In this document: piece after piece, positions 1 through 64,000 of the stretch | How positions within the stretch are numbered: position 1 is the first letter of the stretch | Layout: every line of letters begins with the position of its first letter | NCBI RefSeq assembly: GCF_021155765.1 | Contig: NC_060115.1 | Location: 8,226,493 to 8,290,492 of the forward strand | Direction: 5' to 3' | Origin: Diprion similis | Lineage: Eukaryota; Arthropoda; Insecta; Hymenoptera; Diprionidae | Length of the DNA: 64,000 nucleotides | Notes under the pieces: generated by a model | The model's database searches: none | Told to the model about the DNA's origin: nothing | The model's input: the letters and a program-made list of their open reading frames with translations, nothing else | Translations under genes and position numbers: made by a program

Positions 1-1039
1 AGGTATATTATGACGAGCGTAAACATAAAAACGTCGCGTCAAATGCTGTTCTCAAAATTTTGTACAACGCGTGCCAAGAGCTGTATAAACTTTATTCGAA
101 CGAACACTTTACTTTTGATACTCGAATTGCGAATTATAGAAAGAAGAAGGATGTCTATACAAAATTTTCATTTACGTAAAAGAAAATGTTTTGAACGCCC
201 AAAACGTTAAGTAACTCATACTTCACACTTGAGATCGTTGAACGTGGACTCACGTCAGAACGAGATTTAACATTCAAAAGTATCGAAAAGTCCACACGGA
301 GTTAAAAATTTTCGTTTACATTGAGGCGAAGCAGAAAAGTGTAATACATAAAGCCAAAAAAAAAGAAACTTTTAATAGAAATAAGAAACAGAGTGCTTAC
401 AACTCGTTCTCCTTAGCCATACACCAGTAATTGAAGTAAGTACAGAATGAAGAAAAAATCGGTTCTCCGGGTATTGCGGGCACGCGTCACGAGCAACTCG
501 AGGGTGTTAAGCAGCCGGAATACCTACCGTAGAATATCTAGCGGCGCGGTGAGCTTTGTAAACTCTCGGAGTGACGGAGGCCAGAACACCTATCGTTTCC
601 TCGCTACACAGGGTAGTGGTATAAACACGCTAGATTTCCAGCACCTTCGTAGCGTTATTCTTAGGCCAGAAGTAGATACGGTTCCTCCTGTAAGTCGAGG
701 CCTAACTAAACCTACCTACTCTAACCAATCTTCATCAGCTCGTTCATCCCGCATACATATACGAGTAGGTTACATACTTACTTTGCATGATAGCGCCGTT
801 CGGCTCGCACATCACACGATCATCATCCCAGTCGGAGTTTAACCTCGGTAAGAGTTGCACGACACGACGCGTTGTAAATCGGCCATTCGTTGAAGCGCCA
901 TTGAAATAGCGTAAAGATGCGAGGTCCGAGGGTAGCTTCTTCATCCCCTTTCGATTGGGCCCGATCCTTCCGATCCTTCGACTCGTAGAAAGACACTCTG
1001 GGCTGATCGGTTGCAGGTGGAAACGCCGGTGTCCCAGCC
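1..1039. other. Upstream region and probable 5' UTR of Hand
   Basis: No protein gene is recognised here. Open frames exist on both strands, including one of 131 codons at 447-842, but they overlap each other, resemble no family and have no splice partners. From about 450 on, the composition becomes richer in CpG and less AT-rich, as expected for promoter and 5' UTR sequence just ahead of the Hand start codon at 1040. I cannot place a transcription start. A TATAAA-like string lies near 619, but without a matching initiator it is weak evidence. Confidence 0.4.
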
Positions 1040-4000
1040 ATGGACTGTCACGCTGTTCCCGATAGTTCTTACTGGAGTCCGATGGATGCGACGGGAATAT
1101 CCGGGGGCAGTTCCGGCTCCGGAAGTCCAGGCACTTCGAACACTCCGCCGTGCCTGGAGGAGCTCGGCATAGCCGATCCTCCCGCGGCGTTTCACATCCA
1201 CACTTACCACAACCAGAACCATGTCATATCCTCGCACAATCATTACGGGGCTGTCGGGTACCACGACCAGGTCGTCGACGGTCAAATTCGGGAGGACTAC
1301 GCGCCCTGCTCCACATCGGCGGGCCAGGGTTCGTCCTTCAACCTTGAGACCCCGGTGAGACCGGTGAAGAGGAGGAACACTGCAAACAAAAAGGAGAGAC
1401 GACGCACGCAGAGTATAAACAACGCTTTCGCTGACCTCAGAGATTGCATTCCCAACGTCCCAGCCGACACCAAACTCTCCAAAATCAAAACTCTGAGGCT
1501 CGCTTGCTCCTACATCGGATACCTCACCGCCGTCCTGGACAGCGACGAACCTCCGGCTACCTTCAGGGCGGAACTCGTACCCGGCAGCAGACGCTCCAAG
1601 CAATCCGGGGTGAGTTGAACTGTTAACCATGAAATTGGACTTATTGTTAGTAGGAGTGACATTGCGGGACGAAATGATGCGAGGTAAGTGGAACCAGACT
1701 GACACAGCTAAAGTGCAGCTCACTCCGTGCGCTGACTATAGACTGCACAATTTATTCACTGCGTAGATCTTTCGATGGTGAATCGGAATTTTTCGTCGTG
1801 TTACTATTTAGACAAATAATGAATCTGAATAAAGCACAACTTGTTCTTTGAACCATTTCAAAACTACATAGGTACTCTCTGCAGTGCACCAATTACGATA
1901 GATAAACACTGAAACCGGATTCGGATTGGATCGAAATCATTGACCTAAATTTGAATTCGATGTTTAATTTCCGTATCACGTGACTCAAGCTTATACAGCT
2001 ACATATATGATGTTGCAAATGTGGCTAAAGGGACATACGTTTTGCATGATTTTGGAGAACCTTGTAAGCATGCAATACTATTGTTGCAAATTGTTTAAGT
2101 CTCAGCCAGACCGTGATGAAATTGTTTGGTTCTGTACCCCTTGAATTTTCCGCGAACCTTCTATGAGAAATAAGTCAACGCCGAGTTGGTGATAATTCAA
2201 TTAACACCCTACACCGTGCGGAGACGAAAAGAGAGATGGATAAGAGCACTCTTGATTACTCTTCATCGGTGTAGGGTAATATCTCCATCCCTTGGGACCG
2301 CTGCGTGTCCCCTAAAATCGCAATATGTCGCGAAATTCGGAACGCCGGAGTCACTCAGGACCGGAATATCGTCTTATCTTGTTTTCTAATCAAATCCAAT
2401 TATCCCTTATCTTCTTACCGATCTCAACGCATCGCACAATGGCTGTACCAATATCTCAGTCCAGAATCACTAACCATCTTCTGCGCCATAATTGCTCTGA
2501 TTGGAAAGACATCGTTCGATCTATGATTGCAGTTTGACAGAAGAAAGCGAAACAGTTATTCATGGTAGAACGTGAAAGCTTTCGTAAATTTGTTCATACG
2601 CTGGATAAAGTGGATTCCATAATGAATTGCTGCCACGATCTCTTTCACTTTTATAAATACACATGACAGCCAATTCGATTTTTGGTATACATACCTACGA
2701 TAACAATTTTATTATGATGTTCTATCTTTTTCAATAAGGTTCTCTGAAGGGAGAAAAAAAATGAACACTGTTAGCTCGAAATCGTTTATATACGCTTTTA
2801 CAAAGTAGGTAATAACGGAAGAGAGGATAATAGTCAGACAACGAACGTCGGTCAAACGAGGGTGAAAAAAAGGAAAGAAAATGGTAGCTGCTTTGCTGAC
2901 AGCTTGAAAATTACACTGATTATTCGGTACAGTCATTTCGAGTTGTTAAATTAGGGTATACCGCGGGGTCTGTTCAACGCTACTCTTAAAACGTCGTTAG
3001 AGGCCACCAACGCACGGCGGAAGTAGTATGCATCCCTATTGAAATATTTTTCACGTCTGTTATTTCACCCCGTTGCATGTGACCGCATGTATGAACAGAC
3101 GTGTATAAAGTATATCCAATTAATTTTGCCAACATTCGGAACGTGGGTGGTTTTCCATGCTGAAGAGACAACGATTTTTGCATTGAAGAATTTAAAGTAG
3201 ATCAATTCTGCAAAGGTATATTTATATATATACAATTATACGACGTAATAAGTCTGATTCAAAAGATAAGATATCTCTTCGGAAAATGTTCGAAAATACA
3301 AAATGTATATGGATAGAGTAAAATGAACGTATATACATACATATCTACAAAACGTGCCAATCAGCTGCGAACCATTCGCGTAGAGATTAGAAGGTGAAAA
3401 ATAAAAGATGATCCTGATAGGAAGGAAGAAAAAAGTCGTAAAATGTTGGTGTGCATATATTCGAATTAAAACGTGGGAACCGGGTATGTATAACGTTGAA
3501 GCGAACGGAGGCAGCTGTGAGACTTGATTCGTCTTGGGCTCTACGAGAAGCTCGACACTTATTTCAAATACGTGTATAAGCTGTATGGAAAAAAAGTATG
3601 AACCAACCGTTTGTTTGCTTTGATAAGTATTGAAGTCGCGCACTTAGATCTCACTGAAAAACCACTCAATGCATATGGCGTCTTTATTACTACATACCTT
3701 ATATAGTATATTATTTTAGCGGTGCATATCTCGCGCTATATACTTTATACACACCGTTTAGATAATGTTTAACGGATTTATAAATAGCGCAAACTGACGT
3801 TATTCAGCTACGCGCTTGTTTTCACATTTTTCATTATTTATAGGTATGTATATATAAAATTGTTTTTTTTGTTGTTTCGTGTAAAAAACAAACTAATAAA
3901 AAAAGGAATCTCACTTTTCTCAGAAAGCGTCTTGGAATATCGTCAAAATCCTTTCATTTCATAGAAATCTTTCTAATGATGGGTCTTCTGATTTTAAGTA

Positions 4001-4736
4001 AGACCCACTTATCGTTGGCCATTATCCAAAATAATCTGATATGATGCAAGATAGATAATGAAATATCGCAAAAAAAAAAAAAAATCATTCATTCATTCTT
4101 TTTCCAAAAGTTCAATTTCACTCACTCAAATAAATACTTAATTTTCATCGCACAATATCTCCATATTTTTTCCTTAAATATCTGTGTTTTGAGAATTACT
4201 CAGTCAATTTTCAGCTCAAAATATTAAAAATTCAGTGAGTTGTACTTTTTTCAGTCGAATGATACATCTCCCGATATTTCGTGGTTTCATGAATATTTTT
4301 TTCATGTTCAAAATTTCATTTAGCTAAACATAACTCATTTGCCTTAAAAAATAATAGTTAAAGAGTGTCCCCGAACTTTTCCAAGTTATTTGAATCGATA
4401 TCTCAGTTTCTTCGCGATGATTTGTCACGTGGGGTCTCCAGCGACCCCGGTATGACACCAGTGTTATACACATAAGGTGTGCAATGTGCATCGTAAGGGT
4501 CAAATTAAGTCATAAATCATCTTCCTCATCTAACACTGAAACATGATTATACCAAAAAAAAAGGCCGATCGTATAAATTTCAGTTCAAAGTGTGCGTCTC
4601 GTTGCAGGCTGATCAAAGTCAGGAAGCGATATCTCAGGAACCCGGAGAGGAAACGAGGCGTACGAAAGGAAGAACGGGATGGCCTCAGCACGTCTGGGCC
4701 TTGGAATTGAAGCAAGAGCAACCTCCGGGACTATAG
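1040..4736 (+). CDS. Hand: Hand, bHLH transcription factor
   Basis: Coding exons 1040-1609 and 4608-4736, joined in phase 0 (GGG|GTGAGT donor, GTTGCAG acceptor), give 232 aa. The bHLH domain is at about residues 111-165: basic part [20 protein letters not shown], then helix-loop-helix with [20 protein letters not shown], the Hand/Twist-type signature. The short second exon encodes the Hand-specific tail with [16 protein letters not shown]. The N-terminus is rich in Gly, Ser and His, as is usual in Hand proteins. Hand binds E-boxes as a heterodimer with Daughterless and acts in heart, visceral mesoderm and hemocyte progenitors in insects. The ATG at 1040 follows CAGCC, a good context. The single 3.0-kb intron (1610-4607) holds no recognised gene. 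Confidence 0.96.
1610..4607 (+). other. Intron of Hand
   Basis: This intron runs between the GTGAGT donor and the GTTGCAG acceptor of Hand. No ORF here looks like a protein. The sequence is AT-rich with short homopolymer runs, such as A-runs near 4071-4084. The intron of a developmental regulator may carry enhancers, but I see no motif cluster strong enough to name one. Confidence 0.7.
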
Positions 4737-7700
4737 CCTAATTACCATGAACAGCTTGTGAATCACGCTACTTTATACGAATTGGGTATGTGACGAACGA
4801 AGTGGCGTGATAGATGATTGCGCAGATGCCAAAAAAAAAAAAATCACAGAGCATTCACGCTGTTTTGGAAGATTTAAACATTCTCAAAAGAAGTGAACGA
4901 TTATTTGAAATCAATAAGCGCGATCACGAAGTTGATCCATATTTTTCTTAAATTGTTTTCTTCAACTTCATAATTATGTTTTGTCATTAATTTTGCACCC
5001 TGTGGAATTTCGGAAAAATGTTACCGTCAAAAAATTCCCTAACTCATAATCTTTACGATTTTTTATAAATCGTCGTGGAATTTGACCGTATATTCAAACT
5101 TTTCTGAGCAGTTTCAATCGTCCTAAGATTTGCTATAATTATGTTGTACCTGGAGGATTTTTAACAGCGTTATAACGTAGAAATTTTTATTACCTCTCTT
5201 AAATTTTTGAAAAATTAACAACTTTTGCGAACGGAGTTAGGTAAATAAATTTTCACGTTCATTCGGCTGGTTCGATAATTTTTTATTTTTCATCGATCCT
5301 TCCACTCGAAACGTCGGTAAAAATTATAATTCACATTATTTCTGTGGCATAGGAAAAGAAATAGCGGGCAGCTGGTTGAATTATACAAGGAAACATTTGT
5401 CATTGAATTTTCCTTCATAAATATCTCTGGCGAGCGCCAGTGAGACATAAATTATAAATTAACGTTAGGTGGTCCAGGGAATCCCTTTTTCCGCGGGTAT
5501 CCCCGTGCAAGCGACGGTTGAGAAAAATAGACAGCGCAGAAAAACAACCTCGAAATAAACTAAAACAAACCATTGGTTTGAAGATTAAAGAAAAGGTCAT
5601 AAAGCGAGCGAACGGATGTTCAAGCAGGTCCGTCTCACTGTGCAGCAATTTGTAAAAAAGTGTGCAGAATTCAAGTTGAAATTGGTCGTGAAATCGTTGC
5701 TTATTACGATAGTAAAGCATCCTTTCTGTTTTGAAATATTACTATTAACGAAGGGACAGAGTTTATGACGATGACACCTGATACCGCGAGGTTTAAATCC
5801 TGCACGTCAGTTTTTCTCCTTTACTTTCTCAACGAGACATCAATTACACGCGGGTTCTGGTAAATTCGATATCTCCGAGTCGTAATTACGAAGCCAAAAG
5901 TCTCGCAACGTTCTAATAAGTCATGAATTAATGTTGTTACCATAGATTATGTAATTTTTCATTTTTCATAGTTTCCTCAGCTGAATTGTTATCTAAATTC
6001 TATTTCATCGATGATATTTTGGCTCAACACTGAGAGGAAAATTTATTACTGTATAGTCAAGTCAATATTTATTACCTTGTCGTGTACCAAAATTATATTA
6101 TCGATACACAAATATTGATAGCACATTTATTCAGGTCTGATTTATCGTTATCCAATAAACTTTTATACAGCTTCGTGATCGTTTACAGTATGAAGTAACA
6201 AATATACAGATATTTCCAAGCTTAATGCAATAAAAAAAATTCCCTATCGTTATAATAAATATTGACATCTTCCTCCTTCTCATCATCAACTTTTCTCGCG
6301 ATTTGAAGTTTTGCAGAATTCCTATACAGGATTCAATCTTGTTCGAATAAAAATAATAAACTTTCGCAAAATTGAAATAACAAAAATTATCCCGCCGGAT
6401 GATTTTTCAATAAGAATTATGATCACGCGATTCGGAGTTGAAATAATTAGGAAGCAAAACATATATTGCCATTTTATTACAATTCGTTGAAATATCAAAT
6501 AATGAAACGCTCGATGAAACGAAATCAGTCGCATAAGCATATTTAAAAAAAAAAAAGAAAAAATTTAAATTCTCGAAGGTGTTGAGTCGGAAAAAATGGA
6601 ATCACTAATTTATTTTCCTTCGTTCAGTCTTAATTTTCAAAATTCTACATAATAGATGTACAATTATAATATATTATAACTTATTTTTATCCACACGAAG
6701 AGCCAGGGCACGCCTGATTTGAAGTATAACTGCTGCATATACGATCATAAATATATGCCGATAGCAAAAAATATCTATGTATATGTATATTATTAGCTAT
6801 CTATATATAATAGCAATTAAGTATTAAACCAATGTGTTATATAGACGTTAAAATTCGCATGATATCCGCCGAATATCATCGTAGACTAGCGGTTAATGAG
6901 TTTTTGAGCAAAGAGTTGACTGGTAAAAAGTGATAATATTCGCGGATAATATACATCGACATACATATATAAATTATAGTATTATTTAACTTATTTTCCA
7001 TAATTATTCTTCATTTATGGGCTTTTTGATATTTATCGTGCAAACTGCGTCATGTGTATATATATATAGTGTATGTGTGAAATAAATGTGAACGTTACAA
7101 CAGGCGTTCCGAATGTCTGAGAATTAATACGACAGTTTCACTGCTCCCTTGTACTCCCGTTTTCATCAACCATTCGAATCGAAGACTCGAGGCCGGAAAA
7201 AAGACAGAAATTTTTCCTCATCTCATCGCGGCCACCCCCGCACCCTAAACTTCGAGGTTGAGATATAAATCTGCATTCCAAACGGACGACACTATGCAAG
7301 GCATGCTATTATTAGATAAAGAAGTGAGGTTTTTCCTGTCGTCGGGTTACCGCCACCCTTATACTGATTATACGCACAGTATTCCGCGCTGGATACATAC
7401 GTCCCCGTTATTTTAATTGCTCGCGTAATTAGGGGTAGTTTTTCATCGGCGGGCGGTACCTGGGACCCGTTTCAACGAGCACGCGGTGGTCTTTTGATGC
7501 CCGGCCGAAATACCAAAGGTGGGAATTTGTGTCGTTCGCTTCTATACTTGTATACGAGTTCATCCCGTAATTGGTAAAAGCGTTAATCTCCATTTATTTT
7601 CACTTGCATCGGCATACCGGTTGTCTTCTTATATTCCTCCCGTCGGCTACGCCCACGAATCAAACTAACGATATATCGTACATTCAGCGTCCCTTATCCG

Positions 7701-9229
7701 CCTGCATGGGAAATCCGACTCACGTCAGGTCTGACGTTAACAATGTGACTAATATGCAGGGAAAAATTTTTGCCACTGCGTGAAGAAGTTTACTCTTCCC
7801 CGTTTTTTTTTTTGTGGCACCTCCTAAACGAGTTACTTTTTTCGGTTACATTTTGCGTCAACAATTTTACAAACTTCAACCTGATAACCGTGTTGTACGA
7901 TTATCATGACAGGTAATTAGATTCTATTTAATAATTAAGATTAAATTTTTGGGAAATTTATGACGCATAGAGAATACTGTGAGGAAAGAAACGAAGTATA
8001 TAAACTAAAGATTAATAATAATTAATTGTAGGTATTTGTTATGTTGAAAAAGCTCGCTTGCAGTGTCGTCACTCCGTGAGCTACGGAGACCTAATGGTCA
8101 AGCGAGGAGAGTCGAAAGGATATTTATAGCGTAAGGGGTTGATTGGTTGATCCTCAGATTGAATTGGATAATTGACAAGTTTAACCCTCGACTGATAGCC
8201 GGGGAAAGCGTTACGCATAAATTCAACGCCTCGCGCGAATCTCGATGTTAACTCTGTTCATTCGTTACGCCGTATGGGGTATGCGAATACGAGGAGAAAC
8301 CGACGTCGTCGACTTCCAATTGTTTTCGTTATCCCCCCGTCTCCCAAGCACAATTCCATTTTCAGGCGTTTTGATTTCCCTCGAAAAAGTTGTCAATTTC
8401 ACTGACACCCGAAAATCGGCATGTCGATCATTCCCACAAAGCATAGAAAATACGTGTGTATGAAAAATATGTGCACAACTCACCGAATGTCGAGAAATCC
8501 ATTTTCAGTCTTACTGCAACCCTCTGCTGTTCCTTCGTAGTTCACATTTAACACTGTGCACTGTAAACTCGAAACAATTTGTCTTTTATTTAAACACAGT
8601 GAGAAAAGTTCTCGATGCAAGGTCAATTTTAATAGAAAACCTTGTCATGTTTTGCACACCTACACTGCACACTCGTTCACAACGATTACGATTAGTGACG
8701 TATATTGAATGAGCTTTGGGACAAGTCGAGGGAGAAACGCATGCAGAGAACGATCAGCGGTAAATGAAACCCGGTGTTATTGGTGAAATTCTACGCGTTT
8801 CGAAGCAGAGTTACAAATAGTTTACAATCACAGACTCACCGGGTCACCTTTCTATCGGCTACGCGATTCTCGAAGCCAGTACGATGTACATACGAAGAAG
8901 AAAGTAAACAATAACGGTTTATGAAAATACGACAAGAGAAGCTTCTCGATTTGACTTTAAAAATGATTGATTTTGGGAAAAACTGCTCGTCAATTTCGAG
9001 TGGTCCATGAACGGTGATCTGCGAAGGTGTAGGTGTATCGGACAGGTTCGTTCTAAACTCGGTGGCTCTAATTCCGTATGGGCGACGCGAAGTCCCGATC
9101 AAATGGAGACAAATTACCATTGAGTCGAGATTGTCAATGTAGGGTAGGGGAAAGGGTGTTGTCAGCGGGGTGGTTTTCCTGCCCCCGTGAGAGGCGCCTC
9201 GGCAATCCTCCCCGTGAGATTGCGCCTCC
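4737..9229. other. Intergenic region between Hand and PBAN, including Hand 3' UTR
   Basis: AATAAA hexamers on the + strand near 5243, 5552, 6229 and 7079 could end Hand transcripts; none is clearly the one used. No coding region is supported. Open frames of 60-100 codons on both strands show no family likeness. From about 7150 the sequence is less AT-rich, with CpG-containing patches (7230-7260, 7450-7510, 8220-8340, 9050-9230), which may be regulatory sequence of PBAN. Confidence 0.5.
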
Positions 9230-9236
9230 TATATAA
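9230..9236 (+). promoter_or_regulatory. TATA box of the PBAN/pyrokinin gene
   Basis: TATATAA stands 63 nt upstream of the PBAN start codon (9299), in an otherwise GC-rich stretch. Transcription would be expected to start about 25-30 nt downstream, near 9260-9265, giving a 5' UTR of roughly 35 nt. Just upstream, 9183-9199 and 9211-9229 are imperfect direct copies of a CCCCGTGAGA...CGCCTC unit, which may be a paired binding site. A strong TATA box fits a cell-type-restricted neuropeptide gene. Confidence 0.75.
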
Positions 9237-9298
9237 CCTGAGGATTTCGTTTTACCGAACACCACTCGACTAAGAGGTTCAATCCAGTGTACAGCAGC

Positions 9299-10953
9299 AT
9301 GATCCTCTTTACCAAGCATTTCTCTGTCTGTACGAGCTTCGCTCTCCTCATCACCTGCGCCACGGCTGAATACGGTAAGTCAAAAGTCGACGAGCCTCTT
9401 AGGCATATTCAACCTTGTTACATATTAACATGTGCCATTTTTTACCCGACCCAATTACCTCCGGACAGTGAAAATCAGTCTTACCAGAATTACATGCTCG
9501 GCTTCGTGATTTGCACTTCAGGGCGTAGAGTCGCGTGAATTGTTAACGGAATTTAGTTCTAGTCTTGTTTGACGATGTTATCGTGTAGCAATTCAACTAC
9601 AGCTCGGCTAAGAAATTGCTGAAATCGCTTTTTCAAATGGGCGGCTAATTGCAAATCTTGTAGATACTTGCAGGCGTTGATTTGACAGTTAGACATCCGT
9701 ATGTCACTGATTTAAAATCTTTTACAAGGAGTTGGTGCTCAATTCGAGAGGAATTTTGGATGTGAATCGTCGAGGATCTCAAGTCCTGTATGAAATAATA
9801 ATACATCGTGTTAATTAATGTTGATTTAAAAGAAAACTTCGACCCGATGACATGACGAAAAGATATTCCCCACAAGAGGAGAATATTTATTTGTAACGAT
9901 TTGTAATTGAAAAAAAATTACTCTGTAATATTACAGTATTATAAAGTCACTGTGAAAGTTTCAAGAAATTTAATAGACTCACTTGACAGTTCTACCTACA
10001 GAAAATTTTTGAATGCTAAATGTTCTTTAGTAAAATAAAAGACGCGGTTTTCGCGAATGCTTTACCGAATGAATTTTCAATCTAAAATTCAGTTGGTATC
10101 AAAGTAAGTGTAATTGTTAAACAAAAATTTCAATACCTATAACTATTAACACTAAAATAAGTCAAGAGTTGCATATTTTTTCTTCAATTTTAGCACCTTC
10201 TTATCCATGAATTTCAGTCTTTGTGATGAACGTATGACGAATAATGATGACGACGTAACTGTTAAAAAAAAAATCAGAAATAGAATTACTAATTCCGGAT
10301 TATAGATTACCGCAATTCGCAAGCCGTGTTACATATAATATACATATACTTACCATTGTATCGGGGCGACCGAAATGATAATTAAAATTTTCCAGACACC
10401 AGAGAAACCGAATTAAATGGCGGCCGATTACCGGAGGAAAATAGCATGTGCTCGGGAACAAGCTGCGCGAAGCGAAGTCCCCTGAACGGTGCTGCTGGTT
10501 CAATGTGGTTCGGGCCGCGTCTCGGCCGCAGGCGAAGATCCGACGAGAGGCTGGACATGGACCCGGAGGAGACGAACGCGATCGCCGACGTGATAAACGG
10601 TGCGCCCTGGGCCTTGGTTTCCATCCCAGGTGAATGTCGACTTGCTCTTTTTCCAGTTTCTTCTGCGAGAAACTAATCGGTTGGGATGCGTGATGCAATT
10701 TCCCATTTTCATTTTCCTTTCCTCTTTTCTTCCAGGAGGCAAACGTCACGCTTTGCAGGTTTTCACCCCGAGATTGGGGCGGGAATTAGGTGAGAATTAC
10801 GGGTTCAATTCTCTGTCCGGCGACCAGGGCGGGAATCAGGATGACATAGAGCAGCGTTCTCCACCTTTCGCACCGCGTCTTGGACGTCGTCTTCCCTTCG
10901 CACCTTCGCCGCGTCTGGGTCGCGAGCTTCGAGCACTTTTCCAGAAGGTCTAG
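9299..10953 (+). CDS. PBAN: PBAN / pyrokinin preprohormone (FXPRL-amide peptides)
   Basis: Exons 9299-9374, 10396-10629 and 10736-10953 (phase 1 junctions) give 175 aa. Residues 1-23 form a signal peptide (hydrophobic FALLITCATA). Four amidated FXPRL peptides follow, each ending in PRLG plus basic residues: SMWFGPRL-GRRRR (61-73), VFTPRL-GR (112-119), SPPFAPRL-GRR (145-155) and LPFAPSPRL-GR (156-166). A KR site at 51-52 frees the first peptide. These peptides act through pyrokinin-type GPCRs (hugin receptors in flies), controlling pheromone synthesis, feeding, ecdysis or diapause depending on the insect. The order of WFGPRL, FTPRL, FAPRL and PSPRL peptides matches, from memory, the hymenopteran PBAN precursor. 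A GTG 12 nt upstream of the ATG is in frame, but the ATG is taken as start. Confidence 0.95.
9375..10395 (+). other. First intron of PBAN
   Basis: The intron lies between TACG|GTAAGT and TTTTCCAG. It is AT-rich and no gene or RNA is recognised in it. Reading on from exon 1 into the intron gives an open frame to 9538, but the signal peptide and downstream exons make splicing at 9375 clear. The second intron (10630-10735) is only 106 nt. Confidence 0.8.
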
Positions 10954-11287
10954 ATATGTCCACACGTCCAGGGATTCCTGCTCCGGAACCCCTGAATTTA
11001 GTCCACTTCCGTTGTAACATAATTTTACATTGATTGATATAATTATTATAATTAAATGGTATATTACACGATTATACTGTATATTAGCCGTACTATTACC
11101 TATGTGACAACCTCTGTAATGTGTAATCAAACGCGATATTGCAATAGAAAGTTGAAAATTAAAAAGAAAAATGCATTTTGCACAACTCGCAAACGAAATA
11201 TAATTACATCCGTAGAGAACGTGACTTGTATAACCCAAGAAGTAAATATGTAGTTAAAAATATACGTATGTAACTCATCTTACGGAT

Positions 11288-11293
11288 AATAAA
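11288..11293 (+). terminator. Candidate polyadenylation signal of PBAN
   Basis: An AATAAA hexamer lies about 335 nt after the PBAN stop codon (10951-10953). A second AATAAA occurs near 12284. Either could end the transcript; the first gives the more typical 3' UTR length for a neuropeptide gene. Confidence 0.45.
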
Positions 11294-14200
11294 CTTTTAT
11301 CAAGAATTTATCTTTACACTATATAATACAATACGTAAAATAGCGGATAAAAGTGGGAAAATGACGAAAGGATTGAAACGAATGAGACAAAAAAGGAGTG
11401 AAAAAAATACTGTAGGAAATGATCCATGGACCGGAACTGCACCGTGCAGCAGTGGGCCATGTGGCCATGTGTTTTGGGCGCGAGTCATAACCGTAAAACA
11501 CGAATCACCAACACGAACAGATACCAGGAGGCAGCCACACGCCCAGCGCTCGCTACTATTTCAAGTCTTAACTTTATACTTTACAGCTCAATATTTATTT
11601 ATTCGAGCCTTGAGTTGTTACGACGCGCTTCTCCCCCTGCTTCGTGAATTTACAGTGACTACCCACGAATTTGCTTCGCACTAAAGTTCGAGGATGTTGC
11701 ATATTTTTCGCCGATATTTGGAAGGTGAACCGATTTATTTGGCATTTCTTTTTAGTGCTTTATTCCATCCCCCGATTTCTTTTCCGTATTATCAAATATA
11801 TGAATATGAAATATCTTTCAGCGTGCAATAATTCAACTGGACCAAATAATGCCTTAAATATCTCGAAATACACTGTAGACTTGGTTTTGAGAGAAGATGA
11901 AGATGATTTGAGGGAACATTACATAGCGGAAGTTGAGGCGACCATAAAGCTTCCAACGACTTTATACACATTATACATACATATATCATAGTCGTACCTG
12001 CGAGATCGGGGGTGTACACCATATTATACGCCAGATGTCTTATACGGTGTATTTATTATTTTAAGCTCGATCTTATTTTAAACTGTGGGCTCAGGAAGAT
12101 AATAGTTTTTGCGTTTAAAACTCGGTCTCACAATGTTATTATCTGCGTTAACCTGCACCGCACACCATATCTCCACGACGTATATTACGGATTCATAATT
12201 TTCTGGTACACGTCCGATGGTTCCACAGAATTAACGTCTGCCAATATCGCTTTGGTATTTGTGTAATGTATAATTATGAAAAAATAAAATTTATCCTCGG
12301 ATTAGTCTCGTTTTTTTGGTTTTTATTATATCATTATTGTTATTATTACCATTACTTTTATATTCACAAATGCTATATATATATATATATATATATAGCA
12401 TTTGAGAATATATATATAAGAGAACAGAGCCAGATGCATTAATAGGCGTGTGATTTACCCATCATATAATACCTTGCTATTTATCACTTAAGTATATACT
12501 ACGAGAATTTTCTTTAAAATGCAAATGTTTTTGGATTTTTTTTCTTAGTTACTTCACTTTTTCTTCTTTTTTTTTTAAATACATGTACATACATGCATAT
12601 ATATATATGTATATATGTACACATGTATGTATACGTTTTCTAACTTACATAATAATATTTACATTGTATAATGTCGTTAATCGCATTCAATTAACTGCAA
12701 CGTTATAACAGTCACTCAGAATATGATAAGTAATATGTTTCATAAATCTATATAAGGATCTATTGTTTACTATAATATGTAATATGGGATTATACATTTT
12801 TGGTGTGTATGTACATAAATATATATCGTACATATCATCGATTATTCGGTTATTTATCACTTTAAATCCAATATGTGCCTGTGTACTTATGTGAGTAAAA
12901 TTTTTTTGGCTATCGTTTTTTTATCCCATTTTAGTATGCTAGATTTATACAAGTGGTAGTTTAAATTTATTAGGATTACACGCGTAATTAATCGAAGGTT
13001 AAACTTAACACAAATCATCGCTTAAATGTTTATTGTACAATTTCAAACTGCTTGATAGACCCTGAAATTTTTTTTATCCATCTATTATATTATGCTATGG
13101 TTCAAAATGAATGAGAATACATATTGAAGACTTCGCAATTTTACTTTACGTGTAACGAAAAATCGAACGCTGAAACTTCACACGGGAAATGAAATCTATA
13201 AACGTTTTAATGCCATTTGGATTGCCTTCAAAACAATAAAATCATTATAGGTCTATAACGAGGTGTAGTATACAGAGTTTCAGCTATTTGGGTACATAAC
13301 TCATCTTTCGTAAAATTCGTGGCGCACGATTTCAATTTTCTTTTTTCATTTACCTTCATACATTCTTTTTCAAGTTGTTCGATCTACACGATACTGAATT
13401 TAATAACCATTTCATTCTCGAGGATACAATTGAATTGTAGAATGTTTGTTGTTCCTTTCGCCGAGGATTAACTACTGCATCGTGTATTTGCCCGATATGG
13501 ATTTCTGTAAGCACTGAAGTTTAAAAAAATTCACGGTTTGACATTTCCTTGTATGAATTAAAAGTGTTTCACGTTTGCAATAATATGTATCGTAACTTGT
13601 ATGAATACGTTCAATAATTTTCCTAAAAATCAGGTCACGTATTAACTTATAATGATAGTAGAGTGATCAAAGTTTGAAATTCGAAAAAAATCTAAATTTG
13701 CAGTGAAAACTGCGGTGGTAAACAATCGACAAGAAAGTTATTCATTAAGAACCGATAAGAATTGAGAATGCCAAAGACACAAACGTTGTCAGTTGCAGAA
13801 ATAATACAAAGTAAAATATACGTTATTATAATTATAACTGCAATTATCTAGTAAGACAGATTTTTTGTATCTTGTTTCTGAAAATGTATATTTTATATTT
13901 CACTATCAGTTTTACCAATCGGTCATGTATATTTGAAAATCACAGGGATAAGTATCACTAGCAGTTCATGACACGAGATATAGCGTAACGATAATAATCA
14001 ATTGATATAGCTGCAAACAGAATTTCACGAATGGAATAAAACTCACAAGCATCAAACTTTACTTTTGATCACGTGTACATATAATCACCGAGTGTACGGA
14101 AATTGAATCTTATTGCTTTGTAAGCGCTTTGGAAAAGGTTTATTGTTCTTTTTTTTTTAGAGTGTAAAAAACTCCAGCATCGTAATAATATTGTGTATAG

Positions 14201-17200
14201 ATAGGCTACAATGCTTGATTTTAAACATTTCGTGTTCTTGAATATAGCGTTTTATATTAGCAGTTTTAAGTATCGTGTAAATGGAAGAAGGGATCACAGG
14301 CGTGCGCGTGAAAGAATGTTGACTCAATAAAAAAAAAAAAAACGTTAGTTTTCTTCAAAACAGAATGATTGATAATCCATATTCTCTTGTAACAGTTGGT
14401 TTTCTCGATTCCTCATCCGCAGTTTCAACGTGTGCAAGGTTATTTTTTTTGTCAACAATTTTCTTTATTTGCGTTTTTTTCATCTTTTTCATTTTTATTT
14501 ATTCATTTTTTTTTGTGTTCTTACCAACATTATAACCCCACCCGTTATAATAAGCCGTAATTTTAATATTAAAGATTATAGCAGTGTGAGTAGATTATAA
14601 TTAATAGTTATGTATATTTATACAAGCAAAAAAATTTTACTCCCGTCGAAGCACGCTTTATGTAGGATACATAAGGAAATAGGATACTGTATCACGTCTG
14701 ATTTTACAATAATTAACAATTTTTAGTTTCTACACATAACTCCCCTCGCAAGTATATCTAAACGTCGTGAAAAAATAAGGTTTATCGAATACTGGCAGCA
14801 AGTTATGTTCTTCTTTTTCCCCCCCGTTTTTATAAACACACGGTAACTAATATTATTACATTTACGGAATACCCTGTTTCACACCTCAAAGCGTGTTTGT
14901 CCTCGATCATTTCGATCTGAATAACAAGCCGGAAGTGAAAGGTGTCAATTATTGTAAATTTCCAAAGTGATAAGAAAATTGGATCTTGCGCAGTTTGCGT
15001 TACCCTAAACGTGCCACGACGTGCTTTAATAATTTTTCAATTTCATTATATAATATATTCTTATCAAATAGTTATGAATCTATGAGTCTATACTTAACAG
15101 CGTTAATATTATCAATAGGGTATATAATATGATATTATGCGGTAGTCACTCGCTTAAAACTAGTTAAACCTAAGCTGCCTACAAAGCAGTTAGTTTCTAT
15201 TTACAAGACTGAGCAAAGTCGTTCAAGCGCTATCAACTTCAAATGCGATGATGCTTATGGTTGTCCGATTCGTTGCTAGCACAATATTATATTCTCCCTT
15301 CCTCTGTCTCTCTCTCTGCTTTAAAATCTTTTCAAACATTCCATTTTGCACCACTGTAATATCGTGATCTCTCGATTCGCAGACATATTACCTTTTTTTA
15401 TCCTATCCATTCCATTCCGTTTACATATACGTTTTCAATAATCCATTACCAATATCTTTCGTGCCTGTCACCGTTCTTAACAAACCGAATTTTCATTAAG
15501 ATATGGATTTCGATAAAAAGAAAAAGATGTTCGAAATCAACTCAAGTTATAGACTTAGCTATAGATTACACTGAACCGAGTGTGACATGACTAAAACAGT
15601 GACTAATCTGTTGGAATATAAATTTTAATCAAAAAAGCAATCTCAATTGAAATTAATATTATTCATTCGTTTGCCTGATTCGATTTTTCATTACTGTTTG
15701 TTAAATATCTTGAAAACTTCATGTTTGGTGTTTACTGATTTGACAGACCATCATAGGAACTGTCTAATTTTTTCTCTCTTATGAACTATTGTTAAAACGG
15801 TCTTGGCCGCGATGTTACCCTCGTGTTCAATACAAGTATCAGCATGAAACGTATTTAAAAAAAAAACTCAATGTAGAGAGTAACCAGAACTGCTCAAGGT
15901 TGGGATAAACAGTATGAACAGTGAAACGAGAAATGCGGTTTACGCGTAAATGTCGGACAAAGATTTCAGAGCACATCGTTCGATTTTGTGGGTTTGAGTG
16001 GAGCAATGAAGAAAAAATAATATATCAAAAGAATAAGATATTTATCTTTTTACAACAGCCAAGTCAATGTATATCGTACACGGCGTAGCTTTATTAACAC
16101 CTTTTCTACGATCACCAAAGAGTAGACTAATTCATTCAACTATTGAAGCATACACAGTGATTACACAATGTTATTTGAATAGTTAAATTAACGTCACCGT
16201 GACTAAGATCGAGGTTAAACCGATAGAACGAGATTTAAAAAAATTAATAAGTATAATTAAAAAAAATGAAAAAGTTAATTTCTTGTGCGTTCTCATGCAT
16301 AATAAATAGCACAGTAAGTCACTTTTCTGCAATAATAAATACACGGATTACTCACGATATAGAGTTAAAAAATCAGATTATGAATCGAGTTACCGAGTGC
16401 GTGACAAAGCTGTCAATACAATAATTGAAATCTTCCAGAATTCGACGTACAATGAGTTTACATATAAAAACAAAAAACAGTTTGGAAAAAATTAGAAAAA
16501 CAACTAAACTGAAATATCAATTTTTCATTTATAATAGAATGAGGGGTGTAGATGTGTGATCTGAGATCCTCGGATATGTAAGAGAAGAAAAAAATTCCCA
16601 CAAATGAATCAATATAGAATAAAATGAAAGGTTTTTAGCAATTGGTTAGAATATTTTCCACGCGAAAAATGTTTGAGTAGTTTTTGTGCCAATTCTTTAC
16701 AAGTGCCGAATGTAAACAATATTTGGGTAACATTAAGAGTATGTTGCAACGCTTCCAAGTACCTCGCCTCACAAAATGGTCAGGCCAAGTATATTGATAC
16801 TTAACATTTGCATATGCAAAACAATGCTTCAATAATTGTATACGGCATTATATCATTATTGTCTCTAACCCTAACATAGGACTAAAATAAAACAAAAAAA
16901 GTGCTATCTGCTTAATGTTATGTTTTTTTTTTTCTTCTGTTTCTTTTAGCAACAATATATTACAGCCTGCGGGCAAAGGGATCACACCTTTCAATAACAG
17001 AGAATAGACCCATTGTATACACACGAAAACCTAACCGTTCTAATTCAGTTGTAATAACGTATTAATTTTTGTTTTTCATTTATTTGTATTTTTTTTTCTT
17101 TTAGTTTTATATTTTAGATATAGTATATAACATATATGTTTAAATTAATTCTATACTTTAGTAGTAGTAATTATATTATATCATGCACACCTCTTCTCTT

Positions 17201-18651
17201 TTCCACTGATCAATGGCTAGATGTGTAGTTACTAATTAAGTTTTCTTCCTTGTTTTGAAATAATTTTTGTATTTTTTTTCCTATCAATTACGTTTCACCA
17301 CGGTCTTGGAGAAATTTTCGAAAGCAGCAGTCATCATTACAGTATTCGGAAATTATCTGATGCAACTTTTAAAAAAATTTCTTCCTCGATTTTGGGGATA
17401 TTAGTAGCTTTTATGGGAGTGAGTAATAATAAACTAACAATTTGAGACGACTTAGACGACTCAGATTTAACTTAGTTTGTTTTTTCGTGGTTATTTTTGT
17501 CTAATTTTTCTATCTCTATTCAACAGAATTTCATTTTAAAATTCTTTCTGGTGTGCGCACCATAATAATATGAAATTTACACTGGATGACACTGATTAAT
17601 GGGAGGAATATGTTATATGGAACACAGCTGGGTTAAGAGAAAAAGTTTGTATAAAGCAACGGTTTTTGTTCCATTAGTACGATTGTCGTTTTCACATACG
17701 GGATTTTGAAAACGAGACACGATTGACGAAGTTACAATTATCATCGACACAAATCGTTGCAAAACGATCATTCAGTATGGATAGCAAAGATTGCAATATG
17801 TTATAGTGCGCATATATTAAACAGTTAAATATGTGCAAAGTTGTCTATTATATAGTACACGACGAACACGTGACACTAGACAGACGGCGTCAGTAACAAA
17901 AAATAAAGTTTATTTTTGCGAGCAAATACGATTGCAAGCAATATCGGAAGCCCGAAAAATCATATTCTCGTTCCGCTCCTTCAACATCAGTGCGCGTGAT
18001 GCATTTATACATAATTTTTAGTTTCAATTATATTTTCCCATTCATTCATCTATAGAATTTATGCACGCAAAACGTCTATTGAATTAAATCTATAATTATT
18101 CATAGCACTATACTTTGAGTTTTTTTTTTCGTATCTACCCCTTAAATATCTATTACTTTTCGCATTAACGTTATTATCGTTGCCCAAAATTGTTAATAAT
18201 TGTATTAAAATGTTTAAAGGCAGAATATCTGGATCAAAGCATAAAATGTATAAATATCAATGGACTGTTTATCTCACGTTTGTAATAAAAATTATAAACC
18301 ACTTTTTACCGTTTCGACAAAAGGATAAATAAAAATAATAGGGTACTTTATGCAATATAAGCCGTATTTACCTATACAACGATTTCCAAATCGAGATAAA
18401 CCTTATCAACTAAATTACCTCAGAATGCTCTCTACTACGTAAACAAGTTATATAATAATCACCATGACTTCTTGTCAATTTTAATTCCGTCTCAAACTGG
18501 TATAATTATACGGTTTTTGTTGTAAAACGTTTTGTCCCGAAAAGAAAAGACAATAAAATTACCATGTAATTGTTTGGATAATAGAAGTTCCTCAGTCCCT
18601 AGTATCAAGTTTTCTCTTTCTTTGCCGTTCTCCGGCTCCTCGATAAGTCAT
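11294..18651. other. Gene-free stretch between PBAN and Larp1
   Basis: This is about 7.4 kb of AT-rich sequence. There are no convincing ORFs from about 12.3 to 18.6 kb: the few frames above 60 codons are isolated and have no family likeness. PBAN and Larp1 are convergent, so part is probably the 3' UTR of Larp1 (- strand) and part the 3' flank of PBAN. Simple repeats and a palindrome (12367-12404) are present. A (CT)n tract lies near 15301-15318. The length of the Larp1 3' UTR cannot be set from sequence alone. Confidence 0.5.
12367..12404. repeat. Perfect palindrome with a (TA)n core
   Basis: CAAATGC, about 24 nt of TA repeat, then GCATTTG form a 38-bp perfect inverted repeat. A second (TA)n run follows at 12409-12418. 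The sequence could extrude as a cruciform, or simply be a microsatellite that grew inside a short inverted repeat. Confidence 0.85.
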
Positions 18652-21600
18652 TCATTTTTCACTGACTGATGCCGTCTCAGATTTAGAAACGCTGGGCTTA
18701 GACTGCTCAGATTTAACGGACAATCTCGACTGACCTTTAGCTACTTCTTGGGGTCTACTAAAAGAGCCAGAGTTGTGTCGACTTCTGGGTTGTTGCTGTT
18801 TGGTGAGATCACGTTGACTGTTGGATGCAGAGTCGTTTCGTCTTTTGGTACGACCCAATCTACCCGAACCAAAAGATTCTGCCCTATTTCGATACTGCGA
18901 CAGATTTACGGAATCTGACCGTTTGTGATTGTTAGTGTTACCAGAATTGGTAGAAAGTGTCACAGTACTCGAACCACCAGACAACCGTCGTACTCGACTA
19001 GTAGGAGATGCTTCTCCGCCACCAGCACTCTCAGAAACGCTTCTGTTTCTCCTTTTCATCGCTTGGCTTCGTAGATTCCCACTGAATCCTTGGAGCATCT
19101 CGTTTATTTGCGGCTGCAAATTTTCAGACAGTTTCGAATTACTCTTTTATTCTAAACAATTACAGGGAATCACGCTAAATTGCAACCAAGGTTTTCGAAC
19201 GGTTGTTTCTACCGGGTGTCAATGGAAATCTGAACGTTTTTCATTTCTTGAAACATATGTTATGATTTCGAATAAATTAAGCACAGAAACCATGGAGAAT
19301 AAACTGAAAACCTACAAAGAAATGTATCTCATTGTACAGTGGATTGCAAGTGATGAAAACCAAAAGAAAAGCGTAAACCTCAATATGACACATAAAATAG
19401 CTTCGACTACACAATTTGAAAATACCAGATTTGGACAGCTGATGCGACATCGGGGCATCCGACAATGCCAGGTTTCATAAAAACTATACTATACAGGCGA
19501 ATGAATAAAAATTTGACTCACCTCAACTACTCGGAAGTCCTCAATACTTTTGAACTTTGAAAGATACTCCTGTAGTTTGGATTCAACGTGGAGTTTTTCG
19601 GCATGCTTATAGTATTTCATGAATGCCCAAAACTTTTCCAAACCATATAATTGCCCTGAAAAATAAACAATGAAAAATATGAAAAAAAAAATAAATAAAT
19701 AAAAAAACGGATAAGTTAATGTATAAGATCTAATGTATTAATTGATCAAATTCGTTCTTGAATATCAACTCACCAATTTCATAATCTCGTATCGTCTCGG
19801 TTTGAAAATCTTTGTAAAGTTGAGGCCTGAACTTTCTTTCTAAACCGTAGCTGTAGAAACGGAAAAGACATTCTAAACCGTAGCGGTATCCTTCAGCAGC
19901 ATCTTCTAAAGCCAAAGATTTAAATTCTTCGTACATGGTGCGATTGAAGTTCTCTCTGAGGAAGAATGACCAGAAACGGAATAGCGTGTTCATTTCTTGA
20001 GACTGCCCAATTCCCAATCTCTTGCGTTCTATGAATACAAAAGTTACACATGTATATACAGCTAGAAAGACATAGAATTAATTTATTGCCCATAAAATTT
20101 GAAAGATTTCATACCTTTCAAACATCGAGAATGATACTTGTGATAAACTTGCTGAGTGAAACCATTTTCTTTGAGAAGCGAATGACTTGGATGTTGGAAC
20201 GTTGGTAGAGATTGAGGTGCGCTGCCGTAGCTGCTTGCCAAATAGCTTTCGCTTGGACTTGTGCCTGCGCTGCTTCTAAATATTACAAGGTTCAGAGAGG
20301 AAAAAAAAAGAAGGAAGATGTTAGACATGCCTACTGATTTATAATATAAAGTTTTGGGAACTTTTGAAAATATATATTATATCTTGACATAGTTACCCAG
20401 TCGAATAAGTTCTAGGACGATGTTCTCTGACGTCCATAATCCAACCAACGTGATGCTCGACGGGAGGATTACTACTGTGACGCGTTTTACGTTTGCGTGG
20501 TGTTCTAGGATCCACAGCTGCCTCGTCTTTCACTACGGCAAAGAAACGAGATGCCCCACCTCTTCTGCCACCTCTGCTTGTCTGACCAGATCTTTGTACA
20601 TCGTTCCACTGATTTCTATCACCACCTCGTTCACGTTTGCCACGTCCTTCAGGTGTACTTGGAACCTGAATGTTTGAAAAAAACATTTGGTGGCTATATT
20701 CACTATTGCACGAGTGCAATTTCGGACGAAAATTTATCAACAACAGATATTCAATACCTGAGTGGGCAAAGAGTGAGCAACTTCCATATCATCTTCACTT
20801 GTGGTCGGTGGTGGTGGCGGAACTTCAGGGTTGGTTTTTCTTGGAGCTTTAGGTGCCATTTTTTCAAAAGCTTCTTGACTAATCAAATTTACAGTTTTAT
20901 AACTTCCGGTCGAAGATACAGATCCAATCTAAAATAGAGGGTAAGTTGCTAGTAATTTGCTGACTGAATACTTTCATAAGAGATGCAAAAGTTTATTTAC
21001 CCTTTGTCCATCTTCAGTCCATAAATCTTCTTCATAATAATAGAGTCCGTCGTTAATGGCCTGCTCAAGATCTTGCGACATCTTGACACGAGTCGTCCAA
21101 TCACCTGTGCGATCATGTCCTTCGTGTTTGGGAATTCTTGTCGTAATGGCGATTGCCTGGGGATTCGACTGTGTTACGATCAAAAGTTTGTTGATATCAC
21201 GATCCGAAAGCTCGTAATCGTCATCATCTTCAGACCTGTGAAGTGTAGACATTCCTTACTATTAGCGAGTTTTGAGGTAAGATTACACTTAAAAAGTTCA
21301 GTTTCATTGTCAGATACAAATATATCAGCATATTTTTCCTAAGTCGGGAAAAGAAGACAAAATTTGAGTGGATCATCATGTTTTAGAGTGTTTGAATAAT
21401 TGACATATATCTTATTACAGGTACTTACCATTCGGAAAATGCATTATGTCGGCCTGTCGGTGGAGGTGTATCCAATTCTTCGTCAAACTGAAAGTCTAAT
21501 TCTTCGCGTTCTTCTTCTTTGTTATCCGCTAATTTCCCTCTGTCTTCAGGTTTATCTTTTGGGGGTTGTTTCACTCTTCTTCTGACCTACACAATCCAAA

Positions 21601-24600
21601 CGAAGGTATGAGACACAGATGCATAAAATTTTCCAAAATGGGTCGTGACCAAATATCATACTTTGTCTGCATTATAGATAAGCATCGTTACTAGGGTGTT
21701 AATACATCGCTAAGAGTGTGTGTAGAGAGGTCTACTATCAAACCCCACTCATCAGATGGTAATCCTTGTGGTGTTAGCGAATCCTCACAACATAATCTTG
21801 CCCAATTCAAATCATCCGATTACCACAAAATAAATAATCGAAATAGCAAACTGAGCTTATGATGGAATCAATAAAATTATTTCCATCACGACTAAAACTG
21901 CGTCACATACTTACTTCTCTCCAGACGTCATCCATCGATGGCTGATTATCTCCATTCACTTGAAAGGTTGATGATCGAACTGAACTAGATGATATTTTTA
22001 CAGGTTTAACACCGGTATCTGGTAAGGAACTGCTCTGTTTTCGACGTTCTTCTTCTTCTTCCTTAGATCGAACATTTTCTTTCTCATTATTAAGGGACTC
22101 AATTCCCTTGTTTACTACAACGGGCACAAACTCTGGTACGTCAGGGTTCAGACTATCACCTATTGAAGAAGATACGCTATCCGATTCACTGAGTCTCCCA
22201 GGTACAGAATTAGAATTATTGCGTACACGTAAGCTTAGAGGGATCGGTGGTGGAGGAATAGCAGTCAAGGGTTCGGCGACAGGAAAGAAACTAGGATGTG
22301 CAGGCGACGACGATAGCTGCGAAGGAATCTGATGATGATGATGCGCCTGAGGATAAACGGGATTTCCAGCTGCATCTAATATCGGCCATTTCAGAGGCTC
22401 AGTCTTTGTTCTAACCTGAAAGTCAAGAATTTAAAATTTATAACTTTGGGTTTCATAAATAGAGGGGCGAAGAATGCACTAAATTATCAAACAGCATTCA
22501 GAGAGAAGCTGTAAACAGTTGTGCGAAGGTCTACTATCAAACCCCACTCATTGGATTTTTGGTCCTTGTGGTGTTAGCGAATCCTTCAACTTTTATCTGG
22601 CACAATATCGTCATTAAACTAGTATCAAGAATCTAGTAAAATAATTTGATGATAACGTGCCCTGTAGATGTAAAAAAGTATCAAAATGTCAGGTATCTAA
22701 CCTGGAATCCATTAACGAGTTCAAGTTTGTCAGACTCTTTGATAGCCTCGATGACCAAAGCTACGTCAGTGGTAAGTGCTTGTACTCGATGGAACGAAGC
22801 TATAAGAGTAATAGGAAGAAAACCTTCAGCGTCCATTTTACGGCGTAGAAAGAAATCTCTCATCAGATTTTCTTCGCTGAAGTAGTACTCGCTGGAATAT
22901 AGAAAATGCATACAGCCTTAGTATTCGGGTTACAGAAAAACCATTGATTCTGTTTAAAAAACCAAATTTTTCTTCAGATATAGTTTTATCAGCATGTCGA
23001 ATTTCTTTTCTAAGTCGGGAAAAGAAGACAAAATAATATAATATCATCATATACACAATGAATTACAAACTCAATAAAAATCATACTAATACCTACATTA
23101 TTTAATCAGACTTACATTTGTTTTTTAATGTAATCTTTAAGCGTTGTCATATCCAAATTGACATAACTCGTATTGTTGAAGTAGAAAGTACCCATATATG
23201 GCATCATAAACGAGGCATCAGATCCGCCAAACTTATTCACCTGCAATTCAACTCTGATTAACTTCATATCAGCCTCATTTAATACCACTAAATTAGATTT
23301 TCCCACTTTTTATGCCAAATTTCAATATCTACAGTTAATTACATCTATAAATTCGTGTCAACAGCTAGATGTGGCAGAATTCTGATCAGTTTCAGTCCGA
23401 TTACAAGTGCAAATTGTACATTAATTAATCAACTAATCTCAATAAAGGGAACAAAAAATTAACTTTTAAACATATAAGAAATGCCACATACCTGTGTGTA
23501 GTCCGTGGGATAGTCTGGATATTCAGGATCATGCCTAGGCTTAAAACCACCGCGGCTAGCACCACGAGTGCCTCTGCCACCTCTGCCTCTGTATCGAGTA
23601 GTACCGCCCCCTCGTGTGCCTCTATAGCTATACCTGGATCTGTCATAATCCCTGTCTCTCCAATTTTCTTCCTCTGATGATCAGCAAAACGAAATTTTTT
23701 TTCATAAGTCAAGATGAATACTATCATACTTTGAAAATAAACACAAGATTCAATTAAACAAAAGTTTTTACCTTCTCCGTTTCTCTCACGCGGTCCATGA
23801 GTTTTCGGAGATCTCTCTCGCTTCCCTCTGTTCTTTGCCAAATCTATGTCCAGGGGAACCCATTTCTGCTTTGTGACTGAAATTTGATATTAGGAACTAT
23901 TAAATAACTTGACGGATTGTACAAAGAGTGAAGAGCATTTTGTTTTAGTCAATCAACGTAATTGAATAATCTTTCTTTCCTTGTGTCTTCTCTCTTACAA
24001 GTTACTGAGGAATAGCAACCTGAGCGAGTTAATAAACCGTAGAGTTACCTTTTTTCTTTTTATCGCTGCCGTCCGTGTGTTCGTCGCTATCATCTTGGAA
24101 GTGATTTTGTTCTTTGTTTTCTTTGCCTTTGCCTTCGCTGGCTGGACCGGCATGGTTGTCCTTTGATTGGTTCGGTTCGATGACGCCGTTTTGTTTTTGG
24201 GTTGCTATTGCGGGCTTCTTCTAAACCAAAATGGCATAAACTGTACTGCTGATTATCAATAAGATATTAAGATTACCAAATGATATAACAGATTGCGTAC
24301 TGCTTATCGAATTATTGATAAGATGTTAAAATTAATGAATGGAATGATCGGTAATCGTTCAACTGGCATGGGAAATATTCAATAGAACTGAACTGTGGTA
24401 GGTTTTAGAGGCATGTAAGAACACATTTCGTGCCAAGACAATTGTACAAAGCGTTGGCACATGTTTTAGATAAAGGTGTTCTGTGTTAATTTGGCAAAAG
24501 TTCTACACCTACAAATTCGCGTGGAAATCTGTACGCTCTAGCTTTTGCAGGTTTGTTATAGGTGCATTGAAACATATGATGAGATTGAAATTTAGTGTTC

Positions 24601-27600
24601 GTTTTCCAAATTAAGTAATGTTAGGTAAAATTGAGGAAAATATGAAACCCACCTCTCCTTGAGCCCCAAGAGACGGCCAGTCTCCAATGTCGGTAAAATC
24701 ACTTGCCTGAAATATTGAAAAACGTATATATTAAAATACTAACTTAAAGATAATTTAAACAGTGATAAGCCATAGAAGTTAGCGAATAGGATCTAGAAGA
24801 GAGAATGGTGATTTGCTGCGATGACAAACGAGTCAAAGAAATGTTTACATCCAACAATACTCAGGCAAGTTTATTAAACACGTAACTATACAAACACTGC
24901 CAAGGTATTATGGAAATTTCCAAGCCGAGTCTGAGTAGTAAAAACTCCGAGACACAGTGAGGAGTTCATAAATAGATTTACTAAAAATGATTATCACTGC
25001 AGATGGTTTCTGAAGTGGTGAGTGAAATCTGAGAATAAATCACCACGTAGCGAAACTAGGAACGAGAGCCAATCAATTTATCAAAAGAGTGGCAATCAGG
25101 GAAATTCACTTAATCGAAGACAGAACTGATACAGTAATCCCGAGATATTATAATTCAAATTTCTTAACTGATACAGTTGAAAACTTTGCAAAGGCCTGTG
25201 GAATCTGTTAGACTGTAATAATCAATCATTCTAATGAAAATCCTACCTTTTGATTGATTTTTCTTCTATCTTTTGGCGCTTTGACAATCGTTGGCTGCAC
25301 ACCGGTTGAAGGGCCATTTTCTGCAAACAAGAATAAACGAAAAAAATTTATGACCGTCGATAATATTCCCACAAATTTATAACAACAAGTTTACTGAGTG
25401 ACCAATAAGTAACGTAATACTGGCATTAACAATAAGTCTTACAATAAACATTTGATCGGTTAAAAAAACATGTATAAACATTATGTGTATAATGTATTGA
25501 TTAGGAAAGAGTTTCTCGTTATCAACTCCGATTGCTTAACCTTGAAGATAATCGCGTACACACGTACAGATAAATTATAGCATGAAATCGAATGCAATGA
25601 CGGTATTGAAATGGCCTTCTCAATATTCATTCTAATTCTTATATGTATAAGTTCCTGTAAATGTATAAGTGCTCAATTCAACCTGTACAATCAGCAGCAG
25701 CGTCAATGAGAAATGCTAAGTAATTTTTCGCCGAATTTCCGGTTAAAAACTAAATGTGCTACAAGTTCGTCAATTACGATGTGATCAAATATTTAAAATA
25801 CGTGAGAAGTAAGCATTAATTTTCGTATTTCACCGCTAGTTAATTAAAAATAATTACTTTTCAACGGAGACAGCACAGCAAGCTCAGACTATCTGCTTAT
25901 TGTGCGAATACAAATGTACATCATTCAAATTATTAGACGCTGTTCCTGTTCAATCAAAAGAAACTATCGTCTCATTTGTAACTATAACTGCTGGATAAAA
26001 AGGTCATATATTTTTATAATGAAAATAGAGGGAATCGCGTTACCTAGAAGGTATGAAAAAATTTTTTTTTAAATTAAAAAAAAAAAACGCCGAGTACGGA
26101 TATATCATCTCTTGATTGTATAAGTTCGATTTCACATATTACAAATTTAAAGTATGTCCGCTACTTGAATAATGCGTATATAAATTATATATACTTGCCC
26201 ATAGCGCAAATAATAATTATTATTACAAGTGAGAACAATAAGATCATAAAGCAAGAGGCGCAGCATCTTTTCACGTTGTTACGTTACGTTACCGATATAT
26301 TACGCTATTACACTTATTTTTTTTATGAATACAAGAATAAATAAACGTTCCAAGTTGTTTCAGGCCTCGCACCAAATATACCTGGGAAAAATATTATTAG
26401 CTTCGAAAGATTGAAAGGTATGAGAAAATTTGAACGGATGTCAAATTCGAGAAAAACCAAATTCTTCCAAAATATTATTAAATCATTTCGAGAATACCAA
26501 GCCGTGATAATTGAATCTAAAAATGATTATAAGTCAGCAAGAAATTAATGCATAAATTACTTGTCGAAAAAATCTAAAATTTATGCGGGAATTCTTGAAA
26601 ATCGTTTGAAATATGAAAAAGCATTTCCCTGTTGCCCAGAACTGCGCTAGTATTGTATTTAAACAGATATTATAACCACATAAAGAGATTTACTATATAA
26701 TTTACTTAAATTTACTCTACCGCATATGTATAAACGTGAAAAGAAATCCACACTGTATGAATTGAACTGAATAAGAATGTTTATTCAATTAAATTCATTT
26801 ATCAAACGTCGTCAAATTATTATCGTGCATAGATTTCGCAATGCGGACACTGAACGTACGTAATCGTACGATTATCAAAAGATAATTTTCTTTTTCTTCT
26901 CGGCAATGAATGTAACAAAGTTTGCAGCAAAGATGCGACGAAAGCATGAGACTATTTATTCGGGTCGTGGTTTTATAATAGCCTAATAAAATGCCTGCTT
27001 GGCTATACCTGCTCTGTAAAATTCTGGCTATAGACACCATCCAAAAGTGAAAAAGCAAAGGTTTACAATTTTTTCACAAACTGGTTCAAGTCGAAGAAGC
27101 AAGGCAGCTGCAACGATAAGTGGGCACGAAAACGTATAATTTCGAATAAAGTTTCGGCCCTTAAGCATCATATATATTATATACATATATCTGTGTGTGT
27201 GGGTGAAATATGTATAAATTTATATTAAATTTAATTTAAACAATCGTTGAATTTATACAAAGCCCAAGCAAATTATTACGAAATATATTTCGACCTTAGT
27301 TTATTCGGTAAATATTTTTCCTTGAAGATAAAAAAAAAATTATTAAACTTGTCTGCTAAGAAGTAAATGTAAATAAGATTGTATATTATTTACGCCTGCA
27401 TTGTCACACGATTAAACGTATTAATTAATTTTAATTTTGCCAAATCAGGTGTGTATATTATAAATATATGTATATATATAGCGTTTGAATTTTCTTTCTG
27501 ATCATGTACCAATTAAGTAGATTTAATTATAAAATAAAATAGCTGATGTACGCACTGATATTATTTTCAATAAAAAAAAATAATAATAACAACAACAAAA

Positions 27601-30600
27601 ATAATCAACAATATACATGCGATGTATAATGATTTTGAGAATGAGCGGTAAAAAAAATAGATTCGATAACAATAATAAAAAAAAAAATTTTGATTTCTTG
27701 TTGATTGAGAATTTGGCAAAAAAAAAAAAATTCCTCAGGGAAGTATTATAATAATTTTCGATATCGTTGTTGGTTGACGATATTTTTAGTCTGCAGTCCG
27801 GAGCAATCCGATACGGAAAACCTTGGCAGCCATGCGTGGCGTTGCTTGTCTCTAGTTTACAAGTCAACCAAAGTGATCAAAATTTAAACTATTTAATCAA
27901 CACATGCAAGTGCACACGTGCGCTCTCTGTATGTATAAATAAATATATATAAGATATTTGACGTTCGTTTCAAGAATACAAATATATATATATATACAGT
28001 TAATAGTGTATTCATATATGTATATAAATCATACAATATATTCTGGAACCGAAGGTGTTAATAATCACTTTCCAAATATAAAATGTTTATTTTTTTCAAG
28101 CGACTTATAATTTAGAAAAACGTCCGCAAATATATACAGTGTGCGTGTGCGTGTGCGTCAATGCGTGCGTATATGTATAGAAAAATGTTGAATATTTGCA
28201 AAGTAGCGCAAAATCTTCTAGTTAAAAAAAAAATGTCAATACTCGTGTAAAGAAAGTATTTCCGCTCCCCATTTTTATTTTCAAAGAAAAATGAGGACAA
28301 GGAAAATTTACAGTTATTATTCTCAGTGCCCATCTGCTGTTCATGCAGGTATAAGGATCAGGACTACCACGAAGGATTCACGATGCACTGAATGAAATAA
28401 GCTTTCGGTGAAACGTTCAAGGGGAATTTTAGAAGAGTATTAACAAAGATCCTAAGTGGCTGAAAGCAGAAATTGAAAAAATGAAAAATTATAAAAAAAA
28501 ATCAAAAAAGAAGAAAAATGTTTATTCTTCTCTGCACAGTTATGTACTTTTTGAATTCGTCTGTGGGATTGTATTTCGAAGAAAGAAAAAATGCCACTCG
28601 TAGCCTTTTTGTAATTTTCTTCTGAAATTGTTAACAACATCCATTAAAAACGGATCTATTTCAAATATGTATTTCAAGTTCCCTGTTTTTAATTTACTTA
28701 TATAATTTATATTTAAAATAAAATATCATATCTATATTTTATACGAATAGTGGAAATTTTTCAACGATACTCAAGATCAGCTTCCCAAACCATTTATTCC
28801 TGGTTGTTAGAGCCACATATCGAGATTAGATATGAATTCAACGTTAAACCTCTGGCGATTACGTAACCAACATTCTCGGTTCTTTGTACGCGTACATCGG
28901 GGTAAATCGTCACTTTATACGATAATAAAAAGTGTACGATAAGCGTTTAAGTAACACTTATTTTGAAATTGAACTCGAGTTTGAAAATAGCCGAGTTCAA
29001 AAATTGAGATTATAAAACATTGCTTTGAAAGCAAAGAGAAAAGGAAAGAAAGAAAAATAAAAAATAATAAATAAATAAAAACATAACAAGTTCAAATTCT
29101 AACGTCACCCGATTCGAAAAACTTTTCCAATATATCCAAGCCTTATTCTCGTAGTATAACACGAAAATATAACGCGTGCGGAATGCCTGCGAGTGGTTCA
29201 ATTTCACGATACATATATGTATCATCTATAATAAAATGTCCCAACGTAAAACCTTGTCAAAGGGGTGGGGGGTGTGGGTAAGAAAAAAGAAACGGAAAAG
29301 AAATGATCAACGGCAGCTGAGAGACTTTCGAATGTTGTAAGAGAAAAATAAAGATGGAGTGAAAAGAGAGAAAAAGAAAAAGAAAAAGAAAAAAACGAAA
29401 TGCCAGAGAGAATATTTGGGCGAGGTTCAGGGCGACAAACAAATTCGAACCCAACATTACAAGGTGAAAGCAAGAGAACCTTTGACGACAAGTCAGCAAG
29501 CGCAGCCCTGGCCTCGGGCAACTGGTTAATTGATTTCAATCGCTTATAATGTCAATCGACTGACCAGGTGGACACGAATTCTTTCGAAAGAACGAAAGAA
29601 CGCCTCAGTCCAAGTTTCAACATGTATTCGAATTTTAAAAAAGGATTACTGACTTTTCAATTTATTTATTTTTTATTTTTATTTGTATTTTTTGGGGTTT
29701 TTTTTTTCTTTCAAGTAAAAGTGAATCTGATTATAAAGGCTCGACTACATAGTTTGAATTCGAAGATAAATGCGATACAGAATGAATTTTCAACGGAGGT
29801 AAATTTTTCAACTTTTCAAAGATAATGTACTAAAGTTACTTACGCGTACGAATGCAATGGAGCATGACTGAACGGGTCTGCGAACCCGAAATAGAGAGAA
29901 TGTTGGATCTCAAAAAATAGTGCAACGTTAAGCTGCGCATTGGAATCGGATGCAGGAGAAGCAGTTAGAAGTTGGCTATCGATTAGGGACAATTATTTGT
30001 CATTGTTTCATTATGCTCACATGTATTATTATTATCATTATTGTTATTATTATTATTCTAAAATTTTACTTTTATACAGGCAAATAAAAAAATGAATGAT
30101 TTTCTGATTGAAATAATTGTGCCTTTAATTGGTTATAACATGACAATTGGTAATTTGGAAAAAAAAATTTTCTTATTGAATCCAATAAATTTTATTTGAA
30201 TTATAAAATCATTGAAAATTGTGCTTGACGAAGTGAACAATAGTAGTTCCTTTTTTCTCTCTCGACGAGGAGCGGATAAATAAAAGTAGTTTATTTTATC
30301 AAAAGCGCATGATTTTAATCACCATGAAACTACGGAAATCTATACATATATCGTAAGCGATTGTTTGTGTGTTTGATGGTATCCGTGTGTACATCGAGTC
30401 ACGGTAACCATATTATAGATGTGAACTATCTGTGACGAATTTCCTGTGTTTCGTTGCGATATCGTTGACGACGTTTAACTTTGTGTGTTTGTATAGAAAT
30501 ATATTACGTGTGATAAAAAACAATGTTACAATTCCCATATATATATATATATATATATATATAAACAGTGACTCCCACACACCCAGCAGCAGTTGTGTGA

Positions 30601-32284
30601 TAAGACTTTAATTGCGAATGTGCGAAAAAAGGGATAAACCAATAATAAAATTAGAAAACTCGATTCAACGACATAATTTTTGCCTTACAAAACCATAATT
30701 CTAGTTTCAAAATTTTGGCAAAAAAAAATGTCTATCGCTATATCCGACATCAGTTCCGACGTGAAAATTCTAATAAAATTCTTTGCAACATTTTAGTGTA
30801 ATTCCAAGGACAAGTGTGATGAAGATAAAAGAAGAAAGAAAAAACACAAAAAAAACACAAAAAAAAAAAAAAAACATCAAACCCGAACCAAGTTTAGGCG
30901 AGTAAATCAATGAATAAAAACCTTCAGAACCAGATTTGCGCATAAATTACATGCGTTCGTATCTATACGTAAAGATTTTTGTTACACCAGAATTCAGCGT
31001 CAAGATCCGGCCCGGCCGAACATCTGCACAGGGTGGCCAACAAGAGGTTTTCGGCTCAGCACGCAACGCCACCGATCTCCTTTTCGTTTTTACAAAGATC
31101 AAGGGAACCGGTTTGGTTCGCAAAGGTTCGAATCCTCTTTACGAGCAGACGTCGTCGTTTCCAAATGGTAAATCGATTGCCGGAACGTGTATCGTGTATA
31201 AGTCAGAATTGACGCTGATACGAATCGTAATATATAAATTGACCATTTTTTTTGTAAAAAATGTTGTTGAAAATAACGTCAACAAAAATGCAAAGTTGGA
31301 GTTCTTAATATTAATATTAATTAAGAGTCGCATTATCGCGATTTTCTATTTTCCATTTAAATAACATGGGATGTTTTTTTTTTTTTTTTTTTTTTTTTTT
31401 GTGTGTTTAACTGTGGAATTTAATAATTCGTGAAAAACGCATTAGTGTACCGATAATACGAGAACGTATTTTTGTAGGACATCAATGCGATACGAAAAAG
31501 GTATGTTATTATTTTATGATAACTCTCTCCTCGTTTAAAAGTTATTTAATGTCAAAGTAGAATTTACATTAAATTTCATGAATTTTCTACTTTTATTTTT
31601 TTAATTATATCTAGCAAAGTTGTTAAAATTCCTCGAGAATCTTTAGTTACTTACATTTTCATGTATTTCATTATTCATTATTCGGCATGTGTTCATTTCG
31701 TATAATTTTAAAAATATAATATAAAAGCTCCGAGCCTTGAAGAAAACGGAAATGACAAAGCCGCCGGACTTTGCAAAGGCGTTGAATAAAAGCTGCGTGA
31801 AAATATGTTGAAAAGAAGATCGACGTACGTCGATTCATGATCACCTGTTCAAACTCGATATTCCAAAAGCGGTTTTTGCAATTACTTAACTCGATGTTAT
31901 TCTACTTTTGAGTTAATTAAACAAAGGTTAGATAAAATGATACCACATCTGTCGATGCGAAGAATGAAACGTTCGTGAAAAAGTTCAGTATATATTCAAT
32001 TTTCGTAAACGACGATTTGTAGAGTTGATTAAAAGAAAAACACAAATCTCAATCTAATAAAAGAATTCCTCCTCGTCCAAATTTTCCGCTACTCTGAGTT
32101 TAAAGAACCTAAAAATTAGATGGAACAAGTCCAACAACTTCTCAGCCTGTAGAAATCGAACGTGAAATTCTAATTTATTCATTATATTCCTGAACAACTA
32201 TATCGTCAATTTTTAAATAATGAATGGTAAATCCGTTAATGCATTATAATTAATTATATCCATGTACTTTTACCCCCATTTTAT

Positions 32285-32316
<32 letters not shown>

Positions 32317-35300
32317 GATATATTAGAAAAACACAGCGTTACGTATAAAGCTCATTTTCAGCCCAGTCTAAACTCTAAAGATAAAGATAAAACATGTACG
32401 TGTGTGTACGTGAAGCAGCGGACAGAGTTTTGAGAAAGTGCCAAAGTCTGGGATGACTTTGAAATTAGGTCTCCACGTAATAACCGACATTCCAACTAAC
32501 TAATCTGTACATCTCGCATCGAGTTCGGTCGTTGAACTACGTTTATTAACAATGATATAAATCTTGCATAAGGTTCGAATTATCCTTATTACGAAAATTC
32601 GTATAATTTATTAGCACAGACGGTGATCAGCTGATGTTTTTTGTTGCATATAATATAACGTAGGAATTATATAAATGAGGCTAGAAATATGATGTCGCCT
32701 AGCGCATGCAGAGATCCATAAAAATTAACGAACTGCTATTAACTTTTACTTGGACGTATTTCTAAACTCTTGATTAAATAAATAACTTTCAAGGATTTCA
32801 TCGCTACAGTATGAACTGTCTTTGGGAAAAGAGAGAAAAAAAAAATGAAGGTAAATATCGTTACAGACAAATGTCAGGATTCGTAAGAGAATCGTGGTAA
32901 TAATTATTTCACATTTAGCAGATGTCTGCTTGCATATTATTTTAAACACCTTTATATAACTTAAAGAAAGTAAAAGCGCACCGCTGCAGCAGCAGCTGAT
33001 GTGACATATAACGATTATAATATTATATATTATACTTACGTCATTTGAAAATAATAATTATTAACTGATTTTTTCCTCCTTGATCATTTGAAATTATTAA
33101 AAGATCTTTCATACCAACAATTAAAATTACTGATAACAGAATTAACTATAATTTACTATAATTTACCTACAAGACTTTTGGATACAGAAAATTCATGTAT
33201 AAAAAAAAAAAAAAAATCCGTTCAATTGCATATGCATAATAAATTTCAAGTATACTTGACGTGCGCGTATAATTGGACGTAATCGAAAACAATTTCTTTA
33301 CAGCATATACTAAAATGATTTGATCGATAATTCACATCGCCACAGTTTGTAACAATAAGAGCCTAATTGTAAACCGGAATCGTGGAATAATATAGTTTTA
33401 AATACCGGCAACCATTTGGCGTGAGACCTGTTGCAAGACGAATTTGATCGAAATGATTGATTTACAATACGTAAAACATTGCAAAAACAAAGTACGAATA
33501 TTATGCTGTTCCAATGAAAAAAAAAATTTAAAGGAAAGTTAAAAAAGAAGATTCTGTGAAAAGATGAGTATCGTGCTGATTTGATTTTTTACTTTTTTCA
33601 ACATTATTTTGTATTTAACTCTTCATCTCGCTTCAATTATTATCATTTCTTTCCTGACATTTATATTCAACCCAAAGATCAGGATCCATACTACAACAAT
33701 ATATCATCCGGCAATCTTATTCTCGTAAATTAGAAGTTCATATTAAATTAGAACTATTTCATAAGTTTGAATTAATAATAAAAAAGTCTCCAGATACACT
33801 TCTAAAACATCAACTGGAGACTTGATATTACAATTAGATTACAACAAATGCGGAAACTCACGTGCAGACACGATGTCGTTCTCATTAAATTTCATTATGC
33901 CTCTTATTCCGATAACATAATCGGTTATTTCCACTTTTACTCAGTAGAACACTGCTCGAACAACAATATCTGCACGAGAACACATACACAGCACCTATTT
34001 GCCACACAAATTATCATCAGTTTATTACGGAAGTTCCTTCACTAAAATATCTCGGGCATAGTCACACAGGCGTAGGTGGTGCAGTCTAATTACCGCGAGT
34101 ACAACGAAAACAACAATAATAATTATAACAACAACAAAAACAACAACAACAAAGTACGATATCTAAACCGCGAGGATGACAGTATCAAAAATATCAATTT
34201 TTTAAAATGTCAATTTATTCATTTTACTTTTCTCGACCGATTAGTAAAAATAATTTCAAACCATTTGAAAGTTCAAGGATATAGTTTACACGCTTCTATA
34301 AAGTTCGCAATATATATATTTATGTATATGTAAATTAATGAAAAAACGCAGTAAGTTTAACAGCAGCTATAAAAAATATGAATGATGATGATAATTTGGA
34401 AAAAAAATTTTTTTTTTTTTTTTTTTTCAAATTGAAAGAAGCGATAAATAAAGTAACTCGAAATATTCGGTATACGTCTCAGATCAGACTTGGCATCACC
34501 ACCCGTTGCCATGCGAGCCCAGCGTTGTACTGAGAGCTCAAAAGTGAGTCGACGTGTAAAACAACGACGAAGACGACGACGACGACTCTGCGAACCGCGC
34601 CTCGTCTTTCCTTCTTCGCCTGCCAGATTGCAGGGGGAATTTACAAACGCAGATAGATATTAAACGGATGTCATATATATATTAAAGTGTTTCGGAAAAA
34701 AATTATTTGCTATTTTCCACCATGACACCCTCTGATTCTGTCAAAACACGAGTCTTCTAAGTTATGAAGAAGGTTGGATTTTTCACTTTTATCAATTTTT
34801 TTAAAATTCATAAAGTACCGTGAATGATTCAAAAATTTTCTTTTTAATCGTTCCTTCTGCTTACATCAATCATAATATCAATTCACGTCACAAATAAGAC
34901 CTCCAGTTAATGTATGAGAAGTGTTACATCTCAAGACTTTTTCACTATTAATTCAATCTCACAAAATAGTTATAATTCAATATTCAAAAATCGTCAATTA
35001 TTTTTTCTAAAATACCCTAATATACAAACTACACATTCGTATAGTAGAAAATAGTAAGTAAGTCATCACTTCACAGAGCGCTTAATTACTTTAGTTATTT
35101 TTAACTAATACGATAATTCGGAAAGCTAATGCTTTCTCTGAATGGAAAAAAATTTAATGAACTGAATCGGAAAACAACAACAACATTCAATTACCTTAAA
35201 TACAATCACGTATTGTTTTGTATCGCGTAATCTTGCAAATTCCGCAACGGTAATATTTTAAAACCTTGTGAAAACGATACCCATTTAACGTGTACAATTT

Positions 35301-36547
35301 TTTAGTACTTAAATATATATAATAAAAAATAAAATTAAATGAAACTTCTCTATATATATGTGTACATATTACGCACATTAGAGCCAATCACATGCGGCTA
35401 ATTCGCGTGCCAAAGAATATGCAACGGTAGCTCGGCATTTGTGTAAATAATTGATAGTTTATCTGAATCTAATCTTGTGAATTTCTATCCCCCTTAATCA
35501 ACTGATTACAGATTTTTCACATTTCCGGCGAGATAAAATAATTTGTTATTCTATTCTTTTCTCTTCTCTTCTCTTATGACCACTCTTAAACTGTCTTCTG
35601 TTTTTTTTTTCCCCCCTGAAAAACTGTCTCATTGTACGTACACGTTTCCTTTTCTTTTTTTCCAAACTCTCACAATTGCGTTTACCTCACGAATATACGT
35701 TACACGTACACAAAGTTTGCCCAGCTGCGGTGAGAAATATGGGGAATAGAAAAACAAAAAATAAAAAACCGATCCGACGATAAACTGTCGTATATGTATA
35801 ATAATCGAGATAATAATAATTTCTCTTGCTGCTACTGCTGTTGCTACTGCACGAGGCTCTAAATTCTTGGCGAAAACTCAAGTTTGAACCGATGTCTCGC
35901 AATAGTTCTACTGCACCGTTGATGTGTCTGAGAGGAATATGAGACTGAAATACATCGCGTTCGTCGTATAATAAAACCGATAGCTGACAAAGTTTTAAGG
36001 CTAGATTTGACACGCTTATAGATAATAGAAAATAGAAAAGATGCGCGGTGAACATTGCATGCCGGCATGTATTGCGTTCATAATTTTAATATTATTATAT
36101 ATACATGTATACATATATGTAGACAACGCAGCAGAATTATTCGTTGATCATACATAAAATAGCGAGTGGAAAATGTAGAAAAAAAAAATCATCACGGTGG
36201 AATATTAACAATAATCAATTTTATTTCAACATGCAGGCTACAACTTGCAAGTTACAGGTACACGCATATGCCTATAAAACGAGATAAGCTCGCTCCATCA
36301 TATCTCGAACAGCAATGGTCTGAACACCGGAGGCGAATTACGTCAAACAACAAAACGTGATCAAGTGATAAATTGAACTGTAGTGAAATTTATAACCGCT
36401 TTGAAATATCGTGTTTTATTCTAGGTATTTTGAAAATTTATTTCATTTACATATATTTTTTTCATTCAATTTCCTTAGAATCGTCATTCGTACTATATTA
36501 AACGGAGTTGAATATTCAAACAATTTTTTAATCAATGGGTGATGATA

Positions 36548-36587
<40 letters not shown>

Positions 36588-38969
36588 CACATGTATGTAA
36601 GCTGCGTGACGAAGGAATTGCAATGATCAAATATAACACGTGATGTATATCGTGTATGTACATAAAATACCGCTCTAAAACATATAAGGTATCATCATAT
36701 CTATGACAAGCCGATTTCAAAGATAAGGAAATAAAAACGTCGATAAATCCCTTTACTAGTTAAATAGCTTCTAATATAATAATATGAGTACGTGAGCGAA
36801 TTACGTGAAATCTTAATTACTATCGGTAATAATATTACGATAACTGTTGCACAATCTTGACATTGATTGATTTTTTCTTCTTTTTCTTTTCATCTCAAAA
36901 AATATCGATAAAAACAATAATGTCACGGTATATTGTACGTTTGTTTCTTTTTCTTTTTCTTTTGTTTTGTCACGTATTTATTACACAGGTGTGCGGACGA
37001 CGATCATTTATACATTTTTATCAGCTGCACTTTCGGGCGATTTCTAATTATTATTATTATTGTTGTTGTCGTTGTTGTTTTTAGAGCTACGCGTTTGGTT
37101 ATAACTACTATTGTATGAAAAAAAATTTGGAAAATCTTTGCGAATTCACAACAGAATTTTTCCACGCAGAAGCGGAGCAAAAGTACAATTTCTGTCCAGC
37201 AAAATAGAAAAAAACCACAGAGACTTAAATTCAATCTAAGGGAAGCAATTTCAGCGTTCTCAAAAGTTTAATAAGAATATGTAACGGGTAATTGCCAAAA
37301 CTACGTTACAATGACGGTCGACGTTTGTCGCGAGTTGTTATTGTTGTTGTGTTGTTGTTGTATCGTCCGTTCGACCGACCAGCCGACCGGCCGGAAGTAG
37401 TAAGTTAATAAAGATGATCGTGAGCATTATACTTGTACCGCACGTCGTATATTATATATATGCTGATGGATACAATAATTTAGTGAAAGGAATAAATCGT
37501 CGACGATCATTGACGAGATTTTATTATGACAACTATTTACAATTAATTCTATAATTTATATTAAATAGAGAAGTAAGAGAAAATAAATGATTTTAAGCAC
37601 CGTCGTCGTATGTACAGAAATTCCATTCCTTTATCATCGAGCTCGTTTTGCACTTAGAGGTATGTAAATATGCGATAATCAAATATAGATTAAACGCTTT
37701 CAGCCCGATTACGCACGTAGGTATTGACTGGGATGAAAAATTACGCGCGGTTTGAAGCCTCTTTATAACGATACCTGCTACAACCACACCGCAATGATTA
37801 ATCAAGGTAGAGGTTGAGGACAAAAGCGTATAATATAAGACGAGAGAAGGAGAAGGTGTAGGTGGTGGTTAGCACCTGCAATTGAAATTAACTTTCTGTA
37901 TTGCATTATTATCATTATTATCATTGTTGTTGTTGTTTTTATCATTATTATTATACCATGTTGGTTAAATAGACCGCATATAGGTATAACAGTGACGTTT
38001 TAATACTTACTGCATCGTTGAAATTTCATTAATACATATGTAGTCCTACTAGGAAGTTGAATAATTTGAAATATATTACGAGCTATATTGATAACATATG
38101 CACGAATGTTGAGTACATGACGCGCTAGTGCAATAATTATTTATTATTCTTCATCGCGCCCGTGAATGTTGTACGTATACATTTATATATATATTCCTTT
38201 ACACCAAATTCAAATACGCATAATCTACCGAAAACAACAGTATAGTGACGGCAGAGTGTTCTTCGATGTATTTCTCTCTCGCTCTCACGTGTACAAACCT
38301 GACATGAATAAATTGAATCGACGAATTAACGATAGTACGCAACTGGTACGTACGTTTTTTTTTTTTTGTTTTTTTTTTTATTAATCCAGCAGGCATATTT
38401 ACGATACTAAAATATCAAACCTTAAGGTTTTCGATAATTTGAAATTCAGTCATACAGGTGAATCATTATACCAGCCAAGCGAAAAGTTTTCAGATTTTCT
38501 TTTCTTCAAAGGAATGGATAAAAATTGACGATGATATTTTTCTCCTTTTTTTTAAATTCTTACATTAAAAGAAGAAGAAAAAAAAAATAACAAAATAAAT
38601 TAATATATGTACAAGTTTTTTTTTTTTTTTTGTTTAAATAAAAAAACTTCAATGCTAAGACACACATGTGATATATAGCGTTCCGCGCATGGACGACAGC
38701 GTGGTAGAATCGACAGCGACTGTCGTTGATTGCGAATTACGTAATGAACACGTAAGAGAGCCGGAGAGGAGAAATAAAACACAACGCGCGAAAGGTCTCG
38801 TCGAAATAGAATGCGGCGGCGTGCGTGCGTACGGCGGAGAATGAAAAAGAAATGTGTCGGTGTTCGTCCGCTCAGTGGGACAAGTAAACAACATTGTTTA
38901 CCATTGCACTTTGCCAAACAATCTACCCCGGCGTTCAATTGTTAAAAAATAAATAAATGAGAGACGGAT

Positions 38970-39016
<47 letters not shown>

Positions 39017-39461
39017 AGATATCTCGGGGAAAATAAAAAGATACGAATCGACAAGAAAAATTTCTTTTACAATCAAACAGCGTGAGGAGACGTAGAGGTA
39101 TATATTATCGAAGAATTAAATTTGATTGAAAATTTAATCTACCTATCGGTAGAGCAAGTCGAAAAGAAAAGAGAAGGAAATAAAAAAAAGTGTACAGGAT
39201 ATAGACATTCGAATGTATATTGGCGAAAGTTAATTTATTAATTGACGGACGGTGTAAAAAAAAAAAAAAAAAAAAAATGTCAACCTGCAACTTTGGACGT
39301 ATTACGACATGTATTATAATCGTATAATGTGATATTTGGTGCAAACACGTGTACGTCGTATCCGTTATCGTACTCGGTCACGTTGATAAGACAACGATTC
39401 TTTCGAGTATTATTATAGAGAGAAACGGTCTAGAAGCGGGATTGAGAAAAAAGTAAAAAAA

Positions 39462-39492
<31 letters not shown>

Positions 39493-41161
39493 CTTCTCCA
39501 TTCGCTTATAAATTGATCGCGCATAGATTCGGGGAGATCGTGAATCGATCATACGCGCCGAGTCATAAAAAATAATACACGTTATGCATACTTCGTCGCA
39601 TTCAACGCACGTTGCATGCGATGTGATGCTCATCTCGTAACGATACGTATATGCGGAGGTGCAGTAATGGGACTATGCAACAGGTGACGAAGATGACGAC
39701 GAGGAGGGCAACGACATTCGAGACGAAGACTCGCTACTGCTGTTGGATTACAAGAGACGAGAAGCAGATGCGGAAATATGCTTACGCACTGCGTGAATGC
39801 AACGGGGCTAAGATAAAATCTGCGAGTTGAGTTTAATATGAGACTGAATGAAAAAGTTAGTAACGTTATTATAATCATTATAACGATTCGGAAAATCCTT
39901 ATTTTTCACAATCGCAGGAATGTCTGAAATTCAGTACATAAAATCGTAACAAGGCAAACCGGATTCATATTTGAAAACTTAATTGCTCTAATAAAGTCAC
40001 TCTATAAACTTGTCTACCATCCACGTTTCGTTACGTTAACGTTACTAACTTTAGCCTCGTAGTTTCATGAGATTCGAAGAGTTAGTAACGCTGACGTACA
40101 AAAAGACATTGAAATAAAAAAATCCGAAAAAATCATTACTTTGCAATTTCAGAATGCTTTTCGAAAGAGGTTGAATTTTCAAAATTTAACCACAACGTTA
40201 TGCTTCGTTACGGTTTAATAAATTACCGACAACCCTACAGCTGTGAAAGAAACGACAATTTAAACGTTACTAACTAATTTCGAGAATCGAGGAAACCTTT
40301 TCAACTTACGTTTGCCGGAAATGAGAGGGAGAGGAGAACTATTTATTATGGGGGTGAAAAGCACGTTTTCTTCGTTTTTTCGTGGTTCTTATTACAGATC
40401 ATTTTTTTTTTTCTTTTATGTCGATGACGACGACAACGACGAGACGAAGAAACCTTCTTTAATCGCAACTTTTGACGTTTTTCATCTGATAGATTTTTAT
40501 TTTATGATTAATTAATTGATCTAGATTGTCGATAAAGAGAAGAAAAGCCGTTGTCGAGAGATAAATTCGGGACAAATTAATCTTGGCGGAAGAAATATAA
40601 TAATGATGATAATAATAATAATGATAATAATAATGACGATGATAATGATTAATATCGTCGCTCTGTATTTTTCGAACAAAAAGACGACGGACGGCTAAGT
40701 AACTTCATTCTTCTCGTCTGAATCCGATATTCTTTCTATCCGTATTAGTATCATCAATTATCATTATTATTGTTACGTATTTATGCGTAAATTTTCGACA
40801 TCGAATAAAATATCATTTTACATCACTTCCTATTATAAATTCCTGAAGCGTTATAAAGTACCATCAAGAAAACACAGAAACACAAAAAAAAAAGCGTAGC
40901 AACAACAAACACACACACACACGCACAATTCCCAAGCAGCATTATTAAACATATGAGCTTGTATATTAATTTCACATGCATGTGCGTAAAAACAATACTG
41001 AAAACGAAGAAATTTTTTATTTCAACGAGATGAATTGTGCGAGAATTCGTTAAACGTGATTGTAGAGTACACCATAATGCATGTACAAGGTGTATTGAAA
41101 ATACACTCTGCATCATGATATGACGTCCGGAGTTTTAAACCACGTAATTGGCAAACCTCCT

Positions 41162-41197
<36 letters not shown>

Positions 41198-43221
41198 CAT
41201 GTTAAGAGAAGGGAGGACAGGGGGATTCGAGCACGAAGTGATATCGTCCGAAAGTGAGAGTTGGACGAAAACCTGCTCCATATAACAGCGGATAGCTGGG
41301 AGAGATATAAAGTGTAACCACCCACCCATGATGTGATTGGCAGTTATAGATCGATGTAACTTAGCAACGTAATAATCGAGGATAAACGCACGCCGCAGTA
41401 GCTAATAAATGAGAATAAGGATAAATGTGAAAAAAAAAACAAAAAAAATTTATCGAGAAGTGTAGGTAGGTAGGTAGGTACGTATGTACATACATACATA
41501 CATAACCGAGCAATAAGATCGTTTCGATTATCGTATCTATCCTGCAGTAATGATATTTTTCAATAGTAAAAAAAAGAACGATGACGACGCCGAAACGGTG
41601 TTAGGCAACAAGTGTTAACACGTTCTTCAACACGCTGCTAATCGTACCTTTTGCCATGTGTTCAACCAATTAGATTTACTACACATGCACACACACATAT
41701 ATAGTATATATAGTATATATAGTATAAAATTTTTCATTCAATAAAGCAGAGGACTGATTTTTTCGACTATATATGATCCTTTGTAAGCAGGAATTAATAA
41801 TCAGCTTGAACGAAAAAATCAAGGTAGCCTTCGGATGTATATATATGTGTGTTTAGAAACACAAAGTTGAAAGACAAAAAAAAGTTGTATTCTTGGAATA
41901 TTTCCAGGACTTTACGGATCATTGGATATCGATGTAGTCGTGAAAATCTTCAAACATTGAATCCTACCATTGAGAATGAACGGAGTAGTACGAGATAAAA
42001 ATTTTTGCCAATCAAACACATTAGCGACAGTTTATTGACAGTGATTCTAAAATGCAGCGACTGCACAAGCTGATTCATGAATAGCACGTAGTATTCAATA
42101 GTAAACAAATGATGGAGCAGTATTGCAAATAGTCAAAGCACCAGCGTCTGGACTTTGCAAAAGAAGCTATCGCAATGCCTCGAATCTTTGAGACTCAGAA
42201 TCCATATTCGTTAAAAGGTGTTTGAACAAAGCAAATTTGTAACCAGAATCGGTAAAGCTGATTTTCATTGAAACAATATCCCGTTAACATGGAACAAACA
42301 TTCAAAATCTATTAAAAAATCACCGTTGCATTCAAATTTAGCAATTTTAAGTTGAGCTGCGTTACCGTGACAAAATCATTTCATCTAAAACTTACCAATT
42401 TTCCCTCTCTGCTGCTGCGGCTGAAGCACCCTTTTCTCTCTCTCCGCAACCGACGGTTTTTCGACTTGCTTTTCTGTAGGAACTGGAGCTGGGACGGTCA
42501 CAGCCTGAGGTAAGGATGGCTGAGGTCGATTGCCGCCTGTGGCTTTGCTCTTCATCCATGGATTGACGATGGGTATTGGAGCCTCGACGTACTTAACGGG
42601 TTCGGCGTCAGTTTCCGGCTCTGTACCAGCCTCGTCTCTATCCTTGGATAGATCTTTGGCGAGAGAGTGTTCGGCGGTGCTCTTTTCGCTCCGCTCGCCT
42701 CTCTCCTTATGCCCTCGCTCTTCGACAGCATCGCCGTGCTGAGTTCTGGGATGATACCTTTCTCTGTGATGATACCGATCCCTGTGGTCGTGGTGCTCTC
42801 GATGCTCCCTGTGTTTTTCTTTTCTGCGTGCGCTCTTCGGAGCGACGGTTTGAAACTCGCTGTCGCTCTCCGCCTCTCCGTTGTTCAGAGGCTTGGCTTC
42901 CTCCGCCTCCGAAGCAACCTCGACCACGTTCTGGCTCGACCTGGAGGTCGTGTTCTGGAAGTTCCTCTCCGGCCTACCGTAGTGCGAACTGTATCTCCTC
43001 GTCGATTTCTGGTATGATTTACCCCGCTGGACGACCGCCGATGAGGTTTCGGCGGACATCCGGTCCTTCCCGGAAGCCTGGGGCGCATCGTTTATGTTCT
43101 CCTTGTTGTTGTCGTTGTTTTTCGGGTTGAGCACACTGGCGTAAGAGATGCCTTGGCCCTCGTTCGTCTCTCTGGCCCCGCCGCTGCCGCCTTGCGTGCT
43201 CGGAGCCACCTTTGCCGCCAT
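18652..43221 (-). CDS. larp: La-related protein 1 (Larp1)
   Basis: Coding exons, 5' to 3' on the - strand: 43221-42396, 25320-25247, 24706-24653, 24220-24049, 23876-23772, 23673-23492, 23240-23116, 22891-22702, 22415-21915, 21586-21429, 21235-21001, 20928-20758, 20665-20397, 20275-20115, 20028-19774, 19655-19522, 19113-18652. All junctions keep frame; total 4074 nt, 1357 aa. The N-terminus has the SYASVLN motif and [11 protein letters not shown], followed by RG-rich segments near residues 420-470. The La domain is about 488-585 ([19 protein letters not shown]). The C-terminal DM15 region is about 1060-1204 ([41 protein letters not shown]: three tandem repeats). In other animals DM15 binds the cap and first bases of 5'TOP mRNAs, downstream of TORC1. 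The first intron is about 17 kb; introns 7-10 each hold a snoRNA. Confidence 0.96.
21305..21384 (-). ncRNA. C/D-box snoRNA A (Larp1 intron 10)
   Basis: On the - strand this reads: C box ATGATGA (21379-21373), a guide segment, D' box CTTA (21343-21340), C' box CTGATAT, and D box CTGA (21313-21310). The predicted 3' end is about 70 nt upstream of the exon 11 acceptor, the usual spacing for intronic C/D RNAs. A 25-nt block (21339-21363) that contains the D' guide is identical to one in Larp1 intron 7 (23010-23034), while flanking intron sequence is unlike. The guide GTCTTCTTTTCCCG can pair over 14 nt, with one U.G wobble, to the conserved LSU rRNA segment CGGGGAAAGAAGAC as I remember it. The element in front of the terminal D box differs from copy B. 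Confidence 0.82.
21718..21857 (-). ncRNA. H/ACA snoRNA 1 (Larp1 intron 9)
   Basis: Hand folding on the - strand gives the canonical hairpin-H-hairpin-ACA layout. The 5' hairpin has basal stem GCTCAGTT/AATTGGGC and upper stem CGATT/AATCG. The H box is AGATTA (21798-21793). The 3' hairpin has basal stem GAGG/CCTC, a pocket with left strand ATTCGCT and right strand GATAGTAGA, and upper stem AACACCAC/GTGGGGTT with one mismatch. The ACA box is at 21723-21721. The 3' hairpin is nearly identical to the one in intron 8, but the basal stem is GAGG/CCTC here and GAAGG/CCTTC there, a compensating change that supports a conserved RNA fold. The 5' hairpins are unrelated. Confidence 0.85.
22517..22663 (-). 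ncRNA. H/ACA snoRNA 2 (Larp1 intron 8)
   Basis: On the - strand the 5' hairpin has an 11-nt basal stem GGCACGTTATC/GATATTGTGCC (one mismatch, one wobble) and upper stem ACTAG/CTAGT. It is followed directly by the H box AGATAA (22598-22593). The 3' hairpin has basal stem GAAGG/CCTTC, pocket strands ATTCGCT and GATAGTAGA, and the ACA box at 22522-22520. The 3' pocket is the same as in snoRNA 1. It can pair with the remembered LSU rRNA sequence ACTATC-U-A-GCGAA, leaving the U in the pseudouridine position. Total length is about 147 nt, normal for the class. Confidence 0.85.
22969..23055 (-). ncRNA. C/D-box snoRNA B (Larp1 intron 7)
   Basis: On the - strand: C box ATGATGA (23050-23044), guide, D' box CTTA (23014-23011), C' box CTGATAA, D box CTGA (22977-22974). 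The D box lies about 80 nt upstream of the exon 8 acceptor (exon starts at 22891). It shares the 25-nt guide block 23010-23034 with snoRNA A, and the boxes lie in the same order and at similar spacing, yet the remaining sequence has diverged. The strongest evidence is that only the boxes and guide are kept between the two copies. The terminal stem is weak in both copies. Confidence 0.82.
30537..30563. repeat. (TA)n microsatellite
   Basis: About 13 TA units in Larp1 intron 1. Similar (TA)n tracts lie at 32290-32316 in the same intron and at 61698-61721 downstream of AP-2 alpha. Confidence 0.95.
31374..31400. repeat. T27 homopolymer
   Basis: A run of 27 T in Larp1 intron 1. On the Larp1 strand it is an A-run and could be the tail of a decayed retroposed sequence, or slippage alone. 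Length in the assembly may be inexact. Confidence 0.9.
36548..36586. repeat. (AAT)13 microsatellite
   Basis: A pure trinucleotide repeat in Larp1 intron 1. Related but impure AAT/GTT tracts occur nearby at 30023-30058, 34108-34152, 37045-37080 and 37905-37940. Confidence 0.95.
38972..39007. repeat. (AG)n / GAGA tract
   Basis: About 36 nt of AG repeat in Larp1 intron 1, continuing imperfectly to about 39017. In insects such tracts can bind GAGA factor. It lies between two CpG-rich islands (38680-38900 and 39650-39800). Confidence 0.95.
41162..41197. repeat. (TAAG)9 tetranucleotide repeat
   Basis: Nine perfect TAAG units in Larp1 intron 1, close to its 5' end. A second tetranucleotide tract of TAGG then CATA type lies at 41463-41503. 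Confidence 0.95.
43214..43221 (-). promoter_or_regulatory. PHO/YY1-type motif over the Larp1 start codon
   Basis: On the - strand the Larp1 start is CCAATATGGCGGC. The ATGGCGGC core is the YY1/Pleiohomeotic site. In vertebrates a close form of it (TISU) marks genes with very short 5' UTRs and directs accurate initiation there. The ATG also starts the first Larp1 exon in good context. An open frame runs upstream as far as 43287 but has no in-frame ATG, so this ATG is taken as the start. Confidence 0.55.
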
Positions 43222-44875
43222 ATTGGATTCACTCGGCGATAGAAAAACACGAGGCGGAGGATACTTTCCGCTCCAGAATTCATTCAACCATTAAATAGGG
43301 GACATCTGATCACTTACGGGGTGAATTGTGATCGGCGATGAATTTCAGCGGGTCGGATTCAGCGACGAATGTATTCGACCAATTACCAGATATGCGCCGC
43401 ACTTCAGTCCATGCTTAACGCAGGCGAGAGCCGAGAGAACGAGCGCGTGGCTGGCCGCATGCGGGACTCGCGTTTGCTCCCGGCTAGCACGCGGCGCTGA
43501 CTTGGCAAATATCGATAAACTGGTCAATTTTCAAGGGTGAAACTCAGGGGCTGATATCACGGTGATCGAACGTTCGTCGCGGCGAAAGCTGTAAATTAAG
43601 AAGAGCTCGTGATGGCTGTGATATTTGAATATCCCCCAACGGTGTTGTATATCCTTTTCCGACTTAGCTGCAGGCCCTGGCTAGCAGACAGCACCTTTAT
43701 AACGCGGAGATAATTTTATATCAGGCGAAAAAAAAAAATACCCGCACTTCGTCGAATTATATTCCTGTCCGTCAATTTTTACTTCCGATAATTTATCCCT
43801 CTAAAGATTTCGTCGTATCCTTGCGGATTACGAGAACACGGAACATTTTAAAGTCTTCTTTTACTACGAATGCTGAACCACAAACACATGTGGCCGACGC
43901 TGAATCTTGGCCTTTGAGCGAGCTGAAATAATTATTCCTGATATTAGAAGGCTGTGCATATTGGTTTAACCGGCGGCCGCTAATACCGCCACTTTCTGGC
44001 GCTGCTATCGCCACGTTCTTCCTGCCAACTTTTCAAGGCAACGATCAAAATTACCGATGAATTCCGCTAGAGGCGCTGCGTGTCTTGGCAGAATCCTTCG
44101 CGCGAATTTTGACTGTGTAAGAACATAAATTGCAAAATTACTTCGTTTTTTTTATCGTTATGCAACGTATTTATTCAGGCAGTTGTGTAAGTCGTATGAT
44201 ACATCTATCACATGTGTACACATGTTATAGATGTATCACATATATATATATATGCATACCATACGACTGCATATATTATATTATGTACACATATGAATAA
44301 ATATATACATATTATTATATAATATATGTATTGTGTAGACCGGTAAATTGTATAACGATTTTATAGAAAAATATGTATATCTGTGTTTACAATTCTATAA
44401 ACTGTATATAAATATTGTACATTATCTGAATACATATATTACAGAAGTAGTTATCCATGAAAAAATGACCTCATACTTTGTGTATATTATATACAAGAGG
44501 ACAGCTAAAGCAAGTGCAAATGTTTTCTGTTTAAAATCACTAGTCAGACTCTCAAACTTTCAAAACGATTATAATACGTTATTATCAACGCGTTCAGACG
44601 ATCCTTATTTACAGGATAAATTGTTAGACAATTGATTCGGACATATTATACCACTGCTTGGTGAATTTTATAAGCTGACAAACATTCGAAATTGAACAAC
44701 AACGAGAATTTATCGCTATGATGTCAACGATTAATAAATTGTAATCGTGAGGCATGTCGAAGCTTCCAAACCTCTATATTCAAACAATTAATTAAATCTA
44801 ATTAATGGGTCGTATGAGAATGAAGCGCAGAACCACTGAGTAAGCTGCGTCCCTCATTTACTCATATGCCGCTTG
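43222..44875. other. Larp1 upstream region and ABHD18 3' flank
   Basis: From 43222 to about 43560 the sequence is CpG-rich and likely holds the Larp1 core promoter and 5' UTR. A GTAAGT string on the - strand near 43312 could be the donor of an upstream 5' UTR exon. From about 44100 the sequence is very AT-rich and contains a nested inverted repeat (44190-44268). ABHD18 ends at 44876, so its 3' UTR lies at the right end of this region. No further coding sequence is supported. Confidence 0.55.
44190..44268. repeat. Nested inverted repeat (long hairpin)
   Basis: The inner arms 44197-44217 and 44218-44238 form a near-perfect 42-bp palindrome with one mismatched pair. The outer arms AGTCGTATG (44190-44198) and CATACGACT (44260-44268) pair across it, with a (TA)n tract between. 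Either strand could fold. I cannot assign it to a known transposon or microRNA family. Confidence 0.8.
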
Positions 44876-49604
<4,729 letters not shown>

Positions 49605-50259
49605 ATGAAGAACAACAAGAAAGATTTGGGTGGGAATAAAGTAACGAAAAATAAGAAGGGCGAGAATAATGAGCAAACTAAGAAACCGTTCGACAAAAAA
49701 ACCTACAGGTTGAAAAAGTATAGCAACAAATACAAAGGTGACTTGAAACAATGTCTCTCATAGTGGCATATAAGCCTGGGCTAAATTTTTAATGATATTC
49801 CAGTTGACCAATGGGAGGATCGCAGAAAGAAGGCTGTTCTCAGACGGTATTACAAAGATGTGCAAAAAGATAAAAAGAACGCAGCACATATCAAGACGGA
49901 ATCAAAAGACAACGAAACAGAGACTAGGTATAGTTTTGACATAATTTATTTCAATTTTTTTTTTATATTGACACTTTGTTATTTATACGTGCACTATTCC
50001 ATCTTATTTCAGCAATCCGCAACCCAAAGAAAATGCCTTTCACGCGGCTAAGATTGAATATTTGAAAAAAAAGGAAGAAAAAAAGAACAGAAGAGAAGAA
50101 GCTCAACGTAAAAAAGAAGAAAAAATCGAAGCCCTGAAAAAATATAGGGAAGAAAAAACATTAAAGTACAAAAAGTTGTCGAAGAAAACGAAAAAAGGTC
50201 AACCCGTCATGAAAGATAGGCTGGAGATGTTACTGGAAAAAATTCAACAAACTAGTTGA
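49605..50259 (+). CDS. CCDC59: CCDC59/TAP26-like rRNA-processing protein
   Basis: Exons 49605-49737, 49804-49927 and 50013-50259 (junction phases 1 and 2) give 167 aa. The protein is very Lys/Glu-rich with a predicted coiled coil at about residues 100-140 (KKKEEKKNRREEAQRKKEEK). The C-terminal motif LSKKTKKGQPVMKDRLEMLL matches the ending of human CCDC59 (TTF-1-associated protein 26) and the yeast Fyv7 group, which act in small-subunit pre-rRNA processing in the nucleolus. The start ATG lies in GATAATGAAG. The introns are only 66 and 85 nt. Assignment rests on the C-terminal motif plus overall composition and length. Confidence 0.85.
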
Positions 50260-50351
50260 ATGAATCACGACACGTCTCCTCCTGAATCTACAAAACTCAT
50301 TCATACTGTAAATACCCGCCCATTGTTGTATGATTAATAATTTTTTGTAAC

Positions 50352-50373
50352 AATAAAATAATTGGACAATAAA
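50352..50373 (+). terminator. Polyadenylation signals of CCDC59
   Basis: Two AATAAA hexamers (50352-50357 and 50368-50373) about 95-110 nt after the CCDC59 stop codon, followed by TG-rich sequence. This is a compact, typical 3' end. Confidence 0.7.
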
Positions 50374-50539
50374 TTGACATCTTTGAACTACTTGTGAATA
50401 ATTTTATTCCATGAAGAATCAGTCTGAAGAAATTTGTGTGTTTTTTCGTCGAAAACGTGGAAACGGATCTCTAGAAATTCAATCTCACGGATTGCGAGAA
50501 CTCCCAGAAGTGTGGCTTGAATAATTAGAGAGCTTATGA

Positions 50540-51836
50540 CACGGAATCTTGTAATATTATTTCAAATTTGGCGCTCGACGGGATGGCGCTGGAACCGATA
50601 AAATGGCGCCCGAGCCGCACAGCGAAACGCGAGGGCCGAGCAGCTAGCGTAGACTAGAGCCGTCAGCTTAGCGGTTGCAAATGGCGACAGCCACGAAATC
50701 CCTGTCACAGATTCGCGTGTAATTCTCGTCGTAAATATATCTGTGACTCCGCCACCCGCACGGTTATCCCTCGGTTATATTGGTGAGTAGAACCGTGGCA
50801 ATCAATTTATATAACCGTAAGTGATCCGGTTAATTTAATAATGTTATTAGCGATTAGCGAAGGGAGGTGGGCCTGTCTATCGGGCCGAAGTTTCACCGAA
50901 ATATTTTACTATTTATTCTTTAAAACTACGCCCCCTCCCGCGGAAGATATTATCCCGTGAATATTATCGCGTCGCGTCGATTTCTCGTCTCACTTATGAC
51001 TTATACCGCAATAAGGCTCTTTCAGAATCGTTTAGTTACCACATAAGTCCGATCTTTGATTTCCAGGGGTGTGCAAAATGGGGGCTAATCACTCCGCTGT
51101 CAAAATCCTCGCTTGTTATCACAATTAGAGTAGATCACCGCGTACGAACAACAAATGGAATATTTTGGCCCATTAGTTTTCATTGTGCAAGCATCTGGTT
51201 CGCTATTTATATCGTTGGCACCATTGCCAATTGTTATTACAACTTTGAGTAGCCGTTGACAGATTTTTGCGCAAGGTGGTTTTTAAATTCAGCTCTACTA
51301 CTGTTCTTCATTTTTTTTTTTTTTACTCTTCCTTTTGTCAGCTGATAACAATGCATAAATATTATCATTACCATTGACTTAACGCGCCTGCATGCGTGGC
51401 TGAAACACTTCTTGCGTTGTATGTAGGAATCGCATATGTATTAGTAATCTTGCCTTCGCCAAAAGCAAATCAGTGTATCTGAGTATAGATTGTTTGCAAA
51501 TCCAAAGAAGTGTTGAAAGATTGATTGAATTCGCTTTAACTAATACAAGTGGTTTCTTATTTTTTTTATACTCACATTTTTCAGACATGATTAATTTGTC
51601 GGTTTTCTCTTGCCAATTATCAAAAATTACTACATATTGAGAAGATTATTGTCAGACAGTATTCTAGGCAGCAAATTATCGACTATGAACTATGAATCAA
51701 CCCCAAGTTTAAATAATGCAATACTCTTATCAGTGCTATATCAGATTAGCCTTTCCTTTCCACTCTACTTCCCCAATCTACTTGATAATGACTAGTTTAC
51801 CTTTATCCTAGGTCGTCTGAGCAATAGGAGGCAAAG
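50540..51836 (+). other. AP-2 alpha promoter, non-coding first exon and first intron
   Basis: The CpG-rich stretch 50560-50780 contains three AATGGCG/GATGGCG repeats and ends at ATTG|GTGAGTAG (donor at 50783), which looks like a non-coding first exon. The next exon begins after CCTAG at 51812 and has 25 nt of 5' UTR before the ATG at 51837. The 1.03-kb intron between them holds no recognised gene. The exact start of transcription is not visible. Confidence 0.55.
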
Positions 51837-54800
51837 ATGCCAGCCGTGCGAGGAGATGGCATGCGTGGTCTCGCCGTGTTCATTTCAGACATCAGAAATT
51901 GTGAGTTCCATTGTTACCTATTCACTAAACTCATTCACTAAATCTTTGAAGCCTCAGATTCAAAAGAAAATTGATCACAAATATGGGCTTGCGTCAAATT
52001 CTCTTCATATCTTTGCTTAGAACTTTTTTTTTTTTTGTCTTGAATTCTCAACGACCGGACTGCATTCGCTTACCGGAATACACGCTTATCACAATTGCTA
52101 TTACGTTTCTTCTGTCGATGAAATGATTAGTGTGCCATTGAGACTGATGGTGATACATGGTAGTCTTTTGTGGAATGGGGGAATGGGGGCGGTTCTGTGA
52201 TACTGGCCCATATGTGATAGTCCGGTAGCTTCATCTCACAAACATGTAATACCTACTGTGATATGTATTTTATGATATACATTCAACATCTATGCCGAGA
52301 ATAATCGCGTTATTAATGGCATTGAGCTATCTGAAAAAAAGAATAATTTTTAACGAAAGTATATTTATGTTTACTCCATAAATTTATAATGCCGTTTTAA
52401 GTGTACTGGCATATTTATCTTTCGACGTATGCCTAATGTTTTTTTTAACTTCATTTTCATTATATTTTATTACTTTCCTTACCTTTGTAAAATATGTATA
52501 AAAATTCTTATATAACCAGTACTAAAAATTCTCGTATCTTGATTCTGTAGGAATTGATTTCAAAATCTTTTCCCGTTTGAATTGTTTGTCAGTGCTGCTT
52601 CTTATTTTTACATAGTCAGCAGTTTTTCCTGCTACACGTAGAGTGACTTCTTTGAGGAAGTTGCTGTGATGGAAAATGAATCAATATTTGTAATATACCG
52701 TGCCAAATGGCCAGGAGCCATCTAGATGTGTCATTGACCGTACTAGAGATTTTTAAATAGGTATATAACTTGACATTAGAGTAATGTACTCTTAAGATTT
52801 AGCGTGAAAATTTCTTAACCCATTTTCGGCATAAAACATATCGCAGTATCATGCTGATCTGCAGAAACTAAAAAAAAACCTGTTATTCCTCCTGCATATG
52901 AGATTTATCAGAAATCTATTCAATCATATATTTCATATACAAAGCTGAAGGAAGTAGCCATAATTATAGCTTCTCTTGTACGAATTAGAAAAAAAAATTT
53001 ATGATTACTAATATCGTTGAGAATAAAGTAACGTTATATCGTTCCATTGGTAGCTGGTCTATAATTAAGCTTTGAATACTTTTTGATAAAGTATGTTTTT
53101 ACCCAAAAAAGGATAGTTATTTACTTCAGGAAGAAAGAAGGTAATTTCAGTTCTAACGAAATGTACAGCAATTGATGTTAAAAGTTATTACGAATTCAAT
53201 GGGATTCATCAAAACTGTTCTGTGGTTATACCTGATTCTTTTCTCTCTTACATCACACATGAACGCATCTCTTGACCACAGGATAAGTGCCTGCTTAGGT
53301 ATATTTCAATTTGAATCAATTCAGCTTTGAATACTTTATTACCATCTAATTGACAGGCAAGAGCAAGGAGGCAGAGATCAAGAGAATAAACAAGGAGCTA
53401 GCAAACATCCGTAGTAAGTTTAAAGGCGATAAAACGCTGGACGGTTATCAGAAGAAAAAATATGTTTGCAAGTTACTGTTCATATTTCTTCTTGGACATG
53501 ATATTGATTTTGGTCATATGGAAGCTGTAAACCTTCTTTCGTCGAACAAATACTCAGAAAAACAAATTGTAAGTCCTAATTTTCTAATCCAGTGTTACAT
53601 TAAACGTAAAAATTCATTTCATTCGTTTCTGCAAAGAAGTATTAATTCAAATTTCTCATTTCAGGGATATCTATTCATATCTGTACTAGTAAATACAAAC
53701 AGCGATCTTATTAAATTAATTATTCAAAGTATCAAGAATGATCTTGCATCAAGAAATCCAATTCACGTAAATCTTGCTCTACAATGTATCGCCAACATTG
53801 GGAGCAAGGAAATGGCGGAGGCCTTTGGCAATGAAATTCCAAAACTGCTTGTGTCAGGGTAAGTTGTCGAGATGTAGTACAATTCACTGTTCTCTACACT
53901 TCTCACACTTTTACATAATCCCTAAATTGCTCAATGGATCTAGGCGACTGGATATTAGGTGACGTAAAATTCTTGTTACAATCTTGGAATCCGCTTCTGC
54001 CATAATTGACGTACTCGTATCTAATCCTAATGTCGATCAATGAATTTTTTGCTGCTACATTAGTCGATTAGTGGTAAATCGCTAATTGTTGCTCAGGGAT
54101 TTATTTTGGTAGATAAATTTACTGCCTATCATCGTTATTCCAGCAGTCGCATTTCCAATGTAGATTTCAAATCAAGATACTTTTTAAAGTTGTTACGCAC
54201 ATGCTTTGATAAAATGTACCCAAGAACAAATATACTTTTTAATTTTGTACATCAAAGCGTTGACTTCACAAATTTCCTGTTTATTTGCAGTTGTATTAAC
54301 TGACCGCTGTTATCCGAATCCCACTAACACAGTGAAGTTCATTTTGTAACTATTATGTCAAATGTAATTTTAGTAAATTGTACTGCAATTTTTGAGGGGA
54401 AATCATAAATCCACAGAGACACTATGGACGTTGTGAAACAGAGCGCAGCCCTTTGCCTCTTGAGATTATTGAGGACAGCACCAGAGGTGGTTCCAGGTGG
54501 AGAGTGGACGTCTCGCATAGTTCATCTTCTGAATGATCAACACCTGGGTGTTGTCACGGCAGCTGCATCGCTGATTGATGCGTTAGTTAAACGAAATCCA
54601 GATGAATATAAGGGCTGCGTCAGTCTTGCTGTTTCAAGATTGAGCCGGGTAAGTTTTCACGGAAAACTTGTAATGTTGTATTTACTTCGAGTTTCTTCAC
54701 TAGGCACTCTGTAATCATAAATGAATGGTGACCACTCTGCCATTATGCTCTACTTACGAGTTTTTCTTCCATAGATTGTAACGTCTAGCTACACAGATTT

Positions 54801-57604
54801 GCAGGACTATACCTACTACTTTGTACCTGCGCCTTGGCTATCTGTTAAACTTCTTCGTTTGCTGCAAAATTATACTCCACCCGGTAAGAAACTTTGATAA
54901 CGTAAAAAATATAAGTATATTAATATAAAACTTTGTTGAACCAATGTTTGATATCTATACTTATTTTTTATAGCCGAGGATCCAGGAGTACGTGGAAGAC
55001 TGAATGAATGTCTTGAAACAATATTGAACAAAGCTCAGGAGGCGCCAAAATCTAAGAAAGTTCAGCATTCTAATGCAAAAAATGCGGTTCTTTTTGAGGC
55101 GATAAGTTTGATTATTCATAATGATAGTGAGCCAAACTTATTGGTTCGTGCTTGCAACCAGCTTGGTCAATTTTTATCAAATCGTGAGACCAATCTACGG
55201 TATTTAGCACTCGAATCAATGTGTCACCTTGCTACTTCCGAATTTTCTCACGAAGCTGTGAAAAAGCATCAAGAAGTTGTCATACTTTCCATGAAAATGG
55301 AAAAAGACGTTTCAGTTAGACAACAAGCAGTTGATCTACTTTACGCAATGTGCGACAAAAGCAACGCCGAAGATATTGTCCAAGAAATGCTGAATTACCT
55401 AGAAACTGCGGATTATTCGATCCGAGAAGAAATGGTATTGAAAGTAGCTATACTAGCCGAAAAATATGCAACTGATTACACGTGGTACGTCGATGTGATC
55501 CTAAATTTAATCAGGATAGCCGGTGATTATGTTTCTGAGGAGGTCTGGTACAGAGTTATTCAAATTGTTATCAATCGAGATGACGTTCAGGGATATGCTG
55601 CTAAAACTGTGTTCGAGGTAAGAATTCTATATTAGAAAATTCTCTTCATTTTAGTTGGTAAGATGCTGCTGTGATTGTACTAATAATTTTCTCAATGTGT
55701 AACAGGCTTTACAGGCTCCGGCATGTCATGAAAATATGGTCAAAGTTGGTGGCTACATATTGGGTGAATTTGGGAATCTTATTGCCGGTGATCAAAGATC
55801 GTCTCCTTTAGTACAGTTTCAACTTTTACATTCCAAAGTGAGTGTGACGCCGTATGAATATCTGTATTATTTTTACACTCATTATATTTGTCTCACCTTC
55901 TTCGTTACAGTATCATTTGTGCTCCCCGATGACACGGGCACTTCTGCTTTCAACTTACATCAAGTTTGTCAATTTATTCCCTGAAATTCGTAGTCAAATT
56001 CAAGAGGTTTTCAAGCAACACAGCAATCTACGCAGTGCTGACGCCGAATTACAGCAACGAGCTTCTGAGTACTTACAGCTGAGCATTATTGCCTCCACCG
56101 ATGTCCTCGTAAGTGATAACAATATAACGCGCACTGAAGATTATTAACTATCGCATATTAATATGTGAATTGATCCATCTACGTCAGGCTACCGTTCTAG
56201 AAGAAATGCCAGCATTCCCAGAACGAGAGTCGTCAATTTTGGCTGTGCTGAAAAAAAAGAAACCAGGTCGAGTTCCAGAGAATGAAATTAGGGAAAGCAA
56301 AAGTCCGGCACCCAATTCAAACCATCATACTGAAGCTCCTTCGGCAATATCAGTCTCAACTGTCAGCAATAATAGTTCAGCAGATTTATTGGGCCTCTCG
56401 ACTCCTCCGTCTTCTCAGCCGACAAGCAACACTGGTGTTCTTTTGGACGTTCTTGGTGATATATATAGTGGCACACCAAACAATGTCGGTGCTACGAATG
56501 GTGCACAAAACACCTATAACCCTAAGAAGTAATTACAGACGTTGAAAGTTTGAGTATCATTTATCAGTATACATTGTCACTTTCTTTTTTATAACACGTC
56601 TATTTATTTGTATAGATTTGTATGTAAAAACAACGGAGTGCTATTCGAAAATGATCTGATTCAAATCGGAGTTAAGTCTGAATTCAGACAAAATCTTGGA
56701 CGCATTGGATTGTTTTACGGAAATAAGACGCAATTTGCGTTACAAAATTTTCACCCACAATTATCCTGGTCGGAGGAGAACGAGGCTAAACTATCTGTTC
56801 AAGTTAAACCAGTAGACATGGTCTTGGAAGCAGGGGCGCAAATTCAACAGATGATTAATGCTGAATGCATTGACGATTACAATGGTGATTTAATTGAACC
56901 GTTTTTTAACAATAAACTATAAACTTAAGATCAGTTTCAACTTACTTTGTTTTTGTTTTTTCAATTTTTTCATTCCAGATGCGCCGAGCATGATAATTTC
57001 TTTTATGTATAACAACGTGCCTCAGAAAATAACTATGAAATTACCACTTACCATCAACAAATTCTTTGAGCCCACTGAAATGAATGGAGAGTCGTTCTTT
57101 GCGAGGTGGAAGAATCTTGGCGGGTAAGCAGTATCACAATAACGACGTGAATGTCTTTAAGCAAATTAAAAAATTGTTTAAGAACTAAATGTTGAGTTTT
57201 GTCCTTCGTACTTCATATATAATAACCACGTTAATTTTCAGTGCAAATCAGCAACGTTCGCAGAAAATATTTAAGGCTCAACAACCGATGGACTTAGCAC
57301 AGGTCCGTACAAAGCTGCAAGGCTTTGGAATGCAGCTGCTCGACGGAATTGATCCGAATCCCGATAACTTTGTGTGTGCGGGAATTGTGCATATGCGGGC
57401 ACAACAAATTGGATGTCTTTTGCGTCTTGAACCGAACAAACAAGCTCAGGTAAATTTACAAAGCTTTGACATACCTGTATAGGAATTCATATGTGAATGA
57501 TATTATAGGCATTGCCGTGTTTACAGATGTTCCGATTAACGGTGCGTTCCAGCAAAGAATCAATGTCTATAGAGGTTTGCACCCTGCTGGTGGATCAATT
57601 CTAA
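51837..57604 (+). CDS. AP-2alpha: AP-2 complex subunit alpha (alpha adaptin)
   Basis: Coding exons 51837-51900, 53357-53568, 53665-53858, 54417-54648, 54775-54883, 54974-55617, 55706-55837, 55911-56108, 56188-56528, 56616-56884, 56979-57123, 57242-57449, 57527-57604; 2826 nt, 941 aa, all in frame. It starts [20 protein letters not shown]. The alpha-solenoid trunk spans about residues 1-595, with the Lys-rich [11 protein letters not shown] segment near 55 that binds PIP2 in mammals. The Ser/Thr/Pro/Asn-rich hinge is about 596-708. The ear is about 709-941, beginning [20 protein letters not shown] and ending with [19 protein letters not shown]-2 recruits clathrin and cargo at the plasma membrane for endocytosis. 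Length is almost that of the fly protein. Confidence 0.97.
51901..53356 (+). other. AP-2 alpha intron after the first coding exon
   Basis: The intron runs from AAATT|GTGAGT to TTGACAG|GC (1.46 kb). I looked for C/D and H/ACA box pairs on the + strand and found none I can support. AT-rich, with no coding sequence. Confidence 0.6.
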
Positions 57605-60600
57605 GCGATCATACGTCAGGCTTGTATATCTTACATATTTACACAGGCAGAGCAGCAAAAGAAGGCCACTTTGATCTTACCCATGATTCAGTGATGTTTC
57701 GTTTGGTCTAGAGGTCATTTTCTGTTGTTTGGTCAATATTAATTATTTGTACAAGATTGCATTGTTCCCAGTTGCACACTCGCCAATTTACCATGAGCCT
57801 GTCACATTCATATTGTCATAAGTGTTGTGTAAAGAAAGCTTAAAACAATCAAGGAAACAACATACCGGTTGACTTTCAATTGACAGTATTAACCCATGAC
57901 CCTAAGAAAATATTATTTAAAAATGTACATGTACATTTCTTTTTTAAAGACGATATCAAAAAATATGTTTGACGAAATACTAAGCTCTATCAAAAATTTT
58001 CTATTTCGGAAAAAAATAAATGAAAAATTACCTGATCAAGTTCGTCCCACTGTTCCCGCTCAGCATCTCATTCCAAAAATACTTATCCTTTGCAAAGCGA
58101 GATTTAAATTCTGCACACCAAAAATGGGATCGATGAATGAAGTTACTTCATTCACAACATCACACGTGATGAAACTTGTGCATAATAAATGATTTACAAC
58201 TAATAGTAACTCGATTTTGATTACAATTCGTATGACGTTGCTCGTTCATTTAATGATTGTGCCTTTCAGTAATATCGCTTAATCTCGAATAATTGGCGAG
58301 TGTGGCTTTGTGAGCAGTCTTGTATGATATTATTCACATCAATGCATCTTTAAGAACGCTCAAAAGATTTCTTGTAACTTGCTGCTTCGAATTGATTGCC
58401 CTTTTTTGCCAACCCGTGGTTCAGCTGATGAATGTTAATGTGTGGATCCATGGCTGGTAATCTAGGACAAATCGTAAATTGAATTTATTAAACAAATGCA
58501 GAATGATTTACTTCAGGTTTGAGAGTGGTTTCGAAATTAATTCGACGTTGTATGTGCAAGAAATATGTTCTAGACATAATAGAATATTTTTTTCTGTTCT
58601 TTGCCGAAATCATTGATTAAAATCTTATTACAAATTCTATTCATAAAGTGACAAAAATATTGTGTTGTCCAATTCAGTACGAGTTTCACGTTTGAAATTC
58701 GCCGATATTCAGCTTGAATGAAATATGACACTTACTACTGATATTCGATCAATTTTCATTGCCCAAGATATAACAATGTAAAAAGTGTTCATTAATAACT
58801 GCGTATTGGTTTTTGGCCAATAATCGAAAAAATTTTAATCAGTAATGATTAAACGTGAGGTTTCTTTTTAAATTATTGTGTTATCACCAATATTACGTTT
58901 CCCCTGGAACCGTAATATAAGTAATACTAATGGTTAGCGCATAACTGCAAGAATCAATCAGCACGAGGCAGTTTCTTTATAACATTTCAGAGGTAATAGG
59001 CATCAGCAAAATAGATTCTTACTTGTTTAATATTGTTATTAATACTACTTTTATTATTAATACTATTTTTCTCTGGAACAATATTAATGCAGATACGCTG
59101 CAGTGCATAACTGACAGTTGACATTTACTGTGTAGTAGGTGAAAAATCAGTTGAAAAACAAAAACAAAGTGTAAAATCTAATTGAATTGTAAATAAGTTT
59201 TTGGATTAACTAGCTTCCAACACAAGATCAGCCAAAGAAGAGACAAGATTGCGGTACTTTCAGCCATAAGAACTCTAATCTTATCCATAATTGCAACTCT
59301 GTTCTATATGATCTTGTTACCTTAGCTTTTTATTTCTTAGTTAGAAACTGAATATATGTTTATCAAGATGTATATTTTCTTTTCTCTTGAATGTACGGTA
59401 GTGTAAATTTTCATTCTACTTTCTTCCCTTTTTTTTGTGCTTCGGTTTTTTCTTCTGTCATGTCCATTAAATACTCGGTATGGTTGTGTGGTCAGGTATA
59501 TGGTCACACCACTGAAATGTTAAAAACTCATTTAGACACATTGTCAGTAATAATTGTGTATATAATTTCCAAAGCTTTTGCTTGATGAGATGCTACGATA
59601 GAGAATTTGTTGAAACGTTCAATTTTCGCCTATTTAAAATGTGGTAAAACTGCACTCATTTCGGCACGTAAAACAACAAATTACGAATTCCCAGAACGCG
59701 AAAAAATTTTCTAATCCATCATTGGTACACGGGTCAGTCTCTGACTGGGTAGAAGATAGGGAATATTGAATCTCAGATGACCTGCGATGCGCCATTATTT
59801 AGTATTTATTTTTTCTCCTACTCGCCGTTGGTACATTTTATCAACGTAAAATGTTTTTTGATTTATTGCCGATAATAAATACGATATCACATTGTGACTG
59901 TATACTTGGGTCACAAATTCCTTAACACCGTTAATGGATTTCTAAGAAATTACGGTATCAAATAATTTTACAAGAAAGTTGAAAAGAATGCGCCATCTAT
60001 TCCGTACTCGTTTGTACACGTTTATTGTACAAAAAAAAGTCTATCTGTAAACATAGCTAATTAATTTAATAGTTATGTACCTCGGTCACAGTCATATACA
60101 TTGTGGTCCTATGTTATTAAAATTATTATTATTATTATTATTAGATATTATTATATTACATCAGCGTCAATCATATTAGCATGTTATTTTGTGAACACTG
60201 CAAAGTTGGTTTTTATATTCTAAGATAATAACAATTATCGTCTCTGATCTAGAATTAACTTTGCAGACGTTTTTTTTTTGTTTTTTTTTTTGTAATATTC
60301 GAATTATTTTGTATTGTGTAGATCTATGTACATGTTTGTAAGACATCATTGATTTATATATTATTAAACAATATAACATCTCGTACAATGTGTGTATTTG
60401 ATTAATTTTGTTATATTTTCTTGCTTCGTATTAAAAGACATGGATTCAATGCTCACAGATATCAACTGATCCATTATAATCATATCGATCTTACTTACTC
60501 TGCTCTCATTTAAATACCACTCCTCCGTCATCTCGTTATTTCTATGAATTTAATGTATAAAAAACTGTTGTTGTGTAGTTCATCGTATAATATGTAACTA

Positions 60601-62771
60601 ATGAAGCAAAATAACGATCAAATATAATTTATCTGCTTGCACTGAATCCATAATGTTCAGAGGACAATATAAATATCTTCACAATTAGATTATATACGTA
60701 AGTGTAATATGGGTGGTCGAATTGTGACGTTATATTTCGCTGTATTTGAAAAAGCAAGTGGGTTAAATTGGGTCCATGCATTGAAGAAATGTTGTCAACG
60801 ATAGTGAGTTACTTGTACCCTATTTCTAAGAAAAACACGCTCATCATTGTAATCTCTCTCTGTCACAATGTCGGAACTAAGTAATGGCAAATTTTTATAA
60901 CAGATGCAGCGGATTGTTATTAAATCATGTCATATTGATAGTCTACATAGTTGCAAAAAAAAAAAAAACGAATGTACGATGAAATACGATAAATTAAAAA
61001 ACAGAAAAGTCAAAAGTAAAATTGAAGATGTGTAGTAAAAGATTAAAATTCGCGCAAGTAACACAGTAGACTAGAAATCTATAATACTCATTACCGGCTT
61101 CTGTAAATTAGGTATTACATACGTATAGTTAATTTGCGAATTAAAATACATTGAAAGTAATTCTATATGAATACACAATAGGCCATTGTATGTTTTGAAG
61201 AATGAAAGTACCTATAAGAAGAACAAAAAAAAAACAAAAAACGAGAGAGCTACGAAGTGCAAAAGGATCAAATTAGAAAAAGAACAGCGTTAATTTACAA
61301 CTATTAATTATCGCATATTTGTGACAGCAAGAAATGTTTAATATTACGAACATATATTATATTATATATCATACGTTATAACACGTTGGGCAGGAATTAA
61401 CGGGCCTAGAGGCTCGTTTGTAATTAGCTATGTTATATTGTATTAGGATCTTTTCCAATCTTTGTCTGTACGTTGCTGCGGTGTCGTACGATATGAAAGA
61501 AACGAATTACCGTCGTTCAAAGTTCGAAGCTTGAGGATTTCGCCCCATTAAGCTTTGAGGATTATTATTTCTATTCAAATCAAGATCATCAGATCGCGAT
61601 ATCAGTTATTATTTGTATGTCCGATTCGCCTATATCTACAACTTTTAATGTCATATATATATTCCTTTACATATTTACGGTGAGATCCTGAAGCTTGATA
61701 TATATATATATATATATATATGTAGGTGAATTTATTTATATGAATTGACTATTCAAAAACAACGTGAATTCAGTGAAATCTGTGGATATTTATGTACAAC
61801 ACTTTTGATTTCAATTTTTTACCACTCATGTATACTTATAATAATACGTATACCTGTAACCGTATACAAAACAGGTAATACCAAATCTGTATAAAATGTT
61901 ACGATGTAATTAAAATATATAATATATAAATATACAGAGTCAAATAAACGACGAATTGAATTGGTATACCTATATGTATAAAATGTAAGCAGTAATATAT
62001 GGGTATTAATTAATAATTATATAATGCTAAGAATTATCCGATTAAAATCAAGCATTTATCCTAGCACTTATATAATCGCGACGAGTTAATAGTGTGATCT
62101 TTTTCCTGCAATTTGAATTCTCGCTTCTGAATATCTATATTTATTTAAACAAAATCACGTATCTTACTCTCTAGAAAAATTGATGAATATTCCCGAACCG
62201 ATACGCTGAATTGTTGGAAATTAATCAACACGTGCGTTATTCGGTTGAAAATTTTTTCAAAACCGTTGGTGAAAAGGAAGAAACAGTAAAAAGTTTTCAT
62301 CCATTTTCTACACGTATTCGAAATTATTACAATACCTTTTCGCACTTGTTAATAAGTGTGCAAATCAACCTAATACAACTTTTTCGCTTCATCGCATTCC
62401 TGTATAATGATTTACGTGAAATTTGCCAGCTAATCACTATTATAAATATTATAATTGCGACAGTGTGCTGCCCCTATAAAATACCTTCTATATGTACCTC
62501 TAGGAGCCTAAAATGTTGTTTTATCTAGCAAAGCAACGTCTCCTTTGAATGTAGATAAATATTATTTGAATGTATAACTGGAAGCTATATGGCATGTTTC
62601 TGTATACACGATTGAAAGAAAAAAAGAAACCAATGTGCGAATAATGGACACATCGTAGAATATTATTTACTATAAAAATGAGTATATTATATACATCGCC
62701 AATGCATTACGTAGCTTAGTTAGACTTTATTCATAGTATTATAGGAACCATCAATTATAGACACACAGAAA

Positions 62772-62787
62772 CGCGCGCGCGCGCGCG
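62772..62787. repeat. (CG)8 tract
   Basis: Sixteen nt of alternating CG inside very AT-rich DNA. Such a tract can adopt Z-DNA. No gene is attached to it. Confidence 0.95.
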
Positions 62788-63371
62788 TATAAGTTGATAA
62801 ACATTGATTGATTGATTATAATATTGTTAAATGAACGTGCAACCGGTATCGTGTGCTATATTTCGTATCGTAGTATCGTATATACGATATACATTTACGT
62901 ATATGTATATATAATATAAATATTATTATCACCTTAGCCAGAAAGTGTAATCAATATTTAAATAAACATGTACACTGCTGTTTGAGGCTTGTCGTCGTTC
63001 ATTCTCCTCGAGATTCTGTCATAATAGATTATATTCGGTATATGTATAATGTATATGCTTCGAACCGAAATTATTGTAGTGAAAAAATAGAGAAATATAA
63101 GAATAGATGAAAAAAAAAATGCTATCGCGGCTTGAATCATACTTATCTAACGTTATATTATTGACTAGTATTACATACGAAATAAAATCCATGTTCTTTG
63201 CTCTTGGTATCTTTTCTCGCACTTATTTCTTTCTCCAGTAAAAGATTAAAATCAATTCGCCAATCATTCGTCCACCTGGATTAAGAAATTTTAGGCAAAA
63301 ATTGATCTTGTAACAACGAAATGTCTGCATAGTTATAAGAATCAGTTCACTACAGGTATTACTTGTGTTGC

Positions 63372-63404
<33 letters not shown>
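63372..63404. repeat. (TGT)11 microsatellite
   Basis: A pure trinucleotide repeat about 320 nt beyond the stop codon of the - strand TNFR-like gene, so probably within or near its 3' UTR, where it would read (ACA)n. Confidence 0.95.
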
Positions 63405-63721
63405 CGTGAATAACTCAAAACTGATCGTGAATCATCGGAGGGAAGATAATATGATTCTTCAAACTCGCGATTTTATACTCTATAGCACCGACGATCTAGT
63501 CTCGCATATTCGATAATATTATAAATTGTATTTGGTATATGTCACGTAACGCTACGACCTACATCTTTTTTCTTCCTTTTTCTTCAAAAACAATCCTTGC
63601 GAAAACAGGGACTCTTAGCGAGTCCTCGCAATTACATCCGATTCTCTCTTTTCTTTCAAATCCCGAGATATTGTCCAAGAATCCCCGAGTAATTCTTATC
63701 GGTGAAACGCGCAATCTTTCA

Positions 63722-64000
63722 TCAATAATTGGAATTCCGAATTTGGACATCGGCCGCGGCCGCGACGTCCTCCTGGAGTATAATGTCCCGGCCATCCATG
63801 TCGAACCTCTCCTTGGGCTCGTTAACCAGGACACTCTGTTCCCCGGTGTTGGCCGCGTCCTCGGGAGCCAGGAAGAAGTTGAGGCCCTTGCACTTCCGGC
63901 GGAAGTCGGGGTTCTCCGAGGCCTCGCCCGGGGCCCGGTGACAGGAGTCGCAGACCGTGTCGGCGCGGCTTGTGCAAGGATGAGCCTCGTAGAGTCCTGG
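63722..64000 (-). CDS. C-terminal exon of a TNFR-like cysteine-rich protein (partial)
   Basis: The - strand is open from the window edge to a TGA at 63724-63722, giving 92 residues. The exon is GC-rich, unlike its surroundings. It begins with YEAHPCTSRADTVCDSCHRA, then a further Cys (FRRKC). The pattern PCT-x(4)-DTVC-x(2)-C is typical of tumour necrosis factor receptor cysteine-rich repeats, as in insect Wengen or Grindelwald. After the last Cys come about 57 polar, acidic residues (VNEPKERFDMDGRDIILQED) with no hydrophobic stretch able to span a membrane, and then the stop. The 5' part lies outside the window, so the gene cannot be named. A CAG at the very edge may be the splice acceptor. 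Confidence 0.7.
   Translation of the reverse strand, partial: PGLYEAHPCTSRADTVCDSCHRAPGEASENPDFRRKCKGLNFFLAPEDAANTGEQSVLVNEPKERFDMDGRDIILQEDVAAAADVQIRNSNY

Follow-up and report, generated by a model that had tools for sequence, protein, structure and literature searches.

Two pairs of candidate snoRNA genes in four consecutive Larp1 introns of Diprion similis

Does the gene for Larp1, the regulator of TOP mRNAs, also supply guides for rRNA modification, and if so, for which sites? The question was raised by a sequence-only reading of a 64,000-nt stretch of Diprion similis contig NC_060115.1 (here termed the window), which noted one snoRNA-like element on the coding strand in each of four consecutive Larp1 introns. 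It left the snoRNA families unnamed; both turn out to be known already.

The host gene and its introns

Splice junctions and a single open frame through five exons confirmed four consecutive introns on the minus strand, from 23115 to 21236. The first (22892..23115, intron 7 in the earlier numbering), with GT-AG junctions and a frame open across the splice, lies where the La motif, as placed by the La domain match, begins, and hosts C/D copy 1. The second (22416..22701, intron 8) and third (21587..21914, intron 9), both defined by splice junctions, host H/ACA copies 1 and 2, and the fourth (21236..21428, intron 10), defined likewise, hosts C/D copy 2. Junctions, open frame and boxes all agree with one element per intron in the sense orientation. 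The order along Larp1 is C/D, H/ACA, H/ACA, C/D; the mirror arrangement pointed out earlier is literally true, and we saw no mechanism that needs it.

Naming the host Larp1 was borne out by two protein families. The exon between the first two introns (22702..22891, minus strand), delimited by their junctions, encodes the bulk of the La motif (PF05383, E 1.9e-24). LARP1_HEAT (PF21071, E 3.5e-48) was matched in one of five frames scanned, with no family found in the other four; the match is to the open stretch at 19730..20077 (minus strand), which encodes most of the LARP1 HEAT region, where the coordinates are those of the whole stop-to-stop frame and the actual exon is shorter. A genome search with PF21071 matched three places, all within Larp1.

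An inner pair of SNORA62 type

At Rfam gathering scores none of 4227 families matched in the window, so E-values, and then guides, were used as the basis for assignment. By E-value, both inner elements matched RF00091 (SNORA62/SNORA6) over all 154 model positions: copy 1 (22517..22663, minus strand) at 49.7 bits and copy 2 (21718..21859, minus strand) at 44.6 bits, with whole-window E-values of 2.6e-6 and 3.9e-5. Since both scores fall below the RF00091 cut-off of 80 bits, we term the pair SNORA62-type by guide and structure, not Rfam-grade members. The same two elements were the only matches reported by an RF00091 search of the genome, in which 38 of 5071 first-look candidates were scored. 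No further snoRNA match better than E 1 was found in 18000–25500. Elsewhere in the window, matches to miRNA families at 12360–12643 were rejected, as they overlap a stretch taken to be a simple repeat.

Both copies have the two-hairpin layout, with an H box (ANANNA) hinge and a 3' ACA, and each half folds. On the minus strand, copy 1 has its H box (AGAUAA) at 22598-22593, its ACA at 22522-22520 and its pocket halves at 22582-22575 and 22538-22531; in copy 2 these lie at 21798-21793 (AGAUUA), 21723-21721, and 21782-21775 with 21739-21732. The distance from pocket to ACA is 14 or 16 nt in both, and a pocket-open fold is common to the two. Stability relative to shuffled sequences was only moderate (z of -2.32 and -1.75). 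The full-length RF00091 matches and the identical pocket uphold the view that the two are paralogs with a common guide. Their 5' hairpins have diverged to chance level (36 identities, against a shuffled mean of 33.6 and maximum of 41 in 200 shuffles) and still fold, at -16.9 and -19.0 kcal/mol. The earlier statement that surrounding sequence is not conserved between copies thus stands for these hairpins; for the C/D 3' flanks we counted 46 identities in 88 columns, a figure without a shuffle control.

Complementarity to rRNA was judged on the part of this insect's 28S that was available. In both copies every base of the pocket can pair with CUACUAUCUAGCGAA, a fit reached by 0 of 20000 shuffled pocket pairs. 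A SNORA62-type 3' hairpin would here direct pseudouridylation of U7 (or U9) of CUACUAUCUAGCGAA. Going by its distance from G3878 rather than by aligning it to human 28S, we take this for the human SNORA62 site (U3830/U3832).

An outer pair with a snR107-like guide

The C/D elements run from C box to D box over 77 nt in copy 1 (22974..23050, minus strand) and 70 nt in copy 2 (21310..21379, minus strand). Copy 1 has C box AUGAUGA at 23050-23044, D' CUUA at 23014-23011 and D box CUGA at 22977-22974; the corresponding boxes of copy 2, on the same strand, are at 21379-21373, 21343-21340 and 21313-21310. A degenerate D' (CUUA) and a C'-like UGAUA lie between C and D boxes in the pair. From the end of the D box to the 3' splice site is 82 nt in copy 1 and 74 nt in copy 2; intronic C/D RNAs usually sit about 70–80 nt upstream of that site. 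Copy 2 has a further CUGA at 21301-21298.

The 25-nt identical block reported for the outer introns was found in both copies. Searched genome-wide, a 23-nt portion has exactly two perfect matches, and a further place differs from it at three positions; the reversed control pattern gave one genome match. That additional place was rejected, there being no C box in the stretch inspected. A 100-nt query taken from the first C/D intron matched the genome only at its own position.

The pair also shares the guide GUCUUCUUUUCCCG, at 23016..23029 in copy 1 and, letter for letter the same, at 21345..21358 in copy 2 (both minus strand). In both copies it forms a 14-nt duplex with CGGGGAAAGAAGAC of the animal's own 28S, comprising 13 Watson-Crick pairs and one G-U. 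Dinucleotide shuffles gave a 14-bp duplex in 0 of 400 and 1 of 400 cases. A 13-mer complementary to rRNA is by itself no rarity in the window, with 60 such positions, of which these elements account for 4; of the window's 26 C boxes, just these two are followed by one that begins no more than 45 nt downstream. Counting five nucleotides up from D' leads to the third G of CGGGGAAAGAAGAC, which has a C three bases upstream, as C2392 precedes G2395 in yeast 25S numbering. On this sequence context we equate it with yeast G2395 and human G3878, the snR190/snR107/SNORD12 site; a guide of that type above its degenerate D' would direct 2'-O-methylation of this G. The C/D site lies downstream of the H/ACA site by 46 (or 44) nt; 46 nt, measured from U7 of CUACUAUCUAGCGAA, equals the human interval from 3832 to 3878, provided that one numbering serves both.

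The snR107 family was the best Rfam match for each C/D copy, at 22.2 and 17.2 bits against a cut-off of 44 for this fungal model, and E-values on the intron alone were weak (0.036 and 0.53). A genome search with the model listed three places, scoring 25.6, 24.8 and 24.2 bits, with the Larp1 elements absent among them; 8 of 14 prokaryote controls also matched. Those three places were rejected, having no guide within two mismatches. Given the weak scores and the higher ones elsewhere, assignment of the C/D pair rests on guide, boxes and paralogy. No clear terminal stem was found directly beside C and D, where only partial, more distant pairings appeared (scored without a control), and the elements fold no better than shuffles (z of -0.83 and 0.42). 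As a candidate second antisense element, 8 nt of copy 1 can pair, with two G-U, to GUCGGGUU in 28S domain I, presumably near the expected binding site of the second snR107 element. This pairing is within chance: copy 2 lacks it, and pairings of similar quality are frequent in the first 700 nt (two for copy 1, three for copy 2).

Function, alternatives and known relatives

We consider it highly likely that these are four intron-hosted snoRNA genes, forming two duplicate pairs in one host gene and aimed at two 28S sites. They are very probably modification guides, duplicated within a single host. All four RNAs would come free from spliced Larp1 introns; that they are made, that both sites are modified and that the copies duplicated within the host is what we infer, and the C/D pair may in addition have the chaperone role in folding that snR190 has in yeast.

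An accident of AT-rich introns, in which motifs resembling those of C/D and H/ACA RNAs, and short stretches resembling rRNA, arise with no RNA gene behind them, would fit the sub-threshold family scores and the abundance of 13-mer complementarity. Its probability is nonetheless close to negligible, against two paralogous pairs, matches to the animal's own rRNA at sites known from other species, and elements that are nearly unique genome-wide. The SNORA62 model, box positions, conservation between paralogs and 28S complementarity together sustain the original H/ACA and C/D labels, and the genome searches reported no other convincing copy.

Duplicated snoRNAs often decay, and against Rfam the third- and fourth-intron copies have the lower scores, as would be expected if one member of each pair works as a guide and the other is a decaying duplicate. 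This is unlikely in view of identical guides and retained boxes in both copies, and of H/ACA 5' hairpins that remain hairpins at chance-level identity. We give about the same low weight to a C/D pair that shields helix 73 of 28S during pre-60S folding and does not methylate it. Budding-yeast snR190 has an element complementary to the G2395 stretch yet does not methylate G2395, and C/D copy 1 has its possible GUCGGGUU pairing. On the other side, that pairing is of a frequent kind and missing from copy 2, and S. pombe snR107 is reported to methylate its G, with human SNORD12C said in the same paper to do so too.

For two duplicated pairs of modification guides, our preferred reading, the apparent novelty is Larp1 as host, the guide families themselves being known. 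In keeping with the claim that the cluster is undescribed, no Larp1 host appeared in open-licence literature among the matches listed. Larp1 may now be counted among the likely snoRNA hosts, with two duplicated pairs of guides whose 28S targets can be predicted. Families that have separate hosts in human stand together here in one transcript, one more example for the question of why snoRNAs come to reside in genes linked to translation. Shared transcription makes it fair to propose that a TOP-mRNA regulator might be coupled to rRNA guides. A bolder version, to us a long shot, is that in this lineage Larp1 has gathered every found copy of both guide families, so that its splicing would set the supply of 28S marks near the peptidyl-transferase region, perhaps along with a snR190-like chaperone, and tie ribosome maturation to control of ribosomal-protein translation. 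Provided that Larp1 is the only host of both families, a change in its splicing should alter both marks.

The inner elements resemble SNORA62 (E2)/SNORA6 (ACA6) in their full-length RF00091 match, H and ACA boxes, and 3' pocket to a conserved 28S stretch, and vertebrates likewise keep the pair in one host. They differ in scoring below the Rfam cut-off and in their host. RPSA hosts SNORA62 in human and in vertebrates generally, and FAU does in three Suberites sponges, so a change of host is documented for this family. Both inner elements also match the nematode H/ACA RNA ceN58 (RF01645), at 33.9 and 30.6 bits against a gathering score of 60.

The Rfam snR107 consensus carries nearly the same guide as the outer pair, which further shares with SNORD12/snR107/snR190 a degenerate D' and a target G in helix 73 of domain V. 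By a constant numbering offset, Drosophila G2703 would correspond to yeast G2395; the fly has Me28S-G2703a and b as well as c. Me28S-G2703c, shown in a figure on Uhg-hosted snoRNAs, would by this offset have the same target, in a Uhg context in the fly and in Larp1 here; the likeness drawn is one of predicted target. The snR107 D' is also degenerate (CCUA), a second antisense element to domain I occurs in snR190, snR107 and SNORD12 (small in human), and human SNORD12, B and C lie in consecutive introns of ZFAS1. The Larp1 C/D copies also share one host, in introns that are not adjacent; unlike these relatives, they have a protein-coding host and no clear second antisense element, and beyond boxes and guide little of the family is recognisable in them.

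Four introns of Larp1 with probable snoRNAs

The sequence-only reading had placed one snoRNA-like element in each of four consecutive Larp1 introns, called introns 7–10, with coordinates whose limits coincide with the 5' end of the first and the 3' end of the fourth intron (minus strand: 23115–22892, 22701–22416, 21914–21587 and 21428–21236). These introns are real and consecutive; when the flanking exons were joined they gave a single open frame through the La motif, whose peptide matched Pfam La (E 1.9e-24). LARP1_HEAT was matched in one downstream frame (E 3.5e-48; five frames scanned, no family in the other four), and its three matches in the 269-Mb genome all lay inside the Larp1 gene. 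The La and LARP1_HEAT matches together confirm the host as Larp1. The first intron (22892–23115) falls where the La motif begins and divides the Larp1 reading frame as KKQ-I-EYYFS, a position that may serve species comparison.

The H/ACA pair and its predicted 28S target

The inner two introns carry paralogous H/ACA-type elements, as had been proposed (copy 1, 22517..22663; copy 2, 21718..21859; both minus). The Rfam SNORA62/SNORA6 match spans all 154 model positions in both (49.7 and 44.6 bits; whole-window E-values 2.6e-6 and 3.9e-5), and the two copies agree fully in both halves of the 3' pocket, AUUCGCUA and UGAUAGUAG. Both scores fall under the family's gathering score of 80 bits, and no gathering score was reached in the Rfam scan of the window. 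The genome-wide search with this model, in which 38 of 5071 first-look candidates were scored, reported the inner pair only. Both 3' hairpins fold to one shape with the pocket held open, 14 or 16 nt from the ACA by choice of U; the folding energy of the pair is only moderate. The 5' hairpins have 36 identities, a chance-level likeness (shuffled mean 33.6, maximum 41, 200 shuffles), and each still folds (-16.9 and -19.0 kcal/mol). Judged from the sequence, we read this divergence to chance with folding retained, beside an identical guide, as selection on structure and guide since an old duplication.

Because the fetched rDNA copies were incomplete or interrupted, the rRNA set was partial: one rDNA-bearing locus (L024) supplied 18S, 5.8S and a 5' portion of 28S, and another (L007) a further 461 nt of 28S. 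It measured 5216 nt for the pocket test, with slightly wider cuts (5234 nt) for the C/D guide test. The 28S 15-mer CUACUAUCUAGCGAA occurs once in the 5216-nt set, and the inner-pair pocket pairs fully with it in both placements, at uridine U7 or U9; none of 20000 shuffled pocket pairs matched the rRNA. Human SNORA62 is described as targeting 28S U3830 and U3832 (PMC2850357, PMC4515611, PMC6466398). The inner pair would probably target the same site.

The 28S copy at L007 8300–9165 (contig C34 of the same genome, G000) is interrupted directly upstream of TAGCCAAATGCC, the usual R2 retrotransposon insertion site. Near L024 6450 (contig C5) another 28S copy ends with GAAGAAATT before reaching the R2 site, and unrelated sequence follows; the rDNA unit there, in a large contig, appears to be truncated or interrupted. 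At about 1440–1530 of a third locus (L004, contig C14), the 28S-like sequence CTACTATCCGGTAAAACC has diverged and resembles an rDNA pseudogene. In the window itself, 12360–12643 gave sub-threshold miRNA-family matches on both strands and is probably a simple repeat.

The C/D pair and its probable family

That the outer introns' C/D-type elements (copy 1, 22974..23050; copy 2, 21310..21379; both minus) share a 25-nt identical block was borne out. In each, the C box reads AUGAUGA and the D box CUGA, with a degenerate D' (CUUA) and a C'-like UGAUA between them; the D box ends 82 or 74 nt before the 3' splice site. No clear terminal stem was found in the flanks of boxes C and D, and folding energy is ordinary. 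Exactly two genomic occurrences were found for 23 nt of the block, with a third place at 3 mismatches; the reversed control gave one match. A 14-nt guide within the block, GUCUUCUUUUCCCG, pairs with the species' own 28S at CGGGGAAAGAAGAC with one G-U, a pairing length attained by 0/400 and 1/400 dinucleotide-shuffled versions of the respective elements. Complementarity says little by itself, as 60 window positions have a 13-mer match to rRNA, these elements accounting for four. Only two of the window's 26 C boxes have an rRNA-complementary 13-mer starting no more than 45 nt downstream, and both belong to the outer pair.

Nucleotide 5 above D' opposes the third G of GGGG in the 28S stretch, which, counting along the conserved stretch by yeast numbering, we take to be yeast G2395. 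The base three before it is C here, consistent with C2392 of PMC8536666. That source describes the snR190 element above D' as complementary to helix 73 and a predicted guide for G2395, with budding yeast lacking the mark and snR190 acting as a chaperone. In S. pombe, snR107 guides Gm2483 via the same element, and its human orthologues SNORD12/B/C, in consecutive ZFAS1 introns, mediate G3878 methylation (PMC11971394). That paper also gives snR107 a degenerate D' (CCUA), as the Larp1 pair has. Rfam snR107 was the top match for each outer intron, with a nearly identical consensus guide and weak scores. The genome search with this model did not list the Larp1 elements, and three unrelated places scored higher; at a loose threshold, 8 of 14 prokaryote controls had matches. 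By itself the model match would not carry the family claim. Eight nucleotides of copy 1 (22996–23003, minus, AAUUCGAC) can pair with 28S domain I at GUCGGGUU with two G-U; they give the sole hint of a second antisense element, possibly a remnant of that of the snR190 family, or chance, and this pairing, being within chance level, is not counted as support.

Predicted joint targets and known systems

Uridines U5, U7 and U9 lie 48, 46 and 44 nt, respectively, from the third G, and human 28S 3830 and 3832 stand 48 and 46 from 3878 (PMC2850357, PMC11971394). If one numbering scheme applies to all, the spacing of 46 makes human U3832 equivalent to U7, a uridine that suits the inner-pair pocket; as drawn, the pocket does not fit U5. 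By this spacing, all four predicted guides would converge on 28S domain V, within a short segment that runs up to helix 73 and lies close to the peptidyl-transferase centre, the region in which the G site has been placed (PMC8536666, PMC11971394). All four snoRNAs would be co-transcribed with Larp1, the introns spliced, and the RNAs trimmed to their boxes and assembled with dyskerin or fibrillarin complexes, which would then pseudouridylate and methylate 28S. By analogy with snR190, the C/D pair might in addition shield helix 73.

Larp1 as a snoRNA host was not found in the open-licence literature on Larp or insect snoRNAs, among the matches listed; 'larp' is absent from PMC13228274 and PMC4430873, and in PMC6954239 it occurs in a reference only. 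LARP1B adjoins a microRNA in PMC4792531. Fly Larp may already be annotated as a snoRNA host. Fly Me28S-G2703c is shown in a figure on Uhg-hosted snoRNAs (PMC4430873). SNORA62 is hosted by FAU in three Suberites sponges, a fourth being reported without it in the same intron, and SNORA6 probably derived from SNORA62 by cis-duplication (PMC4515611). The SNORA62-type and snR190/snR107/SNORD12-type families are both already known, as is duplication within a host; Larp1 would be an unusual host for known snoRNA families.
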